From contig PYJE01000189.1 of the NCBI GenBank assembly GCA_003635305.1, positions 1 through 46,094 of the forward strand: a stretch of DNA of 46,094 nt, written 5' to 3'. The notes beneath the pieces were generated by a model, which did no database searches, was not told the DNA's origin, and saw only the letters and a program-made list of their open reading frames with translations. Every line of letters starts with the position of its first letter. Position 1 is the stretch's first letter. Positions 1-46,094 of the stretch are shown here, in pieces. This DNA comes from Candidatus Poribacteria bacterium. Lineage in GTDB: Bacteria > Poribacteria > WGA-4E > WGA-3G. The translations under genes and the position numbers were made by a program.

Positions 1-38
1 AAAGAGGCATCGGTTTATCCTTGCGTCCTTTCGCGTGT

Positions 39-64
39 GCGCGGTTGTAAACCGCGCCTACCGG
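39..64. repeat. R1 palindromic repeat copy
   Basis: A degenerate left arm is followed by the intact right arm AAACCGCGCCTACCGG of the R1 palindrome. R1 occurs about ten times in this window, mostly between genes. The open frame that runs through it (37-342) is made of repeats and is not called as a gene. Confidence 0.8.
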
Positions 65-93
65 TGAGGTTCTCGCGCGTTTCTGTAGTTTGC

Positions 94-176
94 GATCGCC
101 TGATCGCCAACGGGACAAGATCAGGCGATCTTGTCCTACAGAGAGGGGCAGGACAAGATCAGGCGATCTTGCTCTA
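94..176. repeat. Duplicated GATCAGGCGATC-type repeat
   Basis: Two copies of a hairpin-forming unit (core GACAAGATCAGGCGATCTTG) lie here, the first at about 94-139 and the second at about 150-176. Each core contains its own inverted repeat (AAGATC/GATCTT). It belongs to the same class of short intergenic repeats that fills this leader region, and no gene is seen in it. Confidence 0.75.
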
Positions 177-221
177 CGAGGATAACTACCGAAACGGATT
201 TATGAACCCCCCTCAATTAAC

Positions 222-296
222 GGTAGGGCGGGGGCCTGTCCCCCGCCATGCTCCGGTTCAGGTGACGTTTGCGAGGGACAGGCCCTCGCGCTACGG
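222..296. repeat. R2 repeat, inverted pair
   Basis: R2 (core GGCGGGGGCCTGTCCCCCGC) lies at 222-249, and an opposite-facing copy (core GCGAGGGACAGGCCCTCGCG) lies at 271-296. R2 recurs at 1191, 2222, 3520, 4870 and 5002. Together with the two preceding entries it accounts for most of the 420 bases before the first gene. Confidence 0.8.
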
Positions 297-352
297 TTTG
301 GGGATGCGACATGTCAACAAATTTCTGGCATATCTCGTTTAAGAAAAATACC

Positions 353-381
353 TTGACATTTCGGGAAAATTGCTATATAAT
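353..381 (+). promoter_or_regulatory. Consensus sigma-70 promoter for the PhyH-like gene
   Basis: TTGACA lies at 353-358 and TATAAT at 376-381 with exactly 17 bp between them, and a TGC starts 5 bp upstream of the -10 box. The predicted start of transcription, near 388, gives a leader of about 35 nt. AAGGAG at 405-410 is the ribosome site. Confidence 0.85.
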
Positions 382-422
382 ATATCTTATCTATAATCCA
401 AAAAAAGGAGCCCAGCGACAAC

Positions 423-1163
423 ATGGGAATTACGTCTACAGAACAGCAATTTTATGAGGAGAACGGCTTCCTCCTGAAGAAAGGGCTTGTCTCAGCCGAA
501 GACGTTGCGCGGATTCAGGTGGAGGTTGAGGATATTCATAACCGTATGGCGGAGAACCCGGCTGACGGTATCGGCATTTCGTGGGAAGTCTATGATACGG
601 AAGACCATCCGCCGCGGATTAAGCAGTTGATGCACAGCGAACTGGTGAGCCCAACGCTCAATAAGCTGCTCCGTTCCGACTTGATGCTTGACTGTTTAGA
701 GGCGATGATGGGACCGGATATTTCGCTTTTTCACAGCAAGTTGCTTCCGAAGGCGGGTGGCGATGGCACGGCTATCCCGTGGCATCAGGATTACGCCTAT
801 TGGAAAAACGATGACAACAAGCCTGTCATGATTAACTGCCAACTCGCTATCAGCGAGGCGAATTTGGAGAACGGGTGCATCCAATTTGTCCCCGGCAGCC
901 ATAAATGGGGGCTACAGGAGCATGAGCGGAAGCAGCAGACGTTCGGCGTGTTTTTGCCGGGCCACTACCACGAACGCGAGTACGCTGTCGCCGTGGAGAT
1001 GGAGCCGGGAGATGGGGTGTTTTTTAACGCGCTGATTATCCACGGATCTGCGCCGAACAACTCGCAGCGCGACCGGCTGATGAACACGTTCGCCTACAAT
1101 GTCACCGGTAACGGTGCGGCGCGCTCGCGTGAAGTGTTACGAGGAAAACCCGATGCATCGTAA
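423..1163 (+). CDS. Phytanoyl-CoA dioxygenase (PhyH) family protein
   Basis: This 246-residue protein has the hallmarks of the PhyH branch of Fe(II)/2-oxoglutarate dioxygenases, soluble enzymes that hydroxylate small or lipid-like substrates. The iron ligands are visible as HQD (H121, D123) and H207 in IIHGSAPNNS. A basic residue that can hold 2-oxoglutarate follows at R216 or R218. The segment ENGCIQFVPGSHKWG before the second histidine is also typical. The start is fixed by AAGGAG 12 nt upstream and by a consensus promoter at 353-381. The next gene overlaps its end by 11 nt, which suggests co-transcription. The substrate cannot be told from sequence, since the family covers many reactions. 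A second PhyH-like gene lies at 44026-44835. Confidence 0.88.
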   Translation: MGITSTEQQFYEENGFLLKKGLVSAEDVARIQVEVEDIHNRMAENPADGIGISWEVYDTEDHPPRIKQLMHSELVSPTLNKLLRSDLMLDCLEAMMGPDISLFHSKLLPKAGGDGTAIPWHQDYAYWKNDDNKPVMINCQLAISEANLENGCIQFVPGSHKWGLQEHERKQQTFGVFLPGHYHEREYAVAVEMEPGDGVFFNALIIHGSAPNNSQRDRLMNTFAYNVTGNGAARSREVLRGKPDAS

Positions 1164-2208
1164 AGAAGGTTTCTCCGAGCGTGCCTTTTACCGTAGGGCG
1201 AGGGCCTGTCCCTCGCTAGGCTTCGGGCTCTGGATACCGCTTTTCCTTATCTTCATGATAGCAGGCTGCGGCGGCGACGATGTCAGCAGCAGCAACTTCG
1301 CCCCACGGATTCTGGTTTTTGAGACAGACTCGGACATCGTGCCGCCGGGCGCGAACGTGCCCATCCGAGTGGAAGTGGCAGACCTCGAGAACGATGTCTT
1401 AACGCTCACCTGGTCGGCGACAGCGGGAGAGCTGACCGAAACCGACACGGGCGCGGTTTGGGCGGCACCGGAAACTGAACGCAAATATCAGATCGAACTC
1501 ACTGTCAGCGATGGCGCGAAATCGACGACGAGCACCTTGGATTTGCGCGTCTGGCGGATTCGGCCCGGCAATTATTATCCGCTCGCGGTGGGGAACGTCT
1601 GGCGATACATCGATGAGGAAGGCACGCAAATTACGTTTGAAATCGTGGATACCATCCAGATCCAACTGGAAGGTGGAAAGACTGTCGACAGTTTTGTCCT
1701 ACAGAAATCGAGCACGGCTGAAGGGCTTGAGAACGTCGTGAACTACACATATCTCGGTAATAAACTTAACGAGAAAGGCGAGGTTGTTGCGGTTGTTCAG
1801 CATGCGCAGAATACGACTTCGGGCACAAGCGACACGATTATGTTTGTCCCGTTTCTCCCGCTCTATCAATTTCCGCTGATTCCGGGGGAGACGTGGCAGG
1901 TTAATTTTGAGGCGCAGTTGACACCGGAACTCTTTCCAATTGGCGGCGGGCTTGACGCGTTTGAAGTGCTTTCCGAGGAAACAGTCAGCGTGCCTGCGGG
2001 AACGTTTGAGCATGTCTTTCAGGTCCAAGAGTCATTTCGGTGGGGGTTTGACATCGGCAATCAAGACTTTCCGCTTGACATCACCGTTGTGAAGAAGTGG
2101 CTCGCACCGGATGTGGGTATCATCAAATTCACACAAGCGCAGACCCGGGGGGAAGTTACCGTCGAAACGGTTTTTGAATTGGAATCTTTTGAGTTGACAT
2201 CGCCTTAA
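1153..2208 (+). CDS. Secreted lipoprotein, Ig-like N-terminal half
   Basis: The 351-residue product begins with a lipoprotein signal: a basic start, a hydrophobic stretch LWIPLFLIFMIAGC, and lipobox Cys39, followed by GGDD. Residues of about 48-140 read like an Ig/cadherin-type beta domain (PGANVPIRVEVADLENDVL). The rest, from GNYYPLAVGNVWRY on, is a beta-rich domain seen in many hypothetical lipoproteins. No enzyme motif was recognised. I chose ATG 1153, which overlaps the end of the PhyH gene. An in-frame upstream start at 1099 would lie deep inside that gene. Residues 14-23 of the signal region are encoded by an R2 repeat (1191-1220), so the present N-terminus seems to be partly repeat-derived. 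The function is unknown, probably at the cell envelope. Confidence 0.75.
   Translation: MHRKEGFSERAFYRRARACPSLGFGLWIPLFLIFMIAGCGGDDVSSSNFAPRILVFETDSDIVPPGANVPIRVEVADLENDVLTLTWSATAGELTETDTGAVWAAPETERKYQIELTVSDGAKSTTSTLDLRVWRIRPGNYYPLAVGNVWRYIDEEGTQITFEIVDTIQIQLEGGKTVDSFVLQKSSTAEGLENVVNYTYLGNKLNEKGEVVAVVQHAQNTTSGTSDTIMFVPFLPLYQFPLIPGETWQVNFEAQLTPELFPIGGGLDAFEVLSEETVSVPAGTFEHVFQVQESFRWGFDIGNQDFPLDITVVKKWLAPDVGIIKFTQAQTRGEVTVETVFELESFELTSP
1191..1220. repeat. R2 repeat inside the lipoprotein signal region
   Basis: CCGTAGGGCGAGGGCCTGTC and the following CCTCGC match the intergenic R2 unit at 2222 and 4870 almost base for base, but here the unit is translated as RRARACPSLG within the lipoprotein's N-terminal region. 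Confidence 0.8.
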
Positions 2209-2221
2209 AAGACTGTTCAAT

Positions 2222-2440
2222 CGTAGGGCGAGGGCCTGTCCCTCGGCACCGGAAGATTGCGGGGGACAGGCCCCCGCGCTACGGTGAAAAGAAAGTTTGT
2301 CGTCGCGAGGGACAGGCCCCTGTGTTACGGTGAAAAGAAAGTTGAGTCGTCGCGGGGGACGAGCCCCCGCGCTACGGTGAAAAGAAAGTTTGTCGTCGCG
2401 AGGGACAGGCCCCTGTGTTACGGTGAAAAGAAAGTTTCCG
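2222..2440. repeat. R2 copy plus four tandem 46-47 bp units
   Basis: A single R2 copy (2222-2246) is followed by four units starting at 2259, 2305, 2352 and 2398. Each unit holds GACAGGCCC or GACGAGCCC, then TACGGTGAAAAGAAAGTT. Units 1 and 3 and units 2 and 4 resemble each other most, as if a two-unit block had been duplicated. There are no unique spacers, so this is not CRISPR. The open frames on both strands here are repeat artefacts. Confidence 0.85.
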
Positions 2441-2455
2441 GAAGTCGCAAAAGAT

Positions 2456-3475
2456 ATGCAGCATTCAACCCAGAAAAAACCTGACATTTTGACTACAACC
2501 GTCGGTTCTTATCCGATTCCGGAATGGCTTTCGGTGATGCCGACTGAACAGGCCCTCATCGATGCGACGCGCGTCGTGGTTGACATTCAACGGCAGCACG
2601 GTATTGATATGCCCACGGATGGCGAACTCTACCGTTTTGATGTCAATCATCCCGATACTAACGGGATGATTGACTATTTTATCCGTCCGTTAGATGGTAT
2701 CCAGGCACAAGTGGGGCGGCAGGAGTGGCATGAATTTCGGCAGATGCAGACGATGGCGTTTCGCGCGAAGCCTGCGGGTGTCGTTCACGCGCCCCTCGGC
2801 GAAGGGACGCTCAACCTCGTCACCGACTGCCAACGAATGACGAGTGTGGCTGGTAAGGACATCAAGTTCACCGTGACTAGTCCCTATATGCTCGCGCGCA
2901 CCTTGTTGGATAAGCATTACGGCGATTTTGAAGCGTTGCTTACCGCTTTGGCGGAAGTCTTGGCGGCGCAAGTGGGAGAACTTGACTGTGCCTGCCTCCA
3001 AGTTGATGAGGCGAATATACCGGGCAACCCGCACGATGGCCCCCTCGCCGCAGCGGCGATTAACATCGTTCTGGATGCGTTTCCGGGAGAGAAGGCGGTC
3101 CATTTCTGCTTCGGCAACTACGGCGGACAGGTTATCCAGAAAGGGAATTGGCGCGCGCTGATCGATTTCTTGAATCTGCTCCGGTGCGATCATCTCGTCT
3201 TAGAGTTGCAACATCGGCCAAAGGCAGATCTGGAGGCTCTCAAAACTGTCTCGGCGGAGATTGTTCTGGGCATCGGCGTGATTGACGTAAAGGTTAACCC
3301 CGTTGAAACGCCGGACGAGGTGGCGGCAAGCATTGAGAGCGCGGAAAGCGTGCTTGGCTCTGGCCGGATCGGCTGGGTGCATCCGGACTGCGGTTTTTGG
3401 ATGCTCAAGCGTTCGGTGGTTGACAGGAAGATAGAGGCATTGGTGCAGGGTAGGGATAGATATCTCGGCGTTTAG
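2456..3475 (+). CDS. MetE C-terminal-domain-like methyltransferase family protein
   Basis: The 339-residue product matches the catalytic C-terminal half of cobalamin-independent methionine synthase (MetE) and its stand-alone relatives. Visible marks are TTTVGSYPIPEW at the start, LQVDEANIP (acidic residue near the substrate), VHFCFGNYGG (the His-x-Cys zinc pair) and GWVHPDCGF (the third zinc ligand, Cys). The N-terminal MetE domain is absent, as in archaeal-type core MetE and in many proteins of unknown methyl acceptor. The start at 2456 is the first ATG after the repeat array. Upstream in-frame starts (2390) would translate repeats. Shine-Dalgarno support is weak. It may transfer methyl groups to a thiol, but the donor is not evident. 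Confidence 0.75.
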   Translation: MQHSTQKKPDILTTTVGSYPIPEWLSVMPTEQALIDATRVVVDIQRQHGIDMPTDGELYRFDVNHPDTNGMIDYFIRPLDGIQAQVGRQEWHEFRQMQTMAFRAKPAGVVHAPLGEGTLNLVTDCQRMTSVAGKDIKFTVTSPYMLARTLLDKHYGDFEALLTALAEVLAAQVGELDCACLQVDEANIPGNPHDGPLAAAAINIVLDAFPGEKAVHFCFGNYGGQVIQKGNWRALIDFLNLLRCDHLVLELQHRPKADLEALKTVSAEIVLGIGVIDVKVNPVETPDEVAASIESAESVLGSGRIGWVHPDCGFWMLKRSVVDRKIEALVQGRDRYLGV

Positions 3476-3519
3476 GTTAATCCGTTTCGGGCTCGGGCGA
3501 GCCTGAACGCTAAATTAAC

Positions 3520-3590
3520 CGTGGGGCGAGGGACAGGCCCCCGCCATGCACCGAAATCCCGTAGGCGCGGTTTGAAACCGCGCCTACGGG
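3520..3590. repeat. R2 copy followed by a perfect R1 palindrome
   Basis: R2 lies at 3520-3549. R1 at 3558-3590 is the cleanest copy in the window: a 16-bp arm CCCGTAGGCGCGGTTT, one central G, and the exact reverse complement. It could form a strong hairpin in RNA. It sits in the 165-bp gap before a small membrane-protein gene. Confidence 0.9.
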
Positions 3591-3640
3591 CAGATTGTGA
3601 CAAATTAACCGAGTTTGGTATTCATCAGAAAGGATACTAC

Positions 3641-3961
3641 ATGTTTGAAGTCCAATTACCGGCGTTGAAGAAGTATCAGCATATCGCCGGTATCACCGCG
3701 GGTGTGGGGTTTATAGTTGGAATGCTCATTCCCGCGTTCGCTATTTTTACCGCGAGGTGGGCCTGTCCGTTTGGCGATGGGTTGCTTCGCATCGGCGGGT
3801 TTTTGTTGCTCACAGGGCTCGGAAGCTCGATTGTGTTCGGCAATCTTGTCGCCGTTTTCTTAATGGGGCTCGCGAAGATGAAACGGAGGCGTGCGAAGCG
3901 CGCGCGCTCGCGTGCGGCTGCACGCCGCGGGTCACGAAAGGGAAAAAACACACATGTTTGA
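3641..3961 (+). CDS. Small membrane protein with basic C-terminus
   Basis: The 106-residue product has two likely membrane helices (about residues 16-37 and 48-75) and a very basic tail (KMKRRRAKRARSRAAARR). The start is set by AAAGGA 7 nt before ATG 3641. The longer in-frame extension from 3521 runs through repeats. Its stop overlaps the start of the TSUP permease gene by 8 nt, so the two are probably translated together and may work together. The stretch that encodes ARWACPFGDG resembles a decayed R2 unit. The family is not recognised. Confidence 0.65.
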   Translation: MFEVQLPALKKYQHIAGITAGVGFIVGMLIPAFAIFTARWACPFGDGLLRIGGFLLLTGLGSSIVFGNLVAVFLMGLAKMKRRRAKRARSRAAARRGSRKGKNTHV

Positions 3962-4826
3962 ATTGCTTGAATTCATTCAAGGCCATATTTTATACCTTGC
4001 CCTGCTCCTGGGGACAGGCGTGTTGGCGGGATTCCTGAATACGCTTGCATGCGGCGGTTCTCTGTTGACATTGCCAATGCTGATTTTTCTGTTGGATCTC
4101 CCAGGGCTCGCTGATGCGCTCCCAGAGGCAAACGGGGCCGCCGAAGATAAGGATGTGACACCCTACGCGAACGGCACGAATAGGGTGGCAATCCTCTTTC
4201 AAAACCTCAGTGCTATCCTGGGGTTCCGAAACAAGGGGATTTCAAATTTCCGCTATGCCATCGTCCTCGCGATACCGGCGGTTGCAGGGGCGGCAATCGG
4301 TGCTGTCCTCGCGACAAGAACCGGTGATAAAGTCTTTGAACCGATTCTCGCCGTTGTCCTCGTGAGCATGCTCTTTTTAACGCTTTTCAATCCGACAGAG
4401 TGGCTGCACGATAAAATCAACCCTGGTGACACGCACCACAAGATCATCACGGGTATCGTGCTCTTTTTTATCGGCATCTACGGTGGGTTCATTCAGGCTG
4501 GCACAGGGTTGCTGATTATCGCCGCCCTGCGGATTATTGACGGCGATGATCTGGTGATTACCAACTCGCTCAAGGTGTTCATTATCTTCGCCTATACCAT
4601 CATCGCGCTCGGCATTTTTATCAGCAAGGGCCAGATTGTGTGGATTTTGGGGATAACCTTAGCCATCGGGAACGCCACCGGCGCGTGGATTGGCAGTCAC
4701 TGGGCAGTCGCGAAAGGCGAAAAGTGGATTAAAGTGGTGCTAGTTGTTACCGTGCTCGCCTATTCGATAAATCTCTTCCTGAAGCCTTTTGGGTGGGATA
4801 TCGTGTCGCTTCTCGGACTCGGCTAA
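3954..4826 (+). CDS. TSUP (TauE/SafE) family permease
   Basis: The 290-residue product is a polytopic inner-membrane protein of the TSUP/DUF81 family, which moves sulfite, sulfoacetate or other organosulfur anions. It shows the family's two-fold pattern: GFLNTLACGGSLLTLPML near the N-terminus and GIYGGFIQAGTGLLII in the second half. NGTNRVAILFQNLSAILGF is the typical loop and helix after the first pair. About eight membrane helices are expected. The loop at about residues 50-75 is longer and more acidic than usual. ATG 3954 was chosen because it overlaps the preceding gene's stop and is preceded by GAAAGGGA. The substrate is unknown. Confidence 0.85.
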   Translation: MFELLEFIQGHILYLALLLGTGVLAGFLNTLACGGSLLTLPMLIFLLDLPGLADALPEANGAAEDKDVTPYANGTNRVAILFQNLSAILGFRNKGISNFRYAIVLAIPAVAGAAIGAVLATRTGDKVFEPILAVVLVSMLFLTLFNPTEWLHDKINPGDTHHKIITGIVLFFIGIYGGFIQAGTGLLIIAALRIIDGDDLVITNSLKVFIIFAYTIIALGIFISKGQIVWILGITLAIGNATGAWIGSHWAVAKGEKWIKVVLVVTVLAYSINLFLKPFGWDIVSLLGLG

Positions 4827-4832
4827 TTCCAT

Positions 4833-5062
4833 TTTGCGAACGCAAGAGAACTAAATCGCTCTGTCCTCTGTAGGGCGAGGGCCTGTCCCTCGCCATGCCT
4901 GAAGTTTTTCTGGAATGTTCGCGTTTCCTTATAGAGAAACCAGATTTTCCAGTCTTGTTCTGTTTGCGAACGGAAGGGAGAACTAAATCGCTCTGTCCTC
5001 TGTAGGGCGAGGGCCTGTCCCTCGCCATGCCTGAAGTTTTTCCGGGACGTTCGCGTTTCCTT
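4833..5062. repeat. Direct duplication of a ~98-bp segment carrying R2
   Basis: Copy 1 (4833-4930) and copy 2 (4963-5062) share the order TTTGCGAACG, AACTAAATCGCTCTGTCC, R2 core, GCCTGAAGTTTTTC, GTTCGCGTTTCCTT with few differences. The ends TTTGCGAACG and GTTCGCG are partly complementary, so each copy can fold back around its R2 core. This looks like a larger mobile-type repeat with R2 at its centre. The 312-bp gap 4827-5138 holds this and an R3 copy, and no gene. Confidence 0.85.
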
Positions 5063-5083
5063 GGGTTATGTTTCAGGGGTGTC

Positions 5084-5107
5084 GGGACCGGGAGGTCTCT
5101 CCTACTG
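5084..5107. repeat. R3 repeat copy
   Basis: Core GACCGGGAGGTCTCTCCTAC. It recurs at 8570, 36050, 37174 and 46040 and contains the short inverted repeat GGGAGG/CTCTCC. Confidence 0.75.
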
Positions 5108-5138
5108 GGGAGAAACGGTAGGATTTATGAGGGCTCGG

Positions 5139-5762
5139 CTAACGTCCTAATTCCTGATACGAAAAAATCAATCGGTGGATGGCAGTGATATGCGATGTAA
5201 GTGTCAAGATACCAAGCGTGCCGAGCAGAATCATGCCGCTGGCTTGGAGGGAGGGAAATTTGTGCCACAGCAGGCCTTGCAGGAGTGTGCCGGCACCGAA
5301 GAGGATAATGCGTTCCGGGCGTTGCATGAACCCTACCTTACAGGTTATCTGGAGCCCTTCGGCTCTGGCTCTCACATAACTGACGAGAATTGAACCGAAC
5401 CATGCGCAGAACGCGAGGATGATGCCTAGCAGGCTCTCTAACCCGTAGAAGTAAATCAGCGCGCCGAGGAAGAGGAAGCCTTCCGAATACCGGTCGATGA
5501 CAGAATCAAGGAGCGCGCCTGATGCCCGGAGGCGGCTCTGTGCACGGGCGACTGCGCCGTCTATCATATCAAAACTCCCACCGAACAGCATAAGAATTCC
5601 CCCTGTTACAAGGTACCCCTTTGCGAAGAAGAAGGTTGCGATGAGGTTCACGACGAACCCGAAGAGCGTCACCATATTTGCCGTGATGCCGATGGCAACC
5701 ATTTTTGTTGCGAGAACGGCGAGGGCTGTCTCAAGCCGCGGTCTCAGTTTTGCTTCAAACAT
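5139..5762 (-). CDS. CDP-alcohol phosphatidyltransferase
   Basis: The 207-residue integral membrane enzyme joins a CDP-activated lipid to a polar head group. The family signature is complete: D65, D68-G69, A72-R73, G82, D86 and D90 (spacing DGxxAR x8 GxxxDxxxD). Further helices follow and about six are expected. The sequence is closest in style to the PgsA/archaetidylinositol-phosphate synthase branch (VVNLIATFFFAKGYL, SYVRARAEGL), but the head group cannot be named with confidence. It lies 67 bp downstream of the AccA-like gene in the same direction, so they may share a transcript. The start is the first ATG in frame; no strong ribosome site is seen. Confidence 0.88.
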   Translation of the reverse strand: MFEAKLRPRLETALAVLATKMVAIGITANMVTLFGFVVNLIATFFFAKGYLVTGGILMLFGGSFDMIDGAVARAQSRLRASGALLDSVIDRYSEGFLFLGALIYFYGLESLLGIILAFCAWFGSILVSYVRARAEGLQITCKVGFMQRPERIILFGAGTLLQGLLWHKFPSLQASGMILLGTLGILTLTSHITAIHRLIFSYQELGR

Positions 5763-5829
5763 TTTTGTTGTTCACAATGCGTTGTTCAGCTGCAATTGGG
5801 TAGAGGACGTTGATTCACCAGGGTGTCTG

Positions 5830-6423
5830 TCAAGACTTGCCGTTTATGAGGGGCCTTTTCACCAGCAAACGCAAAGTTTCGCGTCGGTTTTCCATCAATT
5901 CTTCGGCAGGAATTTCTGATAAATGACATAGTAACGCCGAAAGGTGCGCTGGGATGTCGTCTGCACGCTCGGCGATTTTCACGTGCTGCCGCAAGGGTAA
6001 AGCTGCATCTTCATCGTGCATTGGTTTCGTCAGCACCGCTCCATCTCCCAGCGCGAGTTCCACTGCGTCCCAAGCAATCGTGCCATCAAAAACTGTGAGG
6101 ATGGGGTGCGGCAAGTTGACTAGTTGCAGTTCAGTCTGCTGAATTGCGCTGGCGAGTGCCAAGGAGGCAGACGGTTCGCGAACTACCGGCAGGTTCCACA
6201 GAACCATTGGTTTCTTCAACCGGTGCGCGAGGGTAGCGAGGCGATGGAAACGTCGCCACTCTGCAGGTTTTGCGAGACTCTGCACATCGCCGTGCATCAA
6301 AACAACCTTTTCTGTCTGGAGCCACGCGAGTCCGGCGAATTGGAAAGTGCCTCTGCTTCCCGCTCTGTCGCCATAGAGTTCAATGGCTTTCATAGGGAAT
6401 TGGCAGACGCTTGAGGGTTTCAT
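5830..6423 (-). CDS. AccA-like (acetyl-CoA carboxyltransferase alpha-type) protein, probably inactive
   Basis: The 197-residue product follows the order of landmarks in the carboxyltransferase alpha subunit. IELYGDRAG matches the family's FTELHGDR. QSLAKPAEWRRFHRLATLAHRLKKPMVLW matches the stretch of RKALRLMKLAEKFGLPV. IPAEELMENRRETLRLL matches the C-terminal ELLEERYEKFR helix. It is much shorter than AccA (about 320), lacks the N-terminal extension, and has VFDGTIAWDAVELAL in place of the glycine-rich GGSGGALALG oxyanion segment. I infer a degenerate or repurposed paralogue rather than a working carboxyltransferase. A ribosome-like AAAGGA lies about 12-15 nt before ATG 6423. The pairing with a phospholipid enzyme is suggestive but unexplained. 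Confidence 0.55.
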   Translation of the reverse strand: MKPSSVCQFPMKAIELYGDRAGSRGTFQFAGLAWLQTEKVVLMHGDVQSLAKPAEWRRFHRLATLAHRLKKPMVLWNLPVVREPSASLALASAIQQTELQLVNLPHPILTVFDGTIAWDAVELALGDGAVLTKPMHDEDAALPLRQHVKIAERADDIPAHLSALLCHLSEIPAEELMENRRETLRLLVKRPLINGKS

Positions 6424-6474
6424 AAATTTCGTCGGTTATCCTTTCAGCACACACTCTGCGATAACGAAAACTAC

Positions 6475-6511
6475 AAAAAAGCAGGGAGGGTGCCTAAAAC
6501 ACCTTCCCTGC
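6475..6511 (-). terminator. Rho-independent terminator after the LysM gene
   Basis: Read on the minus strand, GCAGGGAAGGTG pairs with its complement across a 7-nt loop (arms 6500-6511 and 6481-6492, one G-T pair) and is followed by six T (6480-6475). It closes the leftward unit from the surface-protein gene through the LysM gene and separates it from the AccA-like gene. Confidence 0.85.
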
Positions 6512-6643
6512 CTAAATCGCGTTTGAGAGGGATGTCCGATGACAGGGCTTCCGTTAGGCACTGCCTGTCTATAGCGGGAGGATGCCTGAGACACTTTCCC
6601 TCTGCCTGCTTCATCGGGTAGGAAACGAGCTCTCGACTGCGAC

Positions 6644-7507
6644 TTATTCGCTGCTGCGGCCGCCGATGAGGTTGATGGCGAGCCATCCGATGCCCGCTGC
6701 GGCTGTCGTCAGGAACACCAAAGTCCGTTTGTTTGAGGACATTTCCTCATGCACGCCTTTCGCATCCTTGAGCATCATTTTCATCTCAGCGACACCTTTT
6801 TGGCTCATCTCGATTTGTTCCAAAGACATCGCTACGTTGCCTTGAAGCTCCTCAATGAGTTTGTGGGTAGCTGCTGCGCTCATCTTGCGCTCTTCAAGCA
6901 TCTCCCCTAACTCTTCGATGTGTTCGTCAAGGTGTGCGAGCTGCTCTTTGATAGCGGCGGCGTTGGCTTCGAGGGTTTCTTTCACGTGAGAACCGAGTTC
7001 GTCTGCGGATTCATTCACCGCCTCCATCAGTTCTTCTTGTGATTTCAGGCTTTCCTCAAGTGCCTGGAGTTCGCCCTTGAGTTCTGCCATATTTTCGTTA
7101 ACCTCTTCGATTTCCGCCATCAGTTTCTCGCGCGTTGCTTCGGACTCTTCCAACTCTGCGCGGAGTTGTTCAAGTTCCTCTTGCTGCATCACGATATCTT
7201 CCTCTTCCGCCTGAACTATCTCTTTGGCCATCGCTACCGGAATGCGGAGCTCTTCGCCGGGATAGATGAGATGCGGATTCGTGAAATCGTTGTGTTTGCT
7301 CAGCTCGCGCCAGCGGAGCGGGTCCTTCAGATGCTCTTGGCAGAGGTGCCAGAGTGTGTCACCCTTCTCAATGGTGATTAACATGGTGTTTTCGTCGTCC
7401 GCGTGCGGTGTAATTTTGGCGGAGGCGGATAACACGTAAACACCACTGAGTGCCGCGCAAATATAGAGCACCAGTGCCAACTTCAGCGTGGCTCTTATCA
7501 TTTTCAT
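6644..7507 (-). CDS. LysM-domain coiled-coil protein with C-terminal membrane helix
   Basis: The 287-residue product has a signal-like N-terminus (residues 1-30, ending SASA). One LysM peptidoglycan-binding domain follows at about 43-90 (ITIEKGDTLWHLCQEH, IYPGEELRIP). A long acidic coiled coil follows (about 97-255, heptads of E, L and K). A hydrophobic helix lies near the end (TLVFLTTAAAGIGWLAINLI, about 264-284). It may span the periplasm, binding the wall near one end and anchored in the membrane at the other. The two first ATGs are 3 nt apart; I chose 7507 because AAGGAG sits 7 nt upstream. It lies 70 bp downstream of the PorV-like gene and ends at an intrinsic terminator, so it is likely the last gene of that unit. 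Confidence 0.8.
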   Translation of the reverse strand: MKMIRATLKLALVLYICAALSGVYVLSASAKITPHADDENTMLITIEKGDTLWHLCQEHLKDPLRWRELSKHNDFTNPHLIYPGEELRIPVAMAKEIVQAEEEDIVMQQEELEQLRAELEESEATREKLMAEIEEVNENMAELKGELQALEESLKSQEELMEAVNESADELGSHVKETLEANAAAIKEQLAHLDEHIEELGEMLEERKMSAAATHKLIEELQGNVAMSLEQIEMSQKGVAEMKMMLKDAKGVHEEMSSNKRTLVFLTTAAAGIGWLAINLIGGRSSE

Positions 7508-7580
7508 CATCTTTCTCCTTTACGGTGAGACCGGGGAGTCGACAGGAGCGAGCTCCCATCGCACCATCCGGTCAGCCTAT

Positions 7581-8558
7581 TTAAAAACTATAAGAGAGGG
7601 ACGCAAAGTGCGTTGTTCCGACTCCGTTGATTTCACTCGCCATACCGTCTTGGATAGCGTAGTCAATCTGTAAACCACCGATGTTCACGCCGAATCCACC
7701 AAAGAGGTTCTGCACGTCGCGCGTGGCTCTCACACCGCCGCGGAGGGCAAACTGCGTGGATTTGTAGGTGACAATCGTGTATTCAGCACCGAGGCGGATG
7801 CCAGTGGTGCTCTCGTCCAGCGTCACCATTTCTTGTTCCAAATCGGCGGCGAAGGTGACAACGTTGCCCATGTAAAGGTCATAGGCTACGCCGACGTTGA
7901 TAACCATCGGCACGGTATCATCGCCGAGAGAGGCCCCGAGATATTTCGCGACAATGCCGTAGTGGAATGTCGGCACCTGTTCTTCGCCGGCATCAATGGC
8001 GAGCGCGTGTCCCATCAAACCGACATCGACACCGCCGAAGCCGCTTTGGTTTTCAACGCCTTCTGCTCCGAAGTTATCCATCAGCATCCGGGCACTGAGC
8101 CCGATGTTGAAGTTGCCGAGTCCGTGTCCGTAAGAGAGGGAGTACGCGTTCGCGCTGTAGTTGAATTCGCCGCCGTAACGTTCATTCGCATCGTATTGCG
8201 CGATACCGCTCACGCCCGCGTTTGTGACAGCGAGCCCGAGCGCACCACTGCCGACGGATTTTGTCACGGCGAAAAAGTTATGCGTTCTATCCAGGGAAAG
8301 CCGCTGGGTAGAGAAATTGAGGCTATCCTGCCCGGCACCGAGGCCTGCCGGATTCCAGACGGTGGCCGTCGCGTCATCGGCGATTGCCGTGAAGGCACCG
8401 CCCAAACCGATGGAGCGCGCACCGGCACCTAACTTTAAGTGCGGCATCGCATTCACACCCGCGAAACTGACCGGTGACACGGCTAGGATAAGAAACAAAA
8501 CGGGGATTAAACCGCAGAGCAATGTGCCCCATCTCGCAAGTTGCTTTGTTATAGACAT
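7581..8558 (-). CDS. PorV/PorQ family outer-membrane beta-barrel protein
   Basis: The 325-residue protein has a signal peptide (VLFLILAVSPVSFAG) and then the family opening LGAGARSIGLGGAFTAIADDATATVWNPAG, quoted here as LGAGARSIGLGGAFTAI and DDATATVWNPAGL. The rest alternates polar and hydrophobic residues as in beta-barrels and ends in LSYSF, whose last phenylalanine fits the BAM insertion signal. PorV is the outer-membrane shuttle of the type IX secretion system, and PorQ-type paralogues act alongside it. The start is decided by AGGAGG 6 nt upstream of ATG 8558. The frame extends to 8657, but that part is R3 repeat. Directly upstream is a giant protein with a FlgD-like C-terminal domain of the type IX cargo kind. 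Confidence 0.85.
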   Translation of the reverse strand: MSITKQLARWGTLLCGLIPVLFLILAVSPVSFAGVNAMPHLKLGAGARSIGLGGAFTAIADDATATVWNPAGLGAGQDSLNFSTQRLSLDRTHNFFAVTKSVGSGALGLAVTNAGVSGIAQYDANERYGGEFNYSANAYSLSYGHGLGNFNIGLSARMLMDNFGAEGVENQSGFGGVDVGLMGHALAIDAGEEQVPTFHYGIVAKYLGASLGDDTVPMVINVGVAYDLYMGNVVTFAADLEQEMVTLDESTTGIRLGAEYTIVTYKSTQFALRGGVRATRDVQNLFGGFGVNIGGLQIDYAIQDGMASEINGVGTTHFASLSYSF

Positions 8559-8569
8559 TATATCCTCCT

Positions 8570-8594
8570 GTAGGAGCGACCTCCCGGTCGCGAG
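8570..8594. repeat. R3 repeat variant next to the ribosome site of the PorV-like gene
   Basis: GTAGGAGCGACCTCCCGGTC with flanks matches R3. It ends one base from the AGGAGG used by the PorV-like gene, so a hairpin here could affect translation initiation. Confidence 0.65.
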
Positions 8595-8665
8595 TCCTTC
8601 AGCGTCTACTTCGGGGAGTAAACGGGATGCCCGCCCACTCCCCGATTTCGTAGACACCTCTTTGC

Positions 8666-11600
8666 TTAGCGTGTCAGGGCGAGTTTCAGAATAGCGTATT
8701 CTGGTTCAAACCCTTCTGCCACCATAATCTGGCAGAAATAGATGCCCCGAGCTAAGTCTTCGCCACCGGTTGTTGTTCCATCCCAACCGATTGCATTCTT
8801 GCCGGTATACTCGCCAGCATCCCAGACTTCTTTATCGACGAGTACTCGAACCGGACGGCCCGTTATGTCGTAAATGACGATACTTACCGTGGATTGCCGG
8901 GTCAGCGTGAAGGAAATCCGCGTATTTTCCTTGAACGGGTTCGGCGCGTTAATCGGCCGGGCTGCCAAGACGGGTCCTTCCTCGCTTTCAACGAAGAAGC
9001 TAAACTCGTGGACTGCCATGTTCGCCTGCCGGGCATCGCCGTTTTTATCGGAGACATTGCCCTCTTTGTGCGCCATGTCAGACACTTCCAGTTTAACCGT
9101 ATGCTGTCCGTAAGCGAGTTCAGCCAGTGGCACATAAACCACCTGCGATGCTGACTTCTGCTGCGGTGTGAGGTTAATCAGCTGATCATCGAAAACGAAT
9201 CTGATGGAATCAACATCCACACCGGATTCTGCATCGGCGTAGGTGATTGAAATCGTCGGGCGGCGTTCTGTCAGCCGTGCATCCTGCTGTGGGGATGACA
9301 TGGTGATGACAGGTGCTGCCGTGTCGAAATCAACGGTGAAAGTGCCCTTTGCCGTTGCGGAGTTTCCGATGGTATCTGTCGCGCGAACTTCAATCGTATA
9401 AGTCCCCTCGTCAAGAGGGTTCTCCGGAATGAAGTCGATGCGAGTGATGCCTTCAACATCGTCTTCGCCATCGTCTTCGTCGCTGCCTTTTACCTCTTCG
9501 CCGTTGCTATCCATCACGGCGATAGACATTTTGTCAACGCCGGATTCATCGTTGGCACTCGCCGAGATTGTCGGGAGTCCCGCGCGGATAGTTCCTGAAG
9601 GCGTGATAGAGGTGATTGTCGGTGCGACGTTATCAACGACGAGAGTGAACGTCCAAGAATGTTCTGTCGTTCCACCTTCGCTGATTGCAACCACTTTGAG
9701 TGTGTGCGTTCCTGGCGTGAAACTTTCAGCGATGTTAACGCGTCCTTCAGCGATTTGCGCAGGAGGCACGGAGCGGAGCGGTTTGTCGTCAATACCGAAC
9801 CGCACGCTAACCACGGCCGATTGCTCATCTGTTACAACGGCAGAGATGGTTACCCAACTGTCACCCTTGACGAGCCCAGAAGGTGCTGCTTCAGAGATGA
9901 CTGGGGGCGTTTTATCTTTCGGCACTTCCACCGTGAAGACGACAGATGTCTGTGCAGTCTTGCCGTTGCTGTCCGTGACTTCAACGACGACGGTGTGTTC
10001 GCCATCGGCTAACGCATCCGCGGGCGTGTAAGAGAAGCGGTTTCCGTCTACCACGGGTGTTGCGTCTGCACCGTCAACGGTAAATGTCGTTACCGTCAGC
10101 GCGCCTGCGCCGGAAAATTCACCACTGATAAGCGGTTTGCCATGCTCAAACGTTTGCCCGGAGAGCGGCGACTGAATCGCTACCGTGGGGATTGTGCCAC
10201 TGATGGCGAATTCCACAGAAGCCTCACCGACGTTTCCGAGGATATCGGCGACTTGCACGGTAACACTATAAGCCCCACCGGGCAGTTGCTCGTTGCGGGT
10301 GTAGACTAACTGGGCGACATCTTTCTCCAGCATCGCCAGATCTACGGCTACTTCTTCGTCTTCGGCATCGTTTGGACGAATGCGCATCAATGCCACGCTA
10401 CCGGTAGCTCCGTCAACACCTGCCCCTGCGCCATCTTCGTAGGTGGCGAGAACGGTAGGCAGACTGTCGATGGTATGTCCGGATAACGGAGCCTCAATAG
10501 TCACCGTCGGCGGCGTGTTATCCACATTAATCATCGCGTCACTTGCCGAGAGCGGGAAGGAGACCGAACCGTTCCGTTGGGTGATGACACCAGAGGGTGT
10601 ATAGAGCCCATCGGGCAGTCCGGACATATCTACTGTCAATGCGAAGGTGTTTTCAGGTTCTTCCACCGTTTCGCTTGGTATTTCGCTGCCATTGACAGTT
10701 GCGCCTGTCACATCTTCCAGACTTAAGGAACCGTTGGCAACAGTGAGACTTACCGTTACCGACGTTGTGAGCGGAATCGGTTCCGCAGGCGATTCGGCTA
10801 CAGCTTCACCGTCAACAGCTGTCACGGCGACATCACTGATATCAGCGAATCGGAAGTTGAGGACATTGACAGTGGTTGTAGGCGATTCATCTGTCTGCAC
10901 GTTGCCGGCAGCGTCCACCGCCAAGGCGTGGAAGCTATACTGCGCGTTTTCCAATGCACCGACATCTACCGTGACTTTCATCTCACCGGCCTCGCCATCG
11001 ATTTCAGTGACGGTGCCATCTTCAGTTGTTTGCACCAGCCTCACCGAGGCGTATGTATCGGCGGTGGCTGTCGGTTGAATGGTAAACATGGCGACAGGTG
11101 CATCCACCGAGTCATCAACGATGCCACCTACCGTGTAGGCACCCGCTTCGTCGGGGATAATCTCACCGGCGACATCCTCAACGAGGAGAATCGCAGTCGG
11201 TCCCACTGGTGCGACATCATCGACATTATCCACGGAGAATGTCGCGGTGACACCTGCGGGTGACATGATTTCCGTGCCGTTGACACTGAGCACGGCGCGC
11301 ACCGTATAGGTGTTATCATCTTTGGAGACATCGCGTGCCGCGGGGCTGTCCGCGGTGATGGTATCTTCCAGTTCGGTTGTGTCAATCGACGCTGTCCATT
11401 TCCGGGCGGTAGTCACAATCGGCACTTCCTCGTGCCCGCTGGCTACTGTGCCAACCAGGTCTTCGATAATGCCGACGATTTCCTGTCCTTCTATGGCAAC
11501 GGAGTCGCTTACCTTAGTTGTGCCGATGGCTTTCCATTCCGTGTCGCTGCTCCGCTTGGCTTCAAACCGCATCTCGGTGGTATCTGAAGTTGCGCGTTGT

Positions 11601-14600
11601 GACGTATATCCGTTGATAGTAAGCGTCCCTTGCGGTGCACCACTATCCGGATTCGTCTTTTCCGCAGCGTCAATCGTAATCGCCTCGATTTGCGGGGCAA
11701 CCGTAATGGCGGGCAATTCAATGGATACCGAGCCATTGCGTTGCGTGACAACAGCGTGGGGAGTATACTTCCCATCAGGCAGTGTCGAAACATCTACCGT
11801 CAGTGAGAACGTGTGTCCCTGCTCTTCTGTCGTTTCGCTTTCTACGGCATTGCCGTCGATAGTTACGCTCAGGTCCGCCGCTGCGACGGAGCCGTTGGCA
11901 ACCGTGAGGCTTATCGTGAAAGAGTCGCGCACAACCGGCGATTCTGGATTTTTGACGCTTATGCCATCAACAGCTGTCACTGCGACATCACTGACATCCT
12001 TCACCCGGAAGTTGAGTACGTTAACAGTCACCCGGAAGTTGAGTACGTTGACAGTGGTTGTAGGCGATTCGTCTGTCTGCACGTTGCCGGCAGCGTCTAC
12101 CACCAAGGCGTGGAAACTATACGCTGCATTCTCCAATGCACCGACATCCACGGTGACTTTCAACGTGCCTGCATCACCCTCGATTTCGGTGACGGTGCCA
12201 TCTTCGGCGGTTTGCACCAACTTCACCGAGGCATAGGTATTGGGTGCGGCTACAGGCTGAAGCGTAAACGTGGCGACAGGTGCATCCACCGAGTCGTCAA
12301 CGATGCCTCCCAGTTTGTAGGCACCACTGCTATCGGGGGCAATGACCCCCGCCGCATCCTCAACGAGGAGAATCGCGGTTGGCCCTAACGGTGCCACGTC
12401 ATCAACATTGTCCACGGAGAATGTCGCGGTGGCCGCCGAAGGATGGTCTGTGCCATCGGCGATAGCAATCGCGCGCACTGTATAGCGGTTATCGTCTTTG
12501 GTGACATCCCGTGCCGCGGGACTCTCTGCTGTGATGGTGTCTGCCAAAGTGGTGGTATCAACAGTCACACTCCATTCCTGACCGGTGGCAGCGTCAGCAG
12601 TGCCGATAGTTGTCCATGCCGCATCTCCGCTCTGTTGTGCTTCAAACCGCACGGAAGTAATCGGAGAAGTTGTGCGTTCCGGCGTAGTTGCGTTCAGAGT
12701 GAGCATGCCTTGCGGCGCGCCACTATCCGGATTGGTTGTTTCTGCAGGACTGACGGTGATTGCCAAGACTTCTGGCACAACCGGGCAAATACCTGCGTCT
12801 AACATCATCTGTGCTGCGACAGGCTCGGGGTCAGCCAGGCCAAGCGCGTTGGTTGCGATTGCACGCACCATCACACTGCTGCCTGCACCGACGAGCGCGT
12901 CGAAGTCTGCGACGTTCCAACTCACCTCAAGAGTGTCACCGGCGGCGACACCCCCCAAGTCGAGCTCGTTAATGTTTTGCCATGCGCCACTCGCATCCAT
13001 GTATTGCACCATCACGGATGCTGGATGCGCCGAGCGATTGCCGATGGCAACCGTAAGCATGACGTTCGCTGTCGTGTTGGAGTAAATGGTTAAGTCACCG
13101 ACTGCACCGCTTTCACCCGGGTCATCGGTGTCGCCATCTCCGTTACAATCGCCGATGACTGCGAGCGTCACCGCGGCGGTGTCATATTCGGGTGCGACAA
13201 TTCTGACATGCGTCGGAGCGGTGTGGGCACTGATGTTAAAGAGTGTATCAATTCCCATTGCCCGAACGCCGTAGTCGCCAAGCAGGAGCGGCATTTGCTC
13301 ACCCTGAATCGCCATCGTTACCGTATTATTCGGTTCACCGTAGGTAATCGGAATCGAATTAATCAGATCGATGGTAGCTCCCAAGATGTCAAGCAACGTC
13401 TGACTGTCTTCTTCGGACAGTTGTGCATCGCCTATATTTGGGGCGAGCGACTTAAGGACCGGATTGACATACTGTTTAAGGAATGGATTGGCATACTGTT
13501 GAACCAACCCGGGGCTGAGCAGTGCCAACACTTGTTCAAAAGGCACGCCTTGGATGAACGAGAACTGCTGGGGAATAGCTCCCTGCCGTTCAAGTTGTGC
13601 GAGCGTTTCATCCCAGATGCGCGATGAGAGCATCGTTGCATCGATGGTGAGCGGCATCCATGCGCTTTGCGGCATACCGTCTGCATCCAGTTTAATCTCT
13701 TGATAGAAGAGATACCCTTCGCCCGGTGCCACGTCGGCCACCTTCGGTGTCCCTGTGATATTCAGTGTCGCGGTAGTGCCAGCTGCTGGCGCGGTTGCGA
13801 CATAAACGCCTTCTTCGTTCACATACCCGGTGGCGTTTGCGCCTGGTGTGATGTGAATACCTGCTTCTGGCGCGCTGGTATCAACCGTAAATTCGCCTTG
13901 CATCTGATCTAGCGGATTTCCATTGGCATCGTGGACAACGGCACCTAAGTAGTAGTTGCCATCAGCAATAGAATCAATGCTGGCTGCCCAGATGGATTCT
14001 GTCGCGGCATCGATGCGCGGGAGAGTGAAGACTGATGACAGCATCGGGTCGAAGGCATTCTCAAACTGCGTTGTTAACGCGTTGGCATTCCGGAGGAGGA
14101 TATTCTGAAGTCTCCTCTGGTGTTTTCCGAGCGCGTTCACAATGTCGTTGGCAGTCGGTTGCTGTCCACTGACTGCTTTGCTGATTGGGCCAGCCATTGC
14201 GCTAATAAGGGCGGCTTTGAAGTCTGCCGTGAAGATTGCGTTGATGATACCGCGGTCTGCGAGTTGAAGGTTGCGCGGATCTGGCATTGCCCAGCCTTCA
14301 ATCGTGTAGTCATTCGTTGCCTGCAACACTTGGGACATACTCACGGTATTCCCGGCTAGCACGTGCTGCACAATCGCTGCAATCTGCTCCCGGTCTAACA
14401 CCTCAAGCGTCACCGGTTCGGCAAGCGTTACTTCAAAGTAGTAGTAAGTGCTGCCTGCAGTAACACCTATCTCCGTTTCCCAAACGACACCACCATCTAT
14501 CCCGGTTGTCGGTTGCATATTAACGGCGATATAGTCTCCGTTCAACCCGGTTTGCGAGTAGCGAAGGACGACGTTGGAAAACAGTTGCGCGCTCAAACCG

Positions 14601-16081
14601 GGCCATGCGGGCAGGTTCGTTGCGGCGAGCGTTTCTTCCAAACGGAAGGTATACGGGAAGGTATCTGCGCCGAAGGCTGCTGAAGTGATTTGCGTTCCTT
14701 CCACCGTCCGTCCATTTGTGAGATTAAACGTAACCCCGCCGACGTTCGCTGAAGGCACCCGTGCGTAAACGTTCAGGTTATCTCTCGTGACGTATTTGCG
14801 GTTAGGCTCATTTTGGTAAGCCAGCTCCAGAAGCATCGGTGTGATAGCGTTTCCAAAATTCTCGTAATCCAATTGTTGTCCGAGATCTTGTCCATCAATC
14901 ACATCGTCAAAGTATTTGATATGCTTGGAGGCGAGCACCTGCTTGATCTGCTTTTTGGGGAGCATTCCATTGGGCACCAACTTAAAGATTTCGTCAATCA
15001 CCTTGTCTTGCGTGTATCCGAAAGCTGCCAAGGTCTCCAATGAGATTCCCATTGCTTCAAGGGTTTCGCTCACAAATTGCCTTCCAGAGAGTCTATTATT
15101 ATCAAGTCCACCGAGCCGGGATTTACCGAGAATCGATTCATTTGCCGGTGTTATCGGCGCGAACGGATCGGCTTGCCCAACAGGCGGCGCAACAGGCGGC
15201 GGTGCCACAACCGGTGGCTCCACAGGCGGCTGGACCGGTGGTTCGACTACCGTTTCCACGGGTGGTTCTTCCGGCGGTGCGACAACCTCTACAGGTGGTT
15301 CTCCGACGTTGAGCAACGCTGCGAGTTCGTCAATGGCGGCGGTATCCTGCAGCAGTTCCTGCACTTGTGCGTCGCCGAGCATTGCTTTGAGTTCCGCGTC
15401 CGTTTTCAGGAGCGTTACGAATTGCGGATCTATGTCAGGCGCGAATTGCGGTAGAAGATCTGGATTCGCAACGACGATCGAGATAGTCTGCGGATTCAGG
15501 ATGTCCTGAATGTTCGGTGCTTTAAGCCCCTTCAAGACAGCCGGGAGAACTTCTTGAATATCGGCCCGCATGAGTGTCGCGCTGTGCTTGGCGAACACTT
15601 CTTCAGCGAGCGAAGGCGGCATCTCCACCGGGGGCTTGGCAACGGATGGGTCATCTGGAGGTACCACTAACGGCGGCTCCGCTACGTTCAGCGCGGCTGC
15701 GAGTTCGTCAATCGCTGCAGGCTTTGTAAGCAATTCCTGCACTTGCGCATCCTGGAGCATCGTCTTGAGTTCGGCATCCGTTTTCAGCAGCATTACGAAG
15801 GCCGGGTCTATCCCAGGCACGAACTGCGTGAGCAGATCCGGTTGGTTCACGACGAGCGTGATAGTCCCCGGATTCAGGATGTTCTGAATTTCCGGATCCT
15901 TAAGCCCCTCCAAGACAGCCGGCAGGATTTCTTGAATGTCCTCCCGTTGCAATGTCTCGCTGTATTTTTCCAGTACCTGTTCGGCGAGCGAGGCATCCTG
16001 TGCGAAGGCAGTGCCTGGCAGCGAACTATGAAAAACACACAATGTAAAAATCAAAAAACAAACGAACGTTCGTTTTTTCAT
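8666..16081 (-). CDS. Giant secreted Ig-repeat protein with dockerin-like site and FlgD-like C-terminal domain
   Basis: The 2471-residue protein has these parts in order. A signal peptide occupies residues 1-27 (ending AFA). Two tandem 107-residue helical units start at about 31 and 157 (LPAVLEGLK, LLKTDAELK, DAQVQELL), faintly like STI1 repeats. A proline-rich linker lies at about 262-310. A long unassigned region carries one fragment typical of adhesins (VFTLPRIDAATESIWAAS). A calcium-binding dockerin/EF-like loop GDCNGDGDTDDPGESG lies near 976. At least eight Ig/cadherin-type beta domains follow, with a 1.1-kb internal duplication. The last 90 residues form a FlgD-like Ig domain (NAPNPFKENTRISFTL, YDITGRPVRVL, GIYFCQIMV), the shape used as a type IX sorting signal. 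The start is ATG 16081 with AGGAGG 9-14 nt upstream. It is probably a surface adhesin or matrix protein; no catalytic domain was seen. Confidence 0.85.
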   Translation of the reverse strand: MKKRTFVCFLIFTLCVFHSSLPGTAFAQDASLAEQVLEKYSETLQREDIQEILPAVLEGLKDPEIQNILNPGTITLVVNQPDLLTQFVPGIDPAFVMLLKTDAELKTMLQDAQVQELLTKPAAIDELAAALNVAEPPLVVPPDDPSVAKPPVEMPPSLAEEVFAKHSATLMRADIQEVLPAVLKGLKAPNIQDILNPQTISIVVANPDLLPQFAPDIDPQFVTLLKTDAELKAMLGDAQVQELLQDTAAIDELAALLNVGEPPVEVVAPPEEPPVETVVEPPVQPPVEPPVVAPPPVAPPVGQADPFAPITPANESILGKSRLGGLDNNRLSGRQFVSETLEAMGISLETLAAFGYTQDKVIDEIFKLVPNGMLPKKQIKQVLASKHIKYFDDVIDGQDLGQQLDYENFGNAITPMLLELAYQNEPNRKYVTRDNLNVYARVPSANVGGVTFNLTNGRTVEGTQITSAAFGADTFPYTFRLEETLAATNLPAWPGLSAQLFSNVVLRYSQTGLNGDYIAVNMQPTTGIDGGVVWETEIGVTAGSTYYYFEVTLAEPVTLEVLDREQIAAIVQHVLAGNTVSMSQVLQATNDYTIEGWAMPDPRNLQLADRGIINAIFTADFKAALISAMAGPISKAVSGQQPTANDIVNALGKHQRRLQNILLRNANALTTQFENAFDPMLSSVFTLPRIDAATESIWAASIDSIADGNYYLGAVVHDANGNPLDQMQGEFTVDTSAPEAGIHITPGANATGYVNEEGVYVATAPAAGTTATLNITGTPKVADVAPGEGYLFYQEIKLDADGMPQSAWMPLTIDATMLSSRIWDETLAQLERQGAIPQQFSFIQGVPFEQVLALLSPGLVQQYANPFLKQYVNPVLKSLAPNIGDAQLSEEDSQTLLDILGATIDLINSIPITYGEPNNTVTMAIQGEQMPLLLGDYGVRAMGIDTLFNISAHTAPTHVRIVAPEYDTAAVTLAVIGDCNGDGDTDDPGESGAVGDLTIYSNTTANVMLTVAIGNRSAHPASVMVQYMDASGAWQNINELDLGGVAAGDTLEVSWNVADFDALVGAGSSVMVRAIATNALGLADPEPVAAQMMLDAGICPVVPEVLAITVSPAETTNPDSGAPQGMLTLNATTPERTTSPITSVRFEAQQSGDAAWTTIGTADAATGQEWSVTVDTTTLADTITAESPAARDVTKDDNRYTVRAIAIADGTDHPSAATATFSVDNVDDVAPLGPTAILLVEDAAGVIAPDSSGAYKLGGIVDDSVDAPVATFTLQPVAAPNTYASVKLVQTAEDGTVTEIEGDAGTLKVTVDVGALENAAYSFHALVVDAAGNVQTDESPTTTVNVLNFRVTVNVLNFRVKDVSDVAVTAVDGISVKNPESPVVRDSFTISLTVANGSVAAADLSVTIDGNAVESETTEEQGHTFSLTVDVSTLPDGKYTPHAVVTQRNGSVSIELPAITVAPQIEAITIDAAEKTNPDSGAPQGTLTINGYTSQRATSDTTEMRFEAKRSSDTEWKAIGTTKVSDSVAIEGQEIVGIIEDLVGTVASGHEEVPIVTTARKWTASIDTTELEDTITADSPAARDVSKDDNTYTVRAVLSVNGTEIMSPAGVTATFSVDNVDDVAPVGPTAILLVEDVAGEIIPDEAGAYTVGGIVDDSVDAPVAMFTIQPTATADTYASVRLVQTTEDGTVTEIDGEAGEMKVTVDVGALENAQYSFHALAVDAAGNVQTDESPTTTVNVLNFRFADISDVAVTAVDGEAVAESPAEPIPLTTSVTVSLTVANGSLSLEDVTGATVNGSEIPSETVEEPENTFALTVDMSGLPDGLYTPSGVITQRNGSVSFPLSASDAMINVDNTPPTVTIEAPLSGHTIDSLPTVLATYEDGAGAGVDGATGSVALMRIRPNDAEDEEVAVDLAMLEKDVAQLVYTRNEQLPGGAYSVTVQVADILGNVGEASVEFAISGTIPTVAIQSPLSGQTFEHGKPLISGEFSGAGALTVTTFTVDGADATPVVDGNRFSYTPADALADGEHTVVVEVTDSNGKTAQTSVVFTVEVPKDKTPPVISEAAPSGLVKGDSWVTISAVVTDEQSAVVSVRFGIDDKPLRSVPPAQIAEGRVNIAESFTPGTHTLKVVAISEGGTTEHSWTFTLVVDNVAPTITSITPSGTIRAGLPTISASANDESGVDKMSIAVMDSNGEEVKGSDEDDGEDDVEGITRIDFIPENPLDEGTYTIEVRATDTIGNSATAKGTFTVDFDTAAPVITMSSPQQDARLTERRPTISITYADAESGVDVDSIRFVFDDQLINLTPQQKSASQVVYVPLAELAYGQHTVKLEVSDMAHKEGNVSDKNGDARQANMAVHEFSFFVESEEGPVLAARPINAPNPFKENTRISFTLTRQSTVSIVIYDITGRPVRVLVDKEVWDAGEYTGKNAIGWDGTTTGGEDLARGIYFCQIMVAEGFEPEYAILKLALTR
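10540..12790. repeat. ~1.1-kb tandem duplication inside the giant gene
   Basis: Segments at about 10540-11700 and 11705-12790 carry the same order of domains and many identical stretches, for example GACTCGGTGGATGCACCTGT-type codons for VDDSVDAPVA and the block for NVQTDESPTTTVNVLNFR. The protein copies span about residues 1460-1847 and 1097-1459. Third positions have diverged in places, so the copies are not brand new. Long-read assembly would be needed to be sure of the copy number. Confidence 0.8.
12001..12054. repeat. 27-bp in-frame tandem duplication
   Basis: TCACCCGGAAGTTGAGTACG plus TTAACAG is repeated at once with a single change (A to G). It adds nine residues, so TVNVLNFRV appears twice. 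The other large copy (near 10850) has the unit only once, so this is a recent slippage event. Confidence 0.95.
15293..15991. repeat. Two 126-codon-spaced repeats at the N-terminus of the giant protein
   Basis: GCGAGTTCGTCAAT starts at 15321 and again at 15699, which gives a 378-bp period. The encoded units (SLAEQVLEKY...LNVAEPP and SLAEEVFAKH...LNVGEPP) are about 75 percent identical by eye. Confidence 0.9.
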
Positions 16082-16136
16082 TAACTTATCCTCCTCATGA
16101 AGTCTGCGTAAACGCAAGACTCAGACTGAGTTTTCT

Positions 16137-16198
16137 TTGGATAGACATCTTCGGATGGGAAGCAAACAGACGCGCGGCGCGGCGGCATGTCTATCCAA
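16137..16198 (-). promoter_or_regulatory. Perfect 12-bp inverted repeat in the leader of the giant gene
   Basis: TTGGATAGACAT (16137-16148) and ATGTCTATCCAA (16187-16198) flank a 38-nt GC-rich loop. The right-hand arm ends 56 nt upstream of ATG 16081. In RNA it would form a long stem that could be a regulatory or stabilising structure. No known riboswitch was recognised. Confidence 0.6.
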
Positions 16199-16319
16199 CT
16201 ATTTTCGGTAGAGTTCAGCAATGTCTGGTTTTGATGCGGTGGCCGCTTCAGAATCCTTCGGTGCTGCGCTCCATTTAAACGTTCCTACCCCAAGAGGCGA
16301 GGCATCCTAGGATAGGATT

Positions 16320-16349
16320 ATTATACACGATTCCACGCGCGAAAAGCAA
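16320..16349 (-). promoter_or_regulatory. Candidate near promoter for the giant gene
   Basis: Minus-strand TATAAT (16325-16320) lies 18 bp from a weak TTGCTT (16349-16344). Transcription would begin about 230 nt before the start codon and include the 12-bp inverted repeat. Confidence 0.4.
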
Positions 16350-16701
16350 GCAAAAAGTTTCGGTTTGGGCTTCAGCCGCCATCGCTGTCGGCGGCCTGCT
16401 CCCCGCGGCTTCTTTCCGCGCCTTAAAAAATTTAAGGTTTCCGCTTAGGCTCCCTATGCGAATACAAAACGTCGCTGGTGTTTCCAATTGTTTCTGAAAA
16501 CCCCTTGTTTCGGCAGTTCCGCAAGCGTATTTTGCTGTCGGGTTGAAAATTCACCCCTCGTGACAGGTATGATTTTAACAAATGTGCCAAAATTAAGCAA
16601 CTGTTTTAATCGTTCAATTAAACGAGTGCCGCGAACTTTCTCCCGCGACTCAGCAGGATATCAACAATCAAAATCGTAACAGCATGACATTTCAAGTATA
16701 T

Positions 16702-16730
16702 ATAATACCACATTTTCCAAGAAATGTCAA
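16702..16730 (-). promoter_or_regulatory. Strong sigma-70-like promoter, leftward
   Basis: Minus-strand TTGACA (16730-16725), 17 bp, TATTAT (16707-16702). Nothing but the giant gene lies downstream, so this implies a leader of about 610 nt, or a separate small RNA in 16200-16690. Confidence 0.6.
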
Positions 16731-16856
16731 GAAAAATTTCAATTTTGTCTCAAGATTCCGAGCTCTGAGCCAATTTTCACTAAACCTTGTTGATAGTTTA
16801 TCATAAATGCATTAAAATTGTCAAATAAAAAAATCTTTTTCCGCGATGGCATTTAT

Positions 16857-16888
16857 CCCACCATTTTTTCGCCCCACCATTTTTTCGC
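16857..16888. repeat. Exact 16-bp tandem repeat
   Basis: CCCACCATTTTTTCGC occurs twice back to back and is flanked by related CGCGATGGCATTTAT and CGCGATGTGATTTAT. It lies downstream of the cytochrome gene. Confidence 0.85.
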
Positions 16889-16910
16889 GATGTGATTTAT
16901 GCCTTCATCA

Positions 16911-16942
16911 CGGTAGGCGCGGTTTGCAACCGCGCCCATCGG
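16911..16942. repeat. R1 palindromic repeat copy
   Basis: CGGTAGGCGCGGTTTGCAAC and its degenerate second arm lie 28 bp beyond the stop of the pentaheme cytochrome gene, where a hairpin could protect or end the transcript. Confidence 0.85.
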
Positions 16943-16969
16943 GAACGCGCCATAGCGACCGGCCGAGGC

Positions 16970-17980
16970 TTATGGCACGATAGCACGCACTTCTGCCATG
17001 CGTATCCACGATGCCTCTGGGGTTTCCGTTGTGAGTTGATACCGGAGGCGCGCTTCAATGGTGTCTCCTGCTTGCGCGTCAAAGACAAAGGTTCGCCGCG
17101 CGTCGGCTGGGAGGCGATTGGCTTGCGCTTCGGAGAAGGTGTGCCGCGATGTTTGCCGCACGTTCCCCGCCGCTGTAAAAAGCGTGACATCAAGCACGAT
17201 GACGCGATAGATGTTGCCGGGAAGGAGGTGCCCTGCTTTGTTCTGCAGGGTGACAGTCGCGCTGTTCTCAGTAAAATTGAGATTCAGTGTGGCGGCGCGT
17301 TTGAGTTGCGCGACGCTGCGGCTGCCTTGCCATGTATGCTTTCGTCCTGCTATGCTTTCGTAACTCGCCGTGCTTTGCAGGCGTTTCACGGCAGGCATGT
17401 GGCAAGTAGCACACGTTTTGTTCTCCGCGGCGAACCTGCTTTCGCGGAAACTGGTAACCAAATCATGCGCTGGGACGCTCGGTTGCCCGTGGCAGGTGGC
17501 ACAAAGCGGTGTGGGTTCGGTATAGACAGCATTTGTGATATTCGCGTGAAAATTGGTTTCCGCACTTGCCGGAGGGCCGTGCATCGCACCATCGGCATCG
17601 AGGTGGCAGACGAGGCAGGAGACACCGGCCTCACGGTGCCGAGCGCGCAGTATCGGCATCTTTCCGATGCCGGTGACGAGGATAGGTTCGGGCGCGTGGC
17701 ACGCATCGCAGCGGTTCTCCCTGTCGGCGACTTGCGCAGCAGCCGCCTGATAAATTACGTCTGTCCATGCTTGCGCGTGCATCGATTTCTCCCACTCGCG
17801 CCAGATAGCAGGATGGCAACTTTTGCACTTTCCCTTCTGAAACGCTTGATATGCGTCGTCATGATGAGTTTTTGTTTCTGCACGCGCATTGCCTCTATCG
17901 GCGCGCTTTGACAACGCGATGAATGCCACGAAGAGAAGCGCGAGGCAGACAGATATAGTGAGTGTGCATCGCCGGTTCAT
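16970..17980 (-). CDS. Pentaheme c-type cytochrome (cytochrome c554-like)
   Basis: The 336-residue protein has an N-terminal signal or anchor helix (residues 5-24) and five CxxCH heme sites at C52, C91, C122, C160 and C190. Further histidines that can be axial ligands are H95, H134, H145 and H172. The C-terminal 130 residues have no heme and look like a beta domain (GHLLPGNIYRVIVLDVTL). The arrangement resembles the periplasmic cytochrome c554/multiheme family that moves electrons outside the inner membrane. Its start codon overlaps the hemY stop (ATGA), so the heme-using protein is made from the heme-synthesis operon. The electron donor and acceptor are unknown. Confidence 0.82.
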   Translation of the reverse strand: MNRRCTLTISVCLALLFVAFIALSKRADRGNARAETKTHHDDAYQAFQKGKCKSCHPAIWREWEKSMHAQAWTDVIYQAAAAQVADRENRCDACHAPEPILVTGIGKMPILRARHREAGVSCLVCHLDADGAMHGPPASAETNFHANITNAVYTEPTPLCATCHGQPSVPAHDLVTSFRESRFAAENKTCATCHMPAVKRLQSTASYESIAGRKHTWQGSRSVAQLKRAATLNLNFTENSATVTLQNKAGHLLPGNIYRVIVLDVTLFTAAGNVRQTSRHTFSEAQANRLPADARRTFVFDAQAGDTIEARLRYQLTTETPEASWIRMAEVRAIVP

Positions 17981-19437
17981 CGGTTTTCCTCACATAGGAG
18001 CGCGAGCGCGGCTTGCTCACCGCTGTGGATGCAATCCGGAATGCCTATCCCGTGATAGGCGTTCCCGGCGAGAGCAAATCCCGGCAAACGGTTCGCTAGC
18101 GTTTCGATTTCGTTGACGCGTTCCTGATGGCCTACCTGATACTGCGCCATCGCTTGTGTGTGTCGGCTAACAAGAGAGAAAATCGGCTCTTTTTTGATGC
18201 CGAGTAGGTTCGCGATATCTCGCAATGCTGCTTCTGTCAAGCTGCTTTCGGACGACTCTCGTTCTTTTTGGACAAACGCGCGCAACAATACGTGTTCCGC
18301 TGGCGCGCGGTTTTCAAATTTAACGCTGCTAAAGGAACAACCGATAAGGGAAAGTTCCTCAGTTGCCGGCACGACGAACCCCATACCGTTCAGCGGATGC
18401 GCTACCTCTTCACGGCGGAATGCGAGGTTAACGGTAGCGGAGGAGGCATAGGGAATCGCTTGGAGTTTTTTGGCAAGGACGGGCGAGACGTTTTCACATA
18501 GGATGCCTGCTTGTGGTGCCGGCAGCGCAATGCAGAGGAGTTCCGCCTCAAGGATTTCGCCATCTGCGAGGGATACTTGCCATCCGGTTCCGCTTTTTCG
18601 CTGCTGAAGCCTTGTAGCACGGGTGTTCAGATGGAGATATGCCCCGGTTGAACCGTCGTGATGGACAGGTTTTCCTCGCACCTCGGTCAGATGAACTTGC
18701 TGTAACCTGTCAACGAGTGTCTGCATCCCGGCGGTGAATGAGAGAAAGAGACTGTAGCGCGGTCCGCTGGTGCCGCTCGCCGTTTTTGCCTGCCGTTTTT
18801 GCGCGAGAAGTGCTTTGATGATACTGCCGTGTGCCCGTTCCATCTCCAAAAAGCGCGGAAACGTCGCCTTGAGGCTCAAATTTTCTGCATCGGAGGTGTA
18901 GATGCCACCTATCATGGGTTGCGCCATCCGTTCAAACGCCTCAGTGCCGAGTCTGCGCCGCACGAAATCGGCGACGGATTCGTCTGCATCGCCGCCGTTG
19001 CTGCGCGGGATGAGGAGCTCAAGTCCCATCCGGAGTTTGCCTCGCCAACTGAAAATGGGGCTCTTGAGGAAGGGTAGCAGCGCGCCGGGTGCCATCATGT
19101 AAAAGCCTTCCGGGACCGGGTGCAGTTTTCCGTTTTGGACGACGAAGCTGCGGCGCATTGTAGAATTCGTGCCGATTAATTCATCGGCGAGGCCGAGTTC
19201 TTCGCACAGTGCCTTCGCCCACGGTTTAGTGGAGATGAAGGCATCGGGGCCGTGCTCTATCAGGAAACCGTCGCGTTGAGTGGTGTGGATAACACCGCCA
19301 ATCCTGTCACTGGCTTCAAGCAGTGTGACATGGAGTGGGATACCCCTTTTCTCTGCCTCGCGCGTGAGACGATAGCTGGCGGCGAGGCCTGTAATACCGC
19401 CGCCAATGACAATGGCGCGTTTGGGTTGCTGGTTCAT
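17977..19437 (-). CDS. hemY: Protoporphyrinogen/coproporphyrinogen oxidase HemY type
   Basis: This is a 486-residue FAD enzyme that removes six electrons from the porphyrinogen ring near the end of heme synthesis. It opens with the dinucleotide-binding motif AIVIGGGITGLAASYRL. It continues with family marks LLEASDRIGGVIHT, GPDAFISTKPWA and PMIGGIYTSDAENLSL. It closes with GNAYHGIGIPDCIHSG. Length matches HemY (about 450-490). The start could be ATG 19437 or GTG 19467. The latter overlaps the hemH stop (GTGA) and would add ten residues. I kept the ATG, as the homologues begin just before the GGGITG motif. It lies 26 bp after hemH and overlaps the cytochrome gene. No chdC is visible here, so the pathway branch (coproporphyrin or protoporphyrin) stays open. 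Confidence 0.93.
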   Translation of the reverse strand: MNQQPKRAIVIGGGITGLAASYRLTREAEKRGIPLHVTLLEASDRIGGVIHTTQRDGFLIEHGPDAFISTKPWAKALCEELGLADELIGTNSTMRRSFVVQNGKLHPVPEGFYMMAPGALLPFLKSPIFSWRGKLRMGLELLIPRSNGGDADESVADFVRRRLGTEAFERMAQPMIGGIYTSDAENLSLKATFPRFLEMERAHGSIIKALLAQKRQAKTASGTSGPRYSLFLSFTAGMQTLVDRLQQVHLTEVRGKPVHHDGSTGAYLHLNTRATRLQQRKSGTGWQVSLADGEILEAELLCIALPAPQAGILCENVSPVLAKKLQAIPYASSATVNLAFRREEVAHPLNGMGFVVPATEELSLIGCSFSSVKFENRAPAEHVLLRAFVQKERESSESSLTEAALRDIANLLGIKKEPIFSLVSRHTQAMAQYQVGHQERVNEIETLANRLPGFALAGNAYHGIGIPDCIHSGEQAALALLCEENR

Positions 19438-19463
19438 GACGAGACGTGGCAACTGGCTTTCCC

Positions 19464-20411
19464 TCACAGAAGTTTTTCGCAGGCGAGCGCGGCTAACATG
19501 TTGATGAACTTCGGATGATTGCCGACGGTGCTTGCGCGGATAAACTCAATCCCGCACTCGGCCGCTGTGGCCTTTGCTTCGATATCCAGATCATAGAGCA
19601 CCTCAACGTGTTCGCAGAGGAACCCGATGGGTGCTACGACGATGGTTTGAACGTCCGTGTCTTTCTGTTCGCGAATCCAATCGTTGATGTCGGGTTGCGT
19701 CCAGGCGACAGGCGTGTTTTCCGCTTGACTCTGGTAGGCCAAGGCGAATTCGGTTTTGCCGAGTTTCTCCGCGACTTTTGCCGTAGTTTCCGCGAATTGC
19801 TGCGTGTAAGGCGAGGTTTTCGCCGCCGCTTGCGGAATAGCGTGCGCGGTGAAGACAGGTGTGGCATTTTCTAACGTTCCGTTACATGCTGTTAACATGA
19901 GGGCGGCGATGGCACCGATGTATCCTTCGTGCTTCCACCACGGGGCTAGATAGTCAATCTGCGGGCGCGCATCCTCTGGCAAAGCATCGATGCCCTTCTG
20001 CACGGCTTGGATATACCATTCCCAGCTGACTTTGGATTGATGCGGTGCCATGATGATGCCCAGTATCTGTTGATGCCCCTTTTGTGCCATCTCGGCGACA
20101 ACGTCCTTTAAGTAGGGGTTCCAGTGCCGAAATCCTGTGTAAACGGGGAGCGCGACATTTCTGTTCTTGAGGGCGTTCTCCAAGGCGCGCGCCTGCTGGA
20201 ACGTCAGTTCATTGAAGGGTGAGAACCCTCCCAGTTCGATGTAGTGACTAGAGACATCTTTTATTCTCGGCAATTGCGATTCGGCTGTGCCGACGATTCC
20301 TTCGACAAAGCAGTATGCCTCGCTGGGGCAAGTTTCGTATTTTTGGCAGCATCCCGGGGTCGGTCCGCCGAAAGCGACGAGTAGGATGCTATCGTATTTT
20401 TTGTCGGACAT
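19464..20411 (-). CDS. hemH: Ferrochelatase
   Basis: This 315-residue enzyme inserts ferrous iron into the porphyrin. Marks are LLVAFGGP at the start, LGGFSPFNELTFQQARAL, TAHAIP with the metal-pathway His190, and GFLCEHVEVLYDLDIEA with Glu270. Length is normal. The N-terminal loop after GGP is unusual: PGCCQKYETCPSEAYC holds four cysteines (C21, C22, C28, C34), where common ferrochelatases have an acidic, cysteine-free loop. The gene follows the MBL-fold gene after a 176-bp gap filled with R1 copies and precedes hemY by 26 bp. Confidence 0.93.
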   Translation of the reverse strand: MSDKKYDSILLVAFGGPTPGCCQKYETCPSEAYCFVEGIVGTAESQLPRIKDVSSHYIELGGFSPFNELTFQQARALENALKNRNVALPVYTGFRHWNPYLKDVVAEMAQKGHQQILGIIMAPHQSKVSWEWYIQAVQKGIDALPEDARPQIDYLAPWWKHEGYIGAIAALMLTACNGTLENATPVFTAHAIPQAAAKTSPYTQQFAETTAKVAEKLGKTEFALAYQSQAENTPVAWTQPDINDWIREQKDTDVQTIVVAPIGFLCEHVEVLYDLDIEAKATAAECGIEFIRASTVGNHPKFINMLAALACEKLL

Positions 20412-20448
20412 TTTTTATGCTCCTTAGGATTTACGCATCGCGAATCCA

Positions 20449-20584
20449 GTAGGCGCGGTTTTCAATCGCGCTATCCAACGCGTGCGCCCAAAACTGTGAG
20501 AAGTCAAAGTGCGTCTACCCGTGAAAATGATGAAACGTGCGTAAGGCTTGTTCCTTAGGCGTTGTTTGAAACTGCGCCTACCGG
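20449..20584. repeat. Two decayed R1 copies
   Basis: GTAGGCGCGGTTTTCAATCG (20449) and TTAGGCGTTGTTTGAAACTG plus CGCCTACCGGG (20555) fill the gap between hemH and the MBL-fold gene. Confidence 0.8.
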
Positions 20585-20587
20585 GTG

Positions 20588-22057
20588 CTAAACCATATTT
20601 GCTAGTTGCGCCGGCATGAACCGTGCGTCGGCGGCGATTGCTTTTGCGAAGGCGGCTTTTGCCGCTGCTTCGTTTCCGTTGGTGCGGTGTGCCATCCCGA
20701 TGCAGAAATATGCCTGCGCGAGTTGCGTCCCCTGAATGCCGAGGGACATCGCTTTGTGAATGGAAACAAGCCCGTCATCGGGTGCATCGCCGTTGCGGTG
20801 GGCGGACAGGATTTCGGACTGGCCTCGCAGCAGGTGCGCTGGCGCGTAAGCCGCGTTCAATTCCAAGGCGGTATTGAGGGCCTGTTTTGCTTCGGCGAAG
20901 AAGTCGCCTTTCTCAAGCACACTAGACACGGTGCGGGAGGCGCGTATCAGCAAGCCGGCGTATGCTGTCCATGCCGCTGGCAGTTGCGGATATGTTTCTG
21001 TTGCGGTTTTTAAAATCGCGATGGCTAAGCCGAAGTCATTCCCTTCTTCCACTTCTTCCGATGCCTCGCGATATGCGTCAAAATCTGCGAATTCGCGTAT
21101 TTTCTGGCTAAGACTTTCTGCATCCGCCGCCGGAATAGCAGAGGGTTTGAGGTGCTGCCAACCGGGCTCCATATCATCGATGAGCCCGCGATAGACGCGC
21201 AAAATCGCGTAACGCGGTGTACCCCAGACTTCGGCGATATCCCGAATCCAATCGGGAAGGTTCGCCTCGAGTTCTGTCAACAATGCGTTTAACGGCATGC
21301 CTTTTTCAAAGCGGTTTCGCACTTCGGTTAGGAAATACGATTCGATTTGAATCAGCAGTTCCATCTCTGCGTCGTGTGCCAAGGGACCGTGCCCTGGCAA
21401 AACGTGTTTTGGGGCATAAGTGCGGAGTTCCTTGATGGTGTTTATCCAATCATGGTTCGCCATGAGCCCTTCGTTCATGACAGGTTGCCCGAAAATTGGA
21501 AAACTGCCTGTCATGACGGTATCTCCGGATACGATGCATTCCTCTGCCGGAATGCGGATAGCGGTTGCATCGTCCGTTTCCGCTTTGCCCAAGTGAACGA
21601 GATGCAGGGGTTGATTGCCTAAATCCAGTTCCATTTCTTGAGCGAACGTCTGCGTTGGAAGCACGGGGGCATCCCCCAGTTTAAAACCGCGCGAGGCGAG
21701 AAACGCCTCTTGCCGTGGCGAACGGGATACCATAAAATCCTTTGTCATCTCGCGGGCGACAATTGTTGCCCCGGCTTCGTGAAAAACGGCATTGCCATTG
21801 GTATGGTCCCAGTGATAGTGCGTATTTATTGCGTATAAAATCGGTTTATCTGTCACGCTGCGAACGGCTTTGAGCAGGCGGCGCGCCATCACTGGATTCA
21901 CCTGCGTGTCAATCACCGCGACTCCGTTATCGCCGATGATAACCGTAGAATTGACGACGTTACGGAAGAGATAGACGCGTTCTGTTACTTTGACGAGTTC
22001 GCCGTATTGCCGTGGTGCATAAGGGTTTTCCATCGGGCTAGCGCGTTTTGTTCTCAT
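20588..22057 (-). CDS. MBL-fold metallohydrolase with helical TPR-like C-terminal half
   Basis: This is a 489-residue protein. Residues of about 20-265 are a metallo-beta-lactamase fold with NTHYHWDHTNGN (H80, H82, D84, H85), HLG, SGDTV and PGHG, which supply the full set of metal ligands. The second half has helix pairs typical of tetratricopeptide repeats (AAWTAYAGLLIRASRT, AKQALNTALELNAAYAPAHL, AFAKAIAADARFMPAQ). ATG 22057 was chosen because GAGGA lies upstream; ATG 22033 is an alternative. It sits between hemE and hemH in the same direction. A role in heme synthesis is not known for this fold, so it may be a passenger or handle a by-product. The substrate is unknown. Confidence 0.85.
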   Translation of the reverse strand: MRTKRASPMENPYAPRQYGELVKVTERVYLFRNVVNSTVIIGDNGVAVIDTQVNPVMARRLLKAVRSVTDKPILYAINTHYHWDHTNGNAVFHEAGATIVAREMTKDFMVSRSPRQEAFLASRGFKLGDAPVLPTQTFAQEMELDLGNQPLHLVHLGKAETDDATAIRIPAEECIVSGDTVMTGSFPIFGQPVMNEGLMANHDWINTIKELRTYAPKHVLPGHGPLAHDAEMELLIQIESYFLTEVRNRFEKGMPLNALLTELEANLPDWIRDIAEVWGTPRYAILRVYRGLIDDMEPGWQHLKPSAIPAADAESLSQKIREFADFDAYREASEEVEEGNDFGLAIAILKTATETYPQLPAAWTAYAGLLIRASRTVSSVLEKGDFFAEAKQALNTALELNAAYAPAHLLRGQSEILSAHRNGDAPDDGLVSIHKAMSLGIQGTQLAQAYFCIGMAHRTNGNEAAAKAAFAKAIAADARFMPAQLANMV

Positions 22058-22128
22058 TTGGGTTCCTCTGTCTGCTGCCTGACTGTTTTGGCGGCTCCTA
22101 AATCGCCGCGTTCAAAGTGGGGTTGAGT

Positions 22129-23283
22129 CTACCGGAACGTTTTCGCCGCCTGCACAAAATGTTTGACGTTTTCAAACGGTGTGTCTCTATGCAACCCGTG
22201 GCTGAGGTTCAGAATGTGCCCCGTTTTTCCACCTTGTCTTAGGCAGTCGTGGACAGCCGTTGTGATGTCAGCGAAGGTGCCATCGCGGAGGATGTCGTTG
22301 TCGACGTTCCCCTGAAAAGCGATGGGATTCTCTGCCGTTTCAGCCCTCGCTTGTGCGAGGTTCACGCATTTCCCGACGCTCAGCACGTCGGCACCGCTTT
22401 GATGCATCAAATCAAGTTCCGCGCACTCTTTTGCGAATAGAATCGCGGGGACACTTCGGTTGAGTTCGGCGAAAATTTGCTGATGATACGGCAACACGAA
22501 CTCTTGATACATTGCCCGCGGCATCACATCGGCGATGGACTCGAACAACTGGACTGTCTGAACGCCCTCGGCGATTTGGTAGTTCAGATAATTGATAGTG
22601 GCATCGGTTAAACGGGAGAGCAGTTGATGCGCCAGTTTCGGTGACTCGGTGAGCATCTGAAACACCACTTTTGCCGGAGGCGGCACGGAAGCGGGATTAC
22701 AAACCGCGCCTACCGGTGTTAATTCGGAACCCTGTTTCATAGGACTTGTGCCGGCGATGAGAAACGCGGCGAGTGTCATCGGCGCGCCTGCGAAGCCGAT
22801 GAGCGGCAGCTCTCCATCCAACGTTTCTCGCAGTGTGCGGATAACCTTTCCCGTGAAAGCCAGTTGTGTGGGCGCGTCGTTGAGAGGTTGAAGTGCTTCC
22901 ACCTGCTCACGGCTACGGATAGGTTCACTGAGAACCGGACCGGGGGTAAACCGAAAATGCGCGCCCATCGGGCATAGCGGCGTAAGGATGTCTTTGTAGA
23001 CGATAATTGCGTCTACACCGATGCGCTTCGGCAACAACGAGATTTTGACTGCCCATTCCACGGCGGTATCTGACATCGGAACGGGACAGGTGCGGAAGAG
23101 GTGCTCCAGCGGCAGATTTATCTCCTCTCGGATGCGGCGATACCCCGGGTCTGAGCGGCCTGCCTGTCTCATCATCCAGACAGGCACTCTATCGACAGGT
23201 AAGCGGCGTGCGGCGCGCAAAATCCGGTCATTTTTTAACGGCGGTATCGGTGTTGCGAGTGATGTTCGTTCTTTCTTGAGCAT
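22129..23283 (-). CDS. hemE: Uroporphyrinogen decarboxylase with repeat-derived insert
   Basis: This 384-residue cytosolic enzyme takes four carboxyl groups off uroporphyrinogen III. PVWMMRQAGR (residues 34-43) carries the catalytic arginine region, VYKDILTP the substrate loop, LIGFAGAPMTLAAFLI the next strand, and ILNLSHGLHRDTPFENV the end. It is longer than usual (about 340-355). Part of the excess is TPVGAVCNPAS at residues 189-199, which is exactly what the R1 repeat encodes, placed in the loop after AFLIAGTS. The frame is kept and all catalytic motifs remain, so the enzyme is probably active. It starts 9 bp after the LamG gene's stop. Confidence 0.93.
   Translation of the reverse strand: MLKKERTSLATPIPPLKNDRILRAARRLPVDRVPVWMMRQAGRSDPGYRRIREEINLPLEHLFRTCPVPMSDTAVEWAVKISLLPKRIGVDAIIVYKDILTPLCPMGAHFRFTPGPVLSEPIRSREQVEALQPLNDAPTQLAFTGKVIRTLRETLDGELPLIGFAGAPMTLAAFLIAGTSPMKQGSELTPVGAVCNPASVPPPAKVVFQMLTESPKLAHQLLSRLTDATINYLNYQIAEGVQTVQLFESIADVMPRAMYQEFVLPYHQQIFAELNRSVPAILFAKECAELDLMHQSGADVLSVGKCVNLAQARAETAENPIAFQGNVDNDILRDGTFADITTAVHDCLRQGGKTGHILNLSHGLHRDTPFENVKHFVQAAKTFR
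22691..22717. repeat. R1 repeat inside hemE
   Basis: GCGGGATTACAAACCGCGCC plus TACCGGT matches the R1 family (one arm and centre, with the other arm decayed) and is translated in frame on the minus strand as TPVGAVCNP. Confidence 0.9.
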
Positions 23284-23292
23284 AACGTGTTG

Positions 23293-24111
23293 TTAGTCTG
23301 CCTTGAGTTTTCCCCAGGTTGTTGCCAATTTTCCATTCGGTTCTACGGGAGCAACGCCGAGCACTTTTCCTACACCCTCGTCCATGAGGGTTTTCAGTTC
23401 TGCCTCGCTCAGCGTGTCGTTGAACATCGCTACGTCATCGATGATGCCTTTGAAGTAGCCGCCGTCGCAGCCGTGTCCTGCCGGACAGAGCCCGCTTCCG
23501 ATGAGGAGTCCTTTCTCTGGCTCGCCGACTTGGTTCGGTCCCTTTGATTTGAATTCTCCATCAATGTAGAGTTCGTATTCCGTGCCGTTGTAAATGCCCG
23601 CGATAAAATACCATTCATTTGGTGCGTTGAGCGGGGTTGTCGCGGCAGCGCAACCTGCTTGACAACTTTTAAATTCAAAATTGCCGCCGTTCCAGAATTC
23701 AAACCACCAATTCGCGCCGCCGCCATCGCCCGGGTTGCCGTTGGCGATGACGAGAGTGGCGGAGCCTTTTCCTGCTGGGTTATTCCCACCGACAGCAGTG
23801 GGGTGCATCCAGAACGTAACAGTGAATACCTCCGGGTTAAACAAGGGTGAGGGAGCGATTTCGACGTAGTCGTCTTTCCCATCAAAGACAACGCCTTGCC
23901 TGAATTTGCCTGCGTCCCATTTCGCGCCTTCTTTCAGTTCGCCATCGTTTCCATTGCCGGATAAGTCGGCGACGGTTTTGCCTTTTCCCTCATCAAAGAG
24001 CCAGATGCCGACGACGGTACCCGGGTCGATTTTGGCATGACTGACTGCCGCGCAGGTGACGAGACACACGGCGAGTGCGATGCCTATCGTTTTCCGTATG
24101 AGACATTTCAT
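23293..24111 (-). CDS. Secreted LamG/concanavalin-like domain protein
   Basis: The 272-residue protein has a signal peptide (residues 1-26, ending SHA) and a single LamG-like jellyroll: GIWLFDEGKGKTVADLSGNG, VVFDGKDDYVEI, FTVTFWMHP, EWYFIAGIYNG, YELYIDGE and GIIDDVAMFNDTLSEAEL. Such domains bind glycans or proteins outside the cell. Two cysteine pairs (SCQAGC, LCPAGHGC) may form disulfides. The start overlaps the upstream membrane-protein gene's stop by 4 nt. Only 9 bp separate it from hemE, so it appears to share that transcript although the functions look unrelated. Confidence 0.85.
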   Translation of the reverse strand: MKCLIRKTIGIALAVCLVTCAAVSHAKIDPGTVVGIWLFDEGKGKTVADLSGNGNDGELKEGAKWDAGKFRQGVVFDGKDDYVEIAPSPLFNPEVFTVTFWMHPTAVGGNNPAGKGSATLVIANGNPGDGGGANWWFEFWNGGNFEFKSCQAGCAAATTPLNAPNEWYFIAGIYNGTEYELYIDGEFKSKGPNQVGEPEKGLLIGSGLCPAGHGCDGGYFKGIIDDVAMFNDTLSEAELKTLMDEGVGKVLGVAPVEPNGKLATTWGKLKAD

Positions 24112-24440
24112 TTGCGAGCGTCCTCCTTTTGGTGGCGTTCAATAAATTGTCGGAGTTTGACGAAACTTTTGACGTTTTTCATGATGCGTCCGCTTTCGCG
24201 TTCTTCCAGATAGAGAAAAAAGCCCATGAAATAGAGACTCGCCAGGAAGAGGGTGAACCCGGCGAAACAGCGCGCCATCGCCCAGTAATCAGACCGGAAG
24301 CTGAGATAAGGTGCAACGGTGGGTGTATCACTTGTCGTCTCTTGTTGCCATTGAACAGAGACGAAGTCGCCTATCGCCGTTATCCCGAGTGAGAGAAAGA
24401 CTATTGAAAGGACAAAAACGATGAAGAATGGGATGCCCAT
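24108..24440 (-). CDS. Small two-helix membrane protein
   Basis: The 110-residue product has hydrophobic helices at about residues 4-24 and 59-80 and a basic, helical tail (ERESGRIMKNVKSFVKLRQF). Both ends probably face the cytoplasm. I chose ATG 24440 (MGIPFF), with GAGG about 11 nt upstream; an upstream in-frame ATG at 24470 would overlap the methyltransferase gene. The stop overlaps the LamG gene start (ATGA). The family is not recognised. The tight coupling suggests it is made together with the LamG protein. Confidence 0.65.
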   Translation of the reverse strand: MGIPFFIVFVLSIVFLSLGITAIGDFVSVQWQQETTSDTPTVAPYLSFRSDYWAMARCFAGFTLFLASLYFMGFFLYLEERESGRIMKNVKSFVKLRQFIERHQKEDARK

Positions 24441-24450
24441 GGCATGTTCC

Positions 24451-25488
24451 TCACGGATATGATTCGTCAAAGAGCTGCGGGGGTGCGGATGAAATCATTG
24501 CAACCCGCTGGCGCGCGTATTCGCAGTAATCCGGATTAATGTCATAGCCGATGTAGTGTCTGCCGAGCCGTTTGCAGGCGACTGCCGTTGAACCCGAACC
24601 CATGAACGGATCTAACACCAACGCGCCGATGGGGGTGAGCAGACGTAAAAACGCCTCCACAATTTCTACGGGGTAGATAGCCGGGTGCTTGCTTCCTTTG
24701 ACAGCGGCTACCGGCGTTTCAATCACATCGCGCTTGATTTTGTTGCCGTGCATACGGATAATCGTAAATCCTTTGTGCTTCAGTTGCAGCGTGCGTCCAC
24801 CGATTTGTCCACCGAACGGTTCCGCGTGAATGCCGCGGATCTTCATGCGGAAACTGTGTGTTTTGCCGCACTGCACCTCTTGGATGACTTCGGTGAGGGA
24901 GTGCCGGGCATCGGTTTTCTCCGCGTCCGACAAATCGGATTGCGCGATGAGCTCAAAATAGCGTTGTCCGACGTTCGTTCCCACCTTTTTGCGCGAAGGC
25001 TTCGGATGCGGCTCTTCCGCTAAAAATCCGTTGCGCTCGTAGAAATAGTCGTCCGACTTGACGAAGTGGAAGAACGGTTCTGTGCTACTGACTAGCCGAC
25101 GGCGAAACTGCCGCGGTGTCGGATTGCTCTTCACCCACGTGATTTCGTTCACTAGTTTCACCAGCCCCGTTTCTGTCGCGGCGAGCGCGAACCGATAGGG
25201 GACGAGGAGCAGGTTGCTGTCCTGATACTTATCACCGACGTTAAAGACGAGACTGCCATCGTCTTTCAGCACGCGCACGCATTCGCGGAAGAGGCGCAGC
25301 AGCGTCTCAAGATATGCCTCGACGCTTGTCTCATTCCCCATGCCGCCTCCACCGTAGTCGCGCTGCTGAAAATAGGGGGGTGAGGTGATTACCAATTGGA
25401 CGCAGTCAGCCGGCAATCGCTGAATGAGTTCCAGATTATCGCCGCAAAGAACCTGGTCGAACGGTAAATTGTCTTTAATGTGTGACAT
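24451..25488 (-). CDS. DNA methyltransferase, TSPPY class
   Basis: This 345-residue enzyme transfers methyl from SAM to DNA. The catalytic motif TSPPY (residues 35-39) comes before the SAM-binding motif DPFMGSGST (about 301), the order of the beta class, whose members make N4-methylcytosine or N6-methyladenine. CGDNLELIQRLP precedes TSPPY as usual. The central 150 residues (with PRQFRRRLVSSTEPFFHF) are the likely target-recognition part. No restriction enzyme gene is near, so it looks like an orphan methyltransferase. ATG 25488 was chosen over an ATG 48 nt upstream, because family members begin a few residues before CGDN. It is followed by the small membrane protein 10 bp on. Confidence 0.88.
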   Translation of the reverse strand: MSHIKDNLPFDQVLCGDNLELIQRLPADCVQLVITSPPYFQQRDYGGGGMGNETSVEAYLETLLRLFRECVRVLKDDGSLVFNVGDKYQDSNLLLVPYRFALAATETGLVKLVNEITWVKSNPTPRQFRRRLVSSTEPFFHFVKSDDYFYERNGFLAEEPHPKPSRKKVGTNVGQRYFELIAQSDLSDAEKTDARHSLTEVIQEVQCGKTHSFRMKIRGIHAEPFGGQIGGRTLQLKHKGFTIIRMHGNKIKRDVIETPVAAVKGSKHPAIYPVEIVEAFLRLLTPIGALVLDPFMGSGSTAVACKRLGRHYIGYDINPDYCEYARQRVAMISSAPPQLFDESYP

Positions 25489-25567
25489 GCATCCGATGTC
25501 CTTCTTCGTTTCGCCGGGGATGTTCGGGCCCAGCATGCGAGCCCGAACGACAGAAGTTCCGAGTGGA

Positions 25568-26638
25568 TTAGGCGGAGACTTTCACTAACCCCTTGGTGCA
25601 GCCATCTTCGCGATTGCGCACCTTCGTTATCCCCTCCACGAGTGATTCCAAGGGGAACTCATGGCTGATGATTTTGTCCATGTTGACATCCCCGCTGGCA
25701 ATCAGTCGAACCGCCTCTTCCCACGTATCAGGCGCGAGCCACGAGAAACGGAGAGTTTTGTCCATAAGAATGGTATCCAAAATGGGCACCTGCATCACAT
25801 CGGTATCGCCGGGGAGTCCGAAAATGACGACTGTGGCGTGCCGGCCGGTGACTTCCAAGGCGGTATGAATAGCATCCAGCGAGCTCGTGGCTGTGATAGC
25901 CCGGTCTGCCAATTCACCATCGTTGAGTTCCTGAATTGTGGCACCTAAGTCGGCGACATAGTGCGGCGAAGCGGTATCTTTGACGTTGACAACCACGTCC
26001 GCGCCGAGTGCCTTGCCGACATCCAGCCGGTAATCGCGCGTTCCAACGAGCAGGACGTTTTTCAAGCCGCGGCTCTTCAACACCTGCACCATCATCAATC
26101 CGATAGGGCCGGGACCGAAAACGACAGCCGTCTGTCCTTCTTCAGCATTGAGGTTGTTTACGGCGTATAACCCGCAAGCGAGGGGTTCGGTGAGCGCACC
26201 CTGGTCATAGCTGACGTTATCGGGTAGCCTCACCGTCCAGCGATAATCAGAGACGGCGTATTCTGCGAACCCGCCATCAACGCCGACTCCAAGCACGCGC
26301 TTTTCTGGACATAGGTTTGATAACCCTTTTTTGCTCCAGTGCGAATTCGGGTTGGATTGGACTGGGTTGACGACGACTCTGTCACCGACTTTAAACCCGC
26401 CATCGTTTGCGGCTTCGCTGCCGACTTTAACGACTTCGCCTGTGAATTCGTGTCCGAGAATAAGCGGTCCCTTTCCGTCCGAGGTTTCGAGGGAACTGTT
26501 ACCGAAGTAGTAGGCGACATCCGAACCACAGATACCGACGGAACGGACTTCGACTAACAAATCGGTGTCGCTCGCTTGCGGCATAGGACGCTCTTCCAGA
26601 CTCATTTTTTCCGGTTCATAGAAAATTTGCGATTTCAT
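25568..26638 (-). CDS. Zinc-type medium-chain dehydrogenase (alcohol/sorbitol dehydrogenase family)
   Basis: This is a 356-residue NAD(P)-dependent oxidoreductase. The catalytic zinc ligands are visible in GICGSD (C37) and GHEFTGEV (H63, E64), the nucleotide fold in VVFGPGPIGLMMVQVLKSRG, and the acid ligand region in LTEPLACGLYAV. The structural-zinc loop has decayed: where relatives have four cysteines, NPVQSNPNSHWSKKGLSNLC keeps only one. That suggests it no longer holds the second zinc. ATG 26638 has GGAGG just upstream. It is preceded by its own promoter (26673-26701) and separated from the methyltransferase gene by 79 bp. The substrate is probably a polyol or sugar alcohol, but this is inference. 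Confidence 0.85.
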   Translation of the reverse strand: MKSQIFYEPEKMSLEERPMPQASDTDLLVEVRSVGICGSDVAYYFGNSSLETSDGKGPLILGHEFTGEVVKVGSEAANDGGFKVGDRVVVNPVQSNPNSHWSKKGLSNLCPEKRVLGVGVDGGFAEYAVSDYRWTVRLPDNVSYDQGALTEPLACGLYAVNNLNAEEGQTAVVFGPGPIGLMMVQVLKSRGLKNVLLVGTRDYRLDVGKALGADVVVNVKDTASPHYVADLGATIQELNDGELADRAITATSSLDAIHTALEVTGRHATVVIFGLPGDTDVMQVPILDTILMDKTLRFSWLAPDTWEEAVRLIASGDVNMDKIISHEFPLESLVEGITKVRNREDGCTKGLVKVSA

Positions 26639-26672
26639 GGGTGCCTCCAAAGTTAAAGTTGTGCTAAAAGTT

Positions 26673-26701
26673 ATTTTAGCATATCTCATTTTAATTCGCA
26701 A
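26673..26701 (-). promoter_or_regulatory. Promoter of the dehydrogenase gene
   Basis: Minus-strand TTGCGA (26701-26696), 17 bp, TAAAAT (26678-26673), with TGC right before the -10 box (extended -10). It begins a short leader that ends in GGAGG. Confidence 0.7.
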
Positions 26702-26766
26702 GAACTTTTTTCATAAGACAGTGCCATTTAGTTTTCTGTTGTCGCTGCCGATGAAACATTTTTCTG

Positions 26767-26790
26767 GTAGGCGCGCTTTGAAAGCGCGTC
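26767..26790. repeat. R1 variant (GCGCGCTTT arm)
   Basis: GTAGGCGCGCTTTGAAAGCG plus CGTC. The arms carry GCGCGCTTT in place of GCGCGGTTT, with matching change in both arms, as in the copy at 44945. It lies between the dehydrogenase and membrane-protein genes. Confidence 0.8.
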
Positions 26791-26813
26791 AATGGTTGGT
26801 GCTGCGGCCTTGT

Positions 26814-27683
26814 TCACAAAACAAACCGCATTTCCAATAGCAACAATCGGCTACAGAATTCGCCGATGAAGACGGTAAGGATGGCGATGAAGAGGAAGCC
26901 TGTGGCGGCGCGCGTTGCGCCGACGGCATCTATCGCTACTGATTTATCGCGCAGGCAATCCCAGGTGATGAAATAGAGGAACAGCGTCCCGCCGAGCCCG
27001 ATGAGGAGCCGCATGCTAAAAATGAGATGATAATAGAGATTGAAGGGGACAACGTCGGTGGATTTCCACCGCAAAAAGAGGGCGAGGCCGAAGAGGCAGG
27101 TTGTCCCGATAAGGGAAGCGAGCAAAACGCTGTTGAACCGCTTGAGGTAGTGAATCGGCAAGTCTGGGGTGACGAGGTACCAGTGTCCGAACCACATGCC
27201 GCTGTTGACAGCACCGAGTAGCGTGGCGGCAGACAGGAATTGCGCACTGAAGAGCAGGTAACTGGCAACGCCGTTTTGCCCGATGAGAAACGCCTCACTC
27301 GGAATCACTTTGAGGTAGCGGATGGGACTTAAAAAGAGAACGACTCCGCCGCAGAGGAGCGCGATAAAAAAAAGGATACGCGTGAAGAGGGGTGAGTTGA
27401 ACCACCAACTCAATGTCCAGAGGAGGACGCTGACGAAAAAGAGGAGGGTGAAGAGCGACTCGGTGTTCGGCGATGCCGTGAAAAAATGGCGGAGGTTCAC
27501 TTCTTGGTGGTGAATGGAGAGCATTGCGCATCGGGCGAAGCCGATGACTAGGAGGTAGATGCCGCCCATCAAACGATAAAAGTTCGCGCCTACCAATCCT
27601 TGCGGGACAAGAAGGAGGAGCGCGACACCACCGACAGCAAGTTGACTGAAGACGAGGTAGAAAACCTCAACGATACTGAACAT
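26814..27683 (-). CDS. Polytopic membrane protein, family not recognised
   Basis: The 289-residue product is mostly hydrophobic, with about eight or nine membrane helices. Polar marks worth noting are the two neighbouring histidines in SIHHQEVNLRHFF and the segment MWFGHWYLVTP. A conserved His in a membrane helix could hold a heme or metal, but that is speculation. The gene lies downstream of rplL in the same direction, 88 bp on. This is the place where rpoB normally stands. It could be a member of a respiratory membrane-subunit family; no motif proves it. Confidence 0.55.
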   Translation of the reverse strand: MFSIVEVFYLVFSQLAVGGVALLLLVPQGLVGANFYRLMGGIYLLVIGFARCAMLSIHHQEVNLRHFFTASPNTESLFTLLFFVSVLLWTLSWWFNSPLFTRILFFIALLCGGVVLFLSPIRYLKVIPSEAFLIGQNGVASYLLFSAQFLSAATLLGAVNSGMWFGHWYLVTPDLPIHYLKRFNSVLLASLIGTTCLFGLALFLRWKSTDVVPFNLYYHLIFSMRLLIGLGGTLFLYFITWDCLRDKSVAIDAVGATRAATGFLFIAILTVFIGEFCSRLLLLEMRFVL

Positions 27684-27731
27684 GGAGTGTCTGCCTCATC
27701 TGGTGGTATCGCACGAAGGAGAGAGTGGGGT

Positions 27732-27759
27732 GGCATGCGCGCTGTGCCTCGCGCATGCC
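27732..27759 (-). other. Perfect 10-bp inverted repeat downstream of rplL
   Basis: GGCATGCGCG, an 8-nt loop, and its exact complement. It lies 12 nt after the rplL stop. No T-run follows on either strand, so it is a hairpin rather than a complete intrinsic terminator. It may stabilise or partly end the ribosomal transcript. Confidence 0.6.
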
Positions 27760-27771
27760 TCGCGGAAGCGG

Positions 27772-28167
27772 CTAGAGGATTTCCACGACGGCACCCAGTT
27801 CTTCGAGCTGTGCCTTCGTCTTCTCCGCCTCTTCTTTGCCGACACCCTCTTGGATGACGACAGGCGCGGATTCGACCTTCTCCTTGGCTTCCTTCAGTCC
27901 CAGTCCGGTAATCGCGCGGACCTCTTTGATGACAGGAATCTTCTTCGCACCGAAGTCTTTGAGCTGAACATCAAATTCCGTTTTCTCTTCCTCTTCGGCG
28001 GTTTCCTCTTCGGCGGCAGCGGCGGGCATCATCCCCGGCATCGCCATCATCGGCGAAGCGGACGCACTCACACCGAACTTCTCTTCTAACGCTTTGACCA
28101 GCTCTGACAGTTCCAATACCGTCATATTGCTGATCTCTTCAATCAGCTGTTCTATATTTGCAGCCAT
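27772..28167 (-). CDS. rplL: 50S ribosomal protein L7/L12
   Basis: This 131-residue stalk protein recruits translation factors to the ribosome. The N-terminal dimer helix is [21 protein letters not shown]. An alanine- and glutamate-rich hinge follows. The C-terminal domain is [20 protein letters not shown] with [11 protein letters not shown], close to the family consensus. Two ATGs stand side by side; the second (28167) has the better distance to AGGAG. It follows rplJ by 24 bp. rpoB and rpoC, which follow rplL in most bacteria, are not next in line. Confidence 0.97.
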
Positions 28168-28191
28168 CATCTAGCTCCTTTCTTGAAAAAA

Positions 28192-28758
28192 TTAGGCGTT
28201 TTCAGCCTCTCGTTTTTGCTCGGCAACCTGGGTTAACACCGAGGTTACTTGGCGTATCGTTCCACTAAGGACATTCACCATTCCCTTGACAGGCGAACCT
28301 TGTTTCAAGACCTGGGCGAGTCCGGTGAGTGGGGCCCCTATGCATCCGACGGTTCGCGCAATCATCACGTCGCGTGACGGCATATCCTTGAGGGCCTCAA
28401 CGCCCGCTGCGTCGATAACCTGCGTGCCAAGGATGCCGCCCTTAATCGTGAAACTTTCGTGTTCGGCATGGAAGGCGAGAAGGGCCTTCGCCGATGCGGC
28501 CGGGTCATTGCTTGTCGCAAGGGCCGTGTTGCCTTTGAGATAAGGTGCTAACCCGTCAATGCCTCTCTCTTGCGCGACAACGTTGATTAACGTGTTTTTA
28601 CAGACTTTGTACTGGACCTCGGCGGCGCGTAAACTATTCCGAAGTTCGTTCGTTTCTGCGACGCTCAGGCCCTGAAAGTCTGTGAGCAGAATCACATCCG
28701 AGTTTTCAAAGAGCTCGCGGATTTGTTCTGCCTGCTGAACGTTCGCCTGATTCGGCAT
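28192..28758 (-). CDS. rplJ: 50S ribosomal protein L10
   Basis: This 188-residue protein forms the base of the L7/L12 stalk and binds its own leader RNA to limit synthesis. Marks are ILLTDFQGLSVAETNELRNSLR, YKVCKNTLINVV and the C-terminal helix that binds L12. ATG 28758 has AAGGAG upstream. A 290-bp leader lies before it with an L10-binding site and an attenuator. Confidence 0.97.
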   Translation of the reverse strand: MPNQANVQQAEQIRELFENSDVILLTDFQGLSVAETNELRNSLRAAEVQYKVCKNTLINVVAQERGIDGLAPYLKGNTALATSNDPAASAKALLAFHAEHESFTIKGGILGTQVIDAAGVEALKDMPSRDVMIARTVGCIGAPLTGLAQVLKQGSPVKGMVNVLSGTIRQVTSVLTQVAEQKREAENA

Positions 28759-28841
28759 GTGTCAGCTCCTTCGTATTCCGTATCGCGGCCCGAAGACCGC
28801 GGCGACAAGGGAGGGATTTGCACGCCTCCCCGGGGTTTTGC

Positions 28842-28870
28842 AAATAAAAAGCCTCCAAACGGGTGGAGGC
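28842..28870 (-). terminator. Attenuator hairpin in the rplJL leader
   Basis: On the minus strand GCCTCCACCC pairs with GTTTGGAGGC (28870-28851) and is followed by TTTTTATTT (28850-28842). It lies between the L10-binding region and rplJ and can stop transcription when L10 is in excess. Some T-runs are short, so read-through is expected. Confidence 0.75.
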
Positions 28871-28990
28871 TCAGCGCACGGGGGATGAAATCACACCGGG
28901 CGTGCAACTTGCGTGAGCACGCTGCGGTTTCCATCCTCGTCAAGCCTCGGTAGGAAATTAAGCCTGTGGCCCCTACTGTCTACGACTCTA
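28871..28990 (-). promoter_or_regulatory. Ribosomal protein L10 leader (autoregulatory RNA)
   Basis: The minus strand shows the L10-leader pattern: GTAGACAGTAGGGGCC, then GGCTTAATTTCCTACCGAGG (28980-28942). GTAGG pairs with CCTAC around the conserved CTTAAT, as in the known family (Rfam L10_leader). Together with the attenuator it forms the feedback switch for rplJ-rplL. Confidence 0.75.
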
Positions 28991-29010
28991 TTCTATCGTT
29001 CATGCTGCCC

Positions 29011-29038
29011 GTAGGCGCGGTTTCAAACCGCGTCTACC
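29011..29038. repeat. R1 palindromic repeat copy between rplA and the L10 leader
   Basis: GTAGGCGCGGTTTCAAACCG plus CGTCTACC. It lies 10 bp beyond the rplA stop and forms a strong hairpin in the operon transcript, just ahead of the L10 leader. Confidence 0.9.
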
Positions 29039-29048
29039 AGCGCGTGGA

Positions 29049-29750
29049 TTATGATGCAAATTGCTGTGCATCGATGCGGACACCGACACCCATCGTTGAG
29101 GAGATTGCAACGCTCCTAATATACCGCCCCTTGACAGAGGACGGCCTTGCACCGACGAGCGCACGCATCACGGCGTTGAGGTTATCCTTCAGCTGTTCCT
29201 CCTCAAACGAGACTTTGCCGATGGGGACGTGAACAATGCCGGAGGAACGTTCCACTCGATATTCAATCTGTCCGGCTTTGATGCTTTGGAGTGTCTCGGC
29301 GACATCCATAGTGACGGTACCGGCTTTTGCGTTGGGCATTAGCCCGCGTGGGCCGAGAATTCTACCGAGTTTCGGCATCACGCCGCGCATCAAGTCCGGC
29401 GTGGCGATGGTGGCATCGAAGTCAAGCCAGCCATCCACAATTTTATCCACTAATTCGTCGGTGCCGACGAAATCCGCGCCTGCTTCTTCTGCCTCGCGTG
29501 CTTTATCGCCTTGGGCGAAGACGACAACGCGCACCGATTTCCCGGTACCGTGCGGCAGCGCGACGGTGCCGCGGATATTCTCTTCTGCCTTCCGGGCATC
29601 TACACCGAGGCGTGATGCCAAATCGACGGTTTCATCAAACTTCGTGGCACTCGTCTTTTTCACGAGCGAGATAGCTTCATCAACCGTGTAAAGTTGATGT
29701 CTGTCTACCTGCGCTTTCAGCGCGCGATATCGTTTCCCTTTTTTCGCCAT
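29049..29750 (-). CDS. rplA: 50S ribosomal protein L1
   Basis: This 233-residue protein is the L1-stalk component that binds 23S rRNA and helps tRNA exit. It starts with [16 protein letters not shown]. It carries [23 protein letters not shown] and [12 protein letters not shown], and ends with [11 protein letters not shown]. Full length, 30 bp after rplK. Confidence 0.97.
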
Positions 29751-29780
29751 GTCGCTATTTCCTTGCGGGGTGCCGCGTGT

Positions 29781-30203
29781 CTAACCGATTGTCAACCCCA
29801 TGCTGCGGGCGGTGCCTTCTACCATCCGCATCGCGGCTTCTAGATCGGTTGTGTTTAAATCGGGCAATTTTGTCTGCGCAATCTCGCGAATCTGCTCTGC
29901 CGTAACAGACGCAACTTTCGTCCGGTTCGGTTCGCCAGAACCTTTCGCGATTTTCGCCGCCGATTTCAGCAAAACCGACGCAGGCGGCGATTTCACAACG
30001 AACGTAAATGACCTGTCGCTGTAACAGGTGATAAGGGTGGTTACCACCATCCCCGTTTGGTGCTGCGTTTGCGCGTTAAAGGATTTGATGAACTCCTGCA
30101 GATTAATCATATAGGGCGCAAGACTAGGACCGACCGGCGGCTGCGGCGTTGCCTGCCCGGAGACTAATTGGAGCTTCACTTCTCCTGATACTTTTTTTGC
30201 CAT
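29781..30203 (-). CDS. rplK: 50S ribosomal protein L11
   Basis: This 140-residue protein binds the GTPase-centre rRNA. It reads [20 protein letters not shown] at the N-terminus, with the proline residues of the family, then [20 protein letters not shown] and a C-terminal RNA-binding domain ending [10 protein letters not shown]. It follows nusG by 55 bp. Confidence 0.97.
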
Positions 30204-30258
30204 GCGTTCATTTCTCCTTCACGGAAACGGTTCGGCTGATACCAGAATGTCTTTGGAC

Positions 30259-30828
30259 TTACAACCTTTCCACTTCTAGGAAGCCCAGTTCAACCGGCGT
30301 TGAGCGTCCAAATATGGTAATGCTGAGGCTTAACCGTTGGCGTTCCATGTCGATGCCCTGAATTTCGGCAGGGAATCCACTGAAGGGCCCGTCAATCACC
30401 TTCACTTCGTCGCCCACATCGAATTCAATAACCGGTGTTGGGGGCTGTTCTTCTTCTAACGTTGCCATACTCAGCATCGCCTGAACGTCATCTTCGTCCA
30501 ACGCGGTTGGCCTAGCGTTGGGCCCCAGGAAATTCATCACCCCGGTAGTCTCTTGAATGAGGGACCAGCTTTTCTGTCCAACCTGGGGTTCCACATAGGG
30601 GCCCAGTTCGTGCAGTGTGTTGATGAGGACGTATCCGGGATAGGAGGGCCGCGAGCTCACTTTGCGCTTGCTGTCTTTCACCTCAACGACTTCAGTGAGT
30701 GGCACTTTCACTTGGAGGATTTCGTTTTGCATGCCTTCGCGCGCTACCATGTTCTCCAGGTTGAGTTTCACCTTATTTTCGTGTCCGGTGTAGACCTGGA
30801 CAACGTACCAGTGTCCATCCATATTCAT
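30259..30828 (-). CDS. nusG: Transcription termination/antitermination protein NusG
   Basis: The 189-residue protein binds RNA polymerase and links it to Rho or the ribosome. The NGN domain starts WYVVQVYTGHENKVK and carries SSRPSYPGYVLI. The KOW domain reads EVKVIDGPFSGFPAEIQGID. ATG 30828 and ATG 30822 are both possible. It follows secE by 15 bp. Confidence 0.96.
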   Translation of the reverse strand: MNMDGHWYVVQVYTGHENKVKLNLENMVAREGMQNEILQVKVPLTEVVEVKDSKRKVSSRPSYPGYVLINTLHELGPYVEPQVGQKSWSLIQETTGVMNFLGPNARPTALDEDDVQAMLSMATLEEEQPPTPVIEFDVGDEVKVIDGPFSGFPAEIQGIDMERQRLSLSITIFGRSTPVELGFLEVERL

Positions 30829-30843
30829 GCCGTTACCCCTCCC

Positions 30844-31224
30844 TCAACGGATGAAAAGTGCCCGGAGAAATGCCAACCCGAACCCGTTTCCGAACGGTGC
30901 CTCTAGGCTGAGAGCGAATTGGCTCACGAGGACAAAAACTAGCGGGACACAGGCGACGACGGTTGCAAGTGTCCCGTGACTCTCCCAATTTCGCGAGAGA
31001 GAAAAGATGCTTATCGGGAGCACGACGAGCAAGAGGAGGAAAATCGGATTGTTCCATGCGGGTGCCCCGGCGTTTCCATCGACTAAAAAGATGAAGAGGC
31101 CTAACAAGGCGCAGCCCACGATGACGGTGATGGTGCTTCCCTGCACTTCTTTCGCGTCAGGTTTAGACACCTTCTGCCATTCCAAATTGATTCCGTGAAG
31201 ATAACTTTTGATGCGAGCAATCAT
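30844..31224 (-). CDS. secE: SecE, with two extra C-terminal membrane segments
   Basis: This is the SecYEG subunit that clamps the channel. Residues 1-50 fit the family: MIARIKSYL, then EWQKVSKPDAKEVQGSTITV and the membrane helix ALLGLFIFLVD. The common W-P of the amphipathic segment is changed to K-P. Instead of ending near residue 60, the protein continues to 126 with two more hydrophobic stretches (FLLLLVVLPISIF and LATVVACVPLVFVLVSQF). Its position between tRNA-Trp and nusG supports the call. The extension is unusual for SecE. Confidence 0.85.
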   Translation of the reverse strand: MIARIKSYLHGINLEWQKVSKPDAKEVQGSTITVIVGCALLGLFIFLVDGNAGAPAWNNPIFLLLLVVLPISIFSLSRNWESHGTLATVVACVPLVFVLVSQFALSLEAPFGNGFGLAFLRALFIR

Positions 31225-31234
31225 AATAAAAAGG

Positions 31235-31308
31235 CAGGCCAGGAGGGATTCGAACCCCCAACATTCGGTTTTGGAGACCGACGCTCTAGCCGTTGGAGCT
31301 ACTGGCCT
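31235..31308 (-). tRNA. tRNA-Trp (anticodon CCA)
   Basis: The acceptor arms AGGCCAG and CTGGCCT pair, with G as the unpaired base after them. The anticodon loop is CTCCAAA, and the T-arm GGTTCGAATCC is intact. It lies 10 bp before secE, its usual place. CCA is not encoded. Confidence 0.95.
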
Positions 31309-31338
31309 ACATGCTATTTTGTCGTGTTAAGAAACGCG

Positions 31339-31491
31339 TTAGCGCGTCTCCTTATGCTGTGTATGCTTGCGGCAGAACCGGCAGTATTTTTTCCGTTCAT
31401 ACCGCGCGGGATGCGTTCGGCGGTTGCGCGTAGTGACGTAATTCCGCTGTCGGCAATCATCACAAGCTAATGTTACAATATCTCGAGGCAT
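31339..31491 (-). CDS. rpmG: 50S ribosomal protein L33
   Basis: This 50-residue basic protein has two CxxC pairs (ACDDC and YCRFC), a zinc-binding L33 form. [20 protein letters not shown] is typical. ATG 31491 lies upstream of MPRDIVTL; the longer frame from 31521 is not needed. It is placed between tRNA-Thr and tRNA-Trp, as in many bacteria. Confidence 0.93.
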
Positions 31492-31550
31492 TGTTGATAC
31501 CCTGTTCGGCGCGATTTGCACGCCGCTGCATGCACCGCGCCAGATATAAA

Positions 31551-31626
<76 letters not shown>

Positions 31627-31645
31627 AAACCGGAAAATGTCAACG

Positions 31646-31718
31646 AGCGGGAGACGGGATTTGAACCCGCGACACATGGCTTGGAAGGCCAATGCTCTAC
31701 CAGCTGAGCTACTCCCGC
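31646..31718 (-). tRNA. tRNA-Gly (anticodon TCC)
   Basis: GCGGGAG pairs with CTCCCGC, the loop is CTTCCAA, and the D-arm GCTCAGCTGGTAGAGC and T-arm GGTTCAAATCC are normal. CCA is not encoded. Confidence 0.95.
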
Positions 31719-31745
31719 GCAAAGTGCGCTTACTAAAAAAAACGA

Positions 31746-31827
31746 TGGGGGCGGATGGATTTGAACCACCGTAGGCATTGCCAACAGATTTACAGTCTGC
31801 CCTTTTTGACCACTCAAGCACACCCCC
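31746..31827 (-). tRNA. tRNA-Tyr (anticodon GTA)
   Basis: GGGGGTG pairs with CGCCCCC, the loop is CTGTAAA, and a long variable arm (TTGGCAATGCCTAC) marks a class II tRNA. CCA is not encoded. Confidence 0.95.
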
Positions 31828-31842
31828 GTATTTGATTATGAA

Positions 31843-31914
31843 AGCTGACGAGAGGAATCGAACCTCCAACCTAGTGATTACAAATCACTTGCTCTACCAT
31901 TGAGCCACGTCAGC
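31843..31914 (-). tRNA. tRNA-Thr (anticodon TGT)
   Basis: GCTGACG pairs with CGTCAGC, and the loop is TTTGTAA. It is first in the Thr-Tyr-Gly-Thr order known from the thrU-tyrU-glyT-thrT-tufB unit of Escherichia coli. A consensus promoter lies 60 bp upstream. Confidence 0.95.
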
Positions 31915-31973
31915 GATGACGAGGAACTTGTCTCATAAAACCGATGCTATTTTTATGAGAAAGTCTCTACGTA

Positions 31974-32002
31974 ATTATACCCAATTTTTTCGCGTTTGTC
32001 AA
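31974..32002 (-). promoter_or_regulatory. Consensus promoter of the tRNA/rpmG/secE/nusG operon
   Basis: Minus-strand TTGACA (32002-31997), 17 bp ending GGG, TATAAT (31979-31974). It matches the rpoZ promoter also in the spacer (AAAAATTGGG). A single strong start may drive the whole 4-kb cluster. Confidence 0.88.
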
Positions 32003-32055
32003 GAGAAAATTGAACGCTATTGCGTCGGCACGATTTCCGGCATGCGTCCGTGCCG

Positions 32056-32400
32056 CTAAAGCCCTTCTTCCGGTTCGACATCTTCCGGTTCATCTTCCTG
32101 GGCGAGGTAATCTTCTTGGAAATCGCGCCAGTCATCGTCGTCTGGAGTTTTCATCAGTTCTTCAAACATTGAGGAGAAATCCACAGACGGCACTTTCGCG
32201 GTGCCTTTCTCATATTTGATTGCCCCGTCAACCAATTCCTGGGTGGCAATGATAACGAGTTTCTGCCGGACACCGACAGAGCCGGTAGGCAATCCTTGCG
32301 TATTTAAGTGGCGCGCGCGCTGTGCGATAGCGTTCACCGCTTGATATTTATTATAGTTTTCGTTATCCTTTTCCAAGTCTTCGTGGTAAACAACTGTCAT
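32056..32400 (-). CDS. rpoZ: RNA polymerase omega subunit, acidic C-terminal tail
   Basis: This 114-residue small subunit helps fold the beta-prime subunit. NKYQAVNAIAQRARHLN and KLVIIATQELVDGAIKYEKG match the omega core. The last 30 residues are strongly acidic (DDDDWRDFQED, DEPEDVEPEE), which is not part of the core. Promoter at 32466-32494; GGAGG precedes ATG 32400. Confidence 0.88.
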   Translation of the reverse strand: MTVVYHEDLEKDNENYNKYQAVNAIAQRARHLNTQGLPTGSVGVRQKLVIIATQELVDGAIKYEKGTAKVPSVDFSSMFEELMKTPDDDDWRDFQEDYLAQEDEPEDVEPEEGL

Positions 32401-32465
32401 TCTGCTGCCTCCAACATAAATGCGCAGCTAGAATATAGATGCGCAAATTCCCAAACGCAATTATA

Positions 32466-32494
32466 ATTATACCCAATTTTTCTCCGAATGTCAA
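32466..32494 (-). promoter_or_regulatory. Consensus promoter of rpoZ
   Basis: Minus-strand TTGACA (32494-32489), 17 bp, TATAAT (32471-32466). It stands back to back with the mqnC promoter; the two -35 boxes are 18 bp apart. Confidence 0.87.
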
Positions 32495-32512
32495 ATTAAA
32501 ATGCGAAAAAAG

Positions 32513-32541
32513 TTGACAAACGCGCAAAAAAGTGGTAAAAT
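32513..32541 (+). promoter_or_regulatory. Promoter of mqnC
   Basis: TTGACA (32513-32518), 17 bp, TAAAAT (32536-32541). It is divergent from rpoZ. AAGGA at about 32620 lies before ATG 32632. Confidence 0.82.
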
Positions 32542-32631
32542 TTAGGATAAAACTGATAAATTGACTTTTTTGTGCGGGCAAAGACTGCGCGCATCGCGCA
32601 ATTTCGCCCGTTTTTCCTTAAGGACAGCCGT

Positions 32632-33699
32632 ATGGACACAACGATTCAACCTATTTTACAAAAATCGCTCGCCGGTGAGCGTTTGGATTTCGACGAGGGT
32701 GTGACGCTTTTCAAAAGCCATGATCTCCTCGCTTTGGGGCATGCCGCCGATATGGCGCGCCAACGCAAACATCCGGAAGGCTACGTCACCTACATCGTTG
32801 ATAGGAACATCAACTACACGAATTGGTGCTATGTCGATTGCGATTTTTGCGCCTTTTACCGGCACCGCCGCGACCCGGGTGCCTATGTCATGGAACGCGA
32901 GGAACTGGGACAGAAAATCCAGGAGACGCTGGATTTGGGCGGCGAGCTCATTCTCATGCAAGGCGGCTTGCATCCGAAACTCAAATTGGGCTGGTATGAA
33001 GAGCTCCTCCGCTGGATTAAAGCGAACTATCGCATCCACATCCACGGCTTCTCGCCGCCCGAACTGGACTGGTTCGCGAAAATTAACCGCATGCCGCTCC
33101 GTGATGTGCTCATCCGTCTGCGCGATGCAGGACTTGATTCTATCCCCGGCGGCGGTGCCGAAATTTTAACCGAGCACGCGCGCAACGAGATTAGCCCGAA
33201 AAAATGCACCGCCGATGAATGGCTAGAAGTGATGCGGCAGGGCCACCTCGTCGGGCTCAAGTCCAGTGCCACGATGATGTATGGGCATGTGGAGACTTAT
33301 GCCGAACGCGTGGAGCATCTCGTCCGGCTGCGCGATTTACAAGACGAGACAGGCGGGTTCACGGCGTTTATCTGCTGGTCCCTCCAGCCGCACAACACAG
33401 GGCTGGCGCACATCCCGCCTGCCGGCAGTTTTGAATACCTCAAAACCTTGGCGATTTCCCGACTGTTCCTTGATAACTTTGACAATTTCCAGTCTTCGTG
33501 GGTGACGCAGGGCCCGAAGATCGGACAGCTCTCGCTCAAATTCGGTGCCAACGACATGGGCGGCACGATGATAGAGGAGAACGTTGTCAGCAAAGCCGGC
33601 ACCGTCTACTGCATGCCGATTGAGGAGATCGAACGGACTATCACCGAGTTGGGGTATACGCCTAAACGCCGCAATTTCTTTTATGACTACCTTAATTGA
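32632..33699 (+). CDS. mqnC: Cyclic dehypoxanthinyl futalosine synthase (radical SAM)
   Basis: This 355-residue radical-SAM enzyme of the futalosine route to menaquinone cyclises dehypoxanthinyl futalosine. The iron-sulfur triad is C66, C70 and C73 (CYVDCDFCAFYR). Further family marks are ILMQGGLHP, HGFSPPEL, DSIPGGGAEIL, SSATMMYGH and MGGTMIEENVV. The ORF extends upstream to 32572 but ATG 32632 matches the ribosome site and family start. Its presence shows that menaquinone is made by the mqn rather than the men pathway. No other mqn gene is seen in the window. Confidence 0.94.
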   Translation: MDTTIQPILQKSLAGERLDFDEGVTLFKSHDLLALGHAADMARQRKHPEGYVTYIVDRNINYTNWCYVDCDFCAFYRHRRDPGAYVMEREELGQKIQETLDLGGELILMQGGLHPKLKLGWYEELLRWIKANYRIHIHGFSPPELDWFAKINRMPLRDVLIRLRDAGLDSIPGGGAEILTEHARNEISPKKCTADEWLEVMRQGHLVGLKSSATMMYGHVETYAERVEHLVRLRDLQDETGGFTAFICWSLQPHNTGLAHIPPAGSFEYLKTLAISRLFLDNFDNFQSSWVTQGPKIGQLSLKFGANDMGGTMIEENVVSKAGTVYCMPIEEIERTITELGYTPKRRNFFYDYLN

Positions 33700-33747
33700 A
33701 GCGGCCCCGAGAGATGAGACATGCAGACGCAATTCAAAGTTTTCTCC

Positions 33748-33812
33748 CGGTAGGCGCGGTTTCAAACCGAGCCTACCGGCGTGGGAGCACGGTTGAAAAG
33801 CGCGCCTACCTA
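33748..33812. repeat. R1 copy plus a half copy between convergent genes
   Basis: CCGGTAGGCGCGGTTTCAAA plus CCGAGCCTACCGG (33748-33780), then AAAAGCGCGCCTACC (33797-33812). It lies between the ends of mqnC (+) and the foldase gene (-). No separate U-tract terminator is seen, so the palindrome may serve both. Confidence 0.85.
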
Positions 33813-33828
33813 TCGGAGGTTTGAGCGT

Positions 33829-35787
33829 TTAACGGTAATCTGGATGGATCCATGGGTTGCTCTGCTTCTTTCGCGCGGCGAGCCAATTCAGATACGCCTC
33901 CCGCTTTTTCACCTGAATGAGTGACTGACGATGCCGCGTCTGCTCATCGGTATCCGTTTTGAACGTTTCCAAGTCGGGCTCCTGCCGTTCGGTGAGTTGG
34001 ATGATGTAGACAGAACTATCGCCTTTGAGCGGACCGCGGATTTCATCTAGCTTCATCAGGAACGCGGCGAACATCGCCTCATCGGAATTACCCATACCAC
34101 TAATGTAGTGGCTGTTAGCAGCGCGCGCGAACAGGTTGCTCTCTTGCACGGAGAGCCTGTCTGCCTCAAGGCCTTCGGGTGCCTGATACTTCTTCAGCAG
34201 GGCATCAAGCGATTCGTCGGCAGCGCGTTGATTCATGAGGTTTTGCGCGTCTGCCACGGCGCGTTCTTTTGCCTTCTTTTTTCGCACGTCTTCGATTACC
34301 GTTGCTTTTATCTCGGTGAAAGGCGGGATTGCCGCCGGTTTTTTCTCAAGCACGGTAGCGATAAAAAACGCTTCAATGTCCCCGTTTGATTTTTTGCCCT
34401 CCACCACTTTAATCACGCCGACTTCCGTGTCAAAGAGTGCTTCGGTGAGCCCGCGGTAACTCCATATCGGCCCGATGTTCGGAATCGTTGTGGCATCGCT
34501 GCTGAAGAGTCCGGTTTCCTGCGCCTCGAGTGCTTTCTCTTTATATGCATCGAGTGTGAGCGCGGTATCATAATCGGTAATCTCTACTTCATAGAGCAGG
34601 TCTGTCGCCAGTTCCCGTGCTTCTTCAGTGCCCCGAATTTTCACCAGTTTTTGCTGGATGTCATACTGCACCTGGTCAAACGGTTTTGTTTCGGGGGGTT
34701 TCTTCTCCTCTAATGTGATAATATGATACCCGTATTGCGTTTCGACAAGTTCGCTGACTTCGCCGGGGTTCAGGGTGTCAAAACACGCTTCTTCAAAGGG
34801 TTTCACCATGTCGCCGCGCGCGAAATAGGCACCGGGCGGCAGGTTTGGGTTGGAGCCTGTTAACGCGCCGCCTTGGCTGGCAGAGGGCCCTTCCGAATGC
34901 TTCTCCGCGAGTTCGGCAAATGTGGTGCCCTTGGCGAGTTCATCGTTCACCGTCTTGAGGAGTTCCTCGGCAGCTGTCTTCACTTCGGCTTTCTGTTCGT
35001 CGGTGGCACTGTCGGGGAATTTTTTCAAGATATGCCGTGCTCTCACTGCCTCCACCGTCGTGAATTCTCTCGGATTTTCGTCGTAGTAGGTTTGGACATC
35101 TGCTTCGGTGACATAATCCGCCGGGGTGACTTTGATAAACTTGACGTTCACCTGTTCTTCTTCCTTATAGATGTCGCGATTCGCCTCAAAGTGTGCTTCC
35201 GCTTCAGCGTCGTCCACCTCAATGCCCGGGGTGTAATCGGCGTGTCGGAATTCGATGAACTTCAGTTTTGCCTTGTCCGCCTCAATCCGAAAATCTTGTT
35301 CGATTTCGGTATCCGTTACCAATTCGAGGTTTTGGATGGTATCGCGCAGTGTTGTTGCGCTGAGTTGTAAGCGAACGCTTTGCGCGTAAATATCTTCAAA
35401 GCCGCGTTGTTGGTAAAGGTTGTAAAGACTTACCCTGTCGGCATCGCTGCGGATGTAGCGTTCTACTTCGGCATCGCTCACGGTTGCGCTGCTGAGGATA
35501 GTCTGCTGAATCCATTGTTCGATGACTGATTTTTGCGTTTCCCCGCGGTCTGGTTCACCGCCGAATCGCTGCTGGTTTCGTGCGGCGCGCATTGCGTCTG
35601 CGACGGCGCGCTCAAAATCCCCGCGCGTGACTTCGGCATCGCCCATGCGTAGGACGACTTCTGCCTCGGGGCCACCGCTACCGCCCTGTGAGTTGTTGTA
35701 AAGCAGCACGGTGCCTACTAGGAAGACGATGGCGATTACCCACATAAAGAGTTGCGCGATAAATTTTTCCCGTAAAAAGATAATCAT
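33829..35787 (-). CDS. Membrane-anchored peptidyl-prolyl isomerase/foldase (PpiD/SurA type)
   Basis: This 652-residue protein has a short cytoplasmic start and one N-terminal membrane helix (FMWVIAIVFLVGTVLLY, residues 14-30). A long periplasmic chain follows: a SurA_N-like helical region (about 50-200), a parvulin domain (about 240-350) with VRARHILKK, FAELAEKHSEGPSASQGGAL, FARGDMVKPFEEA and QYGYHIITLEE, and a C-terminal helical region. It fits the PpiD layout, a foldase that meets proteins leaving the Sec channel, though sequence similarity alone does not settle its name. It has its own promoter at 35836-35864. Confidence 0.87.
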   Translation of the reverse strand: MIIFLREKFIAQLFMWVIAIVFLVGTVLLYNNSQGGSGGPEAEVVLRMGDAEVTRGDFERAVADAMRAARNQQRFGGEPDRGETQKSVIEQWIQQTILSSATVSDAEVERYIRSDADRVSLYNLYQQRGFEDIYAQSVRLQLSATTLRDTIQNLELVTDTEIEQDFRIEADKAKLKFIEFRHADYTPGIEVDDAEAEAHFEANRDIYKEEEQVNVKFIKVTPADYVTEADVQTYYDENPREFTTVEAVRARHILKKFPDSATDEQKAEVKTAAEELLKTVNDELAKGTTFAELAEKHSEGPSASQGGALTGSNPNLPPGAYFARGDMVKPFEEACFDTLNPGEVSELVETQYGYHIITLEEKKPPETKPFDQVQYDIQQKLVKIRGTEEARELATDLLYEVEITDYDTALTLDAYKEKALEAQETGLFSSDATTIPNIGPIWSYRGLTEALFDTEVGVIKVVEGKKSNGDIEAFFIATVLEKKPAAIPPFTEIKATVIEDVRKKKAKERAVADAQNLMNQRAADESLDALLKKYQAPEGLEADRLSVQESNLFARAANSHYISGMGNSDEAMFAAFLMKLDEIRGPLKGDSSVYIIQLTERQEPDLETFKTDTDEQTRHRQSLIQVKKREAYLNWLAARKKQSNPWIHPDYR

Positions 35788-35835
35788 TGCTGAAAGGTAT
35801 CTCCTGATCGAGTGCTATAGAACTTCCATATTAAT

Positions 35836-35864
35836 AGTATACACGAAACTTGGGCAAATGTCAA
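35836..35864 (-). promoter_or_regulatory. Promoter of the foldase gene
   Basis: Minus-strand TTGACA (35864-35859), 17 bp, TATACT (35841-35836). Start of transcription lies about 40 nt before ATG 35787. Confidence 0.82.
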
Positions 35865-35886
35865 ATTTTTTATCCAGAGCCATTCT

Positions 35887-36013
35887 GGAGCAGGATTTTC
35901 AGGATCTGGAGCAGGATTTTCAGGATTTTCAAGATTTCCAGGATTTAAGTGCTGCTTTGCTTGCTGGCCATTTTTGAGCAGGATTTTCAAGATGTTCAAG
36001 ATTTTCAGGATGA
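35887..36013. repeat. Short direct repeats, GGAGCAGGATTTTCAGGAT type
   Basis: GAGCAGGATTTTCAGGAT occurs twice (35887 and 35908) and partly again at 35976-36013, with shorter GGATTTTC and TTCAAGAT units between. With the R3 copy at 36050 it accounts for most of the 450-bp gap between the foldase and glycosylase genes. The open frames over it (35784-36149, minus) are repeat products (NPENPAPD, LKILNILKIL) and not genes. Confidence 0.85.
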
Positions 36014-36049
36014 GGTGTGCCTCTTCGCTTGACAACGGTTCCGGTGAGA

Positions 36050-36070
36050 AGTAGGAGAGCCCTCCCGGTC
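36050..36070. repeat. R3 repeat copy
   Basis: AAGTAGGAGAGCCCTCCCGG, in the opposite sense to the copy at 5084. No function is assigned. Confidence 0.7.
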
Positions 36071-36175
36071 TTGATGGGGGCCGTATCTCTTGAGAGATGG
36101 CACATGCTGGCCGCTCGCATAGAGACTTGAAAGTTCGCAAAAATTGCATGCCGAGAAATTATTTTGATAAAAAAT

Positions 36176-36204
36176 TTGACTATTTTCTAAAATCTGAGTA
36201 TACT
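36176..36204 (+). promoter_or_regulatory. Promoter of the glycosylase gene
   Basis: TTGACT (36176-36181), 17 bp, TATACT (36199-36204). ATG 36238 lies about 27 nt beyond the start of transcription; no strong ribosome site is seen (AAGGA at about 36224 is closest). Confidence 0.75.
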
Positions 36205-36237
36205 AATTGAAAAAAACGCGCGCAAGGAATTTTCGCG

Positions 36238-37140
36238 ATGCAAATGCAGGGCGTAACCGATTTCAATCTGAAATATACCCTTGAGTCGGGGCAGTCGTTT
36301 CGATGGCACCGCGTCGAAGATGCCTATTACGGTGTTGTGGAGGGACGGATACTCAAGTTGAGTGCAACTGAAGTAGGACAACACGGAATCACCTTGTCGG
36401 TTGCGAGTTCCGCTACCGAGGATGTCGCGCAGTTAACGGCTTTTCTGCGCCATTATCTTGACATTGAACGCGACGTGCCTAGCATTCTTGCCGCCGTTGA
36501 TACCGATGCCTATATCCATCGCGCTATCCAGCGATTGTGGGGGATGCGCATCCTGAATCAAGAACTTTGGGAGACACTCGCGTCGTTCATTTTATCGCAG
36601 AACAACAACGTGCCGCGGATTCGCGGCATTATCCGCAGGCTTTCCGAACGTTTCGGCGAGAAACTGTCGCTGGAGAGTTACGTTGATTACAGTTTCCCTA
36701 CCGCGGCTGCCCTCGCTGCAGCAGAGATTGACGCGCTCCTCGCTTGCGGTACCGGCTACCGTGCGGCTTACTTAAAAGGTGCGGCGCAAGCTGTCGTGAG
36801 CGGTGAACTCTCGCTCACGAAACTGAAAGCGTTGCCCTATCCGGAAGCGAAGCGCGAATTAATGCACCGCAAAGGCATCGGCGAGAAGGTTGCGGATTGT
36901 ATTTGTCTTTTTTCTCTCGGACACTTGGAAGCACTGCCGATTGATGTATGGATAAAGCGGATTTTTGAGACGCTGTATCTCCGCAGGCAGGCCACGCCGC
37001 GCGAAATCCGTGAGTTTGCGCAAACCTATTTCGGCGCGGGTGTCGGATACGCGCAGCAGTATCTTTTTCATTACGTGCATGAATGTCCGAATTGGGCTGA
37101 TGATGAGCATTTGTCGCTCATTTCCCAGGAATTTCGGTAG
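36238..37140 (+). CDS. ogg: 8-oxoguanine DNA glycosylase/AP lyase, OGG1 type
   Basis: This 300-residue base-excision repair enzyme removes oxidised guanine. The N-terminal OGG domain has FNLKYTLESGQSFRWHRV. The helix-hairpin-helix GPD motif is LMHRKGIGEKVADCICLFSL with catalytic Lys217 and Asp236 in PIDVW, matching the Lys249/Asp268 pair of human OGG1. QNNNVPRIRGIIRRL fits the DNA-contact region. Length is normal. Bacterial OGG1-type enzymes exist in some phyla, while many use MutM, so its presence is informative but not unique. Confidence 0.88.
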   Translation: MQMQGVTDFNLKYTLESGQSFRWHRVEDAYYGVVEGRILKLSATEVGQHGITLSVASSATEDVAQLTAFLRHYLDIERDVPSILAAVDTDAYIHRAIQRLWGMRILNQELWETLASFILSQNNNVPRIRGIIRRLSERFGEKLSLESYVDYSFPTAAALAAAEIDALLACGTGYRAAYLKGAAQAVVSGELSLTKLKALPYPEAKRELMHRKGIGEKVADCICLFSLGHLEALPIDVWIKRIFETLYLRRQATPREIREFAQTYFGAGVGYAQQYLFHYVHECPNWADDEHLSLISQEFR

Positions 37141-37173
37141 GTGGGACATCCTTGTCCCGAAGCGAGTGCTAGA

Positions 37174-37196
37174 CTGCCGGGAGGTCTCTCCTACTG
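37174..37196. repeat. R3 repeat copy
   Basis: CTGCCGGGAGGTCTCTCCTA plus CTG, just after the glycosylase stop. A small hairpin GGGACATCCTTGTCCC lies at 37143-37158 beside it and may end the transcript. Confidence 0.75.
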
Positions 37197-37279
37197 CAGC
37201 GCGATGCTTGAATAGTCATTGAGACTGGGGGTTTCGCTTACTGCGACAAGGCGATTACATCTAAATAATAGGAGGCACT

Positions 37280-37741
37280 ATGTCTGAATCACCTGAAAAA
37301 AACGTTGTTGCCCTTTTGGAAGAACACGTTGAGCTCGCTATTGCGACGGTTCAGAAATTGAGGGCGGAGAAGTTGGAGCTTGAGGCTGAAATCGCGCGGC
37401 TCACCAGCGATGTGCTGCAGCGCGATGCGCAGATTCAAGAATTAGAGACTCGCAACAGCAATCTGAACGAGGCTTACGAGTTGGAGAAGTTAACGGCGCA
37501 GGAGGAACGCGCTGGCATTCGTCAGCGGCTTGAGGAGTTAATGGCGGTCCTCGCTGACACCAGTGAAGCCGGAGAGAATGATACATCGGTATCCGTGGAT
37601 GAAGAAGCGGAAGAAGGTATCGTCTTTGCACCGGATGAGGAAGCGGAAGAGAACATCGTTTTCAAGCCGCGGCCCGTTGCATCCGTTGCATCGGCGGCGG
37701 AGTCCACCGAATCGGTTAAAACGGAGGATACCGAGGCATAA
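37280..37741 (+). CDS. Coiled-coil protein with acidic repeats
   Basis: The 153-residue protein is a single coiled coil (about residues 8-95, LRAEKLELEAEIARL and LETRNSNLNEAYELEKL). It then has two copies of an acidic nine-residue unit (EEAEEGIVFAPD and EEAEENIVFKPR), then a tail rich in S, A and E. AGGAGG lies 7 nt before ATG 37280. The shape resembles small division-associated coiled coils (ZapB/FtsB type), but no sequence match is claimed. It is 4 bp upstream of the glycosyltransferase and likely co-translated. Confidence 0.6.
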   Translation: MSESPEKNVVALLEEHVELAIATVQKLRAEKLELEAEIARLTSDVLQRDAQIQELETRNSNLNEAYELEKLTAQEERAGIRQRLEELMAVLADTSEAGENDTSVSVDEEAEEGIVFAPDEEAEENIVFKPRPVASVASAAESTESVKTEDTEA

Positions 37742-37745
37742 ACTT

Positions 37746-38879
37746 GTGCGCGTCTTAGTTCTCTCCCACTCCTATATCATGCGCCCGTATCGGCGGAAAT
37801 TCGCGCTCATCGCGGAGAAACCTGATGTCACGCTGCGCGTGATTACACCGGCACGGTGGTATGAAAGTTTCCAGGAGATTGTCTTTGAACCGGACGCTAA
37901 CACGCGCTGTGAGGAGTTTCCGTGCCCTATCCGATTTTCTGGTTACGGCAGCCGCTTCTACTACCGGCATGGCCTGAAGCCCCACTTCCGCGACTTCCAA
38001 CCGGATATCGTCCATCTGGAAGAAGAGGCGTGGAGTCTCAACGCCTTACAGACGGTGCGGTTGAAACGGAAGTTCTGTCCAAATAGCCGTTTTATCTTCC
38101 GCACGTCGCTGAGCATCCCGACGAAGCAACGCTTTGGTGTTTTGCCTGTCTGGATAGAACGGCGCGTGTTTCGGGAAACTGAACTCGCCTTTCCGCTCAG
38201 TGAAAACGCCGGTGAGATTTTAATCCAGCGCGGTTACACAGGCAGACAGGTGCCGTTTCCAAATGGCGTTGACACGCGCCTTTTTCATCAGATTGATGTA
38301 ACGGAACTCCGAGATTCGCTCGGGCTCGCCGACTGTTTTGTCGTGGGATATGTCGGCAGACTTCTGCACATGAAGGGGGTAGATACGCTGATAGACGCAG
38401 TGGCGCGCTTGCAAGGCACTCCCTACAAACTTTTAATTGTTGGGCAAGGGGATGATGAACCGATGCTCCGCCAAACGGCGGAAACACTCGGCATCGCCGA
38501 CCGGATTGTCTGGATGGATGCCGTGCCACCGGAAGAGGTGCCGGCCTATATAAATTGTATGGACGCGCTCGTCCTGCCATCCCGAACCACGCCGACGTGG
38601 GTGGAATTCTTTGGCAGAGTCTTGATTGAGGCGATGGCGTGTGGAGTGCCTGTCATCGGCTCCGATTCCGGCGAAATTCCGCACGTTATCGCCGATGCAG
38701 GACTCGTTTTTCTGGAAGAGGACGCAGCCGCTTTAGCGGCGTGCATCCATCAACTTGTTCATGATGATGCGCGCCGCGCGCAGCTTATCCAGCGCGGGTT
38801 AACACGGGTGGAAAATTTTACGTGGGAGACAATTGCCGAACGGACGTATCAGGAATACAGGCGGTTGCTTGAGGGGTGA
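37746..38879 (+). CDS. Glycosyltransferase, GT4 family
   Basis: The 377-residue GT-B enzyme moves a sugar from a nucleotide donor. GTG 37746 is the likely start, since VRVLVLSHSYIMRPYRRKFAL is the usual opening strand. It lies 4 bp past the preceding stop; the open frame further upstream overlaps the coiled-coil gene in another phase. Marks are FPNGVDTRLFH, VGYVGRLLHMKGVDTLIDA and EFFGRVLIEAMACGVPVIGS, with the E-x7-E motif of the family (EFFGRVLIE). The acceptor is unknown; it may build a surface polysaccharide or glycolipid. Confidence 0.82.
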   Translation: MRVLVLSHSYIMRPYRRKFALIAEKPDVTLRVITPARWYESFQEIVFEPDANTRCEEFPCPIRFSGYGSRFYYRHGLKPHFRDFQPDIVHLEEEAWSLNALQTVRLKRKFCPNSRFIFRTSLSIPTKQRFGVLPVWIERRVFRETELAFPLSENAGEILIQRGYTGRQVPFPNGVDTRLFHQIDVTELRDSLGLADCFVVGYVGRLLHMKGVDTLIDAVARLQGTPYKLLIVGQGDDEPMLRQTAETLGIADRIVWMDAVPPEEVPAYINCMDALVLPSRTTPTWVEFFGRVLIEAMACGVPVIGSDSGEIPHVIADAGLVFLEEDAAALAACIHQLVHDDARRAQLIQRGLTRVENFTWETIAERTYQEYRRLLEG

Positions 38880-38936
38880 AATAGGATGCAAGCGTTCCCG
38901 GTAGGTGCAGTAGTACTTAACACCAATACTGTAGTC

Positions 38937-39120
38937 ATCGCCAACGGCGATGACGGGTTACGCAGAAAAACGTCCTCGCACCGGAGATGTCCGCCGAACG
39001 CCTTGCGAACAACAAAAAATCGCCAACGGCGATGACGGGTTACGAAGAGAAACGTCCTCGCACCGGGAATGTCCGCCGAACGCCTTGCGAACAACAAAAA
39101 CGTCTTGCGAACAACAAAAA
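38937..39120. repeat. Two 82-bp tandem repeats and a partial third
   Basis: Units start with ATCGCCAACGGCGATGACGG at 38937 and 39019. Each ends in CCTTGCGAACAACAAAAA. A 20-bp piece (CGTCTTGCGAACAACAAAAA) follows at 39101. ATCGCC/GGCGAT forms a hairpin at the head of each unit. A related unit overlaps the start of the transporter gene at 42520-42600. There are no unique spacers, so it is not CRISPR. Confidence 0.85.
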
Positions 39121-39122
39121 AA

Positions 39123-39206
39123 TGCCCCCGACTGGACTCGAACCAGCATGCCAATTAAGGCACAGGCCCTCAACCTGCTGTGTATACCAAATTCCACCAC
39201 AGGGGC
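39123..39206 (-). tRNA. tRNA-Leu (anticodon GAG)
   Basis: GCCCCTG pairs with CGGGGGC, the loop is TTGAGGG, and there is a long variable arm (class II). The D-arm is GTGGTGGAATTTGGTATAC. CCA is not encoded. A consensus promoter stands 13 bp upstream. Confidence 0.93.
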
Positions 39207-39218
39207 ATTCTGATATTA

Positions 39219-39247
39219 ATTATACCACATTCCGGCGGCAATGTCAA
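39219..39247 (-). promoter_or_regulatory. Consensus promoter of tRNA-Leu
   Basis: Minus-strand TTGACA (39247-39242), 17 bp, TATAAT (39224-39219). Confidence 0.88.
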
Positions 39248-39296
39248 ATTTTTTTGTGATTTTTTCACTTTTTTGCTAAATTTCGCCAAATTGTAA

Positions 39297-39318
39297 GGGC
39301 GGATAGAGACATCCGCCC
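39297..39318 (+). other. 8-bp hairpin in the leader of the oxidoreductase gene
   Basis: GGGCGGAT, loop AGAGAC, ATCCGCCC. It lies 27 nt upstream of ATG 39346. Its form resembles other short repeats in the window. Confidence 0.7.
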
Positions 39319-39345
39319 ACCGAACTATCCATTTTGAAGGCAAAT

Positions 39346-42300
39346 ATGAACACCTCCACTCCGGAACTTGAACGATGCCTCTCCGATGCGCTTGAGGGGG
39401 AAGTCCGGTTCGACCGGTATTCCAGAGCACTCTACAGCACGGATGCCAGTCTCTACCAGATGCAACCGATCGGTGTTGTCATTCCAAAGCATCGACAGGA
39501 CGTTATCACAACGGTGCAAATCGCCGCTGAGCGCGATGTGCCGATTTTGCCGCGCGGCGGCGGCACAAGCCTCGCGGGACAGAGCGTCGGCGAGGCGATT
39601 GTGCTAGATATGTCCAAATATATGAACGCGCTCCTTGAGGTAAACGTTGCGGCGCAGTGGGCGCGCGTGCAACCCGGTATCGTGCTGGACGAGTTGAACC
39701 ACCGCCTCAAACCGCACGGGCTGATGTATGCTCCCGATGTCGCCACCAGTAGTCGCGCAAACGTCGGCGGCACCATCGGAAATAACTCCGCGGGCTCGCA
39801 TTCCCTCATCTACGGAAAAACGATCGACCATGTGATGTCGCTTGACTTAGTGCTTTCTAATGCTGATGAGATAACGGCCTCCCCGATATCACTGACGGAG
39901 TTGGCGGCAAAACAGCAGGGCGATTCGTTAGAGGCAAACATCTATCGCGAGCTCTGCCGCATTTGCGACGAAAACGCCGATGAAATTCGGAAGAGATACC
40001 CGCGCATCCTGCGCCGCGTCGCCGGCTATAACCTTGACGAGTTTGTCCCGAACGCTGGTTCTAAAGAGGTAACCCCTTATCGGCGAGATGGGTGCGATGC
40101 AGAGCATCCCTTTAGTCTGACGAAGATTCTCGTCGGTTCTGAAGGCACGCTTGCCACCACCGTTGAGGCGGCAGTGAACCTCGTCCCCGTGCCAAAAATG
40201 ACGGCACTCTGTGTCGTGCATTTTGAGACGCTCGTCGCTTCCATGGAGGCGATGCAGCCCATCTTGGCCTGTGAACCGACAGCGGTGGAGCTTATTGACA
40301 AAACGATACTTGACATGACGCGCGGTTCATTGGAGTTTTCACGGGTTACCACCTTTATCCAGGGAGAACCGGCGGCACTCCTCGCCGTGGAATTCTATGG
40401 AGAATCGGCGGCGGAACTGCACGCGCAGTTAGATAGGCTTGAGAAGACGTTGAAGAGCGCGGGATTCGGTTATGCATTCGTGCGGTGTTTGACGGCAGAA
40501 GAAAAAGCGCGCGTCTGGGAGACCCGGAAGGCAGGGCTCGGTTTGCTGATGGGGATGAAGGGGGATGCGAAGCCGGTGGGCTTCGTGGAAGATGCCGCCG
40601 TGCCGATTGAAAACCTTCCCGAGTACGTCCGTCGCTTTGAGGAGATTGTCACTGCGCACGATACGACAGCCGCCTATTACGCGCACGCTAGCGTTGGGCT
40701 GCTGCACAACCGGCCGATTGTGAACCTGAAGTCCGAGGCAGACATCCAGAAAATGCACAGCATTGCGCGCGAAGTGCGCGACCTGCTCCTGGAGCTCGAT
40801 GGCGCGATGAGCGGTGAGCATGGCGATGGACTCGTCCGAAGCGAGTGGCTTGAGAGTATGTTCGGCGCGCAGATTTACCACGCACTCCGCGAGGTGAAAA
40901 ACGCCTTCGACCCGGGTGGTATCATGAATCCCGGCAAAATCATCGATGCGCCGCCGATGACAGAAAACCTCCGATTCGGGCCGAAATACAACACTATTGA
41001 CATTGATACCTACTACGATTTCTCAAGTCAAGATGGATTCGGCGGCGCGATTGAGATGTGCAACGGAGTCGGTGCGTGCAGAAAAACGCTCACTGGCACG
41101 ATGTGTCCCTCCTTCATCGGTACTCGCGAAGAGGAGCATTCGACGCGCGGGCGCGCAAACGCGCTTCGTTCCGTTATTTCGGGTGCTTTGCCGCACACCG
41201 AATTCACCAGTGAGCGGCTCTACGAGGTGCTTGATTTATGCCTCGGGTGCAAGGCGTGCAAGGCGGAGTGCCCGTCTAATGTAGATATGGCGAAGATTAA
41301 GTATGAGGTGTTGGCGCATTACCACAAAGCGAATGGTTTGCCGTTGCATCGTCGGATGTTCGGGGAGATTGCCGTGCTGGCTCCGTTCGGTTCGGCGTTC
41401 GCGCCTTTTTCTAATTGGGCGGTGAACAATGCTCTGGCGAAATGGCTCGCCGAGAAATTGCTGGGTGTAGATAGACGGCGGGAAATGCCGACGTTTGTGC
41501 GGCCGACTTTCACGCAGTGGTTTCGTAAGACATCGAAAGCGCGCTTACAAAGCGCGCCTACCGGGGGGCGTGGTTTCCCCCAAGGCGCGCCTCTCGGTAG
41601 GCACGATGTCCAACAAAGCGCGTCTCCTGGAAGTCGCGATATCCAACAAGGCGCGCCTCCTGGGAGTGGTGGTTCCCAACAAGGTGAGCCTCTCGGTAGT
41701 GGCGATGTCCCCCAAGTCGCGCCTCTCGGTAGGCGCGGTTTGCAACCGCGCAACGGAAGCGCGGCCACTAACCGCACTGTGGTGTTATTTGCCGATACGT
41801 TCATGAACTACAGCGAGCCCGCCATCGGCAAGGCGGCTGTTGAGGTTTTGGAAGCGTTAGGGTTCACCGTTATCTTACCAAATAAGCGGTGTTGCGGCCG
41901 CCCGCTGATTTCAGAAGGCATGCTGGATAGGGCCATCGAGAACGCGCGTTACAACATCGCCTCGCTCAGCCAATATGCCGACGAAGGCGTGCCGATTATT
42001 GGGTGTGAACCGAGTTGCACCTCCGCGCTCACTGATGATTACGTTGAGCTCGTCAACACGCCGGCGGCGAAACGCGTCGCGGAGGCCACTTGTTCGTTTG
42101 AAGAATTCATCGCGCAGTTAGATGAACGCGGACAAGTGTCCCTTGAGTTTACGGAGGAAGCACGCGACGTTTTGCTACACGCGCACTGCCACCAACGCGC
42201 CCTTGTCGGCATCCAACCGACGGTGCAGATGCTCAGTTTACCGCCCGGGCACAATGTCACAGTGATTGATTCAAGTTGCTGTGGGATGGCAGGCGGGTTC

Positions 42301-42501
42301 GGTTATGAGAAGGCGCATTACGAACTCTCTCTGAAAATCGGCGAACTGCGGCTTTTCCCAACCGTCCGTGAAAAATTGGCGGACGGTGTAACGCTCACTG
42401 CCCCCGGTTTCTCCTGTCGGCATCAGTTGGAACACGCCACCGGTGTGCTGCCGAAGCACCCCATTGAAGTATTCCGCGAGGCGATGCGTTTGCCGAATTA
42501 G
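39346..42501 (+). CDS. Fused FAD-linked oxidase and Fe-S subunit (GlcD/GlcF-like D-2-hydroxyacid dehydrogenase)
   Basis: This is a 1051-residue two-part enzyme. The N-terminal FAD-binding domain has PRGGGTSLAGQSVG and ANVGGTIGNNSAG. The FAD-oxidase C-terminal cap follows (SGEHGDGLVRSEW). A ferredoxin-type domain has CNGVGACRK and CLGCKACKAECP. Two CCG domains close the protein (CCGRPLIS, HCHQRAL, SSCCGMAGGFGYE). It fits large D-lactate/glycolate-type dehydrogenases that pass electrons to quinone. A 74-residue spacer (about 731-804) between ferredoxin and CCG parts is coded by a tandem expansion of R1 and looks unstructured. ATG 39346 was preferred to TTG 39334. It leads the transporter and PhyH genes. 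Confidence 0.85.
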   Translation: MNTSTPELERCLSDALEGEVRFDRYSRALYSTDASLYQMQPIGVVIPKHRQDVITTVQIAAERDVPILPRGGGTSLAGQSVGEAIVLDMSKYMNALLEVNVAAQWARVQPGIVLDELNHRLKPHGLMYAPDVATSSRANVGGTIGNNSAGSHSLIYGKTIDHVMSLDLVLSNADEITASPISLTELAAKQQGDSLEANIYRELCRICDENADEIRKRYPRILRRVAGYNLDEFVPNAGSKEVTPYRRDGCDAEHPFSLTKILVGSEGTLATTVEAAVNLVPVPKMTALCVVHFETLVASMEAMQPILACEPTAVELIDKTILDMTRGSLEFSRVTTFIQGEPAALLAVEFYGESAAELHAQLDRLEKTLKSAGFGYAFVRCLTAEEKARVWETRKAGLGLLMGMKGDAKPVGFVEDAAVPIENLPEYVRRFEEIVTAHDTTAAYYAHASVGLLHNRPIVNLKSEADIQKMHSIAREVRDLLLELDGAMSGEHGDGLVRSEWLESMFGAQIYHALREVKNAFDPGGIMNPGKIIDAPPMTENLRFGPKYNTIDIDTYYDFSSQDGFGGAIEMCNGVGACRKTLTGTMCPSFIGTREEEHSTRGRANALRSVISGALPHTEFTSERLYEVLDLCLGCKACKAECPSNVDMAKIKYEVLAHYHKANGLPLHRRMFGEIAVLAPFGSAFAPFSNWAVNNALAKWLAEKLLGVDRRREMPTFVRPTFTQWFRKTSKARLQSAPTGGRGFPQGAPLGRHDVQQSASPGSRDIQQGAPPGSGGSQQGEPLGSGDVPQVAPLGRRGLQPRNGSAATNRTVVLFADTFMNYSEPAIGKAAVEVLEALGFTVILPNKRCCGRPLISEGMLDRAIENARYNIASLSQYADEGVPIIGCEPSCTSALTDDYVELVNTPAAKRVAEATCSFEEFIAQLDERGQVSLEFTEEARDVLLHAHCHQRALVGIQPTVQMLSLPPGHNVTVIDSSCCGMAGGFGYEKAHYELSLKIGELRLFPTVREKLADGVTLTAPGFSCRHQLEHATGVLPKHPIEVFREAMRLPN
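41537..41756. repeat. In-frame 33-bp tandem repeats derived from R1, inside the oxidoreductase gene
   Basis: Five complete 33-bp units (41570, 41603, 41636, 41669, 41702) lie between an R1-like start (AAAGCGCGCTTACAAAGCGC) and an R1-like end (GCGGTTTGCAACCGCGCAAC). A unit codes for 11 residues, such as GFPQGAPLGR, HDVQQSASPGS and RDIQQGAPPGS. Neither strand has stops in several frames. The frame is preserved throughout. Confidence 0.95.
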
Positions 42502-42554
42502 TGCTGACAACTGTCGTCATCGCCAATGGCGGTGATGGAGCACCGGAGAGAGAG

Positions 42555-44036
42555 ATGATTGCACTGAAAACCCTCGTCGCACGCGTTGCGAACAGCAAAA
42601 AATTTTATCAACCGCTGGAAGATTTCAAAGTCGCTGAGCTGCCTGAAAAGAACTTACCCTTCTGGAAGATTGCGGGCCCCGGTGCTATCTTAGTTGGGTT
42701 ATCGATTGGGGCTGGCGAAATCGTGATATGGCCGCGCATCGCCGCGCAGTATGGCGGTGGCATGATATGGGCGGCGGTGCTCGGCGTATTTCTCCAACTC
42801 TGGGTTAACTTTGAGGTGGGCCGTTGGACAATCGCCACTGGGGAGACTGTCTATACCGGCTACAGCCGCATCTGGCGAGGGTTCGCGCCGCTGTTCGTCC
42901 TGCTGACTGTCGTCGGCTGGATTGCACCGGGCTGGGCCCGCGCATCGGGCCTCGCGCTCAAGGCACTGATTCTCGGCCCCGGGGGATGGGGTTCCGATAC
43001 GTTCTGGACAATCATCACTTTCACTGCTGTCGCGCTTATCCTCTTCGGGCCGAAGATGGTTTATCAGTCTGTGGAGCACACCGTGGAGGCACTTGTTGCC
43101 ATCGTCACGATTGGCCTGATTGTCGTTGCTGTTGTTGTCGGTTCGCTGGAGACGTGGCGGGAGTTGGGCGCGGGCTTAATGAATGTCGGTTACAAGCATC
43201 CGGGCATGTCGGTGAAGCAGCTCTTTATCGCTCTGGTATTCGCTGGCGCGGGCGGCACCGCGAATCTGTTCTATACGTTCTATTTGCGTGATAAAAACAT
43301 AGGGATGGGCGGGCAGTTGCCGGGGCTACAAAACCCACTGCACGGCAGAATGGAGACGGTGCCGGCTACTGGGTTTATGTTTCCGGATACGGAAGAGAAC
43401 CACAACCGCTTTACAGCGTGGTGGACTTATGTCAAGCACGATCAGCTCCTTTTCTTTTGGGCATTGAATACCTTGACAATGCTGCTTTTCATTTTCGGCG
43501 CGCTCGCCGTCTTACGGCCGGAAGGCATTGTGCCAGAATCAGGGCAACTGATTTATGACGAAGCGAACATCTTAGGCAAAATCTGGGGAGAGCCCGGGAA
43601 GCGCGTCTTCCTCCTCGTCGGCGTGGCGACACTTTTCGGCACGCAGCTCGCCCTTGTTGATGGCGTAGCGCGTTCTATTTCGGATATTATTTATACTAAC
43701 TTTCGCGGCGCGCAGAAACGCAACCTGAGTTGGTGGTATCTCATCGTCGCTGGCATCTGGATTGTCGGCGGATGTGGGATTACGTTCGTGATGGAGCAGC
43801 TGCACGTCAGTGAATTAGGGTTTCTTTTTAACGCTGCATACATGGGCGGTTTTGCGATGGCAATCTATGTGCCGCTCACGCTCTACATGAATCGCCGTTT
43901 TTTGCCTGACTTCGCGAAACCGAAGCGGTTTTCCACTGTCATGATGCTCATCGCGTCGTGCGTCTACATCGGCTTCGCGATTTCAAGCGTTGTCTGGGAA
44001 GTGAAACAACTCATCGGAGGACACAATGGACTTTAA
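42555..44036 (+). CDS. Nramp-like transporter lacking the DPGN motif
   Basis: The 493-residue product has about 11 membrane helices of the LeuT fold and the Nramp family opening GPGAILVGLSIGAGEIVIWP. Where classic manganese/iron Nramps have DPGN in helix 1, this has GAGE. The helix-6 metal-binding methionine is replaced too: the segment is GAGGTANLFYTFYLRDK. So it probably carries another substrate than Nramp1-type metal ions. ATG 42555 with GGAGAGAGAG upstream is preferred to the ORF start at 42501. The upstream 54 nt hold a unit akin to the 82-bp tandem repeat. It overlaps the next gene by 11 nt. Confidence 0.8.
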   Translation: MIALKTLVARVANSKKFYQPLEDFKVAELPEKNLPFWKIAGPGAILVGLSIGAGEIVIWPRIAAQYGGGMIWAAVLGVFLQLWVNFEVGRWTIATGETVYTGYSRIWRGFAPLFVLLTVVGWIAPGWARASGLALKALILGPGGWGSDTFWTIITFTAVALILFGPKMVYQSVEHTVEALVAIVTIGLIVVAVVVGSLETWRELGAGLMNVGYKHPGMSVKQLFIALVFAGAGGTANLFYTFYLRDKNIGMGGQLPGLQNPLHGRMETVPATGFMFPDTEENHNRFTAWWTYVKHDQLLFFWALNTLTMLLFIFGALAVLRPEGIVPESGQLIYDEANILGKIWGEPGKRVFLLVGVATLFGTQLALVDGVARSISDIIYTNFRGAQKRNLSWWYLIVAGIWIVGGCGITFVMEQLHVSELGFLFNAAYMGGFAMAIYVPLTLYMNRRFLPDFAKPKRFSTVMMLIASCVYIGFAISSVVWEVKQLIGGHNGL

Positions 44037-44835
44037 AACGTCTTTTGAGAAAGAAGGCTATCTCGTCGTTGAGAACCTATTATCGCCGGCGGAGGTTGCG
44101 GACTGTCAGGCCGAGATTCTCTGTCTGCACCAGTTCGCCGCTGGACAGGAAGCTGCCGCGGAGAAAGCGGTGGCGGACATCGCGCGCCGGCACGTGCAAC
44201 ACGAACCCTTTGCCAAAGACGAAACGCAAGGCGACAGGTTGCCGGTGTTGCGGAAGGCGGAGAACACGCGCGAGTATTCCGAAGTGTTTCGGCAATTGGC
44301 ACAGCATCCGAAACTCATCGGTGTCGTTCAGGACTTAATCGGCGAGGATTTGCTGTTGTTTAGAAGCACGTTGATGTTTAAGCCTGCGTTCCACGGTTCT
44401 TCGCACGGGTTGCATCAGGATTCTGCCTATTGGCCGATGGAGCCGCCGAACCTCGTCACGGTAAGCATCGCGCTCAACGATGCAACGCCGGAAAACGGCT
44501 GTTTCAAGGTAATCCCGAAAAGCCATCTGTGGGGCATGCAGGAGTGGGGGCACATCGCGCGCGAACAGGATGCAGCATTGACAGAGCGGGGGGATGTCGC
44601 TGAACAGCAGTTGGACGTGCCGCTCGCCGCGGGGAGCGCGCTGTTTTTCCATTCCCTCATGGTGCACGGCTCCGGACCGAATGCTTCACCTCACCCGCGG
44701 AACACCGCGCTTTACGCCTATTTTTCACCCCAGGTCCGGTATGTGCCGAAGGGTGGAAAACCCGCGGAACGGACGTTTCCTGTCGTGGCAGGGCTCGGCG
44801 GGAAAACGGCGTTGACGCTCACCGCTTCCGCGTGA
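44026..44835 (+). CDS. Phytanoyl-CoA dioxygenase (PhyH) family protein, second copy
   Basis: This 269-residue Fe(II)/2-oxoglutarate dioxygenase relative has iron ligands HQD (H130, D132) and H214 in LMVHGSGPNAS, with R225 after it as the likely 2-oxoglutarate anchor. ENGCFKVIPKSHLWG mirrors the first copy's ENGCIQFVPGSHKWG, but the two differ overall, so they are not a recent duplication. GGAGG precedes ATG 44026 and the start overlaps the transporter stop by 11 nt, so it is probably co-translated. Its substrate may be what the transporter brings in. That is inference. Confidence 0.87.
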   Translation: MDFKTSFEKEGYLVVENLLSPAEVADCQAEILCLHQFAAGQEAAAEKAVADIARRHVQHEPFAKDETQGDRLPVLRKAENTREYSEVFRQLAQHPKLIGVVQDLIGEDLLLFRSTLMFKPAFHGSSHGLHQDSAYWPMEPPNLVTVSIALNDATPENGCFKVIPKSHLWGMQEWGHIAREQDAALTERGDVAEQQLDVPLAAGSALFFHSLMVHGSGPNASPHPRNTALYAYFSPQVRYVPKGGKPAERTFPVVAGLGGKTALTLTASA

Positions 44836-44873
44836 TTCTGAAACCACCACGCGGCGTTTTGCGTTTTTGTCTT

Positions 44874-44977
44874 AGGTAGGCGCGCCCTCCCGGTCTCGAT
44901 TTTTCAAGGAATCGGGACAAGGAATGGCTTTTCTAATCACTATTCCCGTAGGCGCGCTTTGCAAGCGCGCCTGCGGG
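44874..44977. repeat. R1 variants and R3-like half in the gap before the CBS gene
   Basis: GTAGGCGCGCCCTCCCGGTC (from 44876) looks like R1 fused to R3. CCCGTAGGCGCGCTTTGCAA plus GCGCGCCTGCGGG (44945-44977) is an R1 palindrome with the GCGCGCTTT arm. Further short repeats ATCGGGAC fill the rest of the 200-bp gap. Confidence 0.8.
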
Positions 44978-45039
44978 TATCGGGCCAGGAATGGCCTTCC
45001 TAATCGGGACAGGGATGTCCCTCTTACAAGGAGTTGCTT

Positions 45040-45978
45040 ATGAAGGATACGAAAACCCAACAGACAGACAAAAAAAATGACGCTGCTGAAACTGGCAAAC
45101 CGGAAGGCGCGAGCGTTGAATTCGTGGATACGGATGCACTTGTCGTCTATGACGAACATGAGGTAAAGCAACAGAAGAGAGGGCTCTTCGGTGGGTTAAA
45201 ACGGAAGGCGACTCCCTCCCGCGAGCAGTTGGGGAAACTGCTGCTGGAAAACATTGAGGCGTTTCCGGAAAAGGAGGCGCAGCTCCTGCGCGCTGTCTTC
45301 TCTTTGACAACGCGGACGACGCGCGAAGTCATGGTGCCGCTGTCGGAGATAGTCGCCTTGACTTTGGCTTCCACCTCCGCGGAAGTCCGCGACCTCTATC
45401 ACGAATTCAACTATCGCTATATCCCTGTCTATAACGAACGCATCGACTGGCTCCTCGGCATCATCAACACGGTGGAGGTGCTTGCGACCGGGCAACATTT
45501 CGAGGATCTCTCCGGTTTCGTCAGGGAGGCGTATTATGTCCCCGAAGTGAAGCCTGCGATGGAGTTGTTAGAGGAGCTCCGGCAGTCCGAGGTGCCGGTT
45601 GCTATCGTGATAAACGAGCACGGCAGCTGCGTTGGGTTCGTGGAATTAATCGATATTTTAGAGAAAATCGTTGGTGAGATAGCTGGGAATCGGAAGCGCG
45701 ATGCGCCGCGCGTTGAGAATCTGGGGAAAGGCGCGTGGCGGCTCGATGCACGCGCCTCCATCGCCGATGTCAACCACGAATTAGGCATCAGCATCGCCAC
45801 GAACCGTTGCGATACTATCGGCGGCTTTATCCTGATGCTGCTCGGCAGATTGCCGCGCGCTGGCGAAAAAGTCGGCTATGAAGGCTTTGAATTCAATATC
45901 GAAGAAGTCTTTGATTACGGGATTTCTAGCATCAGAGCCGTCAAACCCGGTATATCAGCCCCGTGGAAGAAACGCTAA
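45040..45978 (+). CDS. CBS-pair and CorC/HlyC-domain protein (CorC-like, no membrane part)
   Basis: This is a 312-residue cytosolic protein. Residues of about 1-60 are polar and acidic. Then two CBS domains follow (TREVMVPLSEIVALTL, FNYRYIPVYNERIDWLLGII, VPVAIVINEHGSCVGFVEL) and the CorC/HlyC domain (WRLDARASIADVNHEL, CDTIGGFILMLLGRLPRAGE). The usual N-terminal DUF21 membrane domain of the larger family members is absent, as in CorC/YbeX. Such proteins serve magnesium/cobalt efflux or magnesium balance. AAGGAG lies 6 nt before ATG 45040; the TTG at 45034 is not needed. Confidence 0.85.
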   Translation: MKDTKTQQTDKKNDAAETGKPEGASVEFVDTDALVVYDEHEVKQQKRGLFGGLKRKATPSREQLGKLLLENIEAFPEKEAQLLRAVFSLTTRTTREVMVPLSEIVALTLASTSAEVRDLYHEFNYRYIPVYNERIDWLLGIINTVEVLATGQHFEDLSGFVREAYYVPEVKPAMELLEELRQSEVPVAIVINEHGSCVGFVELIDILEKIVGEIAGNRKRDAPRVENLGKGAWRLDARASIADVNHELGISIATNRCDTIGGFILMLLGRLPRAGEKVGYEGFEFNIEEVFDYGISSIRAVKPGISAPWKKR

Positions 45979-46039
45979 CCTCATGAAGTTGATGTTTCTT
46001 GGATGTGTCATACCTATGAAGGATTGAGACTGGGAAATC

Positions 46040-46064
46040 GAGACGCGGGAGGTCTCTCCTACTG
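46040..46064. repeat. R3 repeat copy at the window edge
   Basis: GAGACGCGGGAGGTCTCTCC plus TACTG. The window ends 30 bp later with ACCGGTAG, perhaps the start of another R1. Confidence 0.7.
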
Positions 46065-46094
46065 GGATGCTCGAGACCCAACAAACACCGGTAG

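Follow-up and report, generated by a model that had tools for sequence, protein, structure and literature searches.

A tandem array of GTAG-tagged REP elements as the probable source of an in-frame, predicted disordered linker in a YdiJ-like oxidoreductase of a Candidatus Poribacteria bacterium

Introduction

Intragenic, in-frame REPs of the GTAG and CGTC types were described in 2013 (Di Nocera et al., PMC3733652), and REP clusters encoding 43-82 aa are known from Thauera and Rickettsia conorii, where they were suggested to serve as flexible linkers or loops (PMC3733652). REPs have been linked to RAYT proteins (PMC2817692). Two other kinds of repeat are comparable. The Rickettsia palindromic elements (RPE) are short palindromic repeats that lie in frame within many unrelated proteins; RPE-4 and RPE-6 belong to the CGTC superfamily (PMC3733652), and RPE-1 is longer. 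PARCEL repeats (Roske et al., 2010, PMC2996958) are palindromic tandem DNA read as variable-number protein repeats, with 25-residue amphipathic units in open reading frames without assigned function.

The repeat described here, R1, occurs in a Candidatus Poribacteria bacterium (assembly GCA_003635305.1) and was studied from a window of 46,094 nucleotides, the whole of contig PYJE01000189.1. As in the REP-decorated proteins of Di Nocera et al. (PMC3733652), GTAG-tagged palindromes here lie in frame in genes whose proteins are known, in many cases as dimers or clusters. It differs from the RPEs in its GTAG tag, in having RAYT relatives in the phylum and in forming tandem arrays, and from the PARCELs in that its units are 11 residues long, predicted to be disordered and located within known enzymes. 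Our literature search found no description of REPs or palindromic repeats in Poribacteria, and the phylum is not named in PMC3733652. In-frame intragenic REPs as such are already known; what appears to be new, and sets this case apart from those described, is the phylum, the number of core enzymes involved, the regular 33-bp tandem array of diverged units, and two kdsB haplotypes that differ in unit number.

Results and Discussion

The host gene (39334..42501, plus strand) encodes a protein of 1055 aa whose Pfam domains (FAD_binding_4, FAD-oxidase_C, Fer4_8/17 and CCG) identify it as a YdiJ-like, FAD/Fe-S fused oxidoreductase of the D-2-hydroxyacid dehydrogenase type. The listed start codon is TTG, and an ATG is found at residue 5. 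The Fer4 region spans residues 573-650 and the CCG domain residues 824-899, and the array lies in frame between them. The order FAD - Fer4 - CCG in one chain is shared with the YdiJ, GlcD-GlcF and GlpC-type FAD and Fe-S hydroxyacid dehydrogenases. In contrast to these enzymes, the host protein scores below the equivalog cut-off of the NCBIfam YdiJ model (624.7 bits against 1350), and only the window copy has an expanded Fer4-CCG linker. By this score the protein would have the YdiJ architecture only and would fall outside the YdiJ D-2-hydroxyglutarate dehydrogenases. Just upstream of the gene, at 38937-39120, is a near-identical 82-bp tandem duplication that ends in AACGCCTTGCGAACAACAAAAA.

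The array (41533-41755) is made up of seven R1-derived copies, five units and two end copies. The first end copy (41533..41562, minus strand) is read S-K-A-R-L-Q-S-A-P-T, and 28-29 bp of it recur unchanged in R1 copies at other sites of the genome; the last (41728..41755, plus strand) is a near-perfect R1 read G-R-R-G-L-Q-P-R-N. Between them, register analysis placed five abutting 33-bp units (41563..41727, plus strand), which are diverged R1 copies of 11 codons each, start at 41563, 41596, 41629, 41662 and 41695, and share the same codon phase. Tandem Repeats Finder reported a period of 33 with 4.8 copies and no indels (41581-41737), and the self-match of 0.71 at lag 33 exceeded the highest value (0.42) that 5000 shuffles gave at any lag from 10 to 59. 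Taken singly, six of the seven copies matched R1 better than shuffled sequences did, the exception being the unit at 41662-41694 (p = 0.13). A preliminary description of this DNA had proposed five 33-bp tandem units with R1-like ends, in frame between Fer4 and CCG; register analysis, Tandem Repeats Finder and Pfam all bore this out. The protein repeat, given there as 10-11 residues, is present with a length of 11. The gene uses a hydrophilic frame of the array. Of the other two forward frames, one has stops, and the second is open and more hydrophobic in composition. Openness of the frame was considered as evidence for coding and set aside as weak, since this second same-strand frame and an antisense ORF are also stop-free.

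The expanded interdomain linker lies between ...TQWFRK and VVLF (41530..41781, plus strand; 83-84 aa). From WFRK to VVLF it measures 83 residues in the window and 15 in the same-genus relative; three further Poribacteria that were measured have 10, and it is about 10 residues long in other Poribacteria homologues. The length of 74 residues first proposed thus holds approximately for the repeat-derived part (about 73 residues) and not for the WFRK-VVLF linker as a whole. The insert is missing from all of about 85 homologues, drawn from Poribacteria and other phyla, in which the linker is short. When aligned with the DNA of the same-genus relative, the array appears as one block insertion with matching flanks on both sides (85-86% identical); the locus was compared with this one other genome of the genus, which lacks the array, so the contrast is one of presence and absence between species only. 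The Fer4-CCG site varies naturally in length among homologues, with a longer stretch in, for example, the Latescibacterota homologue L106, which indicates that the site tolerates insertion. On these comparisons the array appears to be an intragenic REP, in frame in the gene of a known protein and without counterpart in its homologues.

An AlphaFold model built from a 29-sequence alignment had a mean pLDDT of 83.4 and a pTM of 0.82. The flanking domains scored high. Between a helix (726-740) and a strand (814-819), pLDDT dropped to less than 50 across residues 740-812, which is partly expected because no row of the alignment covers the insert. The linker is predicted to be disordered, and its composition (G16, Q10, P10, S9, A8 and R8 of 83 residues) also fits disorder.

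The open reading frame contains no stop, frameshift or N, and the CCG half retains its invariant cysteines. In a relative-rate count with G005 as the outgroup, the CCG half had 14 unique changes in the window and 15 in the same-genus relative, and dN/dS was 0.06 upstream of the insert and 0.195 downstream. These counts and ratios reveal no visible loss of constraint on the downstream domain from the insert, and by this sequence comparison the CCG half is still under constraint.

R1 has the form GTAGGCGCGsTTTnnAAsCGCGC, which makes a hairpin that leaves the GTAG tag unpaired, and occurs as singles, head/tail (alternating) pairs and clusters (L051, L055, L056). With at most one mismatch, the pattern matched 910 and 896 times on the two strands of the genome that holds the window, with symmetrical copies counted on both strands, against 1 and 0 for a reversed control; R1 is thus scattered about a thousand times through the genome. 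The same-genus relative has 252 and 284 matches; counts per strand do not exceed 40 elsewhere in the family, or 12 in genomes beyond it. With its short hairpin, tag, high copy number and mainly intergenic position, R1 is a member of the GTAG-tagged REP superfamily, whose description it matches (PMC3733652). Y1 transposases (RAYT) were present in 22 of the 25 genomes searched, and GTAG hairpins of the R1 design flank RAYT genes in relatives (L170, L257, L258, L259, L261, L262 and L273), on both sides in, for example, L170 and L258. The REPs at these genes include close R1 variants (GTAGGTGCGG... and GTAGGCGCGCTCGG...). No RAYT was found in the genome of the window, whose assembly is 87% complete, so that loss of the gene and an assembly gap are not separable. 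In the same-genus relative (G001) a RAYT gene is surrounded by densely clustered copies of a third GTAG repeat, R3 (GTAGGAGnGACnTCCCGGTCTCGATGTCCC; L160), and degraded RAYT pieces are present at other sites. With R1 recognized as a GTAG-tagged REP, the site empty in all other homologues and the gene constrained, the proposal that a mobile-type repeat has given rise to new protein sequence is supported.

R1 copies within other genes were surveyed in 1.26 Mb of the same genome, a sample enriched for R1-rich contigs and not random. Copies were counted at two mismatches or fewer and taken as genic when they lay inside an ORF of at least 150 aa and at least 50 codons from either end; weak single matches (four mismatches or fewer) in long ORFs include chance hits. 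ORF interiors held 73 of 606 copies, where about 371 were expected by area. R1 is strongly depleted in genes, though many copies survive there. Among neighbouring copies of the same orientation, the spacing was divisible by three in 20 of 24 genic pairs and in 29 of 109 pairs outside ORFs (Fisher p = 3.5e-7). The reading frame was also biased: the reverse frame, A-R-[LF]-x-[ST]-A-P-T, was used at 33 of the 73 sites, and at six of seven sites in a 0.4-Mb sample of the same-genus relative.

Some of the surveyed ORFs may be spurious, and the named cases therefore rest on Pfam matches. Inserts backed in this way were found in hemE, tgt, a dihydrolipoamide-dehydrogenase-like protein, thiE, kdsB, a copA-type P-ATPase, two M28 peptidases, cytochrome b and a glycosyltransferase. 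The linker, treated as a single event in the preliminary description, is instead one among many REP insertions in the proteome. The thiE, kdsB and hemE genes of relatives do not have the R1 insert. In hemE (uroporphyrinogen decarboxylase, ORF 22132-23283, minus strand) R1 lies in frame at 22687..22713 (minus strand) and encodes the peptide VGAVCNPAS, and the orthologue of the same-genus relative is 11 residues shorter. The thiE gene (L207:18350-19108, minus strand) carries an R1 array of about 50-60 residues within the TMP synthase domain, which relatives are without, and in the heavy-metal P-type ATPase gene (L244:6449-8848, minus strand) two sites in the Hydrolase domain region carry R1-derived inserts. 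A further ORF, L218:19354-19998, encodes EQDFQDFQD directly ahead of an R1 peptide; this may be the same repeat as the short tandem repeats of the CAGGATTTT type at 35879-36011 of the window.

The kdsB gene is present in two copies (L195:13090-14037 and L195:10312-10953) on opposite sides of an N run in contig C166. Over 932 bases the copies share 93% identity. The ARLQSAPT-type and VGAV-type units number three and two in one copy and two and three in the other, in frame in both. They likely represent two haplotypes, either of two strains joined by the scaffolder or of a duplication. Read at the sequence level, the pair shows an in-frame change of unit number in an enzyme-internal R1 array. 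The length variation that the preliminary description thought probable for the YdiJ-like linker is thus seen in an array of the same kind, in kdsB.

We consider it highly probable that the R1 array became an in-frame, disordered linker of the enzyme and is mainly tolerated there. R1 would be a non-autonomous hairpin repeat, probably spread by RAYT, that landed in the insertion-tolerant interdomain linker of the YdiJ-like gene, presumably by RAYT-driven insertion. Its copies may then have multiplied, probably through replication slippage or unequal recombination, in steps of 33 bp (11 codons), by which the frame would have been kept. The middle units would later have diverged, most of them losing the hairpin, and the Fer4 region would now be joined to the CCG electron-transfer domain by about 73 unstructured residues rich in G, P, Q and S. 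Selection would have acted mainly as a filter that retains the frame and a hydrophilic peptide, and the array would have persisted because the frame was kept and the peptide stayed soluble. The extra length is probably near neutral, which we take as the default reading. This account is supported by the match of the units to R1, the lack of the insert in relatives, the open frame, the downstream constraint, the predicted disorder and the association of R1-type REPs with RAYT genes in relatives. Counted against it are that no RAYT was found in the genome itself, that insertion and amplification are inferred steps, and that the linker gives no positive sign of selection.

An adaptive linker would be a long flexible tether that alters the reach of the CCG domain to the Fe-S/FAD part or to a membrane partner, with unit number tuned as at a contingency locus. 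The linker may serve as such a longer tether between Fe-S modules, and this is in keeping with an array maintained in frame in exact 33-bp units and placed exactly between electron-transfer modules, as well as with the in-frame change of unit number between the kdsB haplotypes. We regard it as unlikely, because R1 also occurs in the unrelated hemE, tgt, thiE, kdsB and copA, which speaks for tolerance and not for a specific use, and all other Poribacteria manage with about 10 residues. Nor was there a signal of selection on the linker sequence when differences between units were sorted by codon position: they are near even over the three positions (52/61/69), so the exact sequence seems little constrained.

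The array might alternatively work as DNA or RNA, through mRNA hairpins, by slowing ribosomes or making the message more stable, or through gyrase/IHF-type sites, with the peptide as a by-product. Such roles are known for REPs (PMC3733652), and the fold of the whole array, at -109 kcal/mol, is more stable than mononucleotide shuffles (-87 +/- 5 kcal/mol). Near-perfect hairpins are found in the end copies (-13 to -14 kcal/mol), and middle unit 1 (41563-41595) retains a long hairpin (-17.5 kcal/mol). Against this, the regular hairpin is gone from the other four middle units (-7 to -10 kcal/mol) and the array is not conserved across species, which makes a function at this level very improbable.

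That the array was put in by the assembler or by a mixture of strains, or that the gene is being lost, is the least credible explanation: the assembly is of the metagenome type (213 contigs, 4% contamination) and elsewhere has two kdsB haplotypes flanking a scaffold gap, but the units are so divergent (longest exact repeat 17 bp) that short reads would assemble, N is absent, both flanks match the same-genus relative, the domains are intact and constrained, and there are many parallel insertions in other genes. The chimera or broken frame that the preliminary description had allowed for is accordingly not favoured.

Taken as a mainly tolerated REP array, the linker fits a range of stages at which mobile-type DNA repeats become protein: single R1 peptides in hemE and tgt, short arrays in kdsB, thiE and copA, and the long diverged array of the YdiJ-like linker. 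Since stages of R1 insertion coexist with empty sites in close relatives, the origin of new loops and linkers becomes directly testable. A broader reading, which we offer tentatively and hold to be rather doubtful, is that REP arrays are a standing source of new in-frame segments, with dozens of core enzymes carrying R1-derived loops or linkers, in-frame turnover of units within the population, and some of the segments put to use. If true, it would mean genome-wide, length-variable disordered segments from REP arrays in this lineage. A practical warning follows for annotation: recurring Poribacteria peptides such as ARLQSAPT are REP translations and not conserved motifs.

The window also contains a second GTAG-type palindrome (GTAGGGCGAGGGCCTGTCCCTCGC) at 212-255, 1182-1225, 2212-2437, 3510-3553 and 4859-5034, which forms a 46-bp tandem array at 2259-2437.
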